Of a stretch of DNA of 64,000 nt, positions 1 to 64,000 are shown one piece after another. Position 1 is the first letter of the stretch. The number at the start of each line of letters is the position of its first letter. Position numbers and translations under genes: made by a program. The notes under the pieces are model-generated. The model searched no databases and had not been told where the DNA came from. It saw only the letters and a program-made list of their open reading frames with translations. Location: assembly GCF_023101685.1 (NCBI RefSeq), contig NZ_CP082164.1, positions 10,199,001 through 10,263,000 on the forward strand, read 5' to 3'. The DNA comes from Bradyrhizobium sp. 186 (GTDB lineage: Bacteria; Pseudomonadota; Alphaproteobacteria; Rhizobiales; Xanthobacteraceae).

Positions 1-2
1 AG

Positions 3-194
3 GACGACGGCGATCAGGCGGGTTCCACCGACATTTTCGTGCTCGACGACGTCACGCCTCATTATGCCGCGGCGAGCGTCGCCCTCAGCACCTGCCGCGC
101 CGGCCTCGGCCACGCGCTGCGATCCTTGTCGGAACCCGGCGGTTCGGTGGAGATGACGATGGGTACGGCAAACCTGCCGCACCGGATCGCATAG
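3..194 (+). CDS. C-terminal end of an unidentified protein (5' end outside window)
   Basis: An open frame enters from the left edge and gives about 63 residues before TAG. The tail contains the stretches DIFVLDDVTPHYAAASVAL and GSVEMTMGTANLPHRIA. No domain is recognised in so short a tail. It converges on the minus-strand receiver gene, whose stop lies 12 bases further on. Composition is ordinary for coding sequence here, so a real C-terminus is likely, but the family is unknown. Confidence 0.5.
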   Translation, partial: DDGDQAGSTDIFVLDDVTPHYAAASVALSTCRAGLGHALRSLSEPGGSVEMTMGTANLPHRIA

Positions 195-206
195 CTGTTC
201 CCAGCT

Positions 207-710
207 TTACGCGCGATGCCGTTCCACGATTGCGTCGGTGGCAACGCCGCCCCAAGTGTGCATTGCGGGGAGACCCATCGCGGCTTTGCCGAGATTGGCA
301 AGGCTGATGCGCAGGGCCGCGAGATCGAGCGGCTTCGGCAGGCTCTGGAGCTCGATGCCGACGGACCGGGCAACGTTGCGGGCGGCGCTGCGGCGCTTGC
401 CGTCCATGCCGCTGATGACGATCACAGCGCCCGCGAATTTTGCCTTCGCCATCTCGCGCAGCACGTCGATGCCGTCGCCATCCTCCAGCACGAGATCGAG
501 CGTCACGCAGTCGAAGCGCGCGGCGCGAAGCTTTTCGATCGCCTCCGCAACCGACGGCGCCACAGTGACTTCGTGGCCGGCCTGCTTGGCGGCAACCGTG
601 ATCAGGCTGCGCTGCGTGGCGTCGTCATCGACCACCAGGAGCTGAAGTGCGCGCCGCTCGGCGCCATCGGGCAGGTTCGACGAGATCGGGGAGAGGGAAC
701 TTCTGGGCAT
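207..710 (-). CDS. Stand-alone response regulator receiver protein
   Basis: This encodes about 167 residues containing a CheY-like receiver and no DNA-binding output domain. The acidic cluster VVDDD lies near residues 26-30, the phosphoacceptor Asp in VTLDL is near residue 72, and the conserved Lys is in SLPKP. The C-terminal tail of roughly 40 residues is of unknown role. The ATG at 710 was chosen because AGGA precedes it by about 7 bases; an ATG at 716 and a more upstream start are also in frame. It lies about 145 bp beyond the PilZ gene at the distal end of the minus-strand che cluster, so it may take phosphate from the same CheA, which is inference. Confidence 0.85.
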   Translation of the reverse strand: MPRSSLSPISSNLPDGAERRALQLLVVDDDATQRSLITVAAKQAGHEVTVAPSVAEAIEKLRAARFDCVTLDLVLEDGDGIDVLREMAKAKFAGAVIVISGMDGKRRSAARNVARSVGIELQSLPKPLDLAALRISLANLGKAAMGLPAMHTWGGVATDAIVERHRA

Positions 711-854
711 TGCCATATCCTGAGATTGAGACCGGCAACGCATACACGGTTCGCGCTTAGGCCACGTAAAGCCGTTGCGGCGAATTCAACCGGATGTTTT
801 CAGCAAATGTGAAGCAAGCTGTCGGGACAACGCGACGGTGGATGCCCGCGGAAA

Positions 855-1172
855 TCAGACTACCGCGTCGTGGCCGTTGGCCCCTGCGCGCTTCTTCCTG
901 TTCTTGCCGCGCAGGAACTGGATGTCCATCTCAGCGCCGTTGACGCGCACCAGCTCGCAGCGGCGGTAGGCAAGCCCGGTAGACGACAACAGCAGGAAGA
1001 ACTCCTTCAGGTTCAACCCCTGGATCGATCCTTCCACCGTGAGGATGGCATCCGTGTCGGAGATCGCGTTGAGCTTGCAGTCGCGGCGCCAGGTGCCGTC
1101 GATGGCCATGATGCAGACATCATAGCCGCGGCTGAACGTCACACGCTCCGCACCCTTTCCATCCTCGGCCAT
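855..1172 (-). CDS. Small PilZ-like protein at the end of the che operon
   Basis: The product has 105 residues. It resembles a PilZ domain in its run of beta strands: the block DCKLNAISDTDAIL matches the position of the family's D/NxSxxG motif, followed by FFLLLSSTGLAYRRCELV and EMDIQFLRG. The canonical RxxxR motif is not evident before it, and the Gly of D/NxSxxG is Asp, so cyclic-di-GMP binding is doubtful. The start codon lies 2 bases after the cheR stop, indicating translational coupling. It ends in a basic stretch NRKKR. In related genomes PilZ proteins next to che genes affect motility or envelope output; a role here is inferred. Confidence 0.7.
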   Translation of the reverse strand: MAEDGKGAERVTFSRGYDVCIMAIDGTWRRDCKLNAISDTDAILTVEGSIQGLNLKEFFLLLSSTGLAYRRCELVRVNGAEMDIQFLRGKNRKKRAGANGHDAVV

Positions 1173-1174
1173 GC

Positions 1175-2053
1175 TTATCGTCCTGCCATCACCGCCACGC
1201 GCGGCGCCGCTCCGGCGAGAGCCGGCCTGGCTGCCGCCGCACGCGCGTCGTTCGGCTTGTAGAGGCCGCGACGCTCCGGAATCGGCCTGAAAGTGTCGGT
1301 CAATCCGACCACGGTTTCGGCCGCACCCAGCACCAGGAAGCCGTCTCCCTCGATCTGGCGCGCCAGGCGGTTGAAGATGTTGATCTTGGTGTCCTGGTCG
1401 AAATAGATCAGCACGTTGCGGCAGAAGATGACGTCGAACGTTCCGAGCTGGGCGAAGTCGTGCAGCAGGTTGAGCTGGCGGTGCTGGATCATCGCCCGCA
1501 GCTCGGGATTGATCTGCCAGGTTTCGCCGGTCTGTTTGAAATATTTCATCAGCATCTGGATCGGCAGGCCGCGCTGCACTTCGAACTGGCTGTAGATGCC
1601 GGCCTTGGCCTTCTCCAGCACCTCCTGCGACAGGTCGGTCGCGATGATCTCGACGCGCCAGCCGGTCAGGGCCGCCCCCATCTCCTTCAGGCTCATCGCC
1701 AGCGAATAGGGCTCCTGCCCGGTCGAGCCGGCCGCGCACCAGATGCGGACGCTCCGGCGACCGGCGCGGGCCTTGATGATCTCGGGCATGATGGTGTCGC
1801 GGAAATGTTCGAACGGGACCTTGTCGCGGAAGAAGAAGGTCTCGTTGGTGGTCATCGCCTCGACCACGCTGGTGACGAGCGCGCTCGAGCTGCCCTGCAG
1901 CTTCTGCACGAGCTCGCCGATGCCGGAGAGCCCGGCCTTGCGGGCGAGCGGCAGCAGCCGGCTTTCGATCAGATATTGCTTGTCTGCGGACAGGTCGAGC
2001 CCGGAATGATCCCTCAGGAACTTGCGCAGATACTCATACTCGGTCGGGGTCAC
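1175..2053 (-). CDS. cheR: Chemotaxis protein methyltransferase CheR
   Basis: CheR transfers methyl groups from S-adenosylmethionine to glutamates of chemoreceptors. The 292-residue product has the N-terminal helical domain (about 1-75), the motif TTNETFFFRD near residues 68-77, a SAM-binding segment IWCAAGSTGQEPYSLAM near 104-120, and FDVIFCRNVLIYFD near 205-218. The C-terminal 30 residues are Ala-rich and low in complexity. It follows cheY by about 60 bp and is followed at once by the PilZ-like gene. No receptor or cheB is visible in the window, so its substrate must be encoded elsewhere. Confidence 0.95.
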   Translation of the reverse strand: MTPTEYEYLRKFLRDHSGLDLSADKQYLIESRLLPLARKAGLSGIGELVQKLQGSSSALVTSVVEAMTTNETFFFRDKVPFEHFRDTIMPEIIKARAGRRSVRIWCAAGSTGQEPYSLAMSLKEMGAALTGWRVEIIATDLSQEVLEKAKAGIYSQFEVQRGLPIQMLMKYFKQTGETWQINPELRAMIQHRQLNLLHDFAQLGTFDVIFCRNVLIYFDQDTKINIFNRLARQIEGDGFLVLGAAETVVGLTDTFRPIPERRGLYKPNDARAAAARPALAGAAPRVAVMAGR

Positions 2054-2114
2054 TGATAGCCTCTCGGAAGCTGTACTGGGAACACTCTGGCCAAAGCACT
2101 CGGGCCAGACACAC

Positions 2115-2501
2115 TCAGACCATGACTTGTCCGACCGGGATCAAGCCGACTTCAGCGAACTTGTCGGCGATAATGTCTTTGTCGAAGGGCTTCATGATGT
2201 ACTCGTTGGCGCCGCCGCTGAGCGCTTGAGCAATGTGAGCGACATTGTTCTCGGTGGTGCAGAACACGACCTTGGGCTGGTCGCCGCCGGGCAGGCGGCG
2301 CATGTGGCCCATGAACTCGAAGCCGTCCATGACCGGCATGTTCCAGTCGAGCAGCACCGCGTCCGGCAGCTTCCGCTGGCAGACCTCGAGCGCTTTCGAG
2401 CCGTCCTCGGCTTCGGTGACTTCGAATTCCAGGCCTTCCAGGATCCGGCGCGCGATCTTGCGCACGACGCTGGAATCATCGACCACCAAACATGTCTTCA
2501 T
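2115..2501 (-). CDS. cheY: CheY-type response regulator
   Basis: This 128-residue single-domain receiver has the acidic pair VVDDS at 7-9, phosphoacceptor Asp52 in LLDWNMPVMDG, Thr in FCTTENN and Lys in IMKPFDKD. That is the complete conserved set, so it should be phosphorylated by CheA and act as a diffusible output. It lies between cheW and cheR in one minus-strand operon, about 30 bp after cheW. Which motor or effector it addresses cannot be told from the sequence. Confidence 0.93.
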   Translation of the reverse strand: MKTCLVVDDSSVVRKIARRILEGLEFEVTEAEDGSKALEVCQRKLPDAVLLDWNMPVMDGFEFMGHMRRLPGGDQPKVVFCTTENNVAHIAQALSGGANEYIMKPFDKDIIADKFAEVGLIPVGQVMV

Positions 2502-2531
2502 TTTGGTTCTCCGGCTTCGATGTTTTCGGGC

Positions 2532-3005
2532 TCACGCAGCCATTTGCACTTCAGTTTTGAGTTCGAGGACGCGATCGACGTCGAGGACGACCATGAGCTG
2601 GCCGTCGAGGCGGTGGACGCCGCCGGCGAGCTTGGCCATGCGGGGATCGAGGTTGACGGGGTTTTCTTCCTTGTTGTCCTCGGCAAGCCGCAGCACCTCG
2701 CCGATCTGGTCGATCAGCAGGCCGTAGGATTCACCGCGCAGGTCGACACCGACCGCCATCGGCAGCTTGCCGTCCTCGGGCTTGGGCAGGCCGAGCCGGG
2801 CGCGCATGTCGACCACGGTGACGATGCGGCCGCGCAGGTTCAGCACGCCCGCGATCTCGCGCGAGGCCAACGGCACGCGGGTGACGCGCTCGGGCATGAA
2901 CACGTCCTGGACCCGGGAGATCGGCAGGCCGAACAGCTGGCCGCCGATCATCGCGGTGACGTATTCGACCATGGCGCCTTCGCCGGACTGGGTCTTGTTG
3001 CTCAT
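2532..3005 (-). CDS. cheW: CheW coupling protein
   Basis: CheW links chemoreceptors to the kinase CheA. The 157-residue product is a single CheW domain with the characteristic core GVLNLRGRIVTVVDMR at about 53-68 and GLLIDQIGEVLRL at about 95-107. It starts about 20 bp after the cheA stop in the same orientation, and cheY follows. Length is normal for the family. Confidence 0.93.
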   Translation of the reverse strand: MSNKTQSGEGAMVEYVTAMIGGQLFGLPISRVQDVFMPERVTRVPLASREIAGVLNLRGRIVTVVDMRARLGLPKPEDGKLPMAVGVDLRGESYGLLIDQIGEVLRLAEDNKEENPVNLDPRMAKLAGGVHRLDGQLMVVLDVDRVLELKTEVQMAA

Positions 3006-3026
3006 TGATGTATCTCCTTGCCGTCC

Positions 3027-5849
3027 TTACGCCGCCGCCCGGCTCAGCTCGGAGGCGCCGGCGGCGCCCGCGGTCTGTTCCTTCAGCGCCGCGATCAGGC
3101 CGGGACGGTCGAACTTGGCGACATAGTCGTGGAAGCCGGCCTGCCGGCCGCGCTCGATCGCCGCCGGCGACACCAGCGCGGAGAGGCCGATGATCGGCAT
3201 CGAACCCAGATTGTTGTCGGAGCGGATCACTTCGGCGAACTCGAACCCGTTCATGTCGGGCATCTCGATGTCGGTCAGGACCACGTCGAAGGTTTGCGCG
3301 CGCAGCGCGGCCAGGCCCTCCTGCGCGGTCGGCGCGGTGCGGACGCGGTAGCCGGCGGCCTTGAGCACCGGGGCCAGCATGTTGCGGAAGAAGGCGCTGT
3401 CGTCGACCAAGAGCACCGACTGCGAGTGCATCGACGGCTTCATCTCCTTGCGGGTGAACCAGTCGGCAAACGCCATCGGCAGGAAGTGGCCGACGTCGAT
3501 CACCTCGGTGGCCTGGCCCTTGATCACGGCCGAGCCCAGGATGCCGCTGGAGGAGCCGCCGACCTCGATGTTGAGCCGTTCCTCGACGATGTCGATGATC
3601 TCGTCGACGACCAGGCCCATGGAGCGGCCGTCATCGGAGAACACCAGGATCGGCTGGGCGCCCTGCGACGCGATGGTGACGCTCTCCATGGCGACCAGCG
3701 GCATCAGCTGCTCGCGGTACTGCACCATGTAGCGGCCGTTGGAGAACTCGATCTTGTCGGCCGGCAGCTCTTCCAGGCGGGTGACGAGCCCGAGCGGGAC
3801 CGCCTTGGGCTGGCTGGAGCCGGCGCGGAACACCAGCAGCGAGGTGGTCTGCTCGGCCGAGGAGGAATGATGGCCGGCGGCCTCGTCGGCCATGTCATGG
3901 GCCGAGGAGCCGGAGGCGCCCAGGGCTTTGGCAATGCCGTTGGGGTCGATGATCATGATGACGGCGCCATCGCCCAAAATGGTGTTGCCGGAGAACATGT
4001 CGATGTGGCGCAGCTTCGTCGACATCGGCTTGACCACGATTTCTTCGGTGTGGAACACGCCGTCGACCACGATGCCAAAGGTCTGGCTGCCGACCTGGGT
4101 CACCACGATAAAGCCGTTCTCGGGATCGGAGGCGGCGCCGTCGTCGATCTTGAGCAGCTTCTTGAGGTGGATCAGCGGCAACAGCTTGTTGCGCAACCTG
4201 AGGACGGCCGTGTCCTTGATGCGCTCGATGCGGTGCTCGGAGTTGGCCCGGGCCCGCACCAGCTCGACGACCGCGAGCTGCGGGATCGCGAAGCGGTCGC
4301 CGGCGGCCTCCACGATCAGCGCCGAGACGATGGCGAGCGTCAGCGGGATCTTGATGGTGACGGACGAGCCTTCACCGGCGACGCTCTTGATGTCGATGGT
4401 GCCGCCGATCTGGTCGATATTGGTGCGCACCACGTCCATGCCGACGCCGCGGCCGGAGACCGAGGTGATGGCGGCCGCGGTCGAGAAGCCCGGCGCGAAG
4501 ATGAACTTGTGGATCTGGGCTTCCGACATCTTCTCCAGCTCGGCCTCGGTGACGAGACCTGAGGAGATCGCCTTGGCCTTGATCTTGTCGGTGTTGAGAC
4601 CGCGGCCGTTGTCGGCGATGCAGATGATGATGTGGCCGCCCTCGTGATAGGCGGACAGCCGGATGGTGCCCTGCTCGCCCTTGCCGCTCGCGGTGCGCTC
4701 GGCCGGGGTCTCCAGGCCGTGATCGGCGGAGTTGCGCACCATGTGGGTGAGCGGGTCCTTGATCAGGTCGAGCACCTGGCGGTCGAGCTCGGTGTCGGCG
4801 CCGTGCATCTCCAGATCGATCTGCTTGCCGAGTTCGCTCGAGAGGTCGCGGACGATGCGGGGCAGTTTTTGCCAGGCATTGCCGATCGGCTGCATGCGCG
4901 TCTTCATGACGCCCTCCTGCAGCTCGGCGGTGACGTTGGAGAGCCGCTGCAACGGCACCTTGAACTCGGTGTCCTCGTTGCGGCGGGAGATCTCGAGCAG
5001 CTGGTTGCGGGTCAGGACCAGCTCGGAGACCATGGTCATCAAATGCTCCAGCGTATCCACGTTGACGCGGATCGACTGGTTGGCGATGCGGTCGCCCTCG
5101 GAGGCAACCTCGTCCGCCATCGACTTCTTCGGTGCGGCCTTGTCCTTGCCGGGCTTGGCGGCTTCCTTGGCCGTTGGCTTGGCGGTTGCCTTGGCTGGTT
5201 CCTTGGCGGCAGCGGGGGCCGGCGCCGGCTCGGGGGCAACGTCAACCTTGGCAACGGGCGCGGGCGCTTCGATCGCGGTCTCGCGGAAGGCGCGTTCGAG
5301 CTCGTCCAGCGACACTTCGCCCGGACGCAACGGGCGCTCCAGGGTCTGGTCGATCAGCGAACCCTGCGTCTCTTTCGACGGTGCGGCTTCGACCGGCGCG
5401 GCAACCGGCGCTTCCGGCACCAGCGGCGGAGCGTCGGCGACAGGTGCCGCCGCTCCGGCCGCCATGGCGGCCATGCCCTGCCCGACCATCGCTTCCAGCT
5501 TGTCGATGAGGTCGCGGTCGGTGCCCTCCGGCTCGGCTTCGGTGGCTTCGAGACCGGCCAGAATTTCCTTGATGCGGTCGATCGAGGACAGGATCACCGT
5601 CACCGCCTGCCCCGTCACCGGCATGCCGTCACGGAATTTGCTCATCAAGGTCTCGCCGGCATGCGCCAGCGCTTCCAGACGCGGCAACCCGAGGAAGCCG
5701 CAAGTGCCCTTGATGGTGTGGACCAGGCGGAAGATGTTATCCAGGATCTTGGCGTTGTTCGGCTCCTGCTCGAACTTCACCAGCTGATTGTCGACGGTGT
5801 CCAGGCTCTCGCTGGTCTCCGTCAAAAACTCCCGCAACAGATCATCCAT
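3027..5849 (-). CDS. cheA: CheA hybrid histidine kinase with two CheW-like domains and a C-terminal receiver
   Basis: The 940-residue product begins with an Hpt (P1) domain carrying His44 in HTIKGTCGFLG. A long Ala/Pro-rich linker follows (about 130-250), with no recognisable P2 CheY-binding domain. Next come the dimerisation and ATPase domains (HMVRNSADHGLE, GRGVGMDVVR), a CheW-like P5 domain (about 510-650), and a second CheW-like segment with LLVFRAGSSQPKAVPLGLV and GLVVDEIIDIVEERLNI (about 670-800). It ends with a receiver (about 807-925) having Asp860 in VLTDIEMPDMNGFEF. This architecture matches CheAY kinases of alternative chemosensory systems. It is the first gene of the operon, upstream of cheW, cheY and cheR. 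The receiver may act as phosphate sink or regulatory domain. Confidence 0.95.
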   Translation of the reverse strand: MDDLLREFLTETSESLDTVDNQLVKFEQEPNNAKILDNIFRLVHTIKGTCGFLGLPRLEALAHAGETLMSKFRDGMPVTGQAVTVILSSIDRIKEILAGLEATEAEPEGTDRDLIDKLEAMVGQGMAAMAAGAAAPVADAPPLVPEAPVAAPVEAAPSKETQGSLIDQTLERPLRPGEVSLDELERAFRETAIEAPAPVAKVDVAPEPAPAPAAAKEPAKATAKPTAKEAAKPGKDKAAPKKSMADEVASEGDRIANQSIRVNVDTLEHLMTMVSELVLTRNQLLEISRRNEDTEFKVPLQRLSNVTAELQEGVMKTRMQPIGNAWQKLPRIVRDLSSELGKQIDLEMHGADTELDRQVLDLIKDPLTHMVRNSADHGLETPAERTASGKGEQGTIRLSAYHEGGHIIICIADNGRGLNTDKIKAKAISSGLVTEAELEKMSEAQIHKFIFAPGFSTAAAITSVSGRGVGMDVVRTNIDQIGGTIDIKSVAGEGSSVTIKIPLTLAIVSALIVEAAGDRFAIPQLAVVELVRARANSEHRIERIKDTAVLRLRNKLLPLIHLKKLLKIDDGAASDPENGFIVVTQVGSQTFGIVVDGVFHTEEIVVKPMSTKLRHIDMFSGNTILGDGAVIMIIDPNGIAKALGASGSSAHDMADEAAGHHSSSAEQTTSLLVFRAGSSQPKAVPLGLVTRLEELPADKIEFSNGRYMVQYREQLMPLVAMESVTIASQGAQPILVFSDDGRSMGLVVDEIIDIVEERLNIEVGGSSSGILGSAVIKGQATEVIDVGHFLPMAFADWFTRKEMKPSMHSQSVLLVDDSAFFRNMLAPVLKAAGYRVRTAPTAQEGLAALRAQTFDVVLTDIEMPDMNGFEFAEVIRSDNNLGSMPIIGLSALVSPAAIERGRQAGFHDYVAKFDRPGLIAALKEQTAGAAGASELSRAAA

Positions 5850-6268
5850 CGGGTACGCCTTACTGAGTTGGATCTCGACGCCTAAGCCGCACTTGGAATC
5901 GACGGAAGCCCTCGCTTAGATCGTTAGACATCCCATTTCACGGTCACGTTAATTTCAGCCTCCGTGCTAATACGGAGATTGAAGACAAGTTTGCCGTTTG
6001 ACTGCCGGCGCTGACGTGTTTCGGCAAAGCCGTGTCCTCGTTTCGAGCGCGATGACGATCTAGGTAAACGCGCCGCTAACGGTGGTGTAAGGCGTCCGGA
6101 AAAGCTGCGGCCGTGCAAGGCCATGCGCGCATGGCGCACAGGCCGGATGGCTCCGCCGGCATTCGTCACCATTCGTGCTGACGACATCGGACGCGGCGCA
6201 GGTCGCGCAACGATCTGCGGGCGAGGTAACCGAAACCTTACCGCGGGCCCGCCGCCGACCGCGAAGTG
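5850..6268. other. Intergenic region upstream of cheA
   Basis: About 420 bp separate the cheA start from the 3' end of the next minus-strand gene. Any che promoter should lie here. Minus-strand open frames in this stretch are Arg-rich and lack domain features, so no gene is called. No clear hairpin or operator was recognised. Confidence 0.5.
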
Positions 6269-6742
6269 CTAACCGAGACGCACCGATGAAACCGCGTCGC
6301 GGTGCTCCGACAGGCACTCGTTGATGGCGACCTGCAACGCAGCCGGTGTGAACGGCTTGCGCAGGCAGCGCGACGCGCCGAGCTCCAGCGCCATCCTCAG
6401 GAAGTCGGGAGCCGGCGAATTCAGGTTTGCGAAGGCGTATCCCGACATCGCGATCAGCGGAACGGTGGGCGCGCGTTCGTGAAAGATCCGGATCGATTCA
6501 AAGCCGCGCATGTGCGGCATGAAGATATCGATGATCATCAGATCGAACTGCTCGTTTTCGAGGGCACGAAGTCCTGCCTCCCCGCCGTCGGCGATCGTCA
6601 CCCGAAAATTGTGCCGCTGGAGATAGATCTCGATGGCCATGCATACCATCGCGTCGTCGTCGACAACGAGAATATGGCGCAGACTCTCTTTCCCCGTTTG
6701 AGTTTCCCGCTTCGGCGATTCAACGATCGAACCGTGGGACAC
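6269..6742 (-). CDS. Single-domain response regulator (receiver)
   Basis: The product has 157 residues from a GTG start. GTG was chosen because AAAGGAG lies about 6 bases upstream and the longer in-frame extension has no domain character. The receiver has VVDDD at about 27-30, phosphoacceptor Asp72 in MIIDIFMPHMRGFE, and Lys in CLRKPFTP, followed by helix alpha-5 and a short tail. There is no output domain. It stands alone between the che operon and the Crp/Fnr region on the minus strand. The cognate kinase is not identified; the Hpt protein at 8.3 kb is a possible phosphate partner, which is speculation. Confidence 0.88.
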   Translation of the reverse strand: MSHGSIVESPKRETQTGKESLRHILVVDDDAMVCMAIEIYLQRHNFRVTIADGGEAGLRALENEQFDLMIIDIFMPHMRGFESIRIFHERAPTVPLIAMSGYAFANLNSPAPDFLRMALELGASRCLRKPFTPAALQVAINECLSEHRDAVSSVRLG

Positions 6743-7116
6743 ACCGTTCTCCTTTGGCTTGAATCGAAATGGTGATGGCCCCGAACGCCCCTGGGCTGGC
6801 GCAGAAGGCGGCCTGGATGGACGCGAAATCTGCGGCCACGCCACGCAGCGGCTCGAAGCAATCGCTAACGACTGAAAAAAGGCGACGCACGAATGGGGCT
6901 GCGCGGGTCGACCAACGTCCGCATGCGGCTCATGAAGCCCCCTTGCCGCTTTTTTCGTGCGCAGCCCGCGCAGGACTGGCGCCACCGGTGTCGCGAGCGA
7001 ATCAGCGCGCTGGTTCTCATTTCCGCCGCAAATAAGCCAGCCTGTCTGCCCTCCAAAGGGTATATGGACGACGACACAACCTTTAATGTATCTATGGTAA
7101 CCATCAGGCAACCTTC
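6743..7116. other. Intergenic region without a supported gene
   Basis: Frames on both strands here are low in coding character, with no family resemblance and no Shine-Dalgarno-linked start. The 7040-7110 stretch is more AT-rich than its surroundings and could hold promoters for the flanking regulator genes. Nothing else was recognised. Confidence 0.4.
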
Positions 7117-7389
7117 ATGCCGAAGTTGCGTCGCATCGGCTCCACGCGAGACATGCAGGATCGATCCCATATGACCGCAGACGACCGCTCGCCCAACCAG
7201 GTGCTGCAAATGCTCGACGCGGCGGATTTCGACCTGCCGTGCCCCACAGCCACCACGGTTGAGTTGGTCAGAAAGACTGTCTTGGGTGAAGCGGGTATTC
7301 CGCCTGCATTCCGGCGTGCACACAACCGGAACTCCGGCGCAGCCCGCGGCATGATGACCAATTACCAACATATCCCGACGGGAACATGA
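7117..7389 (+). pseudogene. Relic of a Crp/Fnr-family regulator (N-terminal fragment, frameshifted)
   Basis: The open frame gives 90 residues. Residues 26-60 (SPNQVLQMLDAADFDL, then TVELVRKTVLGEAGIP) match the start of the cyclic-nucleotide-binding domain of the intact regulator that follows (NGFLSALSADDYELL, HEAVLVETGE). After IPPA the resemblance stops in this frame, but the next frame reads HSGV at the place where the family has PHSGVIS or PHRGVIS. This indicates a frameshift near 7300 followed by loss of the rest. There is no helix-turn-helix. It is best read as a decayed paralogue of the next gene, though a short expressed peptide cannot be excluded. Confidence 0.6.
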
Positions 7390-7459
7390 TGGAACTTACC
7401 CGTAGGCGGAACGGTGAATTCGGTTTCGAATTCATTGACTGAAAAGACGGGAGGCAGTT

Positions 7460-8164
7460 TTGGAATTGACGGGACGCGGATCCAACGGCTTCCTGTCTGC
7501 GCTTTCGGCAGACGACTATGAGCTGCTGCGTGCGCATCTGCGCACGGTTGATCTGCCGCATGAAGCCGTGCTGGTCGAGACCGGCGAGACGCTCAGGCGC
7601 GCCTACTTCCCCCACCGTGGCGTCATCTCGCTGGTCGTGAAACTCGCCAAGGGCGAGCACGTGCAGGTCGGCATGATCGGCCGCGACAGCCTGCTCGGGA
7701 CACTCTCGATCATGGGCGATGCATGCGCCTTGAACACGGCGATTGTGCTGGTTGCCGGCGTAGCATCCGTGATGGACCTCGACCGGTTGCGGGTCGCGGC
7801 CGATCAGAGCAGCACCCTGCGGACGCTGCTGGCGCGCCACGGACTGGCGGTCTACGCGCAGGTTCAGCAGACCGCGGGCTGCAACGCCGCCCATCCCGTG
7901 GAGTCGCGGCTGTCCCGCTGCCTGCTGCACACCCACGACCTGTCGGGCGACTACCGGCTGCTGCTGACCCAGGAGGCCATGGCGCAGATGATCGGGGCGC
8001 GGCGCAACAGCGTGTCATTGGTCGCCAATACCTTGCAGCAGGCCAATTTCATTCACTACAGCCGCGGACACATTCAGATCATCAACCTGGACGGGCTGCG
8101 CCAGGCTGCGTGCGAGTGCTACGCCACGGTGAAGGCCCAGTACGACAGGCTGCTCGGGCCCTGA
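7460..8164 (+). CDS. Crp/Fnr-family transcriptional regulator
   Basis: The 234-residue product has an N-terminal cupin-like sensor domain (about 10-130) with YFPHRGVISLVVKL and VGMIGRDSLLG. A dimer helix follows, then a C-terminal winged helix with LTQEAMAQMIGARRNSVSLVANTL (about 175-200). There is no N-terminal Cys cluster, so it is not an FNR-type iron-sulfur sensor, and the ligand is unknown. The start is TTG, preceded by GGGAGG at 5 bases. This subgroup is abundant in Bradyrhizobium, often near signalling genes. A broken paralogue lies just upstream. Confidence 0.88.
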   Translation: MELTGRGSNGFLSALSADDYELLRAHLRTVDLPHEAVLVETGETLRRAYFPHRGVISLVVKLAKGEHVQVGMIGRDSLLGTLSIMGDACALNTAIVLVAGVASVMDLDRLRVAADQSSTLRTLLARHGLAVYAQVQQTAGCNAAHPVESRLSRCLLHTHDLSGDYRLLLTQEAMAQMIGARRNSVSLVANTLQQANFIHYSRGHIQIINLDGLRQAACECYATVKAQYDRLLGP

Positions 8165-8326
8165 CGCGGCGCAGGCACGCCGCTCACGGCACCGCTCCGA
8201 GACCGCGCCAGGCCGGCGCGTGGTAAACCAACCGCTTACGGCGGCTTGCAAACACCGCGCGTCCCGCTACCGGAACCGAAATCAGAATGGGGTAGACACC
8301 CGACTGCTCGCGCCCGAGGGCTCGCG

Positions 8327-8728
8327 ATGCGTACCACGATGGGCAATCGGGACCGGGCCATGCTTGACGCCAATTTCGCGAATGCCTTCGATGCCGAACC
8401 CTTGCGGGAGCCAAGCGCGTTCGATGCTCTGCTGCGCGAGATCGGCGAGGACGGCGCCGGCGAAGTCCGCACGGTGTTCTGGGACGAGACTTCCGCGCGC
8501 CTGAAGCTGTTTCGTGCGCTGGGACTCGAACAGCACCGTGCCAGGATTGCGCGCGAAGCGCATTCGCTGAAGAGCGCAGCCAGAACGTTCGGCTATCTCC
8601 GGCTCGCAGCGCTGGCGCTGCGGCTGGAGAACACCGCGGAGACGCTCGGCGAGGCCGAATTTTGCGATCTCCTGGCGCGGATGGATGCGGCCTACGCTGC
8701 CGCGCGAGAGCAGGAACCGCAGGACTGA
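8327..8728 (+). CDS. Hpt domain phosphotransfer protein
   Basis: The protein has about 133 residues. The phosphorylatable His lies in AREAHSLKSAARTFGYLRLA, the H-x-L-K-S/G signature of histidine phosphotransfer domains, followed by the helices LALRLENTAETL and FCDLLARMDAAYAAA. There is no kinase domain. The ATG at 8327 was chosen for the GAGGG about 7 bases upstream; ATG at 8339 is an alternative. It lies downstream of the Crp/Fnr gene on the same strand and near two stand-alone receivers, so it could relay phosphate between hybrid kinases and those receivers. That is inference. Confidence 0.85.
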   Translation: MRTTMGNRDRAMLDANFANAFDAEPLREPSAFDALLREIGEDGAGEVRTVFWDETSARLKLFRALGLEQHRARIAREAHSLKSAARTFGYLRLAALALRLENTAETLGEAEFCDLLARMDAAYAAAREQEPQD

Positions 8729-8826
8729 CCACCCCGCGCATAACCCCGCCGTACTACTACGGTTTGAGATTTTCACAGATGGCTAATCATAGGTAGCGAT
8801 AGTCGCGGGAAACCAGGAGGGTTTCC

Positions 8827-9075
8827 ATGTTCACCTACGAGACCGCGGACCACAAGGAAGTCCGTCGCTTCCGCATCGCGCAGTTCAACGGCCGGATGGC
8901 GACGGTGACTGCGGGCGAGTCGACGGTGACGGGATTCGTGCGCTCGGTGATCGAGCGGGATTCGAGCATTCCCCCGTGCTGGATCATCACGATCATCCCC
9001 AATGCGCCGAAGGAAGAGCCCAAGCAGCTGCGGCCCACCTCGCGTGTGCGTCCGTTCGCCGAAGACTATTTCTGA
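8827..9075 (+). CDS. Conserved-looking hypothetical protein, 82 aa
   Basis: No family is recognised. The 82-residue product has no membrane segment or signal peptide. The N-terminal two thirds look like a small beta-rich domain (RRFRIAQFNGRMATVTAGE, then CWIITIIPNAP), and the end is Pro/Arg-rich. A strong AGGAGGG lies about 7 bases before ATG, which makes translation credible. It converges on the LuxR-type gene 27 bp away. It could be a small DNA- or RNA-binding protein, but nothing in the sequence proves this. Confidence 0.7.
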   Translation: MFTYETADHKEVRRFRIAQFNGRMATVTAGESTVTGFVRSVIERDSSIPPCWIITIIPNAPKEEPKQLRPTSRVRPFAEDYF

Positions 9076-9102
9076 GCGCGACGGCGGCGCAAGACCAGAG
9101 CC

Positions 9103-9726
9103 TCAATCGATCGAATGCAGCAGCGCCGCGCGGACGAGGTCCGCGGTGTTGCGCGCGCCCAGCTTGCGCATCGCCTCGGCGCGATGGCTCTCGAATGTGC
9201 GCGGGCTGATCTGCATCCGCAGCGCGCCCTGCTTGTTCGAATAACCCTCGCTGATCAGCCTCAACACCTCGCGCTCGCGCTTGGTCAGCCGCTTCTGGCC
9301 CGACAGGTTCGAGAATTCGCGGCCCGCGATGTGCGCCGGCTGCGGCGCGCGGCTGGCCTTCAATTCAGCATCCCCGGTCGTGGACGACGGGGGCAAGCCA
9401 CCCTTGGGAGAGCCGGCAAGCTGCTTGACCAGGCCGCAAACACGCTCGGTCTGCGCCATCGCATTCTCCACGACCCGTTGCAAATAGGCGCGGTCGCCCG
9501 AGACCGGGGCGAGTTGATCGCTGTGATGCTTGATCTCGCCCATGTAGAGCAGGAGCGCAGTCAGGGGACCGTTGAGCTCGCGGGCGATGGCGGCGGCCAT
9601 CTCGTCGGCTGCCTTGGCGCGGACGGCGTTGAGCCGGACGAAATCGCGCTCTTCAGGCGGAGAAGCGCCGCTTTCGTACCATTCCGACGGCCGTGAATCA
9701 GCCGCCGTATCATTCTGTGACCCCAT
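9103..9726 (-). CDS. LuxR-type HTH regulator with a degenerate histidine-kinase H-box
   Basis: The product has 207 residues. The C-terminus (about 142-203) is a LuxR/GerE helix-turn-helix with LTKREREVLRLISEGYSNKQ and ISPRTFESHRAEAMRKLGARN. The N-terminus (about 28-105) resembles the dimerisation helices of FixL-type kinases: AIARELNGPLTALLLYMGEI aligns with the H-box HELNQPLTA, but the phosphorylated His is Arg49. No ATPase or receiver domain is present. It looks like a fusion of a kinase dimerisation module to a FixJ-like output and may act as a decoy or dimeric regulator. It converges with the 82-aa gene; its promoter lies beyond 9726. Confidence 0.82.
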   Translation of the reverse strand: MGSQNDTAADSRPSEWYESGASPPEERDFVRLNAVRAKAADEMAAAIARELNGPLTALLLYMGEIKHHSDQLAPVSGDRAYLQRVVENAMAQTERVCGLVKQLAGSPKGGLPPSSTTGDAELKASRAPQPAHIAGREFSNLSGQKRLTKREREVLRLISEGYSNKQGALRMQISPRTFESHRAEAMRKLGARNTADLVRAALLHSID

Positions 9727-10072
9727 GTCACTCGTTTATCGGAACCGGGGGTGGTCTGTGGTTAACTTTTTGCTCCGTAAGACTACGGTAATTTTGTCGG
9801 TTTTGTGCTGAAACGCCGGCGGAGGCACAATTTATGCTTGTGCAGAGCCGGCCTCGACCATGCACAGGTTGACAAATCTGTCTAAATTATCGGCAAGCGA
9901 GGCGAATACCGCTGTGCCGATCGCATCGCCGCCATGCGGGGCACCAAGGTTTCCGGCTTTTACGGATAAATTAACGGCGACTTGCTTCTCTATGTCACAA
10001 TCGAGAGCGCGCAAATGCCTCCACGCATTGGGCTGACGGGCCTGCGGGAAACGCTGCGGAAGATTGCGTGCC
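9727..10072. other. Intergenic region between divergent genes
   Basis: About 345 bp, more AT-rich than the flanks near 9740-9900, with runs such as TTTTGTCGGTTTTGTGCTG. It should contain the promoters for the LuxR-type gene (minus) and the 388-aa protein (plus). A minus-strand 80-codon frame covers 9832-10074 but overlaps the plus-strand start and has no family resemblance, so it is not called. Confidence 0.4.
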
Positions 10073-11236
10073 ATGAACGAGATCGATCAGCTATCGGAGT
10101 TCTTGCAGAAGCTGACGCCACTGTCGCGCAGTTGTCTGCTCAGCGAGCTTGAGCGGCTCGAGCTGTGCGGCGTCGACATGCCGGGATCGTCCGATATCCT
10201 GGCCAAGCTGCGCGCCGAGTTCCGCAAGGACGGATCGACCCAGGCGCGCGCCACCAGTCCCTCGCGCTACTTCTTCGCGCCGCTCGAGCTGCTCCTGATC
10301 GACGGCGCGCCCGATCACGCCAATGCGGGGCGGATTTCGCGCAACACGCTCACCCCGATCTGGGAGTGGATCTGCCGCGACCTGCTGCCGACCATGGCGC
10401 GCGACTACATCAAGGCGATCAACGACCAGGTTACGGCCAACAATCCGAAGGAAGTGCTGAAGATCGCGTCGACCTTCCAGACCAAGGTCGGCAAGGTTCT
10501 CGAGAACACCCTTGCCTCGCCCGAGAGCACCGAAACCGCGCGTGGCAAGCTCGCGCAATACACTGCCTCGCGCACCGCCTTCGACGACGTGAGGAAGATC
10601 TTGCATGTGCTGCGCGCCGGCGATGCGCTACCGAAGTTCAACGCGAAGCTGCCCGAGAAGATCACGAAGTTCGACGACGGCCAGGTCGCCCAAATTACCG
10701 CGCAACTCGACGCCTTCAAGAAATCCCATCCCCAGGCGCTGCCCTTCGCACTGGCGCTGCTCGCGAGGCGTCTGAAGACGTCATGGCAACTGGTGCGCCT
10801 CGCCACCAGACAAGCCGCGAGCAAGAGCGCCACCGACGTCGCCGTCACGCCCTATGCTTGCGTCGTCCCGATGGTGCTCGACCGGCTCGACGACAAGCGC
10901 CTCGCGCTTCGCATCGCGCTTCGCCACAACCGTGTCCTCATCGCGCGCGACCTGCTCGCCGATATCTACGATACCGAATATGCGCTCAAGGTCCGCATCG
11001 ACGGCATCGAGCAATCGGATTGGGGCATCCGGCTCCAGCAGCTGATGGACGCGATCGCGGCGCTGGTGTCCGCCGAAGTGAGCCGCTTCCCCTCCAATGT
11101 CGGCCACATTCTCGGCTCGCGCCGACTGCGCAGTCACGATACGCTCGGCGGCAAGCTGAGCTATCTGGCCTGGAAGGGACGCGACGCGGTGCAGGACGGC
11201 GCGGCGGTGTTTCGCAAACTGCTCGGACAAAGCTAG
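10073..11236 (+). CDS. Unrecognised protein, 388 aa
   Basis: No known domain is recognised. The protein is soluble, with no signal peptide or membrane helix, is basic, and is probably mostly alpha-helical. Notable stretches are FFAPLELLLIDGAPDHANAG (about 67-86), IWEWICRDLLPTMARDYIKA (about 93-112) and a C-terminal GRDAVQDGAAVFRKLLG. ATG at 10073 was chosen because GGAAG lies about 10 bases upstream; a TTG nine bases earlier is too close to that site. Codon use is like its neighbours, so it is not obviously recent foreign DNA. It is transcribed away from the LuxR-type gene. Confidence 0.85.
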   Translation: MNEIDQLSEFLQKLTPLSRSCLLSELERLELCGVDMPGSSDILAKLRAEFRKDGSTQARATSPSRYFFAPLELLLIDGAPDHANAGRISRNTLTPIWEWICRDLLPTMARDYIKAINDQVTANNPKEVLKIASTFQTKVGKVLENTLASPESTETARGKLAQYTASRTAFDDVRKILHVLRAGDALPKFNAKLPEKITKFDDGQVAQITAQLDAFKKSHPQALPFALALLARRLKTSWQLVRLATRQAASKSATDVAVTPYACVVPMVLDRLDDKRLALRIALRHNRVLIARDLLADIYDTEYALKVRIDGIEQSDWGIRLQQLMDAIAALVSAEVSRFPSNVGHILGSRRLRSHDTLGGKLSYLAWKGRDAVQDGAAVFRKLLGQS

Positions 11237-11923
11237 AGCGCGTCAGTGCCGGGCGGGCGGCAGCGTCAGGAAGCGATCGAGAAATCGCCCTGACAGCACG
11301 AACTTGAACCACCAATACATTATTCGCCGCGTCGTCATTGCTGCGATCCTTCGACAGCCCACCACCACCGGCTATCGCGACCATTAGCGTAGGTGCAGCA
11401 ATACGCATGTGAGGTGCTTCACACTGAGCTCCGGCGCGTTCGGCCGAGCTGTCGCGTAACTGTCACGAGCGAAGCGATAATATGCGCGCGCCACGCGAAA
11501 TGAGTTCTTTGGCCCCTGTCGCTCCTATCTTCCTCTGCACCGCATGGAGCGATGAAAGGAGCTCGCGATGAGATCGATCCGAGCTACGACAATAAGGCGG
11601 TTGCCATGGCCCTGCACGACAAGGCCGCCGGCAACTGATACCGGCGTTATTCAATTGGGCGAAGCGCGCCTCGCTTCGTCCGATTGCAGAACACCAGCTG
11701 CGCCGTTGCGCGCGCCACGTCTCGCGGAAATCTCGTGAGATTGTCGCGCCACGACACGCGACGCGCGGGCAAGCGTAAAAACTTCTGCAACAGGATCCAG
11801 ACAATTTTAGACGTGATGCAGGCTTTAACGTTACCCAGATAATTCAACAATCGGCTGAAGCTCTCCATATTTGAAACTGCTCGCATCGCTAACACACCGC
11901 CACGGAACGGGGAGTGGTTTGCG
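11237..11923. other. Intergenic region, about 690 bp, no supported gene
   Basis: No frame has convincing domain or composition support. A short plus-strand frame at 11552-11638 is noted separately as a possible micro-ORF or remnant. AT content rises near 11780-11900, just upstream of the REC-EAL gene, where its promoter should lie. Confidence 0.4.
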
Positions 11924-13141
11924 ATGGACGATGGGATTGTTGAACTCGCCGGACGAAGGGCTGTCACCTTCGGGCGGCGAAAGGTGACGCCGCGCGCCTG
12001 CGTCGCCGACGGCAAGCGCCACTTGCGCGCTTTTCTTGCCGAGGTGCTTGAGGATCTCGGCTTCGTCACCAGCGAATGCGGCAGCGCCGACGAGCTGCAA
12101 GCCGTGCTCGCCAGTGACCTGCCGGACCTGATCCTGCTCGGCATTGCCCCCGACGGCATCGAGCCCGGAAAGTTTCTGGAGACGCTGGTGCGCGAGGCAT
12201 TCGACGGCAAGGTTCTGGCCGTCGGCGCGCGCGAGTCGATCATCGTCAAGGCCGTTCAACAGGTCGGCGAGGAATATGGGCTTGCGATGCTGCCGCCGCT
12301 CACCACGCCCTTTGCCGCCGAGACGCTGCGCGAGCGCGTTGCGATGCTGCTGCCGGAGGAGCCGGTGCCGAGCCCGGCCGTGCATGTCGGCGAGGCCCTG
12401 CATGCAGGCTGGCTCGAGCTCTGGTATCAGCCCAAGATCGACGCACGCACGCTGGTCCGCTGCGGCGCCCAGGCGCTGGTGCGGATGCGGCATCCGACCT
12501 GGGGCGTGGTGCCGCCCGCCTACTTCATCCCCGAAGAGCACGACCCGCATTTCCGCGACCTCTCGGAGTTCGTGATCGAGCGCGCCGTGCAGGACTGGCA
12601 CTATCTCCTGGAGCGGCAGAGCCCGGTCGATCTCTCGATCAATCTTCCCGCGCCTTACCTGAGGGAGCCGCAGGCGGTGCGCGATCTCTGCCGCCGCGTG
12701 CCGACGCATCCGGCCTTCGGCGGGCTGACGATCGAGATCGCCAGCGAGGAGGCGATCCGCGATCTCGAATTTCTCACCGAGGCCGCACGCGAAATGCGCT
12801 TCCACAATATCGGCCTGTCGGTCGACAATCTCGGCGCCAACTGGCCGGCGCTGATGGGACTGGAAAAAATTCCCTTCATCAAGCTGAAGGCCGACCGGCA
12901 ATTCGTCACCGGCTGCGGCAATGACCGCCTGAAGCGGACGGTGTGCCGCCACATCGTCGAGCTCGCGCAGGGCTACGGCGCGCGCACCGTGGCCGAAGGC
13001 GTCGAGACCCGCGCCGATCTCGTGGCCACGAACGAGCTCGGCTTCGACCTCGTGCAGGGCTTTCTGTTCGGCAAGCCGATGCCGCTGAAGAAATTTGCAA
13101 GGAGCGCGCTGACGCGGACCGTGATCGCGGGACATGAATGA
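11924..13141 (+). CDS. Degenerate receiver-EAL domain protein
   Basis: The 405-residue product has an N-terminal receiver-like domain (about 23-145) and a C-terminal EAL domain (about 155-395). Conserved EAL-family landmarks remain: WYQPKID at 167-173, SIN at 238-240, VAEGVET at 356-362 and GFLFGKPM at 379-386. Key positions have changed. The signature EAL is QAL (Gln183), the metal-binding DD pair reads DN (301-302), and the receiver phosphoacceptor position is Gly73 in LILLGIAPDG. Cyclic-di-GMP hydrolysis and phosphorylation are therefore unlikely; a binding or scaffold role is possible. The ABC ATPase relic begins at once downstream. Confidence 0.85.
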   Translation: MDDGIVELAGRRAVTFGRRKVTPRACVADGKRHLRAFLAEVLEDLGFVTSECGSADELQAVLASDLPDLILLGIAPDGIEPGKFLETLVREAFDGKVLAVGARESIIVKAVQQVGEEYGLAMLPPLTTPFAAETLRERVAMLLPEEPVPSPAVHVGEALHAGWLELWYQPKIDARTLVRCGAQALVRMRHPTWGVVPPAYFIPEEHDPHFRDLSEFVIERAVQDWHYLLERQSPVDLSINLPAPYLREPQAVRDLCRRVPTHPAFGGLTIEIASEEAIRDLEFLTEAAREMRFHNIGLSVDNLGANWPALMGLEKIPFIKLKADRQFVTGCGNDRLKRTVCRHIVELAQGYGARTVAEGVETRADLVATNELGFDLVQGFLFGKPMPLKKFARSALTRTVIAGHE

Positions 13142-13147
13142 GGCGCC

Positions 13148-13777
13148 GCCCTCAGGCAAACCGCCGGCCTGTTGCGGCCGACCCGCGGCCATGTCGAGGT
13201 CGGCGGCCGGCGCGTCGGCGATGCCGCCGGCCATGTCGGCTACATGCTGCAAAAGGATCTGCTGCTGCCGTGGCGCAGCGTCCTCGACAACGTCATGCTG
13301 GGCCTCGAGGTCCTAAAGACACCCAAGGCCCGTGCGCGCGAAATCGCACTGGAGCTGATCAAGGCCTATGGCTTGGCCGGCTTCGAGCACGCAAAACCCG
13401 CGGCGCTCTCCGGCGGCATGCGCCAGCGTGTCGCCATCATGCGCACGCTCGCCTTCGATCCCGAGGTGATCCTGCTCGACGAGCCGTTCTCGGCGCTCGA
13501 TTTCCAGACCCGTTTGCTGATGCAGGCCGACGTCTCCCGCATCATCGCCGAGTGCGGCAAGAGCGCCATTCTCGTCACCCACGACATTGGCGAGGCCATC
13601 GCCATGGCCGATCGCGTGCTGGTGCTGAGCGCGCGCCCCGCGACGGTGCGCGCGTGGCACGTGATCGACCTGCCGCGCGCCGGCCGCGATCCGGCCGCGC
13701 TACGGACCGATGCGGCGTTTCAGGATTATTTTGCGAATATCTGGGCGGATTTGGAGAAGCCGGCCGGCGTGGCGTGA
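13148..13777 (+). pseudogene. 5'-truncated ABC transporter ATPase (nitrate/sulfonate/taurine type)
   Basis: About 200 residues are readable from near 13172. They show the Q-loop region GYMLQKDLLLPWRSVLDNV, signature LSGGMRQRVAIMRTLA, Walker B VILLDEPFSALD, and the H-loop in ILVTHDIGEA, typical of SsuB/TauB/NrtD ATPases. The first 50-60 residues, including Walker A, are missing. Just upstream, CCCTCAGGCAAACC resembles a shrunken GPSGCGKST coding stretch, and the frame changes before AGLLRPTRGHVEVGG. No permease or binding-protein gene is adjacent. Without Walker A it cannot hydrolyse ATP normally, so it is read as a decaying remnant starting seven bases after the REC-EAL stop. Confidence 0.75.
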
Positions 13778-13912
13778 AACTCGCCCCGCGCTGTGGAGAT
13801 CCATGTCCGCCAAGCAGACCTGATTGATCTGGCGTGATGGTTAAGGATCTATCCTCGATCCCACCCGCATCGGCTGTTATGAAGTCGGGATTGGCTTCGC
13901 GCCGTTCGTGCT

Positions 13913-14806
13913 TTAGCGATCGACACCCGCGAGGTGCGGAGCCGGTTCGCAATATTCAATCAGCAATTCGGTGAGGACCCGTATCTTCCGTGCGGGATGC
14001 TGACCTGGCGGGCGGATGACATATGCACCGGCCGGAGGTGGTGGATGACGCGTCATGACCGGCATGAGCGCACCGGAAGCTATATATTCATGGATGAGGC
14101 AATCGGGGAGGCACGCGATGCCGAGCCCTGCTGCCGCTGCGGCGGCGAGAGCGGTGCCGTTGTCCGCCTTGAAGCGCCCCTCCGGACGAACCGTGATGAT
14201 CTTGTCGCCATCCATGAGTTGCCAGCTTTCGGTGCCCTGCATGAGAGCGTCATGACCGACGAGTTCCTCCGGCGTCTCGGGCGACCCATGCGCCTTGATG
14301 TAGTCCGGGCTCGCGACGAACTTCCCATAGATTGGTCCGACGCGTCTTGCGATCAAGTTGGAGTCCTGAAGATAGCCAACCCGTATCGCACAATCATAAC
14401 CCTCTGTGATGAGATCGACGAAGTGATCACTGTAGCACGTGTGGATTTGGAGCTGGGGATGGCGGCGCGCCATTTCCGCGAGGATGGGAGCGAAGTGAGT
14501 CGGGCCTAAAGAAAGCGGCACGGCAACTCGCAAGCGGCCGCGAAGGTCACCGGCGGGTAGGATCGTTTCCCTGGCCACGTCGATCTCGGCGCAGACTCTA
14601 GCTGCATAATCTCGGAACGTGGCCCCTGCTTCCGTGAGAGCGGCGCCCCGGGTGGTCCGTGCAAGAAGCTGGACACCAAGTTCCGCTTCAAGCCGGAAGA
14701 GCCGCCGACTGACGATTGACTTGGAGACGCCGAGCCGGAGCGCAGCAGGCGAAACTCCCCCAGCATCAGCCACTTCTACGAAGGTCTGCAGCTCTTCGAT
14801 GTCCAT
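13913..14806 (-). CDS. LysR-family transcriptional regulator
   Basis: The 297-residue product is normal in length. The N-terminal winged helix-turn-helix (about 1-60) includes AALRLGVSKSIVSRRLFRLE and LLARTTRGAALTEAG. The effector-binding domain (about 88-290) has LRGRLRVAVPLSLG and the family's usual central FVASPDYIKAHG. It belongs to the subgroup that begins MDxEELQTFVEVADAG. It is divergent from the isochorismatase-like gene with a 152-bp shared region, the standard LysR layout, so that gene is the likely target. The effector is unknown. Confidence 0.93.
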   Translation of the reverse strand: MDIEELQTFVEVADAGGVSPAALRLGVSKSIVSRRLFRLEAELGVQLLARTTRGAALTEAGATFRDYAARVCAEIDVARETILPAGDLRGRLRVAVPLSLGPTHFAPILAEMARRHPQLQIHTCYSDHFVDLITEGYDCAIRVGYLQDSNLIARRVGPIYGKFVASPDYIKAHGSPETPEELVGHDALMQGTESWQLMDGDKIITVRPEGRFKADNGTALAAAAAAGLGIACLPDCLIHEYIASGALMPVMTRHPPPPAGAYVIRPPGQHPARKIRVLTELLIEYCEPAPHLAGVDR

Positions 14807-14958
14807 TTAGCGTTCCCCTTTCCGCGACACAGCTTGCCATCAAAGGGTGCTACCGCATCTCGAATAGGAACGGCAATGCTGGTTTCAGGCAACGTCGCCG
14901 CTGGCGCATGTCTCCCGCAAAACCAATGCCGCTCACAACGGCAGCAAAGGATGTAATA

Positions 14959-15612
14959 ATGACCTTTCGTAACGGCCTTGCTTCGCTTCTTCGTCCCGAA
15001 GACTCGGTACTCGTTCTGATCGACCACCAGCCTTACCAACTCGCGAACGTGAACAGCCACGAACCGCAGATGGTGATCAACAATACGACGGGTCTGGCGA
15101 AGGCCGCTAAGGCCTTCGGTGTCCCCACGATCCTGACCACCGTGATCGCTGAGCGGGGTGGTCTCCTCTTCCCTCAGATCACGGATGTTTTCCCGGGCCA
15201 GGAAGTGATCGACCGGACGTTCATCAACACCTGGGAGGATCAGAAGGTGGTGGACGCGGTCAAGGCCACGGGCCGCAAGCAGCTGATCATCGCTGGTCTG
15301 TGGACCGAGGTATGCGTCGCGATGCCGACGATCCAGGCCCTCGGCGAAGGTTGGGATGTAACGGTGATCACCGATGCGTCCGGCGCCGTTTCGGTCGAGG
15401 CACACGAGGTCGCCATCAAGCGCATGATCGCCGCTGGCGCGAACATGATGACCTGGCTGGCGCTGGCGGCCGAATGGCAGCGCGACTGGGCTCGGACCGA
15501 TCAAGCCGTCGCGTTGACGGAAGTGATCACGCAGCATGCCGGCGGTAGCGGCATCGCGTTCCTGTGGGAGCAGCAGTTGCTCAACACGCCAGTGCCGAGC
15601 ACCGCTCGTTGA
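14959..15612 (+). CDS. Isochorismatase-like cysteine hydrolase (YcaC-like)
   Basis: The 217-residue product belongs to the isochorismatase-like superfamily, which hydrolyses amides or related bonds through an Asp/Lys/Cys centre. Asp22 in VLVLIDHQ and Cys119 in GLWTEVCVAMP match catalytic positions. The middle segment IDRTFINTWEDQKV resembles YcaC, which has Arg in the region of the usual Lys. The ATG at 14959 follows AAAGGA at 7 bases; upstream in-frame sequence has no domain character. It is divergent from the LysR gene, which probably controls it. The physiological substrate is unknown. Confidence 0.9.
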   Translation: MTFRNGLASLLRPEDSVLVLIDHQPYQLANVNSHEPQMVINNTTGLAKAAKAFGVPTILTTVIAERGGLLFPQITDVFPGQEVIDRTFINTWEDQKVVDAVKATGRKQLIIAGLWTEVCVAMPTIQALGEGWDVTVITDASGAVSVEAHEVAIKRMIAAGANMMTWLALAAEWQRDWARTDQAVALTEVITQHAGGSGIAFLWEQQLLNTPVPSTAR

Positions 15613-15932
15613 TTTGAGCGGGGATGCAGAGATTCTCGAGCGGCGCGTTGCGAAAAAGCTGATCGCTTATCGAGCCTCGTCATCCCCTCTCAATAGGAAG
15701 ACCGTCCATGCTTTAATGCACGCGGTCGGCATGATCAACGACCACCAGCCGCGCTGCTTTCTTCACGCGGAGGTTCGAGGCCAGGCGCGCCTTAGCCCAA
15801 CCTAGCGAATTGCTTTAGTCTAGCGTCGGATTTCAGTGGGCTCAGGACGCGCGTGGTCGAGCACTCCATCCAACCATTTCCCGCGACTGCAGCCGGCTGC
15901 GCTGAGCTATCCATCACCGCAAAAAAAGGAAC
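15613..15932. other. Intergenic region with a possible minus-strand gene remnant
   Basis: About 320 bp with no complete gene. On the minus strand between about 15713 and 15824 an open stretch reads NLRVKKAARLVVVDHADRV before a stop. This resembles the first strand of Nudix hydrolases, but no Nudix box follows. The region may hold a decayed gene; the call is weak. Confidence 0.3.
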
Positions 15933-16733
15933 ATGAAAATATCGATGGATCGTTTCCCCATCGGTTTGGAAATGGATGTCTCCTATCCGAACTTTCAAGT
16001 TAGTCTGACGCTACTATCAGTTACGCAGTTGAAGTTCGAGATCAAGGAAGGGCCATTCGCTCGGATCGAGATCGTCGATATTCAAGTCGTACCACTCGGC
16101 AACAGCATCTTCGCTGTAAGCTGGCAGGAGAAGGACGGTACGACAGTCACGAATGTTCGAGACTACGATCGCAGTCTGATCTACTCGTACGCTACGCCGC
16201 CTAGCGGTCAGTTTCTGCGAATGACCGGGACATTTGCGGTTACTCGACCCGCTGATCGTGCCTTCGATGATCGTCCCCAGCGCAATAAGGCGCTGGTGAT
16301 CGAGGCGATGACCTCTCTGTTCCAGCGTCATGATGCATCGGCAGTGGAACGCCTCTACGCTCCAAATTACATCCAACACAATCCCAACATTCCCCAAGGT
16401 CGCGAGGCGTTGCAGGCGCTCGTCGCTGACGTATCGCAGGCCGTCTACTACGAGCCCGGCCTAATCGTCGCTGAAGGCGATTTCGTCGCCATCCACGGCC
16501 GCATCCGCGGCTGGGCAGACGAACCGCAGGTGGTGATCGATCTCTTTCGGGTTGAGGGCGGCAAGCTAGCCGAGCATTGGGACGTGCTACAGAACGAAGT
16601 GCCGGTAATGGCGGCCCTTGGCGGCATCTCGATGTTCGATCCCGAGGAAGGAGCGCATCGCACTCAACCGGGAACGGCATGGGTGGCAATCCATTCATGC
16701 CCAAGCAGAGACGAAGCGGACTCTGGCGTGTGA
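15933..16733 (+). CDS. MoaF-like/SnoaL-like two-domain protein
   Basis: The 266-residue product joins two domains. Residues about 15-108 look like the MoaF lipocalin-type domain, with FEIKEGPFARIEIVDIQVV, FAVSWQEKDGTTVTNVRDYD and FLRMTGTFAV. Residues about 115-230 are a SnoaL/NTF2-like fold, with VIEAMTSLFQRHDASAVERL, YIQHNPNIPQGREAL, VAIHGRIRG and IDLFRVEGGKLAEHWDV. The tail after GGISMFDPEEGAHR is unlike the family and may be an altered end. Such SnoaL-like proteins often accompany LysR-controlled hydrolases. It ends about 90 bp before tRNA-Ser. No catalytic function can be assigned. Confidence 0.75.
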   Translation: MKISMDRFPIGLEMDVSYPNFQVSLTLLSVTQLKFEIKEGPFARIEIVDIQVVPLGNSIFAVSWQEKDGTTVTNVRDYDRSLIYSYATPPSGQFLRMTGTFAVTRPADRAFDDRPQRNKALVIEAMTSLFQRHDASAVERLYAPNYIQHNPNIPQGREALQALVADVSQAVYYEPGLIVAEGDFVAIHGRIRGWADEPQVVIDLFRVEGGKLAEHWDVLQNEVPVMAALGGISMFDPEEGAHRTQPGTAWVAIHSCPSRDEADSGV

Positions 16734-16821
16734 TCGGCGGTTATACCGGTAGGACTGTCCCACCCGGTCGGGAGTGCGAGAAACATGCCTCGTAGCAACT
16801 TGTGCGGCAATCGGCGGCTAA

Positions 16822-16911
16822 TGGCGGAGAGGGAGGGATTCGAACCCCCGATAGGCTTGCACCTATGCCGCATTTCGAGTGCGGTGCATTCAACCACTCT
16901 GCCACCTCTCC
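16822..16911 (-). tRNA. tRNA-Ser(CGA)
   Basis: Read on the minus strand, the 90-nt sequence starts GGAGAGGTGGC and ends with CCA encoded. The anticodon stem CCGCA/TGCGG encloses loop CTCGAAA, giving anticodon CGA (codon UCG). A long variable arm (ATAGGTGCAAGCCTAT) and the T-loop GGTTCGAATCC identify a class II serine tRNA. The acceptor stem pairs GGAGAGG with CCTCTCC. Confidence 0.97.
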
Positions 16912-17044
16912 TGAAGTGCCGATGAGGGGCAGGAACCCCTGTGGTCGGGGCGTGTAATAGGCGAGGATGGCGGGCCAGACAAGGCGCGAACGACGAAAAT
17001 CCGCCACCTCTTCGCCCCTCACCTTCACCCCCCGGGGAACTGCC

Positions 17045-17908
17045 ATGGAGCATCTCACGATCAGGGCCAACGGCGCCAACTTCCACCTGGCCCGCTGCGG
17101 GCGGGGCAAACCGCTGCTTTTGCTGCATGGTTGGCCGGAATTCTGGCTGACTTGGGAGCCGGTTATGGCCCGGCTGGCGGACCGTTTCATGCTGATCGCG
17201 CCCGATCTGCACGGCTTCGGCGACAGCGACAAGCCGGACGGCCCATATGGGTCGGACGGCCACGCGGCGGACATGCTGGCGCTGATGGACGGGCTCGGTA
17301 TCACGCGATTCGGCGTCGTCGGCCACGATGTTGGCGGCGCTGTCATGCAGCCCTTGGCCCGGCAGACGCCGGACCGGCTCGCCGGGCTGTTCTTGTTCGA
17401 TTTCGTCTATCCCGGTGTCGGGCCGCGCATGGCGGCGCCCGACCGGCTCAACCACATCTGGTACCAGTCCTTCCACCAGATGGAGATGGCCGTGCGGCTC
17501 GTCGGCGCGAGTCGCGAAAACTGCCGGCTCTATGTCAGTCATTTCCTGAAGGGCTGGGCCCACCGCAAGGACGCCTTCGATGACGTCCTCGACGACTTCG
17601 CCGATAATTTCTTCAAGGACGGCAATCTTGCCGGCGGCTTTGCGTATTATCGCGCCGCGCATGCGGGGCGCATCGCTATGATGAAGGGCGAAGCACCGAC
17701 GCTTCCGCCGATCACTGTGCCGACCTGCGTGCGCTGGGCCGAACATGATCCGCTGTTTCCCTATGCCTGGACCGACCGGCTGAGGGAGACCTTCAGCGAA
17801 CTCGATCTCGCGATGTTTCCCGACGTCGGACACTTCCCGCATCGCGAGGATCCGGACCGCGCGGCAACTGAGATCGCGGCATTCTTTCAACGGATCAGCT
17901 GGAGCTGA
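17045..17908 (+). CDS. Alpha/beta hydrolase of the epoxide hydrolase/dehalogenase type
   Basis: The 287-residue product has the oxyanion motif HGWPEFW at 29-35, the nucleophile elbow VGHDVGG with Asp95 as the presumed nucleophile, and a C-terminal His in DVGHFPHRED. An Asp nucleophile with HGxP is typical of epoxide hydrolases and fluoroacetate/haloalkane dehalogenases rather than serine esterases. A cap region spans about 130-215. ATG at 17045 was chosen; a longer frame from 16967 has a low-complexity extension. It stands alone, downstream of tRNA-Ser and convergent with the ROK-like gene. The substrate is unknown. Confidence 0.9.
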   Translation: MEHLTIRANGANFHLARCGRGKPLLLLHGWPEFWLTWEPVMARLADRFMLIAPDLHGFGDSDKPDGPYGSDGHAADMLALMDGLGITRFGVVGHDVGGAVMQPLARQTPDRLAGLFLFDFVYPGVGPRMAAPDRLNHIWYQSFHQMEMAVRLVGASRENCRLYVSHFLKGWAHRKDAFDDVLDDFADNFFKDGNLAGGFAYYRAAHAGRIAMMKGEAPTLPPITVPTCVRWAEHDPLFPYAWTDRLRETFSELDLAMFPDVGHFPHREDPDRAATEIAAFFQRISWS

Positions 17909-17939
17909 GCTCCCAGAAAATCTAAACCAAAGAGGGGGT

Positions 17940-17973
17940 GGGACCGCCAGACGCGGTAAATACTGGCGGTCCC
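17940..17973 (+). terminator. Hairpin between convergent genes
   Basis: An 11-bp perfect inverted repeat, GGGACCGCCAG and CTGGCGGTCCC, encloses a 12-nt loop. It lies 31 bp after the hydrolase stop and about 125 bp after the end of the convergent ROK-like gene. No T-run follows on either strand, so it is only a possible terminator or mRNA 3'-end stabiliser. Confidence 0.5.
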
Positions 17974-18097
17974 GTGCCGCTCATTACAATGCTGACCAGG
18001 AAGGGCGGCTTCGCCGGCCAGGTGAGGCGACAATTCGACCGTAGCGTGTGCGCACCGTCTCGCAATGCAATCCGCTCCTTAACCTAACCAGTCAAGG

Positions 18098-19252
18098 TTA
18101 CTCCTTGTCGTTCTTGTTGTCGTTCTTGCCCTTCTTCTTGCTGGCTTCCTTGCCGTTCTCCGTAGAGTCCCGGTCTTTGCCATTGCCGCCATCCTTGCGG
18201 CGGTTGGTGAAACGCGCATTGCCGAGGCCGGTGCCGATGGTGAGCACGCCCCAACGCTCGACGTCCTGCATGAATGGCACCTCCGAAAGGCCCTGCACCA
18301 CGCCGTCATTGTGCATCAGGATCGCGGTGTCGTGCTCGCCGATCTGCGGGATGCCCTCGATCAGGCTCGCCGGCAGGTTGAACTTGCTGCTCTCCCAATT
18401 GCCCGGCAGGTTCTGCGCGCCCTTCTCGATGGAGCCGTCCTCGTTGATTACGCCGGGACAGGCGATGCCGATGAACGGCGCCAGCTTGAAGCCTTCTTCC
18501 TCGGCCTGCGCAATCAGCCCCTTCAGCATTTTCGCGAGCCGTTTCACCGCGCCTTCACGGGTCGGCTCGTCATCGGCATGACGCCACAGCTCGGATTTCC
18601 AAACTGAAGCCTTCGACAGGTCCTTTGCCTTCTTCCAGTTGGTCGTCACAACGCCACAGCGGATGTTGGTGCCGCCGATATCGACGGCGAGGATGCTGTC
18701 ATGGGCCTCGAAGATCCAGGATGGCGCCAGATGCAGTGCGCCAAGCAGACCGGCCTCGTCCGGATGATGACGGATCGGCAGCATGTCGATCTTGAAGTCC
18801 TCGGATTTCAGGATGATCTCGGTGCGCGCGATCGCGAGCTCGCCGAGCCTGGAATCGCGAAAGCCGCCGCCGACCACGATCCGCTCGGTCTTGGCCCACG
18901 CCTTGGTCTTCAGGAAGCGCCGCGTCACCTGGGCGAGCTCCTGGGCGAATTCCTCGATCGCGCTGTGCACCACCGCCGAGGCCTCGGTGTCGTCGCCGAC
19001 CAGGATGGCGTCCAGCGTCTTCTTGCTGATCTCCTCCGACGGCTCCTTGCCGAACGGATCCTCGCCGGTCTTGCGCAGCGGCTTGCGCCAGCGCTCGAGA
19101 ATGTCCCGGAACGCGCTCTTGCTGGCGCGGTCGCCGAGAAAGCCGTCCTCGTCCTTCATCTCGATGTTGAAGCTGTCGACGTCGACCGACGGCAGCCGGC
19201 TCGCACCGTGCTGCGCGATGCCCGTCGTCGCGACCAGTTCGCCCGTTGCCAT
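18098..19252 (-). CDS. ROK-family kinase homologue with circularly permuted motif order
   Basis: The product has 384 residues. ROK proteins normally run from a phosphate motif DxGGTxxR to GTGxG, then GGG and a C-terminal DAGLxGAA helix. Here the order is reversed in blocks. VVGGG is at about 127-130 and HHPDEAGLLGALHLA at 162-176. Then come AVDIGGTNIRCGVV at 189-202, GIACPGV at 262-268, NLPGNW near 281, HND at 314-316, and IGTGLGNARF at 339-348 near the end. The ROK zinc motif CxCGxxGC is absent. The last 35 residues are Lys/Asn/Asp-rich. The ATG at 19252 follows AAGGG at 6 bases. Sugar kinase activity is possible but unproved. Confidence 0.85.
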   Translation of the reverse strand: MATGELVATTGIAQHGASRLPSVDVDSFNIEMKDEDGFLGDRASKSAFRDILERWRKPLRKTGEDPFGKEPSEEISKKTLDAILVGDDTEASAVVHSAIEEFAQELAQVTRRFLKTKAWAKTERIVVGGGFRDSRLGELAIARTEIILKSEDFKIDMLPIRHHPDEAGLLGALHLAPSWIFEAHDSILAVDIGGTNIRCGVVTTNWKKAKDLSKASVWKSELWRHADDEPTREGAVKRLAKMLKGLIAQAEEEGFKLAPFIGIACPGVINEDGSIEKGAQNLPGNWESSKFNLPASLIEGIPQIGEHDTAILMHNDGVVQGLSEVPFMQDVERWGVLTIGTGLGNARFTNRRKDGGNGKDRDSTENGKEASKKKGKNDNKNDKE

Positions 19253-19581
19253 GGGTGCCCTTGCCCGCGTGCGAAATCCGGGGGACAACGGCGAGGGAAC
19301 CCGTTGGTTGCAGCGCGGGCAGAGATTCATTCCAGACCTGGAAGCGGCCCAAATCCTTCAAATCCGGGCCTTTTCCGGCGGTTTTCCTTGACTCCCGGCG
19401 TCCGGCGGCTATAAGTCCCGCAACCGGCGCGGGGCGTTTCTCGCGCCGCTTGTTTTTGCGTGGTTTTTCAAAGGGATAACTCCCCACCCGCGCAGAACTC
19501 GCAAAAACCCATAGCGACTGACAAAAAGCCGGCCCGGACATCCTGTCGCGAGGCCGGGATTGAACACGAAGGAAGAAAACG

Positions 19582-19971
19582 ATGTTCGCAGTCATCAAAA
19601 CCGGCGGCCGGCAGTACCGCGTCGTTCCGGATGATGTCTTGGAAGTCGGCAAGATCGAAGGCGAAGTCGGCTCGATCGTGCTGTTGAATGAAGTTCTGGT
19701 GGTCGGCGGCGACACGCCGGTCCTGGGTCTGCCGACGGTCGCAGGTGCGTCCGTGGCAGTCGAGGTGCTCGACCACAAGCGCGGACCGAAGGTCATCGCG
19801 TTCAAGAAGCGCCGCCGCAAGAATTCGCGCCGCAAGCGCGGCTACCGCGACGAGATCACGGTGCTGCGCGTCAGCGAGATCCTGACCGACAACGCCAAGC
19901 CCACCAAGGGCCCGCGTCCGAAGCGGGAAAAGGTCGTGAAGGAAACGGCCGAGGAAGCCGACGCCGCATAA
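19582..19971 (+). CDS. rplU: 50S ribosomal protein L21
   Basis: L21 binds 23S rRNA and L20 in the large subunit. The 129-residue product starts MFAVIKTGGRQYRV, has VLEVGKIEGEVG and the basic core KVIAFKKRRRKNSRRKRGYR near 72-91. A Lys/Glu/Ala-rich C-terminal extension of about 25 residues is usual in Rhizobiales. It is followed 97 bp later by rpmA, the standard pair. Initiation is supported by the upstream GAAGGAAGAAAACG. Confidence 0.98.
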   Translation: MFAVIKTGGRQYRVVPDDVLEVGKIEGEVGSIVLLNEVLVVGGDTPVLGLPTVAGASVAVEVLDHKRGPKVIAFKKRRRKNSRRKRGYRDEITVLRVSEILTDNAKPTKGPRPKREKVVKETAEEADAA

Positions 19972-20068
19972 CTTGATCACGCCAATTCACGAATTGATGC
20001 GTGAGAAAATGTGAAATGATTCCGTCAAGGAATTGATCTAGACATACGCAGGATTTCGGAGACGAGCC

Positions 20069-20338
20069 ATGGCTCACAAAAAAGCAGGCGGTTCATCGCG
20101 CAACGGTCGCGATTCAAAGGGCAAGCGCCTTGGCATCAAGGCGTTCGGCGGGGAAGTTGTGATCCCCGGTAACATCATTGCGCGTCAGCGCGGCACCACC
20201 TGGCATCCCGGCCTTAATGTCGGCATGGGCACGGACCACACTTTGTTCGCCAAGGTCGAGGGTCGCGTCACGTTCCAGGCCAAAGCCAACGGCCGCACCT
20301 TCGTATCGGTGCTCCCGCTCGCTGAGGCGGCTGAATAG
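20069..20338 (+). CDS. rpmA: 50S ribosomal protein L27
   Basis: L27 lies near the peptidyl-transferase centre. The 89-residue product starts [20 protein letters not shown] and contains [15 protein letters not shown], both family hallmarks. No N-terminal cleavable extension of the Firmicutes type is seen. It lies downstream of rplU and is followed by a strong GC-rich hairpin. Confidence 0.98.
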
Positions 20339-20403
20339 ACGGTGGATCAAATTTGGAGTCCGCCGGGTCCTGACCGAACCGGCCGAGTCCATAAATAGGC
20401 TCC

Positions 20404-20437
20404 AGGGGAGGCGGGAAACCGGCCTCCCCTTTCGTTT
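20404..20437 (+). terminator. Rho-independent terminator after rpmA
   Basis: The stem AGGGGAGGC / GCCTCCCCT (9 bp) with a 9-nt loop is followed by TTCGTTT. It lies 66 bp after the rpmA stop and 45 bp before the next start codon, consistent with ending the rplU-rpmA transcript. Confidence 0.8.
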
Positions 20438-20481
20438 GACTAATCTTTCGTTTGAATTGGTGATGTTGACGGAGCCGGAAC

Positions 20482-21075
20482 ATGTTGCAGGATTTTTCGA
20501 GCACGACCTTGCGCGAGGCGAGACCGAGCGTCGTCGCCACCGAGCGGCTGACGCTGCGCCGCCCGTCGCTCGCCGACGTCAAGACCATCGCTCACCTCGC
20601 CAACGACCGTCGCATCGCGGAAAATACCCGCCGCCTGCCGCATCCCTATTCGTCCGACGACGCGGTCGAATTCATCCGCGCCACCGCCGAACTCGGCAGC
20701 GAAACCGTGTTCCTGATCGAGCATGACAACGCACCGGTGGGCATGGTCGGGATCGACTGCTCGACGCCTGACAATGCAGAGCTCGGCTATTGGCTCGGCG
20801 TCGAACATTGGGGCCGTGGCTTTGCCACCGAAGCCGCGCGCGGCGCGATCGACTTCTTCTTCGAGGAGTTCGAAGACGATCACCTCTATGCAGGCGCGCG
20901 CGTCACCAACCCAGACTCGCGCAAGGTGCTGGAGAAGTGCGGCTTCCAGTGGAGCGGCGTCCAGCTGCACCGTTTCCTGGCGCTGGGATCCTCCACACCC
21001 GTCGACTGCTTCCGCCTCTCGCGCGGCGTGTGGGCGTCGCTGAAGAGCTGGAGCAGCGCAAGAAGGATGAGGTAG
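20482..21075 (+). CDS. GNAT N-acetyltransferase (RimJ/RimL-like)
   Basis: The 197-residue product begins its domain at about residue 20 with TERLTLRRPSLAD, the usual opening of RimJ/RimL-type acetyltransferases. The acetyl-CoA pyrophosphate loop is in HWGRGFATEAARGAI near 113-127, and the terminal ARVTNPDSRKVLEKCGF near 139-155 is also typical. It probably acetylates an amino group of a protein or small molecule. This gene commonly sits between rpmA and obgE in Bradyrhizobium-like genomes, here after a terminator, so it has its own promoter. Confidence 0.92.
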   Translation: MLQDFSSTTLREARPSVVATERLTLRRPSLADVKTIAHLANDRRIAENTRRLPHPYSSDDAVEFIRATAELGSETVFLIEHDNAPVGMVGIDCSTPDNAELGYWLGVEHWGRGFATEAARGAIDFFFEEFEDDHLYAGARVTNPDSRKVLEKCGFQWSGVQLHRFLALGSSTPVDCFRLSRGVWASLKSWSSARRMR

Positions 21076-21136
21076 CGGCACGGGCGCTGCCTCATCACCT
21101 GTAAGGATAGGCATAGGCGGCGCCACAATCACAACT

Positions 21137-21268
21137 GTCGTCCCGGCGAAGGCCGGGATCCATAACCCCAGGGAAGAGTTGTGCGCGAGACGCCCACCCC
21201 GAGTTTTCGCAAAACCACTCCCTGTGGGTATAGGTCCCGGGCTCGCGCTCCACGCGCCCCGGGACGAC
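21137..21268. repeat. Palindromic intergenic repeat (GTCGTCCCGG...CCGGGACGAC)
   Basis: The element starts GTCGTCCCGGCGAAGGCCGGGATCCATA and ends with GCCCCGGGACGAC, the reverse complement of its start. It resembles the REP/BIME-like elements elsewhere in this window and lies between the 3' ends of the convergent GNAT and DMT genes. Confidence 0.75.
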
Positions 21269-21278
21269 GGCGGAGCGC

Positions 21279-22193
21279 TCACGCCGGCGGATTCACCTGC
21301 GCATCGCCGCGGCCGAGATCGCGCTCGCGCAGATAGATGTAGAAGCCGGCGCCGATGATGATGGCGGCGCCGACGATGGTGGCGACCTGCGGCACGTCGC
21401 CGAACACGACGAAGCCGAAGATCACGGCCCAGACGATCATCGAATATTGATAGGGCACCACGACGCTGGCCGGTGCGAGCTTGAGCGAGCGGTTGACGCA
21501 GAACAGCGCGGTCACCGAGACACATCCCGCCAGCGCGAAGATCGCGAGGCTGCCTGCGGTCGGCGGCACCCAGCGGAACGCCGACAGCCCGGCGCCGAGC
21601 AGGAACGTGCCGACGAATTGCGAGGATGCCATCACGATGTCGGGCGTCTTGCGCAAGCTGCGCGTGATCAGCATCAAGGTTGCAAACGACAGGCTGCCGC
21701 CGAGCGCGATCAGCGCCGGCAGGCTGACCGTCTGCGCCGACGGCCGCAGCGCGATCAGCACGCCGCAGAAGCCGATCAGGATCGCGGTCCAGCGCCGCCA
21801 GCCGACCCGTTCGCCCAAGAAGATCGCCGACATCGCGGTGACGAAGATGGGACCGGCGAGATAATAGGTGATGACGTCGGCGAGCGGCAGATAGACGGTG
21901 GCGAGAAAGAAAGCGGCCACTTCCAGCGTCGACAGCGTGACGCGAAACAGCTGCAGCCACGGCCGCTCCAGGCGCAGGAAGTCATGGCGCTGCCGCCACA
22001 TCATCGGCGACAGCAGCAGCAGCGCCGCGCAGGCGCGCAGGAACAGGAGCTGCCCCACCGAATAAGTCCCGACCAGGAACTTGCCCATGGCGTCGCCGAA
22101 CGAGAACATGAAGATCGACAGCACCATCAGCGCGATGCCGGCCAGTCGCGCCGAGCGCTCGTCATAGGCGGAGAGATTCTTGAACAGAGGCAT
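21279..22193 (-). CDS. EamA-family (DMT superfamily) transporter
   Basis: This inner-membrane permease of 304 residues has about ten hydrophobic helices in two EamA repeats. Examples are ALMVLSIFMFSFGDAMGKFL at the start, FLRACAALLLLSPMMW, and in the second half LAIFALAGCVSVTALFCVNR and AVIFGFVVFGDVPQVATIVG. The start at 22193 (MPLFKNLSAYDERSAR) was chosen because the longer frame is low-complexity and overlaps the opposite gene. The substrate is unknown; the family exports metabolites or amino acids. It is divergent from the MaoC-like gene with about 120 bp between starts. Confidence 0.92.
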   Translation of the reverse strand: MPLFKNLSAYDERSARLAGIALMVLSIFMFSFGDAMGKFLVGTYSVGQLLFLRACAALLLLSPMMWRQRHDFLRLERPWLQLFRVTLSTLEVAAFFLATVYLPLADVITYYLAGPIFVTAMSAIFLGERVGWRRWTAILIGFCGVLIALRPSAQTVSLPALIALGGSLSFATLMLITRSLRKTPDIVMASSQFVGTFLLGAGLSAFRWVPPTAGSLAIFALAGCVSVTALFCVNRSLKLAPASVVVPYQYSMIVWAVIFGFVVFGDVPQVATIVGAAIIIGAGFYIYLRERDLGRGDAQVNPPA

Positions 22194-22313
22194 CGAGCGC
22201 CGTTGTAATGGCGCGGACGCGCGGGACAAGCCCGGGTTGAACGAATTGAACGGATTGTCGCATTCTTCGCGTCGCGGTAGCGATAGGCGCCTCATCGTCC
22301 AGAGAGCACCAGC

Positions 22314-22796
22314 ATGATCGATTTCGACCCGACCCAGCATCGCATGATCCGCACGCAACGCTGGTTTGAGGATTTCGTCGTCGGCGAGCGCTTCGTGCTG
22401 CCGAGCCGGACCCAGACCTCGGCGGTGTTCGCGGCGTTCCAGACCGCGAGCGGTGACACCCATCCGGTGCATTACGACGTGGAATATTGCCGCAGCCGCG
22501 GCATGCCGCATCTGCTCGCCCACGGCTTCCAGACGTTGATCCACACCGCACCCGGCGCGGGCCTGTTTCCATTCATGGTCGAGGAGTCCCTGGTCGGCTT
22601 CCTCGAGCAGTCGAGCCGGTTCCTCAAGCCTGTGTTTGCCGACGACACGATCTATCCGGCACTCGAAGTCACCGAGCTGGAGCCGGGCCGCTCGACCGGC
22701 GTGGTGACGCTGACGAGCACCGTGTACAACCAGCGCAAGGAGCTGGTGCTGGAGGGCATGCAGAAATTCCTGATCCGCCGCCGGCCGGCGGGTTAA
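22314..22796 (+). CDS. MaoC-like hot-dog dehydratase
   Basis: The 160-residue product carries the R-hydratase signature region ASGDTHPVHYDVEYCRSRGM (about 43-62), with the catalytic Asp/His pair, followed by PHLLAHGFQTLI. This is the hot-dog fold of MaoC-type (R)-specific enoyl-CoA hydratases. It probably hydrates or dehydrates an acyl-CoA. It lies 85 bp upstream of obgE on the same strand but shows no functional link to it. Confidence 0.9.
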   Translation: MIDFDPTQHRMIRTQRWFEDFVVGERFVLPSRTQTSAVFAAFQTASGDTHPVHYDVEYCRSRGMPHLLAHGFQTLIHTAPGAGLFPFMVEESLVGFLEQSSRFLKPVFADDTIYPALEVTELEPGRSTGVVTLTSTVYNQRKELVLEGMQKFLIRRRPAG

Positions 22797-22839
22797 GCAA
22801 GGGCCTAAAATCGCGGAAATTCCGCCGATTTGCGGGTAA

Positions 22840-23922
<1,083 letters not shown>

Positions 23923-24032
23923 TTTAGTCGGTTTGATTTGGTCGGCCTGATACCGTCGCGCTTGCCTTGACCGCTTGTCTCGGCTGGCGCGATAGCGCAG
24001 CATCGAACCATCAGGAAACGGCGGGGCGAAGC

Positions 24033-25667
24033 ATGGCGCGCGCGAAGAACGTCCTCTGGATCATGTGCGACCAGCTTCGCTATGACTATCTCGGCTGTAC
24101 CGGCCATCCCACGCTGAAGACGCCGAACATCGACGCCATGGCGAAGCGCGGCGTGCTCTTCACCAAGGCTTACGTGCAGTCGCCGATCTGTGGCCCGTCG
24201 CGGATGTCGTTCTACACCGGACGCTACATGCGCTCGCACGGCTCACACTGGAACGGCTGGCCCTTGCGCGTCGGCGAGCCCACGCTCGGCGATCACCTCA
24301 AGAAAATCGGCGTGCGCAACGTGCTGGTCGGCAAGACCCACATGGCGCCCGACCTCGAAGGCATGAAGGCGCTCGGCATCCCGCCGGAGTCGATCATCGG
24401 CGTGCATGTCGCCGAATGCGGCTTCGAGCCCTATGAGCGCGACGACGGCTTGCATCCGACGGGACGGCCGCGCCCGAAATACGACGACTATCTGCGCCAA
24501 CAGGGATTGGAATCGACGAATCCCTGGGAGCACTGGGCCAATTCCGCCGCCGCCGACGACGGCGCCTTGCAGAACGGCTGGCTGCTGGTGCACGCCGACA
24601 AGGCCGCGCGCGTTCCGGAAGAACACTCCGAGACGCCTTACATGACGCGTCGCGCGATGGATTTCATCAGCGAGGCCGAGACCGACGGCAAGCCGTGGTG
24701 CCTGCATCTGTCCTACATCAAGCCGCACTGGCCCTATATCGCGCCTGAACCCTACGCCAGCATGTATTCGACGGCCGACATGCTGCCGGTGATCCGTTCC
24801 GAGAGCGAGCGCGAGAGCCCGCATCCGGTGTTCGGCGCCTATATGGACATGCGCTACTCCCGCAACATGGCGCGTGATGATGCGCGGGAGAAGGTGATCC
24901 CGACCTATATGGGCCTGATCACCCAGATCGACGACCAGATGGGCGTGCTGATGACGTTTCTGGAGGAGCGCGGTCTGCTGGAGACGACCATGATCGTGTT
25001 CACGTCCGATCATGGCGATTATCTCGGCGATCACTGGATGGGCGAGAAGGACCTGTTCCACGAACAATCGGCGAAGATCCCGCTGATTGTCATCGATCCA
25101 TCGAAAGAGGCCGACGCCACGCGCGGTGCGCGCAGCGACGCGCTGGTGGAAGGAATCGACCTGGCGCCGACTTTCGTTGACTATTTCGGCGGTAAGGTGC
25201 CCGGCCACATCCTCGAAGGACGCTCGCTGCTGCCGCTGCTGCGCGGGCCGACGCCGTCCGACTGGCGCAAGGTGGCGTTCTCCGAATACGACTACGCCAT
25301 GCAGGATGTGCGGCTGAAGCTGAACCAGCCAATCGAGCGCTGCCGCCTGTTCATGGTGTTCGACGGCCGCTGGAAATACATCCACGCCTCCGGCTTCCGC
25401 CCGATGCTGTATGATCTCGAAACTGATCCCGAAGAGTTCGTCGATCGCGGCGAGGATCCGGAGTGCGCAGCTGTTATCGCGCGATTGCAGGCGGAGCTAT
25501 TCGACTGGGCGCTGCATCCCAACGATCACATCACCACGCCCCGCGAGAAGATCGCGGCCTATGCCGACAATCAGCTCCAGGTGAAGGGCGGCATCCTGAT
25601 CGGCGTCTGGGACGAAGCCGAGCTTGCGTCGATCCGCGACGGAATCGAGCAGCGCGGGAAGTTGTGA
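24033..25667 (+). CDS. Sulfatase-family hydrolase (arylsulfatase / phosphonate monoesterase type)
   Basis: The 544-residue product starts MARAKNVLWIMCDQLRYDYL, with metal-binding Asp13. The sulfatase signature CGPSR at 53-57 supplies Cys53 for conversion to formylglycine. TSDHGDYLGDHWMGEKDLFHE near 328-348 supplies further metal ligands. Length and motifs fit arylsulfatases and phosphonate monoester hydrolases; sequence alone does not separate these activities. There is no signal peptide, so it is cytoplasmic. An anaerobic-type or FGE maturation gene is not in this window. It lies between obgE and a convergent Bug-type gene, with a palindromic repeat after it. Confidence 0.9.
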   Translation: MARAKNVLWIMCDQLRYDYLGCTGHPTLKTPNIDAMAKRGVLFTKAYVQSPICGPSRMSFYTGRYMRSHGSHWNGWPLRVGEPTLGDHLKKIGVRNVLVGKTHMAPDLEGMKALGIPPESIIGVHVAECGFEPYERDDGLHPTGRPRPKYDDYLRQQGLESTNPWEHWANSAAADDGALQNGWLLVHADKAARVPEEHSETPYMTRRAMDFISEAETDGKPWCLHLSYIKPHWPYIAPEPYASMYSTADMLPVIRSESERESPHPVFGAYMDMRYSRNMARDDAREKVIPTYMGLITQIDDQMGVLMTFLEERGLLETTMIVFTSDHGDYLGDHWMGEKDLFHEQSAKIPLIVIDPSKEADATRGARSDALVEGIDLAPTFVDYFGGKVPGHILEGRSLLPLLRGPTPSDWRKVAFSEYDYAMQDVRLKLNQPIERCRLFMVFDGRWKYIHASGFRPMLYDLETDPEEFVDRGEDPECAAVIARLQAELFDWALHPNDHITTPREKIAAYADNQLQVKGGILIGVWDEAELASIRDGIEQRGKL

Positions 25668-25691
25668 GTGAGAGAGTAAGGCTCTCTCACT

Positions 25692-25777
25692 CGTCATGCC
25701 CGGGCTTGTCCCGGGCATCCACGTCTCGCCTTAATCGCAGATGCGCGTGGATGGCCGGGACAGGCCCGGCCATGACG
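25692..25777. repeat. Palindromic intergenic repeat (CGTCATGCCCGGGC family)
   Basis: The element starts CGTCATGCCCGGGCTTGTCC and ends GGCCCGGCCATGACG, with an inner arm CATCCACGTC/GCGTGGATG. It lies between the convergent sulfatase and Bug-type genes and is nearly identical in its first 30 bases to copies at 28101 and 41372. Confidence 0.85.
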
Positions 25778-25802
25778 ACGGCATGTGTGGTGCCATCGAA
25801 GA

Positions 25803-26768
25803 CTAATTCTCGATCTTGTACCCCGTCGCCTTCACGATAGGCTGCCAGAAGGCTGTGTTCGCGGCGAGCTCCTGGGCCAACCCGTCCGCCGTGCTGCCGA
25901 CCGGGATCAGACCGATCGCGGTGAGCTTCTCCTTCACGTCGGGTTTGGCAAGCGCGGCACTTGCGGCCGCGCCGAGCTTGCTCGCAAACTCCGGCGGGCT
26001 GCCGGCGGGAAGCCACATGCCGTACCAGGCGTCCGCGACGAGATCGATGCCGCTCTCCTTCAAGGTCGGCACCTCCGGAGCGAAAGGCGAACGTTCCGCG
26101 CTGCTCACCGCGATGATCCTTATGCCCTTCGCGTGATGCTGCGGCAGCGCATCGGCCAGCGTGGTGATCCCAAACGGCAGATGGCCGCCGACGAGGTCGT
26201 TGAGAATGGGCGCGCTGCCGCGATAGGGCACGCGGGTCAAGGGAATGCCGAGGTCCTTCTCCAGCTTCGAGCCGGCGAAATGCGGAATGGTGCCGTTGCT
26301 GGGCACCCCGAACGACGTCTTGTCGGGATGCGCCTTCAGCCATGCCACGAATGACTTGAAATCCGTGGCATCGACCGCCGAGCTGATCACGAGCGCAAAT
26401 TCGAACCGCGCCAGCAGCGACACCGGAACAAAATCCTTGGCCGTGTCGAAGCTCGGCGTCGTCTCCACCATCGGCAGCAGGTACATGGTGGGGCCCGTCG
26501 TCACCAACACCATGCTTCCGTCGGGGCTGCCGCCCTTCACCGCCTTGATGCCGATCAGGCCGTCGCCGCCGGTGCGGTTCTCGACCACGATGGTCCGTTG
26601 CAGCACCGGCGCCATTTCCTGCGCGATCAGGCGGCACAGCGTGTCACCGCCAGCGCCCGCCGCGAACGGAAAGATGATCTTGGTCAGCCCGGCCTGCGCT
26701 CGCGCCCCGGCCGCCTCCGCGAGCAGCGGCAGCCCCAGACATCCGGCGATGAAATCGCGGCGATCCAT
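25803..26768 (-). CDS. Bug-family (TctC-like) tripartite tricarboxylate carrier binding protein
   Basis: The 321-residue product has a Tat-like signal start [20 protein letters not shown], then a mature periplasmic binding protein. Family landmarks are [66 protein letters not shown] and [18 protein letters not shown]. It should bind a carboxylate or related solute. No TctA/TctB membrane genes are nearby, which is common for orphan Bug proteins in Bradyrhizobium and Bordetella. GGAGGAAACGA precedes the ATG. It is convergent with the sulfatase and divergent from proB. Confidence 0.92.
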
Positions 26769-26957
26769 TCGTTTCCTCCAACCCATGATGGTTGGCGGCA
26801 ATTAGAGCCAGGCGGGCGGCCCGGACAAGGCCGACGTTGGTGCCGTTTAGCGTGCCGGCCGCCTTGCGCCGGCCATCGTCCTGCTGCAAAAGCAGGCCTT
26901 ATCGGCGCCGCCTCTCGCTCCGCCGTTTCCAATGCAGAGCAATTCGACCTAGCGCCC

Positions 26958-28079
26958 ATGGCCAGCCCCGAACTCAATCAATTCCGCCGCATCGTCGTCA
27001 AGGTCGGCTCCGCACTGCTGGTCGATTCCGACAAGGGCGAGGTGCGCGCATCGTGGCTTGCCGCGCTCGCGGACGACATGGCGAAGCTGCATCGCGAGGG
27101 CCGCGACGTCCTCGTGGTCTCCTCGGGTTCGATCGCGCTCGGCCGCAGCCGGCTCAAGCTGCCGCGCGGTCCGCTGAAGCTGGAAGAGAGCCAGGCCGCG
27201 GCCGCCGTCGGCCAGATCGCACTGGCGCGGATCTGGTCGGAAGTGCTCGGCGCTCACGACATCGGCGCCGGCCAGATCCTGGTGACGCTCCAGGACACCG
27301 AGGAGCGCCGCCGTTACCTCAATGCGCGCTCCACCATCGGCAAGCTTCTGGAGTGGCGCGCGATCCCCGTGATCAACGAGAACGACACGGTTGCCACCAA
27401 CGAGATCCGCTATGGCGACAATGACCGCCTCGCCGCGCGCGTCGCCACCATGGCAAGTGCCGACCTGCTGGTGCTGCTCTCGGACATCGATGGGCTCTAC
27501 GACGCCCCGCCGAAGAGCAATCCGAACGCAAAGCTCATTCCGGTGGTCGACAGCATCTCGTCGGAGATCGAGGCTGTGGCGGGAGACGCCGAGTCCGAAT
27601 TGTCGCGCGGCGGCATGCGCACCAAGGTCGAGGCGGCGAAGATCGCCACCACCGGCGGCACGCATATGCTGATCGCGTCCGGCAAGATCGAGCATCCCTT
27701 GCAGGCGATCGCCGATGGCGGCCGCTGCACCTGGTTCCTGACCCCGGCCAATCCCATCACCTCGCGCAAGCGCTGGATTGCGGGCTCGCTGGAGCCGAAG
27801 GGCACGCTGACCATCGATGCCGGCGCGGTTACGGCACTGCGCGCCGGCGCCAGCCTGTTGCCGGCCGGCGTCATCAAGGTCGAGGGCCAGTTCGCCCGCG
27901 GCGATGCCGTGATCGTGCGCGGCCCCGACACCAGCGAGATCGGCCGTGGCCTGATCGCCTACGACGCCGACGATGCCGAGCGGATCAAGGGCCGCTCCTC
28001 CCCCGACGTCATGACCATCCTCGGCATCAGCGGCCGTGCCGAGATGATCCACCGCGATGATCTGGTGGTGGGTGGGTAA
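26958..28079 (+). CDS. proB: Glutamate 5-kinase
   Basis: ProB phosphorylates glutamate in the first step of proline synthesis. The 373-residue product has the amino-acid kinase domain (about 1-260) starting [15 protein letters not shown], with [27 protein letters not shown] and LSDIDGLYD, and a C-terminal PUA domain (about 280-365). The ATG at 26958 was chosen; the longer frame overlaps the divergent Bug-type gene. It is followed by proA about 230 bp downstream, past a palindromic repeat. Confidence 0.97.
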
Positions 28080-28100
28080 GGCTCGACAGGCGCCCAAACC

Positions 28101-28182
28101 GTCATGCCCGGGCTTGTCCCGGGCATCCACGTTCTTCCGGACCAGCAAAGACGTGGATGGCCGGGTCAAGCCCGGCCATGAC
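28101..28182. repeat. Palindromic intergenic repeat between proB and proA
   Basis: The element runs from GTCATGCCCGGGCTTGTCCC to GTCAAGCCCGGCCATGAC and contains the inner arm CATCCACGTTC / GACGTGGATG. Its first 30 bases match the copies near 25692 and 41372. It lies within a probable proB-proA transcription unit. Confidence 0.85.
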
Positions 28183-28306
28183 GCCTGAGCTGGGCCATTG
28201 GCCGAGCTATTGTCCGCCACTCGGATCCCAGCCATACCCTCCCCGGCCTTCGCAGAAGCGGGATTTCCGTGCTAGGACACCGCCTTAGCAGAAGGTTGAA
28301 CTAACC

Positions 28307-29602
28307 ATGGCCGCCCCCCTCAAAGCCGTCGACGGCAATGCCGATCTCCAGGCGCTGATGATCGATCTCGGCACCCGCGCCCGCGCCGCCGCGCGCGTGC
28401 TGGCGCTGGCGCCGCCGGAGCAGAAGAACCGGGCGCTGGAAGCCATGGAGCGGGCGATCCGCAGCAATGCTTCCGCCATTCTCGCGGCCAATGCCGAGGA
28501 TGTCGCGGAAGCCCGCGCCTCGAGCAACATGACCTCCTCCTTCATCGACCGCCTGACGCTGACGCCTGCGCGTGTCGAGGCGATGGCCGAGGGCATCGGC
28601 ATCGTGCGCGGCATCGCCGATCCGGTCGGAATCGTCACCGAGAGCTGGCAGCGGCCGAACGGAATGACCATCGAGCGCGTGCGCGTGCCGCTCGGCGTCG
28701 TCGGCGTGATCTTCGAGAGCCGGCCCAATGTCGCCGCGGACGCCGGCGTGCTGTGCCTGAAGTCGGGCAATGCCGTAATCCTGCGCGGCGGCTCAGACAG
28801 TTTCCGCTCCTGCCGCGCGATCCATGAAAGCCTGGTGCAGGGTCTGCGCGAGGCGGGCCTGCCGGAAGCTGCGATCACGCTGGTGCCCACGCGCGACCGC
28901 GCGGCGGTCGGCATGATGCTGTCCGGATTGAACGGCGCCATCGACGTCATCGTGCCGCGCGGGGGAAAAAGCCTCGTCGCGCGCGTCGAGGCCGAAGCGC
29001 GCGTGCCGGTGTTCGCGCATCTCGAAGGCGTCAACCACGTCTATGTCGATGGCAGCGCCGACCTTGCCATGGCGAAGTCGATCGTGCTCAACGCCAAGAT
29101 GCGTCGCACCGGCGTCTGCGGTGCAGCCGAGACACTGCTTATCGATCGTGCTGCCGCCGCGAAGAACCTAACGCCGCTGGTGGAGATGCTGATCGAGGCC
29201 GGCTGCGAAGTGCGCGGCGACGACGCCGTTCAGAAAACAGATGCGCGTGTGAAGCCCGCGAGCGAAGACGATTGGGATACCGAATATCTTGACGCGATCA
29301 TCGCTGCGAAAGTGGTCGACGGTGTCGACGGTGCGATCGCGCATATCCAGACCCACGGCTCGCATCATACCGATGCCATCGTGAGCCAGGATGAGGCTGC
29401 CGCGAAAAAATTCCTGAGCGAGGTCGATTCCGCGATCGTGCTGCACAACGCTTCGACCCAGTTCGCCGATGGCGGCGAGTTCGGTTTCGGCGCCGAGATC
29501 GGCATCGCCACCGGAAGATTCCACGCCCGCGGCCCGGTCGGTGCCGAGCAGTTGACGAGCTTCAAATATCGCGTCCACGGCACAGGGCAGACGCGGCCGT
29601 AA
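28307..29602 (+). CDS. proA: Gamma-glutamyl phosphate reductase
   Basis: ProA reduces gamma-glutamyl phosphate with NADPH to glutamate semialdehyde. The 431-residue product shows [20 protein letters not shown] (about 127-146), [15 protein letters not shown], and the catalytic Cys271 in [13 protein letters not shown]. The C-terminal block [19 protein letters not shown] is also typical. It follows proB and precedes nadD by 18 bp, a conserved alphaproteobacterial order. Confidence 0.98.
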
Positions 29603-29620
29603 CGTCGCGAGGCGCGGGCA

Positions 29621-30265
29621 TTGAGCAACCATTTCGTCGCGCCCCGTTCCGTGGCGCAGGCCATACCGCCCTACACCGAGGGCATGCGCATCGGCCTGCT
29701 CGGCGGCTCCTTCAATCCGCCGCATCAGGCCCATCGCGCCATCAGCCAATTCGCGCTGAAGCGCCTCCAGCTCGACCGCGTCTGGTGGCTGGTGACGCCG
29801 GGTAATCCGCTGAAGGAAAACGGCACGCTGCATGAGCTCGGCGCGCGCATGCAAGCGGCGCGCGACGTCGCCAACGATCCGCGGATCGAGGTGAGCTGTC
29901 TCGAATCCGTCATCCGTACGCGCTACACTATCGACACGATCAACACCTTGCGCCGCCGCCTCAGCGGCTTGCGCTTTGTCTGGATCATGGGCGCCGACAA
30001 CCTCGCTCAATTCCACCGTTGGCAGCACTGGCGGCGGATCGCCGACCAGGTGCCGATTGCGGTCATCGATCGCCCGCCACAGAGTTTTCGCGCCCTCGCC
30101 TCGCCCGCCGCCCAGGCGCTTGCGCGCTACCGCCTGCCCGAGAATGAGGCAAGATTGCTTGCGGATCGGCCGGCGCCGGCCTGGGTCTTTTTGACGGGAT
30201 CGAAGCTGCCCCTCTCCTCAACCCGCCTACGGAACCCGGACGGGAGCTGGAAAGGTACGAAGTGA
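29621..30265 (+). CDS. nadD: Nicotinate-nucleotide adenylyltransferase
   Basis: NadD adenylates nicotinate mononucleotide in NAD synthesis. The 214-residue product has the nucleotidyltransferase motif [15 protein letters not shown] (about 27-41) and the late ISSTRLRN-type element, here LSSTRLRN, near 200. TTG at 29621 is used as the start; an ATG at 29684 ([17 protein letters not shown]) would also give a complete domain. It lies between proA and rsfS, the usual neighbours. Confidence 0.95.
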
Positions 30266-30395
30266 GACCAACTGTGCGGGCTGGGGCTCTCTGGCATATT
30301 GAAACCCTTAACCCCACATGGTGTAGTGTAACTGGTGAGTGTCGGATTCGGCGCTCGCGATACAGTGAAAGGAATGGTCCCTGACCACGTCTGTA

Positions 30396-30818
30396 TTGTC
30401 CAAGTCTGTTTTACCAAAGGTAGCGAAACCGGCGCGTAAAACATCGACCAAAGCTGCGGCCTTGAAGGCGCAACCCGACGCCGACAAGACGCTGAGCCTG
30501 ATCCTCTCCCGCCTCGACGACATGAAGGCGGAAGAGACGGTCACCATCGACCTTCGCGGCAAATCGGCGTACTCCGACTACATGATCGTCACCACGGGCC
30601 GGGCCAACCGGCACGTTGGCGCGATCGCGGAAAACGTCACGAAGAGCCTCAAGGAGACCGGCATCAAGAACATCCACGTCGAGGGCTTGCCCAATTGCGA
30701 CTGGGTGCTGATCGATTCCGGCGATGTGATCGTGCACGTGTTCAGACCCGAGGTCCGTGAGTTCTACAATCTCGAGAGGTTGTATACCCAGGGCCCAGGG
30801 GCGGCGAAGGCGATCTAG
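30396..30818 (+). CDS. rsfS: Ribosomal silencing factor RsfS
   Basis: RsfS binds L14 and blocks subunit joining in stationary phase. The 140-residue product has a basic N-terminal extension (about 1-30), then ILSRLDDMKAEETVTIDLRG, YSDYMIVTTGRANRHVGAIAE and NCDWVLIDSGDVIVHVF, the core of the family. The TTG at 30396 is the only plausible start in frame before the domain. It lies between nadD and rlmH. Confidence 0.94.
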   Translation: MSKSVLPKVAKPARKTSTKAAALKAQPDADKTLSLILSRLDDMKAEETVTIDLRGKSAYSDYMIVTTGRANRHVGAIAENVTKSLKETGIKNIHVEGLPNCDWVLIDSGDVIVHVFRPEVREFYNLERLYTQGPGAAKAI

Positions 30819-30915
30819 AGGCCTGACGAGCCGATTTCGAATCGGCGGACGTGCATGCTAGCGTCGTGCGCGCGCATGGTGCGCGCGGTCTTGAAAACGC
30901 GACTCTGAAGACGTC

Positions 30916-31398
30916 ATGCGTGTTGCTGTCATTGCGGTGGGCCGGCTGAAGCAGGGCCCCGAGCGGGAGCTTGCCGATCGCTATTTCGAGCGGTTCGGCG
31001 AGGTCGGCCGCAAGCTCGGATTCCGCGAGCTCGCTGTCCACGAAATTCCAGAAAGCCGCGCGCGCGACGCAGCGACGCGGATGGCCGAAGAGGCCGCGGC
31101 GATCGGCGCGCATGTTCCCGAAAAATCGGTTCTGGTGGCGCTGGACGAGCGCGGACAAAGTCTGGATTCGACCGCATTTGCACGGAATCTCGGGCGCTGG
31201 CGCGACGAGGGCACCGGTCACACTATCTTCGTGATCGGAGGGGCGGACGGACTTTCGCCCGAATTGCGCCGTAAGGTCAAGCTCGCGATCGCGTTCGGCT
31301 CTGCGACCTGGCCGCACCAAATGGTCCGCGTCATGCTTCTGGAACAGCTTTATCGGGCCGCAACCATCCTGGCCGGCCATCCCTATCATCGCGCGTGA
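30916..31398 (+). CDS. rlmH: 23S rRNA (pseudouridine1915-N3)-methyltransferase
   Basis: RlmH methylates pseudouridine 1915 in helix 69 of 23S rRNA using SAM. The 160-residue SPOUT-fold protein shows VALDERGQSLDS, TIFVIGGADGLSPELRRK and the C-terminal knot WPHQMVRVMLLEQLYRA with the final HPYHR, all diagnostic. It follows rsfS by about 100 bp and precedes the EnvC-like gene. Confidence 0.97.
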   Translation: MRVAVIAVGRLKQGPERELADRYFERFGEVGRKLGFRELAVHEIPESRARDAATRMAEEAAAIGAHVPEKSVLVALDERGQSLDSTAFARNLGRWRDEGTGHTIFVIGGADGLSPELRRKVKLAIAFGSATWPHQMVRVMLLEQLYRAATILAGHPYHRA

Positions 31399-31429
31399 TG
31401 CGCGCCACAACGAGCACCTTGCCGAAGCG

Positions 31430-32743
31430 ATGCGAGCGCCGATTCTCAACCTGTTGCTGATCGCAAGCGTCGCCGGCGCAAGCCTCGCGCAAGCTCAGAC
31501 GGCAACGCCGGCGCCGCAGACTGCGGCCATCTCGCCCGATGCGATCAAGCAGCGCGAGCAGGAGCTGGAAGCCGCGCGCACAAGGCAAAAGAGTGCGGAG
31601 GAAGCCCAGGCCAAGCTCAAGGCCGAGATCAGCTCGCTCGGCCAGGACCGCACCCAGCTCAATCAGCAGTTGATCGATACCGCCGCCAATGTGCGCGCGG
31701 TCGAGAGCAAGATCGACGAAGCCGAAGCGCGGCTGCGCACGCTGAACGGCCGCGAGCAGGCGACGCGCACCTCGCTCGATTCGCGCCGGGCCGACATCAT
31801 CGAGGTGCTGGCGGCCTTGCAGCGGGCCGGCCGGCGCACGCCGCCTGCGCTGCTGGTGCGGCCTGAAGATGCGCTGCAATCGCTGCGCACCGCCATGCTG
31901 CTCGGCGCCGTGGTGCCGGAATTGCGCGGCCGCGCCGAGAAGATCGCAGGCGAGCTCGGCGAGCTCGTCAGCCTGCGCAAGACGATCGCCGCCGAGCGCG
32001 ACCAGCTTGCCGCCGACCGCGACAAGGTCCGCGACGACCAGACCCGGCTCTCCGCCCTGGTCGACGAGCGGCAACGTCAGCAGGCTTCGCGCGAAAAGGA
32101 TCTCGACGCCGAGAATTCGCGCGCCATCGCGCTATCCCGGCAGGTCGGCGATCTCCAGGGGCTGATCGCCAAGATGGAGCAGGATCTGCAAAGCGCCGCC
32201 AAGGCGGCCGAGGCCGCAAAGCAGGCCGAAGCAAAGGCGGCCGCCAGCAACAAGTCCGGTCCGGCCGCTCTCAAGGATCGTTCCCGGACCAGCCCGGCGA
32301 TCGCCTTCGCCGCGGCCAAGGGCCTGCTGCCGCTCCCGGTTAACGGTAACAAGATCAGGGATTTCGGCGGTTCCGACGGCGCCGGCGGGGTCCAAAAGGG
32401 CATTTCCCTCGCAAGCAGGCCCGGCTCGCAGGTCACGACGCCGTGTGACGGCTGGGTGGTCTATGCTGGACCGTTCCGCAGCTATGGACAACTCTTGATC
32501 CTCAATGCCGGGGGCGGGTATCATGTCCTGATCGCCGGGATGGAGCGCATTTCGGTAAACATCGGACAGTTTGTGCTCACGGGGGAGCCAGTCGCGACCA
32601 TGGGCTCGACCTCTCAAGTCGCCTCCATTCTCGCCACGAACGCAAGTCAACCTGTGTTGTATGTCGAGTTCCGCAAAGACGGCACTCCAATCGATCCTGG
32701 CCCATGGTGGGCCGCAAATGAAGGCGAGAAGGTTCGCGGATGA
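31430..32743 (+). CDS. EnvC-like murein hydrolase activator with degenerate LytM domain
   Basis: The 437-residue product has a signal peptide (about 1-23, cleaved near AQAQ), a long coiled coil (about 38-270) and a C-terminal M23/LytM-like domain (about 310-430). The zinc ligands of active LytM enzymes are missing: the usual first His-x3-Asp region reads GGVQKGISLAS, and the HxH block reads QPVLYVEFRKD. This matches EnvC-type activators, which switch on amidases during division rather than cutting peptidoglycan. The stop overlaps the ctpA start (ATGA), so the two are translationally coupled. Confidence 0.9.
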   Translation: MRAPILNLLLIASVAGASLAQAQTATPAPQTAAISPDAIKQREQELEAARTRQKSAEEAQAKLKAEISSLGQDRTQLNQQLIDTAANVRAVESKIDEAEARLRTLNGREQATRTSLDSRRADIIEVLAALQRAGRRTPPALLVRPEDALQSLRTAMLLGAVVPELRGRAEKIAGELGELVSLRKTIAAERDQLAADRDKVRDDQTRLSALVDERQRQQASREKDLDAENSRAIALSRQVGDLQGLIAKMEQDLQSAAKAAEAAKQAEAKAAASNKSGPAALKDRSRTSPAIAFAAAKGLLPLPVNGNKIRDFGGSDGAGGVQKGISLASRPGSQVTTPCDGWVVYAGPFRSYGQLLILNAGGGYHVLIAGMERISVNIGQFVLTGEPVATMGSTSQVASILATNASQPVLYVEFRKDGTPIDPGPWWAANEGEKVRG

Positions 32744-34098
32744 TGCGCAAGACTTCAGTTATCCTCCTCAGCGCGGCCACCGGTGCGGCGCTGACGCTGT
32801 TCGTGACCCAGCCGCGCGCGGTGTTCATGGGCTCGAGCGCACGGGCCGCGACCGCGGACACTTATCGCCAGCTCAATCTGTTCGGCGACGTCTTCGAGCG
32901 CGTGCGATCCGACTATGTCGAGAAACCCGACGACACCAAGCTGATCGAATCCGCCATCAGCGGCATGCTCACCGGCCTCGACCCGCATTCGAGCTATATG
33001 GACGCCAAGAGCTTCCGTGACATGCAGGTGCAGACTCGCGGCGAGTTCGGCGGCCTCGGCATCGAGGTCACGATGGAAGACGGCCTGATCAAGGTGGTCT
33101 CGCCGATCGACGACACCCCGGCCTCGCGCGCCGGCGTCATGGCCAACGACATCATCACCAATCTCGACGACGAGGCGGTGCAGGGCCTGACCCTGAACCA
33201 GGCCGTCGAGAAAATGCGCGGTCCGGTCAACACCAAGATCAAGCTCAAGATCATTCGCAAGGGCCAGGACAATCCGATCGACGTCACGCTGGTGCGCGAC
33301 AACATCCGCGTCCGCTCGGTGCGCGCGCGCATCGAAGCCGACGACATCGGCTATATCCGCATCACCACCTTCAACGAGCAGACCACCGAAGGCCTGAAGC
33401 GTGAGGTCGCCAACCTCTCGAATCAGATCGGCGACAAATTGAAGGGTTACGTCATCGACCTCCGCAACAATCCGGGCGGCCTGCTCGAGGAAGCGGTCAC
33501 CGTGTCCGACTCGTTCCTTGAGAAGGGCGAGATCGTGTCGACCCGCGGCCGCAATGCCGAGGAGACCCAGCGCCGCACCGCTCATACGGGCGACCTCACC
33601 AAGGGCAAGCCGGTCATCGTGCTGGTCAACGGTGGTTCGGCCTCGGCGTCGGAAATCGTCGCCGGCGCGCTCCAGGACCACAAGCGCGCGACCATTGTCG
33701 GCACGCGGTCCTTCGGCAAGGGCTCGGTGCAGACCATCATCCCGCTCGGCTCGGGCAATGGCGCGCTGCGGCTCACCACGGCGCGCTACTACACACCGTC
33801 GGGCAAGTCGATCCAGGCCAAGGGCATCGTGCCCGACATCGAAGTGCTCCAGGACGTGCCGGACGAGCTGAAGTCGCGCACCGACACCAAGGGCGAGGCT
33901 TCGCTGCGCGGCCATCTCAAGAACGACGGCGACGAGAAGACCGGCTCGCAGTCCTACGTCCCGCCGGACGCCAAGGACGACAAGGCCCTCAAGATGGCCG
34001 ACGACCTGCTCCACGGCATCAAGAACAGCGCCTCTGCGGCGCCGACGCCGGGCAGCGACAACAAGGGCACGACCGACAAGCCCAAAGCGGCAAACTAA
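32740..34098 (+). CDS. ctpA: S41 family C-terminal processing peptidase
   Basis: The 452-residue periplasmic or membrane-anchored serine protease starts MMRKTSVILLSAATGAALTL, a signal sequence. It has a PDZ domain (about 88-170, FGGLGIEVTMEDGLIKVVSP), and a protease domain with Ser in VNGGSASASEIVAGALQDH and Lys in GTRSFGKGSVQT, the Ser/Lys dyad. The C-terminal 70 residues are hydrophilic and Lys/Asp-rich. It overlaps the EnvC-like gene by 4 bases. Targets of the family include envelope proteins and peptidoglycan hydrolases, which fits its neighbours. Confidence 0.97.
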   Translation: MMRKTSVILLSAATGAALTLFVTQPRAVFMGSSARAATADTYRQLNLFGDVFERVRSDYVEKPDDTKLIESAISGMLTGLDPHSSYMDAKSFRDMQVQTRGEFGGLGIEVTMEDGLIKVVSPIDDTPASRAGVMANDIITNLDDEAVQGLTLNQAVEKMRGPVNTKIKLKIIRKGQDNPIDVTLVRDNIRVRSVRARIEADDIGYIRITTFNEQTTEGLKREVANLSNQIGDKLKGYVIDLRNNPGGLLEEAVTVSDSFLEKGEIVSTRGRNAEETQRRTAHTGDLTKGKPVIVLVNGGSASASEIVAGALQDHKRATIVGTRSFGKGSVQTIIPLGSGNGALRLTTARYYTPSGKSIQAKGIVPDIEVLQDVPDELKSRTDTKGEASLRGHLKNDGDEKTGSQSYVPPDAKDDKALKMADDLLHGIKNSASAAPTPGSDNKGTTDKPKAAN

Positions 34099-34124
34099 GT
34101 CGTCGCATCACGCGATCTCTCGAC

Positions 34125-34152
34125 AAAGGGCGGCTCCCGGAGCCGCCCTTTT
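34125..34152 (+). terminator. Rho-independent terminator after ctpA
   Basis: The stem AAAGGGCGGCT / AGCCGCCCTTT (11 bp) has a 5-nt loop and is followed by TTGCTT. It lies 26 bp after the ctpA stop and should end the rlmH-envC-ctpA transcript. Confidence 0.85.
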
Positions 34153-34245
34153 GCTTGGAAGTTCCGCAGCGCCCCCGGCCTATCCCGGCCTGCCGCCGCT
34201 TGACCTCGGCGTGGTATCGTCGGCCTGAGTGATTCGGGATCGCGC

Positions 34246-35469
34246 ATGACTGAAACGGCCGATGATCTGAGCGCCCCGCTCGGACAGGACAAGCCGCGCC
34301 GGAAACGCCGGCTGCGGCTGCCGTTCACGGCCATGCAGGCGCTGGCCGTGCTGCTCGGCCTGTTCATCGTGACGTTTGCCGGTTTTGCCATCTTCAACAA
34401 GGACCCGCTCGGCGGCGAGCCGATGACCCGGATCGCGATCCGCGAGCCGAAGGCCACGGACGAGAAACCGGCCGCGCCCGGCCATGGCCGGGAAAGCCAG
34501 CAGGAAAGCGAGCAAGAGACCAAGGAGGCGCCTAAGCAGGCCGCCTCCGGCGAGCACAAGACCGTCACCATCATCGACGGCTCCAGCGGCACGCGCCACG
34601 ACGTGGTGATCGGCGGCGGTGATGCCGCCGACAAGGGCGAGGCGGCCTCCGCGCCGCCGCCGGTTATGGCCGGGGTCGATCAGAAGCTGTTGGAAAAATC
34701 GCGCTACGGCATGATCCCCGTGGTCGCCGACGGGCTGAAGCCGTTCAACGTCTATGCCGCGGACGCCGACCGCGCCAAGGCCGCCAAGATGCCCGTGGTC
34801 GCGATCGTGATCGGCGGCCTCGGCGTCGGCGCCGCCAAGACCACCGACGCCATCATGAAGCTGCCGCCGGCCGTAACGCTGGCCTTCACGCCCTATGGCT
34901 CAGATCCCGGCAAGCTCGCCGAGCGGGCCCGCGCCCAGCGCCACGAGATCTTCCTCCAGATCCCGATGGAGCCCTACGACTTCCCCGACAACGATCCGGG
35001 GCCGCAAACGCTGCTGACGTCGCTGAGCACCGACCAGAACATGGACCGCCTGTACTGGCATCTGAGCCGGATGCAGGGCTATGCCGGCATCACCAATTTC
35101 ATGGGCGCCCGCTTCGTGGCGACCGACGCGGCGATGCAGCCGATCATCCGCGAGGCGGCCAAGCGCGGCCTCGGCTTCTTCGACGACGGCTCCTCGCCCC
35201 GCAGCATCGCGCCCCAGGCCGCGGCGAGCCAGGCGATGCCGTTCGGCAAGGGCGACATCGCGATCGACGTGGTGCCGACCCCGGCCGAGATCGACCGCGC
35301 CCTGAACAAGCTCGAATCGACGGCTCGCGAGCGTGGCGCCGCCGTTGGAACCGCCTCCGCCCTGCCGGTCTCGATCGAGCGGATCGGCGCCTGGACCAGA
35401 ACTTTGAGCGACCGGGGCATCCTTTTGGTGCCATTGACAACCGCGATGCTGAAATCAAAATCCAGCTAA
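34246..35469 (+). CDS. Divergent polysaccharide deacetylase (YibQ-like)
   Basis: The 407-residue product has a cytoplasmic basic N-terminus, one membrane helix (about 33-55, [18 protein letters not shown]), a Glu/Lys/Gln-rich linker and a periplasmic domain (about 160-405). The domain has [30 protein letters not shown] [32 protein letters not shown] and [14 protein letters not shown]. This is the divergent deacetylase family that usually neighbours envC and ctpA in proteobacteria. Its enzymatic role is not established; a peptidoglycan or division-linked role is inferred from neighbours. Confidence 0.9.
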
Positions 35470-35543
35470 ATCAACGGATTGGTATGGCGCGGCTCCGGCG
35501 GGGCCGAGAGGGCCTGCCAGCAGCACGCGAGGGGTGTGTCGGA

Positions 35544-36050
35544 ATGGCGCGTTATGACGATCTGCCCTACCGAACCTGCGTCGGTATGATGCTGATCAAC
35601 ACGAAGGGACTGGTGTTCATCGGCCGCCGCGCCGGCGGCATCGAGCACGTCGACGAGACCCATGTCTGGCAGATGCCACAAGGCGGCGTCGATCCCGGCG
35701 AGGACACCTGGGAAGCCGCCAAGCGCGAGCTCTATGAAGAGACCAGCGTGCGCTCGGTCGAGCGGCTCGGCGAAGTCCCCGACTGGCTGATCTACGACAT
35801 TCCGCGCACGGTTGCCGGCCGCGCCTGGAAGGGCCGCTACCGCGGCCAGCGCCAGAAATGGTTCGCGGTGCGCTTCACCGGCAAGGACAGTGAGATCAAT
35901 GTCGAGAAGCCGGGCGGTGGCGGCCACAAGGCCGAATTCGTGAGCTGGCGCTGGGAGCCGATGAAGAACCTGACCGGGCTGATCATTCCCTTCAAACGCC
36001 CGGTCTATGAGCGCGTGGTGAAGGAATTTTCCGCGCTCGCGGAGGAATGA
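35544..36050 (+). CDS. rppH: RNA pyrophosphohydrolase (Nudix), first copy
   Basis: RppH removes pyrophosphate from 5' triphosphorylated mRNA and starts decay. The 168-residue product begins [20 protein letters not shown]. The Nudix box [20 protein letters not shown] follows HVWQMPQ at about 44-50, and [11 protein letters not shown] near 105-115 is typical of RppH. ATG at 35544 was chosen over an upstream in-frame start at 35484 because homologues begin at this position. It is followed 59 bp later by a second Nudix gene of the same subfamily. Confidence 0.93.
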
Positions 36051-36109
36051 TTGCATCGTCAATCCAAGGCGTGCGAAGCACGAACGAGGAATGACGAAGA
36101 AGGAAGTCC

Positions 36110-36610
36110 GTGACCGATCAAAAACCCTACCGTCCCAATGTCGGGATCGCGCTGTTCAATGCCGATGGCCGCGTGCTGATCGGCCACCGCTTCAAAGGCG
36201 ATGGACCCGAGATCATCCTGCCGGGCCTCGACTGGCAGATGCCGCAGGGCGGCGTCGATGAGGGCGAGAACCTGCGCGATGCGGCGCTGCGCGAACTCTG
36301 GGAAGAGACCAGCGTCAAGAGTGCAGCCTATCTCGGCGAGACCGACTGGCTGACTTACGAATTCCCACCCTATGATGGACCGCAGACTCATCGGCTGGCA
36401 AAATTCCGCGGCCAGCGCCAGAAGTGGTTCGCGCTGCGCTTCACCGGCCGCGATGACGAAATCGATCCGCTGACACCGCGCAACGAGCAGCCAGCGGAGT
36501 TCGATGCGTGGCGCTGGGAAAATCTCGATCGCGTCGCCGATCTCGTCGTGCCGTTCCGCCGCGACGTGTACCGCGCGGTGGCGATGCAGTTCACAGCATT
36601 TACGGTTTAG
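36110..36610 (+). CDS. RppH-type Nudix hydrolase, second tandem copy
   Basis: The 166-residue product starts with GTG and reads MTDQKPYRPNVGIALFNADG. It has the Nudix box GGVDEGENLRDAALRELWEE preceded by LDWQMPQ, and the RppH-like stretch [13 protein letters not shown]. It is clearly a paralogue of the preceding gene, with which it shares orientation. Alphaproteobacteria often carry one such gene annotated RppH; here two lie side by side, and which one is the main mRNA pyrophosphohydrolase is unknown. Confidence 0.92.
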   Translation: MTDQKPYRPNVGIALFNADGRVLIGHRFKGDGPEIILPGLDWQMPQGGVDEGENLRDAALRELWEETSVKSAAYLGETDWLTYEFPPYDGPQTHRLAKFRGQRQKWFALRFTGRDDEIDPLTPRNEQPAEFDAWRWENLDRVADLVVPFRRDVYRAVAMQFTAFTV

Positions 36611-36622
36611 GCCGAAACAAGT

Positions 36623-38287
36623 CTAATTCGTCGGTCCCACCGTGAACGGGCCGATCGCGATGACGCGGCAATCGCTGTCGCGCTTGGCGCAATCGGCCAG
36701 CGCCGAATTGACGGCGGCCTGCTCGTCAGCGGCCTTCAGGCCGAGACCAGGACGGCCCGCGCTGCCGACCGCGACGGCATTCCAGCCCATGGCGTCGGTG
36801 AGCTTGCGCACCACCTCGTCGCGCGCATCCGCCACGATCGAGGCGTTGCTCGCGGCATGGAAGAAGCCGGTGATCTTGAGCAAGCTCGGGATCGGCACGA
36901 CGAAATTATCGTCGACCGCCACGATCATGCAGGCGACGCCGGCAATCGCACCGCAGGATTCCAGCGAGCGCCGCGTCGAATCGTCGGCCGACGATGCGCC
37001 CATCACCATGAAATACTGGCCGCCCGGGCCGAGCGCGACTGAGCGCGATTTCGCAGCCGGCACATACATGTTCTCGAGCCGGACTTTTGCGGGATCGCGC
37101 ACCATCGGAAAGTCCTTCGACGCGAAGGGACGCTCGGTCATGGTGTCATGCCGGACCCAGGGTTGCGACGGCATCGGCGGCTTGCCGTGGGTGTAGACGA
37201 CCGTGTTGCCGACCGCATAGAGCTCGCAGCGCCGCGGCGATTGCGCGGCATCGGCACGCTTCTGGCACTGATCGAGCGCAGAGCTGCGCGCGGCTTCCTC
37301 GTTCGGCTGATTGAGCGCCGAGCCGGTGAAGCCGCCGACGTTGAGCGCAAAGGCCTTGTAGTCGCCGCCGCCGGCGTATTCGTTGGTGAGATAGCCGCGC
37401 GCACGCTCGCCGATGAACGGCACCATGTCGGCGGGGAATTTGCCGCCTGAGACTGCGGGCGGCGAAGGCATCGGCGCCGGGTTCGCCGCCGCCATGGCGC
37501 CTTGCGTCGGCATCGGCATCGGCGCCTTTGCGGCCATCGTGAGCGTCGGGCTGGGCGCCGCCGCAGCTGCCGCACTTGACGTCGGATTTGGCGATGTCGC
37601 GGCGGCGCTCGCCGGTGCCTTGGTGGTCTCGAGCTTGGTGAAATAGAGGAAGCCGCCAACGCCAATGGCGACGATAGAGACGACGCCGACGACGAGCGGC
37701 CACATCCAGTTCGGCGCGGGCGCGGCCTTGCCCGCGACCTTCTTCACCTGCGGCGTGTTGTAGCTGCCGTCCTCGCGCCGCATTGCCACCATGTAGGCAT
37801 GCACGGGCGTCGGGATATTCTTGACCTCCTGCGCGCCGATATCGGCGAACTGCACTGACAGCTTGTTGGCGACCTGCTCGTGCACGGCGCGGGAGACGCA
37901 GATGCCGCCGACCTCGGCGAGGCCTTCGAGCCGCGCCGCGATGTTGACGCCGTCGCCGAGCAGATCGCCGTCGCGCTCGACCACGTCGCCGATGGTGATG
38001 CCGATGCGAAACGACATCTGCCGGCTCGGCGGATAGGCCATGTTGCGGGTTCGCAGCGACTCCTGGATGTCGATCGCGCAGCGTACCGCGTCGACGGCGC
38101 TTGGAAATTCCGCGAGCACGGCATCGCCTGCCGTGTTGAAGATACGGCCGCCCGCCTTCGCAATGAAATCGTCGACGACCTCGCGGTAGGAGGCCAGACG
38201 CCGCAGCGTCTCTTCCTCGTCTTCCGCAACCAGCCTTGAATATCCGGCTATATCGGCTGCAAAGATCGCGGCGATCTTGCGTTTCAT
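36623..38287 (-). CDS. Membrane-anchored class III adenylate cyclase with DUF4189-like C-terminus
   Basis: The 554-residue product has an N-terminal cyclase domain (about 1-165): IAAIFAADIAGYSRLVAEDE with metal Asp12, GRIFNTAGDAVLAEFPSAV with the second Asp, and ITIGDVVERDGDLLGDGVNIAARLE. A transmembrane helix follows (about 200-220, WPLVVGVVSIVAIGVGGFLYF), then a Pro/Ala-rich linker (about 225-290). The periplasmic part (about 300-554) carries Cys-containing repeats such as ALDQCQKRADAAQSPRRCELY and ALADCAKRDSDCRVIAIGPF, resembling DUF4189. ATG at 38287 was chosen. A periplasmic sensor controlling cAMP output is inferred. Confidence 0.88.
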   Translation of the reverse strand: MKRKIAAIFAADIAGYSRLVAEDEEETLRRLASYREVVDDFIAKAGGRIFNTAGDAVLAEFPSAVDAVRCAIDIQESLRTRNMAYPPSRQMSFRIGITIGDVVERDGDLLGDGVNIAARLEGLAEVGGICVSRAVHEQVANKLSVQFADIGAQEVKNIPTPVHAYMVAMRREDGSYNTPQVKKVAGKAAPAPNWMWPLVVGVVSIVAIGVGGFLYFTKLETTKAPASAAATSPNPTSSAAAAAAPSPTLTMAAKAPMPMPTQGAMAAANPAPMPSPPAVSGGKFPADMVPFIGERARGYLTNEYAGGGDYKAFALNVGGFTGSALNQPNEEAARSSALDQCQKRADAAQSPRRCELYAVGNTVVYTHGKPPMPSQPWVRHDTMTERPFASKDFPMVRDPAKVRLENMYVPAAKSRSVALGPGGQYFMVMGASSADDSTRRSLESCGAIAGVACMIVAVDDNFVVPIPSLLKITGFFHAASNASIVADARDEVVRKLTDAMGWNAVAVGSAGRPGLGLKAADEQAAVNSALADCAKRDSDCRVIAIGPFTVGPTN

Positions 38288-38412
38288 CTGCACCAGCCCC
38301 GAAACAAAATTCGCGAGCGCAGAATGCCGCTATCGGCGGCGCGGTGCAACAAAGTTTCAGCGCCCGCCATGGTCGTGACGAGCGCTGAACTTATTCAGAA
38401 ATCTTGTGTTCG

Positions 38413-38436
38413 AGCCCCGGAGCGGTGCCCCGGGGC

Positions 38437-38437
<1 letters not shown>
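38413..38437 (-). terminator. Hairpin at the end of the atp operon
   Basis: An 8-bp stem AGCCCCGG / CCGGGGCT overlaps the atpC stop codon and is read on the minus strand. The following bases are not a T-run, so it may be a weak terminator or 3' stabiliser. Confidence 0.4.
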
Positions 38438-38943
<506 letters not shown>

Positions 38944-38947
38944 CCTC

Positions 38948-41319
<2,372 letters not shown>

Positions 41320-41371
41320 TCTTCGTTCACCCCGACGGTCAGCCTGCGACTTGACCGCTAGCCTATCTTTT

Positions 41372-41485
41372 CGTCATGCCCGGGCTTGTCCCGGGCATCC
41401 ACGTCGTGCTTCCACGCTGCGGCGCGTGAATGGCCGGGACTTCAAGTGCTAAGACGCGCTTCGCGCTATCGCCCGGCCGTGACGG
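41372..41485. repeat. Palindromic intergenic repeat between atpA and atpG
   Basis: The element begins CGTCATGCCCGGGCTTGTCC and ends GCCCGGCCGTGACGG, with the inner arm CATCCACGTC opposite GCGTGAATGGCCGGGA. The first 30 bases match copies at 25692 and 28101. It is inside the atp operon and would form a stable structure in the polycistronic mRNA. Confidence 0.85.
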
Positions 41486-41490
41486 CCTTC

Positions 41491-43580
<2,090 letters not shown>

Positions 43581-44014
43581 AGACGCGCTCTTTTAGCTGT
43601 CAAATTCGCAAGGGAAAAACCGTCGCCACGAAGCGGCGCCTAGCGATCCAAGCCCTTGGAATTCAAGCGGGACTTCGATTTTCGGCCGACACGGGAAGTG
43701 CCGAGCGCGTTAAAATCGCGGCTTTGCTAACATAGCAGGCGCGCACGTGCAACATGACGCCAAGTTAAAGGCCCGACGTTCTCTCGCCAGTTCGTCGCAC
43801 TCCGCGAAGTCCGCTCGAACACCTGCCACGTCACGGAATTGCGCAGGGTGCGACATGTCGCATCGCCGTTTCGTTCCTGCCCTCAGCGCATAGCGGCCAT
43901 GAACACGACTCGCTGAGCCGTGAATTCGCCCGCGCTCGCACCACTCGCCGAATACTTACCTAATTCTAAACAATGATAGCGATGACTTCGGTCTGCAGTA
44001 TTCACTAGTAATCG

Positions 44015-44028
44015 ATTGGTTAACCAAT
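44015..44028. promoter_or_regulatory. 14-bp perfect palindrome ATTGGTTAACCAAT
   Basis: The sequence is its own reverse complement and lies in an AT-rich stretch about 190 bp upstream of the RlpA-like start and about 435 bp upstream of atpH. It is a candidate operator; the cognate regulator is unknown. Confidence 0.4.
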
Positions 44029-44179
44029 TGTTAAAATGGAAGCTCACAGGGCATCTGGCGAATATCTGGAACGAGTAACAAGATGTTTCAGCCGCACACA
44101 TAGCAGAACTACTGCCCAATTCACGCCTCATTGCGCGACGAAACGCCATCCTGCTCACAAACTGATGGGGGCTCCATTA

Positions 44180-44193
44180 GCCACATATGTGGC
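44180..44193. promoter_or_regulatory. 14-bp perfect palindrome GCCACATATGTGGC
   Basis: A perfect palindrome ending 23 bp before the ATG of the RlpA-like gene, where it would overlap the promoter or leader. It is a candidate repressor site or short leader hairpin; no regulator is assigned. Confidence 0.45.
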
Positions 44194-44216
44194 AATACTA
44201 GCGTAGGGACCACTAA

Positions 44217-44705
44217 ATGCTGTCATTGAAGACGCTGGGGTACGTCACCCGGCCTCGTACGGCGATCGCTTTCGTCGCCGCAACTCTCCTCGTTGGTGGA
44301 ACTGCCACCGAAGCTTCCGCCAAATCCAGGCATCACCGGCACCATCACCATCATGCCCAGAACGATTCCAGCTCGGATTGGCGTAGTGCCAACGCTGCCA
44401 TGACGCCGTCGTCGGGCACCGGGCACTCCTTCTCCGGCATCGCCTCCTTCTACGGCAACGAGTCCGGCAGCAAGACCGCGTCGGGCCAGCGCTTCAACCA
44501 GAACGCCATGACCGCAGCGCACCGTTCGCTGCCGTTCGGCACCAAGCTGCGCGTCACCCACGGTGGCTCGAGCGTCGTCGTCACCATCAATGACCGTGGC
44601 CCGTTCATTCGCGGCCGCGTCCTCGACCTCTCCACCGGTGCTGCCCGCGCCATCGGCCTCACCGGCGCCGGCGTCGGCCGCGTCACCGCCGAGGTCGTCT
44701 CCTAA
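44217..44705 (+). CDS. RlpA-like septal/peptidoglycan protein with His-rich N-terminus
   Basis: The 162-residue product has a signal peptide (about 1-35, ATEASA) and then a His cluster, eight of nine residues being His or Arg-His at about 39-46. A double-psi beta-barrel domain follows (about 72-162) with GIASFYGNESGSKTASGQRF, NAMTAAHRSLPFGTKLRVTH, VVVTINDRGPFIRGRVLDLS and AARAIGLTGAGVGRVTAEV, the RlpA lytic transglycosylase core. There is no SPOR domain and no lipobox. It probably cuts or binds glycan strands in the periplasm. A strong terminator follows. Confidence 0.9.
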   Translation: MLSLKTLGYVTRPRTAIAFVAATLLVGGTATEASAKSRHHRHHHHHAQNDSSSDWRSANAAMTPSSGTGHSFSGIASFYGNESGSKTASGQRFNQNAMTAAHRSLPFGTKLRVTHGGSSVVVTINDRGPFIRGRVLDLSTGAARAIGLTGAGVGRVTAEVVS

Positions 44706-44770
44706 AGGCACCCGACGCGCCGCGCAGCATCCGTCCATCGGACATGAGCAGCTTGCTGCGCGCGTGAAAC

Positions 44771-44803
44771 AAGCCCGCCGCCTTGGGGGACGGTGGGCTT
44801 TTT
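44771..44803 (+). terminator. Rho-independent terminator after the RlpA-like gene
   Basis: The stem AGCCCGCCG / CGGTGGGCT with a short loop is followed by TTTTTTGTT. It lies about 65 bp after the stop codon. Confidence 0.85.
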
Positions 44804-44811
44804 TGTTCTCT

Positions 44812-44934
44812 GTCATTCCGGGGCACGCGAAGCGTGAACTATGATGCGCAATTGCGCATCTGAGAATCCATCGGGCCGCAGAGTCTGCGGTGAAATGGAT
44901 TCCGCCCGCGCCTTGCGGCGCGTTCCGGAATGAC
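44812..44934. repeat. Palindromic intergenic repeat (GTCATTCCGG family)
   Basis: The element starts GTCATTCCGGGGCACGCGAAGCG and ends GCGCGTTCCGGAATGAC, the inverse of its start. Inner short inverted repeats such as ATGCGCAATTGCGCAT are visible. It lies between the convergent RlpA-like gene and priA. Confidence 0.85.
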
Positions 44935-44957
44935 GATCGAGGGTGTGGCGGCCGTCT

Positions 44958-47168
44958 CTACAAAAAACTCTGCGGGTCGACGTCGACCTCGAGCTTTTGA
45001 TTGCCCTTCGGCTTCGGGCTGACGGCGAGCCAGTTGCGCAAATAGTCCGAGAGGTCGAAGCCGCGCGCCGATTTCACCAGGATACGGAAGCGGTAGCGGC
45101 CCTTGATCACGGCGAGCGGCGCTTCCGCAGGCCCCAGCACCTGTACGCGCTCGTCGCGCGGCGCCAGCGCAACCAGCCTGCGGCCAAACCCTTCCGCGCT
45201 CGGACGGTCGCCCGCGGAGATGATCAGGCTCGCGAGCCGCCCGAACGGCGGATAGAGCGTGCGCTCGCGCAAATCGATCTCGCTGTCGTAGAAGGCCTCG
45301 CGGTCGCAGGCGATCAGCGCCTTCATCACGGGATGATCGGGCTGGTGCGTCTGGAGATAGCCGACGCCGCGGCCCTGCTCGCGCCCGGCACGGCCGATCA
45401 CCTGGTTGAGCAATTGCCAGGTGCGTTCCGCCGCGCGCGGATCGCCATTGCTGAGGCCCAGATCCGCATCGATCACGCCGACCAGATTGAGCCGCGGGAA
45501 ATTGTGACCCTTGGCCACGAGCTGCGTGCCGATGATGATGTCGACGCGGCCTTCGGCAATGTCATTCAGCTCCGAGCGCATCGCCTCGATCGAGGTGATG
45601 AGATCGCTCGACAGCACCATGGTGCGCGCCTCCGGGAACAGCGCAGCCGCCTCCTCCTGCAAGCGCTCGACCCCGGGCCCGACCGCAACCAGCGATTCCT
45701 CCGCCGCGCAATGCGGGCAGGCTTGCGGGCGCGGCATCGAGAAGCCGCAGTGATGACAGACCAGCCGCTGGCGGAAGCGATGGTCGACCAGCCAGGCGTC
45801 GCAAATGGTGCAGGCGAAGCGATGGCCGCAGGCGCGGCACAAGGTCAGCGGCGCGTAGCCGCGGCGATTGAGGAACAATAGCGCCTGCTCGCGCCGCTCG
45901 ATTGCGGTCTTCATTTCGCCTGCAAGCCGGGGCGAGATGAAGCGGCCGCGCGCCGGCGGCTCGCGGCGCAGGTCGATCGCCTCGATATGCGGCAGGTGCT
46001 GACCGCCGAAGCGCGAGGGCAACGCGATGCGCTGATAGCGATTCTTGCGCGCATTGACCTCGGATTCGACCGAGGGCGTCGCAGATGCCAGCACGATCGG
46101 AATCTTGGCGATATGCGCCCGCACCACCGCCATGTCGCGGGCGTGATAATGCACGCCGTCATCCTGCTTGTAGGCCTGGTCGTGCTCCTCGTCGACGACG
46201 ATGAGCCCGAGATTGGCGTAGGGCAAAAACAGCGCCGAGCGCGCGCCGACCACGACCGGCGCGCTGCCGTCCGAGATCGCGGCCCAGTTGCGCGCGCGTG
46301 TGCGCGGCGTCAGCTCCGAATGCCACTCCAGCGGCCGCACGCCAAAGCGCTGCGCGAAGCGGTCGAGGAACTGGCCGGTCAGCGCGATCTCCGGCATCAG
46401 GATCAGCGATTGCTTGCCGCGGCGGATGGCCTCGGCGATAGCCTCGAAATAGACCTCGGTCTTGCCCGAGCCGGTGACGCCGTCGAGCAGCGCGACGTGA
46501 AACGTGCCGTTGGCGGCGAGCGCGCGCATCGTATCGACCGCGGCACGCTGGAGCGGCGTGAAATCCGGCCGCCCAAAGTCCGGATCCGGGGCCGGCGGCG
46601 GTGGAGGCGGCGGCAACGGCTCGACCGTGAGCGTGCCTTCATCGACGAGGCCGTCGATCACGCCGGTCGAAACGCCGGCTTCCTTGGCGGCCTCGGATTT
46701 GCCGTGCAGCAGCCGATCCGACAGCAGCTCGATCACGCGCTGCCGTGCGGGCGTCAGCCGCTTTGGCGGATCGCCGACCAGGCGGACGCCGGCGCGCACC
46801 CGCTCGGGGCCGAGGTTTTCGCCCATCCTCAGGCACATGCGCAGCACCATGCCGCGCGGGCTCAGCGTGTAATTGGCGACCCAGTCGACCACCGAGCGCA
46901 GTTCGCCCTTCAGGGGCGGAAGATCGAGCTTCTCGCTGACATCCTTCAACCGGTTGTGCAGGCGTGGATCCGGACTGGTATTTTCCGCCCAGACCACCGC
47001 GAGCACCTCGCGCGGGCCAAGCGGCACGCCGATGAGATCGCCCGCCTTCAGCTCCATGCCGCGCGGCACGCGATAGGAATAGGTCTGGTCGAGCGCGACC
47101 GGCACCAGCACGTCGACCATACGGGTCGCGTTGGCGGAGGCGGTGCTGCTGCGCGGCGAATGATCCAT
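44958..47168 (-). CDS. priA: Primosomal protein N' (replication restart helicase PriA)
   Basis: PriA reloads the replisome at stalled forks. The 736-residue product shows the N-terminal DNA-binding domain with MVDVLVPVALDQTYSYRVP, Walker A LLDGVTGSGKTEVYFEAI near 228-245, the DEEH box in LIVVDEEHDQAYKQDD, and zinc-binding Cys pairs CRACGHRFACTICD and CHHCGFSMPRPQACPHCA. The ATG at 47168 was chosen over the in-frame upstream codon at 47210. It lies between the RlpA-like gene and divergent xerC. Confidence 0.96.
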   Translation of the reverse strand: MDHSPRSSTASANATRMVDVLVPVALDQTYSYRVPRGMELKAGDLIGVPLGPREVLAVVWAENTSPDPRLHNRLKDVSEKLDLPPLKGELRSVVDWVANYTLSPRGMVLRMCLRMGENLGPERVRAGVRLVGDPPKRLTPARQRVIELLSDRLLHGKSEAAKEAGVSTGVIDGLVDEGTLTVEPLPPPPPPPAPDPDFGRPDFTPLQRAAVDTMRALAANGTFHVALLDGVTGSGKTEVYFEAIAEAIRRGKQSLILMPEIALTGQFLDRFAQRFGVRPLEWHSELTPRTRARNWAAISDGSAPVVVGARSALFLPYANLGLIVVDEEHDQAYKQDDGVHYHARDMAVVRAHIAKIPIVLASATPSVESEVNARKNRYQRIALPSRFGGQHLPHIEAIDLRREPPARGRFISPRLAGEMKTAIERREQALLFLNRRGYAPLTLCRACGHRFACTICDAWLVDHRFRQRLVCHHCGFSMPRPQACPHCAAEESLVAVGPGVERLQEEAAALFPEARTMVLSSDLITSIEAMRSELNDIAEGRVDIIIGTQLVAKGHNFPRLNLVGVIDADLGLSNGDPRAAERTWQLLNQVIGRAGREQGRGVGYLQTHQPDHPVMKALIACDREAFYDSEIDLRERTLYPPFGRLASLIISAGDRPSAEGFGRRLVALAPRDERVQVLGPAEAPLAVIKGRYRFRILVKSARGFDLSDYLRNWLAVSPKPKGNQKLEVDVDPQSFL

Positions 47169-47292
47169 CAATGGTCTTTGGACGAGGGAATCGGAACCCG
47201 GGGGCCTCAAGGCTAGCGTCGCGAGGCAGCCTTAGCGAACGATAAACGAGTGTGATGCGATATACTGAGTGGAATCACCACGTCCAGAGCTC

Positions 47293-48258
47293 ATGAGCAA
47301 AGCGGCCGCCCCACCAATCGAGCTCGCCAGCGCCGATCCGTCGATCGCGCAGGAGATGGCGCGCTGGCTGTCACATCTCGGCGCCGAACGGCGGCTGTCC
47401 CCGAAGACGCTGGAGGCCTATGCCCGCGACTTGCGGCAATGCCTGAATTTCCTCTGCGCCCATTGGGGCGAGCGCGTGACGCTGGCACGCTTCGCCGCGC
47501 TTGAGGCCACCGACATCCGCGCCTTCATGGCGATGCGCCGCGCCGACGAGGTGTCCGGCCGCTCGCTGATGCGTGCGCTCGCGGGCCTGCGCTCCTTCGG
47601 CCGCTTCCTCGAGCGCGAAGGCAAGGGCAAGGTCGGCGCCCTGTCGGCAATCCGCGCGCCGAAGGTCTCAAAGAGCCTGCCAAAACCTCTTCCGATGGCA
47701 TCCGCAAAGCGTCTTGCGGACGCCGACGAGCGCGCCGGCGAGGAGCGCGAGACCTGGATCCTGGCCCGCGATGCCGCCGTGATGGCGCTCTTGTACGGCT
47801 CAGGCCTGCGCATCTCCGAAGCGCTGGGCCTGAAGCGCCGCGAGGTGCCGAGGCCCGGCGAAGGCGACGTGCTCGTCGTCACCGGCAAGGGCAACAAGAC
47901 CCGCATGGTGCCGGTGCTGCAAAACGTGCTTGGGCTCGTCCAGGAGTACGTTGCGATCTGCCCGTATCCGCTGCCTCCCGAGGGCCCAATTTTCCTTGGT
48001 GCGCGCGGTGGCCCGTTGAGCCCGCGCATTATCCAGCTCGCGATGGAGCGGCTGCGCGGCGCGCTCGGCCTGCCCGATAGCGCCACGCCGCACGCGCTCC
48101 GGCATTCCTTCGCCACGCATCTGTTGTCGCGTGGCGGTGACCTGCGCGCAATCCAGGAATTGCTCGGCCATTCCTCGCTCTCGACCACGCAGATCTACAC
48201 CGGCATCGATTCCGAGCGGCTGCTGGAAGTCTATGCGAGCGCGCATCCGCGGCGGTGA
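47293..48258 (+). CDS. xerC: Tyrosine recombinase XerC
   Basis: XerC with XerD resolves chromosome dimers at dif. The 321-residue product has the N-terminal SAM-like domain (about 18-110, LSHLGAERRLSPKTLEAYARDL) and the catalytic domain with Arg in LLYGSGLRISEALGL, Lys in VTGKGNKTRMVPVL, HALRHSFATHLLSRGGDLR and LGHSSLSTTQIYTG giving the terminal His and Tyr. ATG at 47293 is chosen. Its place beside priA is the usual alphaproteobacterial setting, so this is the housekeeping enzyme and not a phage integrase. Confidence 0.95.
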   Translation: MSKAAAPPIELASADPSIAQEMARWLSHLGAERRLSPKTLEAYARDLRQCLNFLCAHWGERVTLARFAALEATDIRAFMAMRRADEVSGRSLMRALAGLRSFGRFLEREGKGKVGALSAIRAPKVSKSLPKPLPMASAKRLADADERAGEERETWILARDAAVMALLYGSGLRISEALGLKRREVPRPGEGDVLVVTGKGNKTRMVPVLQNVLGLVQEYVAICPYPLPPEGPIFLGARGGPLSPRIIQLAMERLRGALGLPDSATPHALRHSFATHLLSRGGDLRAIQELLGHSSLSTTQIYTGIDSERLLEVYASAHPRR

Positions 48259-48341
48259 CACACTGACGTCATAACTTCCTTGCCTCTTGCGCGGCGCCCG
48301 CGGTTCGGTCAATCGTGGGGAACCGAGGCAGGAGGGACATC

Positions 48342-48932
48342 ATGAGCGCACATGAAAGCATGGAGCACGCCGAACACGCCGAGCACGCGTCCGGCTCGAA
48401 CAAGAAGATCGCCCTTCTGATCGCCGTGCTGGCGCTGTTCCTGGCGATCTCCGAGACGCTCGGCAAGGGCGCCCAGACCGAATCGATCAGCAAGAATGTC
48501 GAGGCCGCCAACCTCTGGGCGTTCTTCCAGGCCAAGAGCGTCCGCCGCACCGTGGTGGTAACCGCGGCCGAGCAGGGCAAGCTGACGCTGGGCTCCGCAA
48601 CCGACGACGCCACCAAGGCCGCGGTGCAGAAGCAGATCGAGGACTGGCAGAAGACCGCGGCGCGCTACCGCTCCGAGCCGGAGACCGGCGAAGGCACCGA
48701 GCAGCTCGCCGAGAAAGCCAAGCACGCCGAGCATGAGCGCGACGAGGCGACCGCGAAGTATCATCACTTCGAGCTTGCGTCGGCCGCCTTCCAGATCGGC
48801 ATCGTGCTGGCGTCAGCCACCATCATCACCGGCATATTCGCGCTCGCCTATGTCGGCGGCATCCTGACGCTCGCCGGCATCGTCATGACCGCGCTCGGCC
48901 TGTGGTGGCCGCATCTGGTGCATTTGCACTAA
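48342..48932 (+). CDS. DUF4337-type membrane protein
   Basis: The 196-residue product starts MSAHESMEHAEHAEHA, a His/Glu-rich repeat, then has one helix near 27-45 (IALLIAVLALFLAISETLG). A charged alpha-helical part follows (about 55-140, NVEAANLWAFFQAKSVRRT), and two helices near the end (about 145-190, FQIGIVLASATIITGIFALA and VGGILTLAGIVMTALGLWW). The layout fits DUF4337. GGAGGGACATC precedes ATG. Function is unknown. It stands alone downstream of xerC. Confidence 0.88.
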   Translation: MSAHESMEHAEHAEHASGSNKKIALLIAVLALFLAISETLGKGAQTESISKNVEAANLWAFFQAKSVRRTVVVTAAEQGKLTLGSATDDATKAAVQKQIEDWQKTAARYRSEPETGEGTEQLAEKAKHAEHERDEATAKYHHFELASAAFQIGIVLASATIITGIFALAYVGGILTLAGIVMTALGLWWPHLVHLH

Positions 48933-48982
48933 ACGGTGTCGCGTAACGACGGCAAAGCAAATCGGCCGCCACACATTCCGCT

Positions 48983-49077
48983 GTCATGCCCCGGCTTTGA
49001 CCGGGGCATCCAGTACGCCGCGGCTTCTCCGTATCCCACCGCTATCTCTGGATTGCCCGGTCAAGCCGGGCAATGAC
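48983..49077. repeat. Palindromic intergenic repeat (GTCATGCCCCGGC family)
   Basis: The element starts GTCATGCCCCGGCTTTGACC and ends GGTCAAGCCGGGCAATGAC. The inner arm reads GGGGCATCCAG opposite CTGGATTGCCC. It lies between convergent genes. Confidence 0.8.
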
Positions 49078-49097
49078 ACCGAGTATGCGGCGAACCG

Positions 49098-49628
49098 CTA
49101 GCGCGCTTCGTGCACGCTCTTGCGGAAGCGCTGGATCAGGCGGAGTGTACGCGAGGACCAGCCTTCACCATTGCCGGTGATGAGCTCCCTGATGCGCTGC
49201 TTGATCGGATTGACGAGCTCGGCGGCCTTGGCGCGCAGCTTCAGCACCAGAGCATAGAGCCGCTCGAACCAGACCATCTCCATGAGCTTGTCGCGCGTCA
49301 CGTCGAAGACGAAGGCGGTGACGCCGACGCCAAGCAGCTTCGCGAACAGGATCGTGAAGACCGCGCTGGTCCAGTATTCATGCGTGAGCAGCCACAGGCC
49401 GACCAGCTTGAGCGGAAACAGCGGGATGATGGGGACCGCGAACACGATGAGCGTCATGGCTGGCGACAGCGCATCGACGCGCTCGGACAGCCATTGCTTG
49501 AACCGAGCGAGCGGGATGATTGCGACAACCCGCGCGACGATTGGTTCCAGATGGTCCCACAGCCACGCTTCGATCAGGAAGATGATCGCCAGCAGAACCC
49601 AGACCGGTTGAAGAAGGCGGCGCAGCAT
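49098..49628 (-). CDS. Hypothetical membrane protein at the end of the TCA operon
   Basis: The 176-residue product has two or three hydrophobic helices: MLRRLLQPVWVLLAIIFLIE, ALSPAMTLIVFAVPIIPLFP and SAVFTILFAKLLGVGVTAFV. The cytoplasmic basic end (FERLYALVLKLRAKAAELVN) follows. No domain is recognised. The start is 35 bp after the lpdA stop in the same direction, so co-transcription is possible. The protein is of a type common in Bradyrhizobiaceae. Confidence 0.82.
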   Translation of the reverse strand: MLRRLLQPVWVLLAIIFLIEAWLWDHLEPIVARVVAIIPLARFKQWLSERVDALSPAMTLIVFAVPIIPLFPLKLVGLWLLTHEYWTSAVFTILFAKLLGVGVTAFVFDVTRDKLMEMVWFERLYALVLKLRAKAAELVNPIKQRIRELITGNGEGWSSRTLRLIQRFRKSVHEAR

Positions 49629-49662
49629 GTGTTGTCCCGCCCGATTCGGCTCGGGGCGTGCC

Positions 49663-51063
49663 CTACATATGGATGGCCCGCTTGCCGACTGCAAGCGCAG
49701 CCTCCTTGATGGCCTCGGAGCGGGTCGGATGCGCGTGGCAGGTGCGCGCGAGATCTTCCGCACTGCCGCCAAACTCCATGAGAACGGCTGCTTCATGGAT
49801 CATTTCGCCGGCTTCGCGGCCGATAATGTGCACGCCGAGCACGCGATCGGTCTTCGCATCTGCGAGAATCTTCACAAAGCCGTCCGTGGTCTGGTTGACC
49901 TTGGAACGGCCATTGGCGGTAAATGGAAACTTCCCGACGGTATAAGCCACACCAGCCTGCTTCAGTTCCTCCTCGGTCTTGCCGACGCAGGACACTTCGG
50001 GCGTGGTATACACGACGCCTGGGATAACGTCGTAGTTCACGTGACCGGCCTGACCGGCGATGATCTCGGCAACAGCCACGCCTTCATCCTCGGCCTTGTG
50101 CGCGAGCATGGGGCCCGCGACGACGTCGCCGATGGCATAGACGCCCTTCACGCTGGTGGCGAAATGCGGATCGATCTGGACGCGGCCCCGATTGTCCAGC
50201 GCAACGCCGGCTTCCTTCAGGCCCAGCCCATCCGTGTACGGCACGCGGCCGATGCAGACGAGAACGACATCGGCTTCCAGCGTCTCTGCGGCGACGCCGG
50301 CAGCGGGCTCGATCGTCGCCTTCAGCGTCTTGCCCGACGTGTCGACGCCCGTGACCTTGGCGCCGAGCTTGAACGCAAATCCCTGCTTCTCCAGGATGCG
50401 CTGGAATTGTTTTGCGATCTCGCCGTCCATGCCGGGCATGATGCGGTCCAAAAATTCCACGACGACGACTTCGGCACCGAGACGTTGCCAGACCGAGCCG
50501 AGCTCGAGCCCGATCACGCCGGCGCCGACGATCAGCAGCTTGCCGGGGACCCTGTCCAGCGACAGCGCGCCGGTCGACGACACGATGCGTTTCTCGTCGA
50601 TCTCGATGCCCTTGAGGCGCGCGATGTCGGAACCGGTGGCGATGACGATGCTCTTGGTCTCGATCGTCAGCGACTTGCCGTCAACGGACACCTCGACCTT
50701 GCCGGTGCCGAGAATCTTTCCGGCGCCCTTCAGCACGTCGATCTTGTTCTTCTTCATCAGGAACTCGACGCCCTTGACGTTGCCGTCGATGCCCTGCTGC
50801 TTGAAGTTCATCATCGAAGGCAGATCGAGCTTCGGCGCGGAGACACTGACGCCCATCTTGGCGAAAGAGTGCCCGGCCTCCTCGAACATTTCCGAGGCGT
50901 GCAGTAGCGCCTTGGAGGGCATGCAGCCGACATTCAGGCAGGTGCCGCCGAGGGTGGCGTTCTTTTCCACCACCGCGACTTTCATGCCGAGCTGGCTTGC
51001 GCGCACCGCGCAGACATAACCGCCCGGTCCGGTGCCGATGACGACGAGATCGTAGGTAGCCAT
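49663..51063 (-). CDS. lpdA: Dihydrolipoyl dehydrogenase (E3)
   Basis: E3 reoxidises lipoyl groups of 2-oxoacid dehydrogenases. The 466-residue product starts [20 protein letters not shown] (FAD site), has the redox disulfide [20 protein letters not shown] near 40-59, NAD site [23 protein letters not shown] near 175-197, and the C-terminal [14 protein letters not shown] dimer motif. It lies downstream of sucA, sucB and an SDR gene, so it serves the 2-oxoglutarate dehydrogenase complex and perhaps others. Confidence 0.98.
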
Positions 51064-51100
51064 GAGAGGAAGTCCCGTAAGTTTGGCGTGAAAGGATGTG

Positions 51101-51862
51101 TCAGCGTCCGCCGGACACATCGAGAATGGCTGAGGTGACGTAGGAGGCATCGTCCGACATCAGCCAGACGATGGCGTTGGCGATTTCCTCCGCGGTGCCG
51201 ACGCGCTTCATCGGCACCATATGCGCCAGACGGTGGGCGCGGTCGGGCTCGCCGCCGGCGGCGTGGATTTCGGTGTCGATCAGGCCGGGGCGAATGCCGG
51301 CGACGCGGATGCCTTCGGCGGCAACCTCATAGCCAAGGCCGATGGTGAAGGAATCGATCGCGCCCTTGGACGCCGCATAGTCGACATAGGTGTTCGGCGC
51401 ACCGAGCTTGGCAGCCACCGATGACAGATTGACGATGACGCCGCCCTGGCCGCCGTGTTTCGTAGACATCCGCTTCACAGCTTCGCGCGCGCATAGAATG
51501 CTGCCGGTGACGTTGACGGCCATCACGCGCTGGATGCGCTCGGCTGACATCTCGTCGACACGCACGCCGCTCGTCCCGACAATACCGCCATTGTTGACGA
51601 GCGCGCCGAGCGTGCCGAACTGATCGGCAGCCTCGAACAGCATCAGGATATCGCTTTCCTCGGCGACATCGCACTTCACCGCAATGGCCTTGCCGTTGCT
51701 GGCCTCGATCTGGGCGACGACCTCGTCCGCGGCCACCTTGTTGCTGGCATAGCCGACAACGATACGGAAGCCGCGCGCCGCGGCGGCGATCGCGGTCGCT
51801 CGCCCGATGCCGCGGCTGCCGCCGGTGATGATCGCAACCCTATCCGTCACGCGCGCCTCCAT
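51101..51862 (-). CDS. Short-chain dehydrogenase/reductase (SDR)
   Basis: The 253-residue product has the NAD(P)-binding motif [20 protein letters not shown] near 9-28, NNGG near 90, catalytic Ser in [12 protein letters not shown], and YxxxK in [14 protein letters not shown]. The C-terminal [12 protein letters not shown] is typical of FabG-like enzymes. It sits between sucB and lpdA with gaps of about 50 and 37 bp, inside the 2-oxoglutarate dehydrogenase operon. The substrate is unknown. Confidence 0.93.
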
Positions 51863-51915
51863 GGTTCGACACGCGCCGTCGCGTCGTGGCGACGGCGCTC
51901 GCAGAGCATCAGCGA

Positions 51916-53160
51916 TCAGAGATCGAGCACCAGCCGCGCCGGATCTTCCAGGCTCTCCTTGACGCGCACCAGGAAGGTCACGGCTTCCTTGCCGTCGATC
52001 ACGCGGTGATCATAGGACAGCGCCAGATACATCATCGGGCGCACTTCGATCTTGCCGCCGATCACCATCGGCCGCTCCTGGATCTTGTGCATGCCCAGAA
52101 TGCCGGACTGCGGCGCATTCAGGATCGGCGTCGACATCAGCGAGCCGTAGATGCCGCCATTGGTGATGGTGAAGGTGCCGCCCTGCATCTCGTCGATCTT
52201 GAGCTGGCCGTCGCGGGCGCGGCGCCCGAAATCGGCGATGCCCTTCTCGATGTCGGCGATCGACTTGTTATCACAGTCGCGCACGACCGGCACGACCAGG
52301 CCCTTGTCGGTGCCGACGGCGACGCCGATGTGATAGTAGTCCTTGTAGATCAGGTCGGTGCCGTCGATCTCGGCGTTGACGGCCGGGATATCCTTCAGCC
52401 CCTGCACGACGGCCTTGGTGAAGAAGCCCATGAAGCCGAGCTTCGAGCCGTGCTTCTTCTCGAATGCGTCCTTGTAGTGCGCGCGCAACGCCATGACGTT
52501 GGTCATGTCGACCTCGTTGAAGGTCGTCAGCATCGCCGCGGTGTTCTGCACGTCCTTGAGGCGGCGCGCGATGGTCTGGCGCAGCCGGGTCATCTTGACG
52601 CGCTCTTCGCGGGCGGCGGCGTCGGCGGGCGACGGTGCGCGCACCTGCACGGCGGCGGCCGGCTGATTGACCGGGGTCGGCGCGGAAGCCGCACGCTCGA
52701 TCGCGGCGAGCATGTCGCCCTTGGTGACGCGGCCGTCCTTGCCGGAGCCGGGAACGGTCGAGGCGTCAATGCCGGTCTCGGCGGAGAGTTTTCGCACGGA
52801 CGGCGCCAGCGGCGCATCGGCCGGCGGCGCCTTCGCGGCCGGAGCCGGAGCGGCAGCAGCGGCGACGGGCGCAGCGGCAGCGGCGGGCTTGGCGGGAGCA
52901 GCGGCCGGCTTGGCGGCGCCGGCGGCGCCTTCGGTGATCTGGCCGAGCAGCGCACCGACCGCAACGGTCGCGCCGTCGGCGGCAACGATCTCGCTCAGCG
53001 TGCCGGCGGACGGCGCCGGGACTTCGATGGTGACCTTGTCGGTCTCGAGCTCCACCAAGGGCTCGTCGACGGCGACGGGATCGCCGGCCTTCTTGAACCA
53101 GCGGCCGATGGTGGCCTCGGTGACGGATTCGCCGAGGGTCGGCACACGAATTTCAGTCAT
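51916..53160 (-). CDS. sucB: 2-Oxoglutarate dehydrogenase E2 (dihydrolipoamide succinyltransferase)
   Basis: The 414-residue product has the N-terminal lipoyl domain (about 1-78) with lipoylated Lys in [19 protein letters not shown]. An Ala/Pro-rich linker follows (about 80-120), then a peripheral-subunit-binding domain, and the catalytic core (about 185-414) with [19 protein letters not shown] holding the active-site His/Asp. The start was set at 53160. It is followed by the SDR gene and preceded by sucA after a short palindromic repeat. Confidence 0.97.
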
Positions 53161-53206
53161 GGTCTTTTCCTTAAGGGATCGCCAATGCGGTCGTGAATTT
53201 TCAGGT

Positions 53207-53310
53207 GTCACAGGCCGTGCGAAAAGCAGGCCATCCAGCAAGCCGGGACGTTCGCATTCAGAACGGACGTCGCGACGCACTGGATGCCCCGCTCGCGCGG
53301 GGCATGACGC
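53207..53310. repeat. Diverged palindromic repeat between sucA and sucB
   Basis: A clear hairpin GATGCCCCGCTCGCGCGGGGCATGAC forms the right half, resembling half of the GTCATGCCCCGGC family. The left half is degenerate. It lies in the 160-bp spacer between sucA and sucB. Confidence 0.6.
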
Positions 53311-53323
53311 AGTTCGAAAAAGT

Positions 53324-56293
53324 TCAGCTCAATGCTTCGTCCAGGAACGCCTTCAGCTGCGCCTGATGCTTGGACATCAGACCAGTGGCGGTCGCGGCGG
53401 AGGCGGCGCGGCCGACATAACGCGGACGCCGGCTCACGCCGTGCACCTGGTTCAGCACCCATTCCAGATAGGGCTCGATGAAGTGCCACGCACCCATGTT
53501 GCGCGGCTCTTCCTGGCACCAGATCACCTCGGCCTTCTTGAAGCGCAACAGCTCGGCAACCAGCGCCTTCAGCGGCACCGGATAGAGCTGCTCGACGCGC
53601 AACAGGTAGATGTCGTCGATGCCGCGCTTCTCGCGCTCCTCGTAGAGATCGTAATAGACCTTGCCCGAGCAGAGCACGATGCGGCGGATTTTTTCGTCCG
53701 GAACGAGCTTGACGGCCTCGTTCGGCAGCATCTGGGCGTCATCATAGAGGATGCGGTGGAAGGTCGTATCCTTCGCGAGCTCCTCCAGGCGCGACACCGC
53801 CCGCTTGTGACGCAGCAGCGACTTCGGCGTCATCACGATCAGCGGCTTGCGGATCTCGCGATGGAGCTGGCGCCGCAGCACGTGGAAGTAATTTGCCGGC
53901 GTGGTCGGGTAGACCACCTGCATGTTGTCTTCGGCGGACATCTGCAAGTAACGCTCGAGACGCGCCGAGGAGTGCTCCGGGCCCTGGCCCTCATAGCCGT
54001 GCGGCAAGAGGCAGACGAGGCCGGACATGCGCAGCCATTTGCGCTCGCCCGAGGAGATGAACTGGTCGAACACGACCTGGGCGCCGTTGGCGAAGTCGCC
54101 GAACTGCGCTTCCCACAGCGTCAGCGTGTTCGGCTCAGCGAGTGAATAGCCGTATTCGAAGCCGAGCACGGCTTCTTCCGAGAGCAGCGAGTTGATGACC
54201 TCGTAATGGCCCTGCTCGTGGCCGAGATGGTTGTACGGCGTGTAACGGCTCTCGTCCTCCTGGTCGATCAGGACCGAGTGGCGCTGCGAGAAGGTGCCGC
54301 GCTCGGAATCCTGGCCCGACAGGCGGACATGATGGTTCTCGTTGAGCAGTGTGCAGAACGCCAGTGCCTCGCCGGTCGCCCAGTCGATGCCGACGCCGGT
54401 GTCGATCGCCTTGGAGCGGTTGTCGAGGAAGCGCTGGATGGTACGGTGAACGCGAAAACCGTCCGGCACCTTGGTGATCTTGCGGCCGATTTCCTTCAGC
54501 TCGGCGGTGTCGACGCCGGTGACGCCGCGCCGTGCATCTTCTTCCTGATCGGCGATCTTGAAACCGGCCCATTTGCCGTCGAGCCAGTCGGCTTTGTTCG
54601 GCTTGTAGGAGGTGCCGGCCTCGAACTCGGCATCGAGCCGCGCGCGCCAGTCGGCCTTGGCCTTGTCGACCTCGCCCTCGGTCATCACGCCTTCGCTCAC
54701 GAGGCGGCGGGCGTAAAGCTCCAGCGTCGTGGGATGAGCCGCGATCTTCTTGTACATCACCGGCTGGGTGAACGCGGGCTCGTCGCCCTCGTTATGGCCA
54801 TGCCGGCGATAGCAGAACATGTCGATGACGACAGGCTTGTGGAACTTCTGCCGGAACTCGGTCGCGACCTTGGCCGCGAACACGACGGCTTCCGGATCGT
54901 CGCCGTTCACGTGGAAGATCGGCGCGTCGATCATCTTCGCCACGTCGGACGGGTAAGGCGAAGAGCGGGAGTAGCGCGGATAGGTGGTGAACCCGATCTG
55001 GTTGTTGACGATGAAGTGCACGGAGCCGCCGGTCCGATAGCCCTTCAGGTCCGACAGGCCGAAGCATTCCGCGACGACGCCCTGGCCGGCGAACGCCGCG
55101 TCGCCATGCATCAGCAGCGGCATCACCGAAATGCGCTGGTCCGGCGGATCGCCGTGCTGGTCCTGCTTGGCGCGGACCTTGCCGAGCACCACGGGATCGA
55201 CGATCTCGAGATGCGAGGGGTTCGCGGTCAGCGACAGATGGATGCGGTTGCCGTCGAACTCGCGGTCCGAGGACGCGCCGAGGTGATACTTGACGTCACC
55301 CGAACCTTCCACCGCGTCCGGGTTGGCCGAGCCGCCCTTGAACTCGTGGAACAGCGCGCGATGCGCCTTGCCCATCACCTGCGTCAGCACGTTGAGGCGG
55401 CCGCGATGCGGCATGCCGACCACGACTTCCTTCACGCCGAGATTGCCGCCACGCTTGATGATCTGCTCGAGCGCCGGGATCAGCGACTCGGCGCCGTCGA
55501 GACCGAAACGCTTGGTGCCGGTGAACTTGGTGTCGCAGAATTTCTCGAAGCCTTCGGCTTCGACCAGCTTCGTCAGGATCGCGCGGCGACCTTCGCGGGT
55601 GAACGAGATCTCCTTGTCCGGTCCTTCGATGCGCTCCTGGATCCAGGCCTTCTGCGCAGCGTTGCTGATGTGCATGAACTCGACGCCGAGCGTCTGGCAG
55701 TAGGTGCGCTCGCAGATCGCGGTGATCTCGCGCAGCGTCGCATATTCGAGGCCGAGCACGTGATCGAGGAAGATCTTGCGGTCGAAATCGGCTTCGCTGA
55801 AGCCGTAGGTGCGGGGGTCAAGCTCTTCGCGATTGCGCGGGGCCTCGATGCCGAGCGGGTCGAGCTTGGCGTGGAAGTGGCCGCGCATGCGGTAGGAGCG
55901 GATCAGCATCAGCGCGCGGACGGAATCGCGCGTGGCCTGGAGCACTTCGGCGGAAGAAATGCCGACGCCCTTGTCGCCCCCCTTGGCCTGTGCCTTGGCG
56001 GCGATCTTGCTGCCGACCGCCTTCTCGACTTCCGCCCAATTGCCGTCGAGGGCGGAGGTGAGGTCGTCCTGCGGCGTCAGCGGCCAGTTGGCGCGCCCCC
56101 AGGACGGGCCCTGGGCGTTCCGGCGGACGTCGTCCGGCTGGTCCTTCAGGCTCTTGAAGAACTCCTGCCACTCGGCGTCGACCGAGGACGGATCCTTCTC
56201 GTAGCGGGCGTAGATTTCGTCGATGTAGGTGGCGTTGGTGCCCTGCAAAAAGGAGGAGAGGGCAAAGGCTGCGTTCGCGTCTTGGCGAGACAT
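53324..56293 (-). CDS. sucA: 2-Oxoglutarate dehydrogenase E1
   Basis: E1 decarboxylates 2-oxoglutarate with thiamine diphosphate. The 989-residue product shows the N-terminal [37 protein letters not shown], the ThDP/Mg motif [39 protein letters not shown], and in the C-terminal half [20 protein letters not shown] and [20 protein letters not shown]. Length is normal. It heads the sucA-sucB-SDR-lpdA block and follows sucD by about 135 bp. Confidence 0.99.
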
Positions 56294-56430
56294 ACTTGAG
56301 TTCCTGGCGATTTCGGTTCGCGCATAACAAACGGCGCTCGCGCTGAGCTCCCCGGCAGAGGCTCAGCGCGACAGGCACCATTTATCCTATTTGCTGCGAA
56401 ACTTCGCCCGGAAAAGCACGAAGGAGTGAA

Positions 56431-57315
56431 TTAGTCCTTCAATTTTTCGGCAAGCGTATGCCCGAGGCGGGCGGGAGACGGCGACACTGTAATCCCTGCC
56501 GATTTCATCGCGTCGGTCTTGGAACCGGCGTCGCCCTTGCCGCCCGAGATGATCGCGCCGGCATGGCCCATACGACGGCCGGGAGGTGCGGTAACGCCGG
56601 CGATGAAGCCGACCATCGGCTTCTTGCGGCCGCGCTTGGCCTCGTCCTTGAGGAACTGGGCGGCGTCCTCCTCGGCGGAACCGCCGATCTCGCCGATCAT
56701 GATGATCGACTCGGTCTTGGGGTCGGCGAGCAGCATTTCCAGCACGTCGATGAACTCGGTTCCCTTGACCGGGTCGCCGCCGATGCCGACCGCGGTGGTC
56801 TGGCCGAGGCCTTCCTGCGAGGTCTGGAACACGGCTTCATAGGTCAGGGTGCCGGAGCGGGAGACGATGCCGACGCTGCCGGTCTTGAAGATGTTGGCCG
56901 GCATGATGCCGATCTTGCACTCGCCGGCGGTCATGACGCCCGGGCAGTTCGGCCCGATCAGACGCGACTTGGAGCCGGCCAGCGAACGCTTCACCCGCAC
57001 CATGTCGATGACCGGAATGCCCTCGGTGATGCAGACGATCAGCGGCATCTCGGCGTCGATGGCCTCGCAGATCGCATCGGCCGCGCCCGGCGGCGGCACG
57101 TAGATTACCGACGCATCGGCGCCGGTCTTCTCACGCGCCTCGCGCACAGTGTCGAACACCGGCAGTCCCAGATGCGTCGAGCCGCCTTTGCCCGGCGAGG
57201 TGCCGCCGACCATCTTGGTGCCGTAGGCAACCGCGGCCTCCGAGTGGAAGGTGCCGTTCTTGCCGGTAAAGCCCTGGCAGATGACCTTGGTGTTCTTGTC
57301 GATCAGGATGGACAT
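56431..57315 (-). CDS. sucD: Succinyl-CoA synthetase subunit alpha
   Basis: The 294-residue product has the CoA-binding Rossmann fold with [32 protein letters not shown]-like [13 protein letters not shown], and the phosphohistidine region [21 protein letters not shown] near 250-270. It pairs with sucC. Unusually, a DUF1579-like gene lies between sucC and sucD. Confidence 0.98.
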
Positions 57316-57348
57316 GAGGTCTGCTTTCGCGAAACTAACAGTGTGAGG

Positions 57349-57828
57349 TCAGTGGATGCGACGATAGACGCCGGTGAGCACGTCGGCCCAGCCTTCTGCG
57401 TCCGGCGAGAACTGGATCTTCAACGAATAGGCATTATCGTCGATGATCTCGTAGATGTGGCGCGCATTGCCGCGCAGCGAGCCGCGCACCAGCGTCAAGG
57501 TCTTGCCGACCCAGCCGCCGGAAGCGGGCGAGGGCGGCGTGTAGCCGAGCGAGTCGTACCAGAACAATTTGTAGGTCCGGTCGTCGCGGTCGTAGGTGAA
57601 GATGCCGTGGGTGGCGAAGGCCTGCTTGCCGTCGCGCATCTGGACCGAGTCCTGGACCAGGTAGAAGCCGTTGAGATCCATGCGTGCCACGGTGCGCGAG
57701 GTGGCCGGTCCGCCGGCGATCCAGCGCGACGGAAAGACCACCTCTTCGCCATTCCATTCGCCGGCGAACGCCGCAAGGCGTGCATGCTCCGGCAGCGGGG
57801 ACGATGCAGCGAGATGGTCTTGGGTCAT
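57349..57828 (-). CDS. DUF1579-like protein inserted between sucC and sucD
   Basis: The 159-residue product has the block LAAFAGEWNGEEVVFPSRWI near 19-38, then a beta-rich segment GFYLVQDSVQMRDGKQAFATHG and FTYDRDDRTYKLFWYDSLG, as in DUF1579 and lipocalin-like heme-free barrels. There is no signal peptide. The ATG is 4 bases after the sucC stop, so it is translationally coupled to sucC, and sucD starts 34 bp after it. Function is unknown; the position implies co-expression with the TCA enzymes. Confidence 0.88.
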   Translation of the reverse strand: MTQDHLAASSPLPEHARLAAFAGEWNGEEVVFPSRWIAGGPATSRTVARMDLNGFYLVQDSVQMRDGKQAFATHGIFTYDRDDRTYKLFWYDSLGYTPPSPASGGWVGKTLTLVRGSLRGNARHIYEIIDDNAYSLKIQFSPDAEGWADVLTGVYRRIH

Positions 57829-57832
57829 GGCC

Positions 57833-59029
57833 TTAGCCTCCCTTGACGGCCTTCACGATCTTCTGCGCGGCGTCGTCGAGATTGTCGGCCGGCACCACGT
57901 TCAGGCCGGATTCACGGATGATCGTCTTGCCCAGTTCGACATTGGTGCCCTCGAGGCGAACCACCAGCGGCACGCTGAGGCCGACCTCGCGCACGGCGGC
58001 CGTGACGCCTTCGGCGATCACGTCGCACTTCATGATACCACCGAAGATGTTGACGAGAATGCCCTTCACGTTGGGATCCGCGGTGATGATCTTGAACGCG
58101 GCTGCAACCTTCTCCTTGCTGGCGCTGCCGCCGACGTCGAGGAAGTTGGCCGGCGCCATGCCGTAGAGCTTGATGATGTCCATCGTCGCCATGGCGAGAC
58201 CGGCGCCGTTGACCATGCAGCCGATATTGCCGTCGAGGGTGACGTAGTTGAGGTCGTATTTCGACGCCTCGATTTCCTTGGCGTCCTCCTCGGTCTCGTC
58301 GCGCAGCGCCAGCACCTCGGGATGACGGAACAGCGCGTTGTCGTCGAACGACACCTTGGCGTCGAGCACGCGGAGCTGGCCCTGCTTGGTCACGACCAGC
58401 GGGTTGATCTCCAGCATCGACATGTCCTTGGCGACGAAGGCGGCATAGAGCTGCGCGGTGAGCTTCTCGGCCTGCTTGGCGAGATCGCCGGAGAGTTTCA
58501 GCGCGTTCGCGACGGTGCGGCCATGGTGGCCCATGATGCCGGTGGCGGGATCGATCGAGAAGGTGACGATCTTCTCAGGGCTGTTGTGCGCGACGTCCTC
58601 GATGTTGACGCCGCCTTCGGTCGACACCACGAAGGAGACCCGCGAGGTCTCGCGGTCGACCAGGATCGAGAGATAGAATTCCTTGTCGATGTCGGAGCCA
58701 TCCTCGATGTAGAGGCGGTTGACCTGCTTGCCGGCGGGGCCGGTCTGGATCGTCACGAGCGTGGCGCCGAGCATCTGCTTGGCGAATTCGGTGACCTCCG
58801 CGGCCGACTTGGCGATGCGGACACCGCCCTTGTCGCCGGCCGAGGCTTCCTTGAACTTGCCCTTGCCGCGGCCGCCGGCGTGGATCTGGCTCTTCACCAC
58901 CCAGACCGGGCCGGGCAGAGCCTTGGCCGCGCCCTCGGCGTCGGCCGGCTTCAGGACCGGGACGCCCTTGGAGATCGCCACGCCGAACTCGCTCAGCAGC
59001 GCTTTGGCCTGGTATTCATGGATATTCAT
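57833..59029 (-). CDS. sucC: Succinyl-CoA synthetase subunit beta
   Basis: The 398-residue product starts [20 protein letters not shown] and has the ATP-grasp motifs [13 protein letters not shown] near 45-57 and [21 protein letters not shown] near 200-220, and the C-terminal [20 protein letters not shown]. It lies between mdh and the DUF1579-like gene. Confidence 0.98.
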
Positions 59030-59087
59030 ATGGTCGCTCCCTGAACCCGCGGGCGGTGACCCGATGGGCCCACCTCAGTCTTGTGGC

Positions 59088-59105
59088 TGGCATACCATAT
59101 ACCAC
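59088..59105. promoter_or_regulatory. TGGCATACCATATACCA repeat upstream of sucC
   Basis: The sequence TGGCATACCATATACCACA contains TGG-N4-CCA twice in overlapping form, like operators of GntR/FadR-type regulators. It lies about 60-75 bp upstream of the sucC ATG (minus strand) and after the mdh terminator, where an internal sucC promoter would be. The assignment is tentative. Confidence 0.35.
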
Positions 59106-59182
59106 AGGAACTGCAACCCGGATTCTTTGACATCGAGATCTCTGGACTGCGGACCCGAAACCCGCTCAACGCGGGCCCCGGA

Positions 59183-59220
59183 AATGAAACCGCCGAAGAC
59201 CGGTTTTCGATCTTCGGCGG
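59183..59220 (-). terminator. Rho-independent terminator after mdh
   Basis: Read on the minus strand: CCGCCGAAGA, loop of 11, TCTTCGGCGG, then TTTCATTTCC. It lies 11 bp after the mdh stop. The 10-bp stem followed by a T-rich stretch fits an intrinsic terminator and would separate mdh from sucC. Confidence 0.85.
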
Positions 59221-59231
59221 GATTGTTGCGC

Positions 59232-60423
<1,192 letters not shown>

Positions 60424-60449
60424 GACCTTGGCGACAGAATAATTAGGAC

Positions 60450-61634
60450 TTAAGTCTCCACCAGCCCCTTGGTGGAGCCGCTGGCAGTGGAATCCTTGCG
60501 GCCATGGGGCAGTGCCAGATAGGATTCCGAGCTCATCTCGATCAGGCGCGACGAGGTCCGCTTGAACTCGTTGGCCTCGTTGCCTTCGTGGGCGAGATAG
60601 AGCGATATCGGGTTGGCATCGGCCGAGGCCATCAGCTTCACGGCATTGTCATAGAGCGTATCGATCAGCGTAATGAAACGCTTGGCGGCGTTGCGCTGAG
60701 AGACGTCCATCACTGGAATATGGTCGACCAGGATGGTGTGATAATCGTGCGCAAGCCTGAGGTAATCGGATGCGCCGAGCGGTCTTTCGCAGAGATCCGC
60801 AAATCCGAACCGCGCCACGCCATGGGCCGAGCACGGCACGTGCAGGATGCGCCCCTTGATCGAAATATCGCGCGACTTGCATTTGGCGCCGCCGGTCATC
60901 TTCGACCAGGCGCGGTCGAGCGCCGTGTCCGCGTCGGCGTCCGCCGGCGTCAGCCACATCGGCACGCCCTGGAGTTTCTCCAGCCGGAAATCGGTGCGCG
61001 CGTCCAGCCGCAGCACGTCCATGTGGTCGGTGATCTGCTTGATGAACGGCAGGAACAGCGAACGATTCAGACCGCCCTTGTAGAGATCGTCGGGCGCGAC
61101 GTTGGAGGTCGCGACCACCACGGTGCCGAACTCGAGCAGCTTTGCGAACAGGCGGCCGAGGATCATCGCGTCGGCGATGTCGGTGACGTGGAATTCGTCG
61201 AAGCAGAGCAGCCAGCTCTCCTCGAAGATCGCGTTCGCCGTCAGCGCGATGACGTCGCCGTCGGCGATCTCGCCGCGTGCGATGTTCTGGCGATAGCCGT
61301 AGATGCGCTCATGTACTTCGGCCATGAACTCGTGGAAATGCGCGCGCCGCTTGTGCTCGACGGAGGCGTGCTGGAAGAACAGGTCCATCAGCATGGTCTT
61401 GCCGCGGCCGACCTCGCCATGGACGTAGAGCCCGCGCGGCGCCTCGTCCTTGTCGCTGCTGAACAAACGGCTGAGCAGGCCTTGCTTGCGCGCGGGCTTG
61501 TAGCTCGCGAGCCGCTGGTCCAGCGCCGCATAGGCTTCGGCGACTTCGGCTTGTGCGGCGTCGGGCTCGATCGCGCCCGAGGCAATCTCAGCCTGATACG
61601 CCTCGCGGAATGGGGAACTGGGGGTCGAGAGCAT
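60450..61634 (-). CDS. zapE: Cell division protein ZapE (AFG1-family ATPase)
   Basis: The 394-residue P-loop ATPase shows Walker A in GLYVHGEVGRGKTMLMDLFF near 68-87, Walker B in LCFDEFHVTDIADAMILGR near 143-161, and sensor ATSNVAPDDLYKGGLNRSLF. The length and motifs fit AFG1/ZapE. It is commonly found upstream of mdh in alphaproteobacteria. The C-terminal 20 residues are Ser/Thr-rich. Confidence 0.94.
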   Translation of the reverse strand: MLSTPSSPFREAYQAEIASGAIEPDAAQAEVAEAYAALDQRLASYKPARKQGLLSRLFSSDKDEAPRGLYVHGEVGRGKTMLMDLFFQHASVEHKRRAHFHEFMAEVHERIYGYRQNIARGEIADGDVIALTANAIFEESWLLCFDEFHVTDIADAMILGRLFAKLLEFGTVVVATSNVAPDDLYKGGLNRSLFLPFIKQITDHMDVLRLDARTDFRLEKLQGVPMWLTPADADADTALDRAWSKMTGGAKCKSRDISIKGRILHVPCSAHGVARFGFADLCERPLGASDYLRLAHDYHTILVDHIPVMDVSQRNAAKRFITLIDTLYDNAVKLMASADANPISLYLAHEGNEANEFKRTSSRLIEMSSESYLALPHGRKDSTASGSTKGLVET

Positions 61635-61794
61635 GGCCCTTTACCGCCAGAGACGGGGGCAAATTGCAACCGTGTATTGGCGCAACGACGTATGCGCTTC
61701 TTCATGCTTCCTCGGGTTCTCCTCCACCTGCTGCCACGACGTCACCTCGAACCGAGCGATCCCACCCCTTGCTTTCTCACCTTGCCTTTGCAGA

Positions 61795-61809
61795 AGGTAG
61801 AATATACCT
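61795..61809. promoter_or_regulatory. Inverted repeat AGGTA-N5-TACCT upstream of vapBC
   Basis: The arms AGGTA and TACCT flank GAATA, which also resembles a -10 element (TAGAAT). It lies 23 bp upstream of the antitoxin ATG. VapBC complexes repress their own promoters through short inverted repeats, so it is a candidate operator. Confidence 0.5.
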
Positions 61810-61832
61810 AAGGAGGAACCAAGGAACCTTAC

Positions 61833-62087
61833 ATGGCACTCAGCATCAAGGACCACGAAACCGAGCTATTGGCGCGGAATCTGGCGAAATTGACCGGCGA
61901 GAACATCACCACCGCGACCAAGCGCGCCATCGAGGAGCGATTGCACCGCCTCGGCAGCCAATCCCGCAAGACCGCTCTGTTGGAAGACATGGCGGAGATC
62001 CGGCGGCGCTGGAGCGAGATGCCCGTGGTCGATGACCGAACGCCGGAAGAGATCCTCGGCTATGACGAGCACGGATTCCCGCGCTGA
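61833..62087 (+). CDS. vapB: VapB-like antitoxin
   Basis: The 84-residue product starts MALSIKDHETELLARNLAKL, with a ribbon-helix-helix-like region about 1-35 containing NITTATKRAIEERL. This fits the Rv0623/PF07704 antitoxins. The C-terminal half (DMAEIRRRWSEMPVVDDRTP and EEILGYDEHGFPR) should wrap the toxin. The stop overlaps the vapC start (TGATG). AAGGA precedes the ATG by 8 bases. Confidence 0.92.
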   Translation: MALSIKDHETELLARNLAKLTGENITTATKRAIEERLHRLGSQSRKTALLEDMAEIRRRWSEMPVVDDRTPEEILGYDEHGFPR

Positions 62088-62494
62088 TGGTGATCGACAC
62101 ATCGGCGATTGTCGCAATCGCCCTCAACGAGCCGGACGCGTCACGGATGGAAATCCAGATTGCGGATGACCCGGTCCGACTGATCTCGGCAGCAACCGTG
62201 CTCGAAGCAGCGATGGTGCTTGAAACGCGGATGGGTGACGCGGGCGGGCGTGAGTTCGACCTTTGGCTGCTCAAGATCGGTGCCGAGATCGTTGCCGTCG
62301 ACGCCGAACAGACCGATGCGGCACGACGCGCGTGGCGACGCTACGGAAAGGGACGTCACGCCGCTGCGCTGAACTACGGCGACTGCTTTTCCTATGCGCT
62401 GGCGGTGACCCGCAGCGAGCCGCTGCTGTTCAAGGGCGGCGGGGATTTTGCGAAGACTGATATCAGCCGGCCCGGCGTGGCGCCGCTGCGATAG
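62087..62494 (+). CDS. vapC: VapC PIN-domain ribonuclease toxin
   Basis: The 135-residue PIN-domain protein has the acidic set Asp4 (VIDTSAIVAI), Glu40 (ATVLEAAMVLE), Asp99 (NYGDCFSYALA) and Asp120 (GGGDFAKTDI), as required for RNase activity. VapC toxins cleave tRNA or rRNA. It overlaps vapB by one base pair in the standard antitoxin-toxin order. It lies between divergent zapE and convergent thpR. Confidence 0.94.
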   Translation: MVIDTSAIVAIALNEPDASRMEIQIADDPVRLISAATVLEAAMVLETRMGDAGGREFDLWLLKIGAEIVAVDAEQTDAARRAWRRYGKGRHAAALNYGDCFSYALAVTRSEPLLFKGGGDFAKTDISRPGVAPLR

Positions 62495-62525
62495 CGACGC
62501 GACAAGCCGGGAGCGCTATGAAGCC

Positions 62526-63062
62526 TCACGGACACAACTCGTAGGCGTCCTCGACCACATACGGTCCGCCGCCGGTGGAGGCGCGGGACGAGAACAGCAC
62601 GAAACGTTCCGCCGTGAACGCCTTGCTCGGAAAGTAGCCGCGCAGCGAGAGATAGTCGGCGACGTCCTGGTCGGAGGCGTCGTGCAGCCGGGCCAGCGTG
62701 ACATGCGGGATGAATTTGCGGCCCTCGGGATCGAGGCCGATCCGCTGCATCATCCGTTCGAGCTCGGCCTGCAATTCGATCAGCGGCTTGCTCGGCGCAA
62801 TGGTCGCGACCACCGCGCGCGGCTTGCGGCCGCCGAAACTCGTGAGGCCTTGCACCTTCACCTCGAACGGCTTGCGGTTGACGCGAAACAGCATCGAGGC
62901 GATTTCGTTGGCGGACATGCCGTCGATATCGCCGATGAAGCGCAAGGTGACGTGATAATTTTCGGGATCGATCCAGCGGGCGCCGGGAAGGCCGCCCCGC
63001 AAATTGGAAAGCGTCTGGCCGATCTCGGCCGGAATTTCCAGACCAGTGAACAAACGCGGCAT
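62526..63062 (-). CDS. thpR: RNA 2',3'-cyclic phosphodiesterase (ThpR/LigT)
   Basis: The 178-residue 2H phosphoesterase has two HxTx motifs, YHVTLRFIGDIDG near 39-51 and PHVTLARLHDASD near 124-136. It begins MPRLFTGLEIPAEIGQTL, and FVLFSSRASTGGGPYVVEDAY near the end is typical. The ATG at 63062 was chosen over one 27 bases upstream. It hydrolyses 2',3'-cyclic phosphate ends in vitro; the role in the cell is unclear. Confidence 0.93.
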   Translation of the reverse strand: MPRLFTGLEIPAEIGQTLSNLRGGLPGARWIDPENYHVTLRFIGDIDGMSANEIASMLFRVNRKPFEVKVQGLTSFGGRKPRAVVATIAPSKPLIELQAELERMMQRIGLDPEGRKFIPHVTLARLHDASDQDVADYLSLRGYFPSKAFTAERFVLFSSRASTGGGPYVVEDAYELCP

Positions 63063-63236
63063 CGTTTCGCACTCCCGATGCTTGGGCATGAACCTTGGGA
63101 AGGATCATATCCAAATTTTAGAGCCGGCGACGAATCACCGGTAACCTGATTCCTATCGCAGTTGTGTGACTCTGCGAAGCGCGACCCGTGAACGCTCGGG
63201 GTAACACTCACAGATAGTGTTAGCGCTGCCTGCTTT

Positions 63237-63950
63237 TCAACGCCGTTGCTCGCTTATGGTGCGCAAAAATGCCTCCACTGTGGGCACGATGTTCTTGACG
63301 ATGATGTCGACGCCCGCCGCGGTCGGATGAATGCCGTCGGCCTGGTTGAGCTTGGCATCGGCCGCGACACCGTCGAGGAAGAACGGATAGAGCGGCACGT
63401 CGAATTTTTTCGCCAGATCCGGATAAATCGAATTGAAGCGCGCCGCATAGTCGGCGCCGTAATTCGGCGGCGCCAGCATGCCGCACAGCATCACCGCGAT
63501 CTTGCGCGCCTTCAGGCGCGCGACGATGTCGGTCAGCGCGGCGCGCGTCAGGTCGGGATCGATGCCGCGCAACGCATCGTTGGCGCCGAGCTCGATGATC
63601 ACGCCCTCGGTTCCGTCCGATACCGACCAGTCGAGGCGGTCGCGACCGCCTGAGGCGGTGTCGCCGGACACCCCGGCGTTGATCATATCAACGGCTATAT
63701 CCTTGTTTTGCAAGACTTTTTGGAGCCGTGCGGGAAATGCCTCCTGGCCGGGAAGGCCAAGACCGGCACTCAAGGAATCACCGAGGACCACGAGCTTGAT
63801 CGGTTTCGCCGCGGACTGTGCCTGGGCCCAGGCCGGATTCACCACCGTCATCAAAGCGAACATCAACACGGCTATGTGCATGAACAATCCGTAACGCCTC
63901 TCGACCGCGCCAGCGGAGTTGCCATATGACCGGACCATGGACAGTCGCAT
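63237..63950 (-). CDS. Arylesterase / SGNH-family lysophospholipase (TesA-like)
   Basis: The 237-residue product has a signal peptide with ERRYGLFMHIAVLMFALMTV and cleavage near AWAQA. The SGNH domain has Ser in LVVLGDSLSAGLGLPG, Asn in ELGANDALRGIDP and the Asp/His pair in DGIHPTAAGVDIIV. ATG at 63950 is supported by AGAGGA four bases upstream; a start at 63938 or 63881 is possible. It is divergent from an ABC ATPase gene with overlapping 5' ends, as in the tesA-ybbA arrangement of E. coli. Confidence 0.92.
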   Translation of the reverse strand: MRLSMVRSYGNSAGAVERRYGLFMHIAVLMFALMTVVNPAWAQAQSAAKPIKLVVLGDSLSAGLGLPGQEAFPARLQKVLQNKDIAVDMINAGVSGDTASGGRDRLDWSVSDGTEGVIIELGANDALRGIDPDLTRAALTDIVARLKARKIAVMLCGMLAPPNYGADYAARFNSIYPDLAKKFDVPLYPFFLDGVAADAKLNQADGIHPTAAGVDIIVKNIVPTVEAFLRTISEQRR

Positions 63951-64000
63951 CGAATCCTCTTCGCTCGCCGGCACCACGCCGGACACCATCGCCATCTCCA
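63937..64000 (+). CDS. Start of an ABC transporter ATPase (YbbA-like), cut by the window edge
   Basis: Only the first 21 codons are present, reading MDSRIESSSLAGTTPDTIAI. The position, divergent from the TesA-like arylesterase, and the N-terminal sequence fit the YbbA-type lipoprotein/export ATPase that pairs with tesA. No motif is visible yet, so the call rests on context. Confidence 0.55.
   Translation, partial: MDSRIESSSLAGTTPDTIAIS

Follow-up and report, generated by a model that had tools for sequence, protein, structure and literature searches.

A probable circularly permuted ROK-type kinase in Bradyrhizobium sp. 186 and its links with stress and trehalose genes

The locus and its order of motifs

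The window, that is the whole stretch of 64,000 nts analysed here, carries at 18098..19252 the open reading frame that the initial annotation had described as a permuted homologue of ROK kinases. We found it at those coordinates, on the minus strand, with 384 codons (Table 1). A longer frame starting at an ATG at 19330 is possible, but the 384-aa start was preferred because close relatives align from residue 1 of this form. The two ribosomal protein genes nearby are presumably rplU (L21-type) and rpmA (L27-type). The sole tRNA gene of the window as found by ARAGORN is a tRNA-Ser (CGA) at 16822-16911, minus strand.

Table 1. Features of the locus (window coordinates)
Feature	Coordinates	Strand	Remarks
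Putative circularly permuted ROK-type kinase gene	18098..19252	-	384 aa; ATG at 19252, stop at 18098-18100
Residues 1-184	18701..19252	-	Equivalent of ROK kinase C-terminal half (core about 22-176), with joining helix 178-182
Residues 185-352	18197..18700	-	Equivalent of ROK kinase N-terminal half
Residues 353-384	18101..18196	-	Lys-rich tail, low confidence, differs between relatives
H15	19208..19210	-	Possible stand-in for the ExGH His; H in 355/361
G40-D41	19130..19135	-	Might take the place of the acidic residue that follows CxCGxxGC; G 361/361, D 360/361
GGG 128-130	18863..18871	-	Adenosine-motif equivalent; 361/361
DIGGT 191-195	18668..18682	-	Phosphate-1 motif
N315-D316	18305..18310	-	Both 361/361; D316 equivalent to NagK D105
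GTGLGNA 340-346	18215..18235	-	Phosphate-2 motif
L21-type ribosomal protein gene	19582..19971	+	Divergent neighbour of the permuted gene
L27-type ribosomal protein gene	20069..20338	+	Near the permuted gene

In the translated protein the motifs follow each other as VVGGG (126-130), HHPDEAGLLGA (162-172), DIGGTNIRCG (191-200), ACPGV (264-268), NLPGNW (281-286), HND (314-316) and GTGLG (340-344). Hence the order claimed initially, with C-terminal half motifs preceding phosphate-1 and phosphate-2 near the end, is correct, as are the absence of CxCGxxGC and the presence of a Lys-rich tail. The catalytic HND motif had not been named. We then examined whether this order is conserved among homologues, a point raised by the initial annotation, in a comparison set of 361 proteins (the window protein and three lists of the top 120 relatives, biased to near relatives of the three queries). 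By strict motif search the same swapped order was present in 348/361, query included; each of the remaining 13 departed from one exact motif spelling and kept the other motifs in the same order.

Sequence profiles and predicted fold

The whole protein scored 37.7 bits against the Pfam ROK model, above the gathering cut-off of 22.9, with model positions 2-144 matching residues 188-353 (E 2.2e-9). Positions 212-286 of the 288-long NCBIfam NanK model matched residues 97-176 with 20.4 bits, below the cut-off of that model. Against PDB sequences, pieces of MNK and NanK were found in swapped order with weak E-values (best 0.025). Similarly, hhalign of profile A2 against the canonical profile A3 gave swapped pieces (75-175 to 201-294 and 188-325 to 1-113) together with a weaker, mis-set piece (249-294 to 117-162); profile positions of about 145-190 lay outside both best stretches. 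When the canonical profile was doubled, the pieces joined as one alignment over 75-294 with a probability of 94.9 vs 62.9, its right end (257-294) being misplaced on that wrong segment as well. When the permuted profile was scanned through its rotations, the correct point did not stand out as a peak, and Pfam scores of single proteins were not raised by rotation to the canonical order; in two cases where the rotation cut through a half, the score fell (31.1 and 25.2 bits vs 37.7). Sequence-profile tests are thus only partly informative on the permutation.

A single confident fold was predicted for the protein, apart from the low-confidence tail. The fold prediction proposed with the initial annotation yielded ASKHA-type halves that each match ROK kinases, in a two-domain arrangement, the comparison with ROK kinases being made half by half. 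Structural matches included human MNK (2yhy), S. aureus NanK (6q26), S. griseus glucokinase (3vgk) and P. shigelloides NagK (7p7i), as well as the ROK repressors 5f7r and 3bp8. Foldseek with the whole model also returned exopolyphosphatases and Hsp70-type ATPases (E about 1e-4 to 1e-3, rmsd mostly 7-18 A). The model aligned to residues 287-675 of human hexokinase II (2nzt; 252 aligned, rmsd 34 A), a segment that, we assume, runs from the end of one tandem kinase copy into the beginning of the following one.

The computations show that either half of the chain is related to the opposite half of ROK kinases, whose fold it is predicted to share. In the model, a short helix (about 176-185) connects the old ends; of the new ends, one follows the phosphate-2 hairpin and the other precedes the position of the sugar/zinc loop. 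These half-by-half matches, in sequence and predicted structure, support the permuted reading proposed initially, and we regard a circular permutation of a ROK kinase as nearly certain.

Distribution and conserved residues

The permuted gene was found as single full-length matches in 36/36 genomes drawn from the genus, own genome included; two more came from the rest of the order in the same draw (38/60 in total). A draw on the order gave 61/397 genomes from 19/141 genera, 57 with a full-length gene and four with fragments only (G264, G402, G421 and G261), G421 belonging to the same genus. The class and phylum draws gave 16/385 and 22/398, respectively, with five of the latter outside the class; the four draws overlap. 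Bradyrhizobium, Rhizobium, Sinorhizobium, Shinella, Methylobacterium and Phyllobacterium are among the carriers, and further names are Acidovorax, Polaromonas, Bordetella, Rhodoferax and Variovorax. Complete plasmids of Rhizobium and Sinorhizobium also carry the gene, and the names of the 207 plasmid records with a match are, we presume, all of Alpha- or Betaproteobacteria. No relative was found in the viral contigs searched, and no unpermuted sister protein was seen in the homologue lists examined. Both of the ROK-family matches in the own genome are permuted: the second copy (G000:C1:2571390-2572439; L227:5965-7062) is 82% identical to that of the window.

An assembly error, a frameshift or a fusion that joined two incomplete ROK halves in a single strain, foreseen in the initial annotation, found no support: the swapped form is common to many genomes, with single full-length matches throughout the genus draw, is carried by complete plasmids and yields one confident fold. 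We consider the chance of such an artefact negligible and rejected it.

Partial permuted copies were observed in G007, G010, G027, G028, G264, G261, G402 and G421, those of G007 on several contigs and some with stops; the gene, or a second copy of it, seems to be decaying in some relatives. One contig titled Frankia sp. RB7 (JAUEPE010000043.1, L109) carries a gene 87% identical to ours with L21 and L27 genes nearby as in Bradyrhizobium, and its label may be wrong. One 442-aa member of the permuted family, from Bordetella sputigena (P0233), has a further precomputed Pfam domain, PF07382, which we take to be histone-H1-like. Database labels for the family include 'ROK family protein', 'glucokinase' and 'predicted NBD/HSP70 family sugar kinase'.

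D191, G193, G194, N315, D316, G340, T341, G342, G344 and G128-130 are invariant in the comparison set, as are G40, R198, P266, G267, N281, W286, H314 and Q320. At position 195, 332 proteins have T, 28 have S and one has K; D41 and N345 (360/361 each) and H15 (355/361) are nearly invariant. D191, T195, D316 and T341 correspond to D6, T10, D105 and T132 of NagK, in which D6 binds the metal and D105 is the catalytic base according to passages of PMC10031466. Conservation among the 361 proteins thus indicates that the equivalents of NagK D6, N104, D105 and T132 are kept, and that of T10 nearly so. Neither GExGH nor CxCGxxG, ROK signatures as worded in a passage of PMC5458393, occurred in any of the 361. 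H15 may be a remnant of ExGH; the residue three before it is neither acidic nor conserved. H15 and D41 might replace the lost residues of the sugar and zinc site.

Relative to the ROK kinases (PF00480; 2yhy, 6q26, 3vgk, 7p7i), the window protein shares the predicted fold of both halves, DxGxT, the catalytic Asp, GTG and GGG, but differs in its swapped halves, the lack of ExGH and CxCGxxGC, and the joining stretch 176-185. We filed it as a variant derived from ROK kinases and not as a regular member, since it has the Pfam score, DxGxT and catalytic Asp of the family and lacks the N-half-before-C-half order, ExGH and CxCGxxGCx(E/D). F. nucleatum NanK (5nck), residues 1-144 of which align to residues 185-351 of the window protein, likewise has no zinc motif and keeps DxGxT and the catalytic Asp, but has normal order and retains ExGH, as far as the relevant passages of PMC5458393 go. 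The glucokinases of PF02685/TIGR00749 form a separate family; PF02685 was not among the Pfam hits of the protein listed at E up to 10, a range in which most hits above 0.1 are discarded by the filters of HMMER. Related sugar kinases with swapped segments have a precedent in ADP-dependent glucokinase compared with 2-dehydro-3-deoxygluconokinase (passages of PMC2213659), in a different fold and with a different reordering. No description of a permuted ROK kinase was found in the open-licence PMC literature (titles, abstract starts and some passages). The fold of ADP-dependent glucokinase is, we assume, of the ribokinase type.

Gene neighbourhoods, stress promoter and proposed role

In 71/80 named close-relative loci, L21 and L27 genes both lie within 6 kb. 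Other loci have other neighbours: otsB in R. johnstonii, Shinella, R. phaseoli and R. binae, a gene for an osmoprotectant NAGGN peptidase in S. meliloti, and genes for PRC-barrel, Hsp20 and DUF892 proteins on a Bradyrhizobium plasmid; the own paralogue (L227) also adjoins a DUF892 gene. Within about 6-8 kb, otsB was present at 6/47 permuted loci vs 0/20 canonical-ROK loci (Fisher 0.11), the 47-locus counts here and below excluding the near-duplicate plasmid loci L172, L174 and L175. Six of 47 is far above chance for one otsB per genome of ~4.5 Mb, although the Poisson value of 5e-9 assumes independent loci, which these are not. Thirteen chosen genomes had one otsB in 11 cases, two in one and none in one; the single copy lies at most 1 kb from the permuted gene in G124, G054, G419 and G186, a proximity known beforehand, and about 10 kb away in G337.

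GH15-otsA-otsB stands beside the permuted gene in L208, L209 and L225. Fourteen genomes combined a full-length permuted gene with a close GH15 (>580 bits), within 5 kb of each other in nine, six of them from one genus. Among 45 GH15 loci examined, otsA was present in 44, otsB in 41 and the permuted gene in six, which had been picked for it. A glucokinase-like gene occurred at 11/39 of the loci without the permuted gene vs 0/6 of those with it (Fisher 0.17); scans of five of these 11 showed them to be glucokinase-like, with scores below the NCBIfam cut-offs. Kinases of PfkB type and resembling polyphosphate glucokinase were also observed in GH15-otsA-otsB clusters (L208:3408-4532, L225:7874-8971 and 8971-9750, L301:3292-4089).

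We examined upstream regions for the R. etli sigma EcfG1 promoter, given as GGAAC-N16-CGTT in a passage of PMC3892343. Within the 300 nt that precede the conserved His codon, GGAAC-N16/17-CGTT was found at 18/47 loci, with 0.65 expected from the same loci; all belong to the 42 alphaproteobacterial loci (0/5 in the others). In 16 of these 18 the motif lies 97-134 nt before the codon. Of 360 box pairs of the same letters, the real one included, the real pair was best with 18 loci, the next reaching 4 and the mean being 0.19. The reverse-strand motif occurred in 4/47 loci and the canonical-ROK control gave 1/16 scorable loci (Fisher 0.013); four of 20 control loci and four of 80 named loci had no anchor and were left unscored. 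The motif precedes the second copy L227. It was absent from the 300 nt upstream of the window gene and from all 76 scorable named close-relative loci. Accordingly, much of the family and the paralogue L227 are likely to be under stress control. The main texts of PMC3616915, PMC3892343 and PMC4167512 contain no 'ROK', 'glucokinase' or 'sugar kinase', and no paper joining the general stress response to a ROK family protein was found in the open-licence PMC literature.

We propose that this protein arose by natural circular permutation of a ROK kinase and phosphorylates a hexose, most likely glucose, for stress or trehalose metabolism (probability roughly 0.6). As in ROK kinases, the two domains would enclose a cleft; Mg-ATP would be held by D191, T195 and GTG 340-342, and D316 would take the proton from a sugar hydroxyl, leading to phosphorylation of the sugar. 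The sugar end of the pocket would have been remodelled, with ExGH and zinc lost and H15 and D41 perhaps in use there. A hexose, glucose first, would then yield glucose-6-phosphate. The family is probably largely stress-controlled, the main Bradyrhizobium copy standing beside L21/L27 without an EcfG promoter. The kinase chemistry is deduced from conserved residues, and we consider an active kinase quite probable; a stress or trehalose role for part of the family is probable, with somewhat more reserve. For glucose or another ordinary hexose as substrate the chances are about even: the position in trehalose clusters and the glucokinase-like genes in comparable places favour glucose, and 4/13 genomes with the permuted gene have no PF02685, but at least two of these four (G054 and G089) have canonical ROK genes. 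Against glucose, the own genome does have PF02685 and the trehalose clusters also hold the PfkB-type and polyphosphate-glucokinase-like genes.

The loss of ExGH and of the zinc loop, with G40, R198, W286, H314, Q320, D41 and H15 kept, could instead indicate a new pocket, hence a permuted kinase for something other than an ordinary hexose, such as trehalose or another disaccharide, an aminosugar or a non-sugar. The trehalose or osmolyte genes beside it in some lineages would suit such a substrate, but the glucokinase-like genes near GH15-otsA where the permuted gene is missing point back to glucose. Moreover, F. nucleatum NanK, which has no zinc site, reportedly retains the structural features associated with activity (passages of PMC5458393), so zinc loss alone does not imply a new substrate; we judge another substrate unlikely. 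The ROK repressors among the structural matches would fit a non-enzymatic sensor or regulator responding to a sugar or nucleotide, which we find decidedly improbable given the invariant metal, base and phosphate-2 residues and Pfam hits that include no DNA-binding domain.

The permutant reading could be extended to an apparently undescribed family of its own in Alphaproteobacteria and Burkholderiales, with a zinc-free sugar site and a substrate not known for any ROK kinase, serving the general stress response and the trehalose pool; this is a tentative and rather doubtful extension. If the permutant reading is true, a widely kept kinase family would have survived a swap of its halves, offering a natural experiment on how well a kinase fold of two domains withstands being reordered and losing its zinc loop. 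The links with a stress promoter and with trehalose genes would make its role testable in well-studied soil bacteria, among them Sinorhizobium, Rhizobium and Bradyrhizobium.
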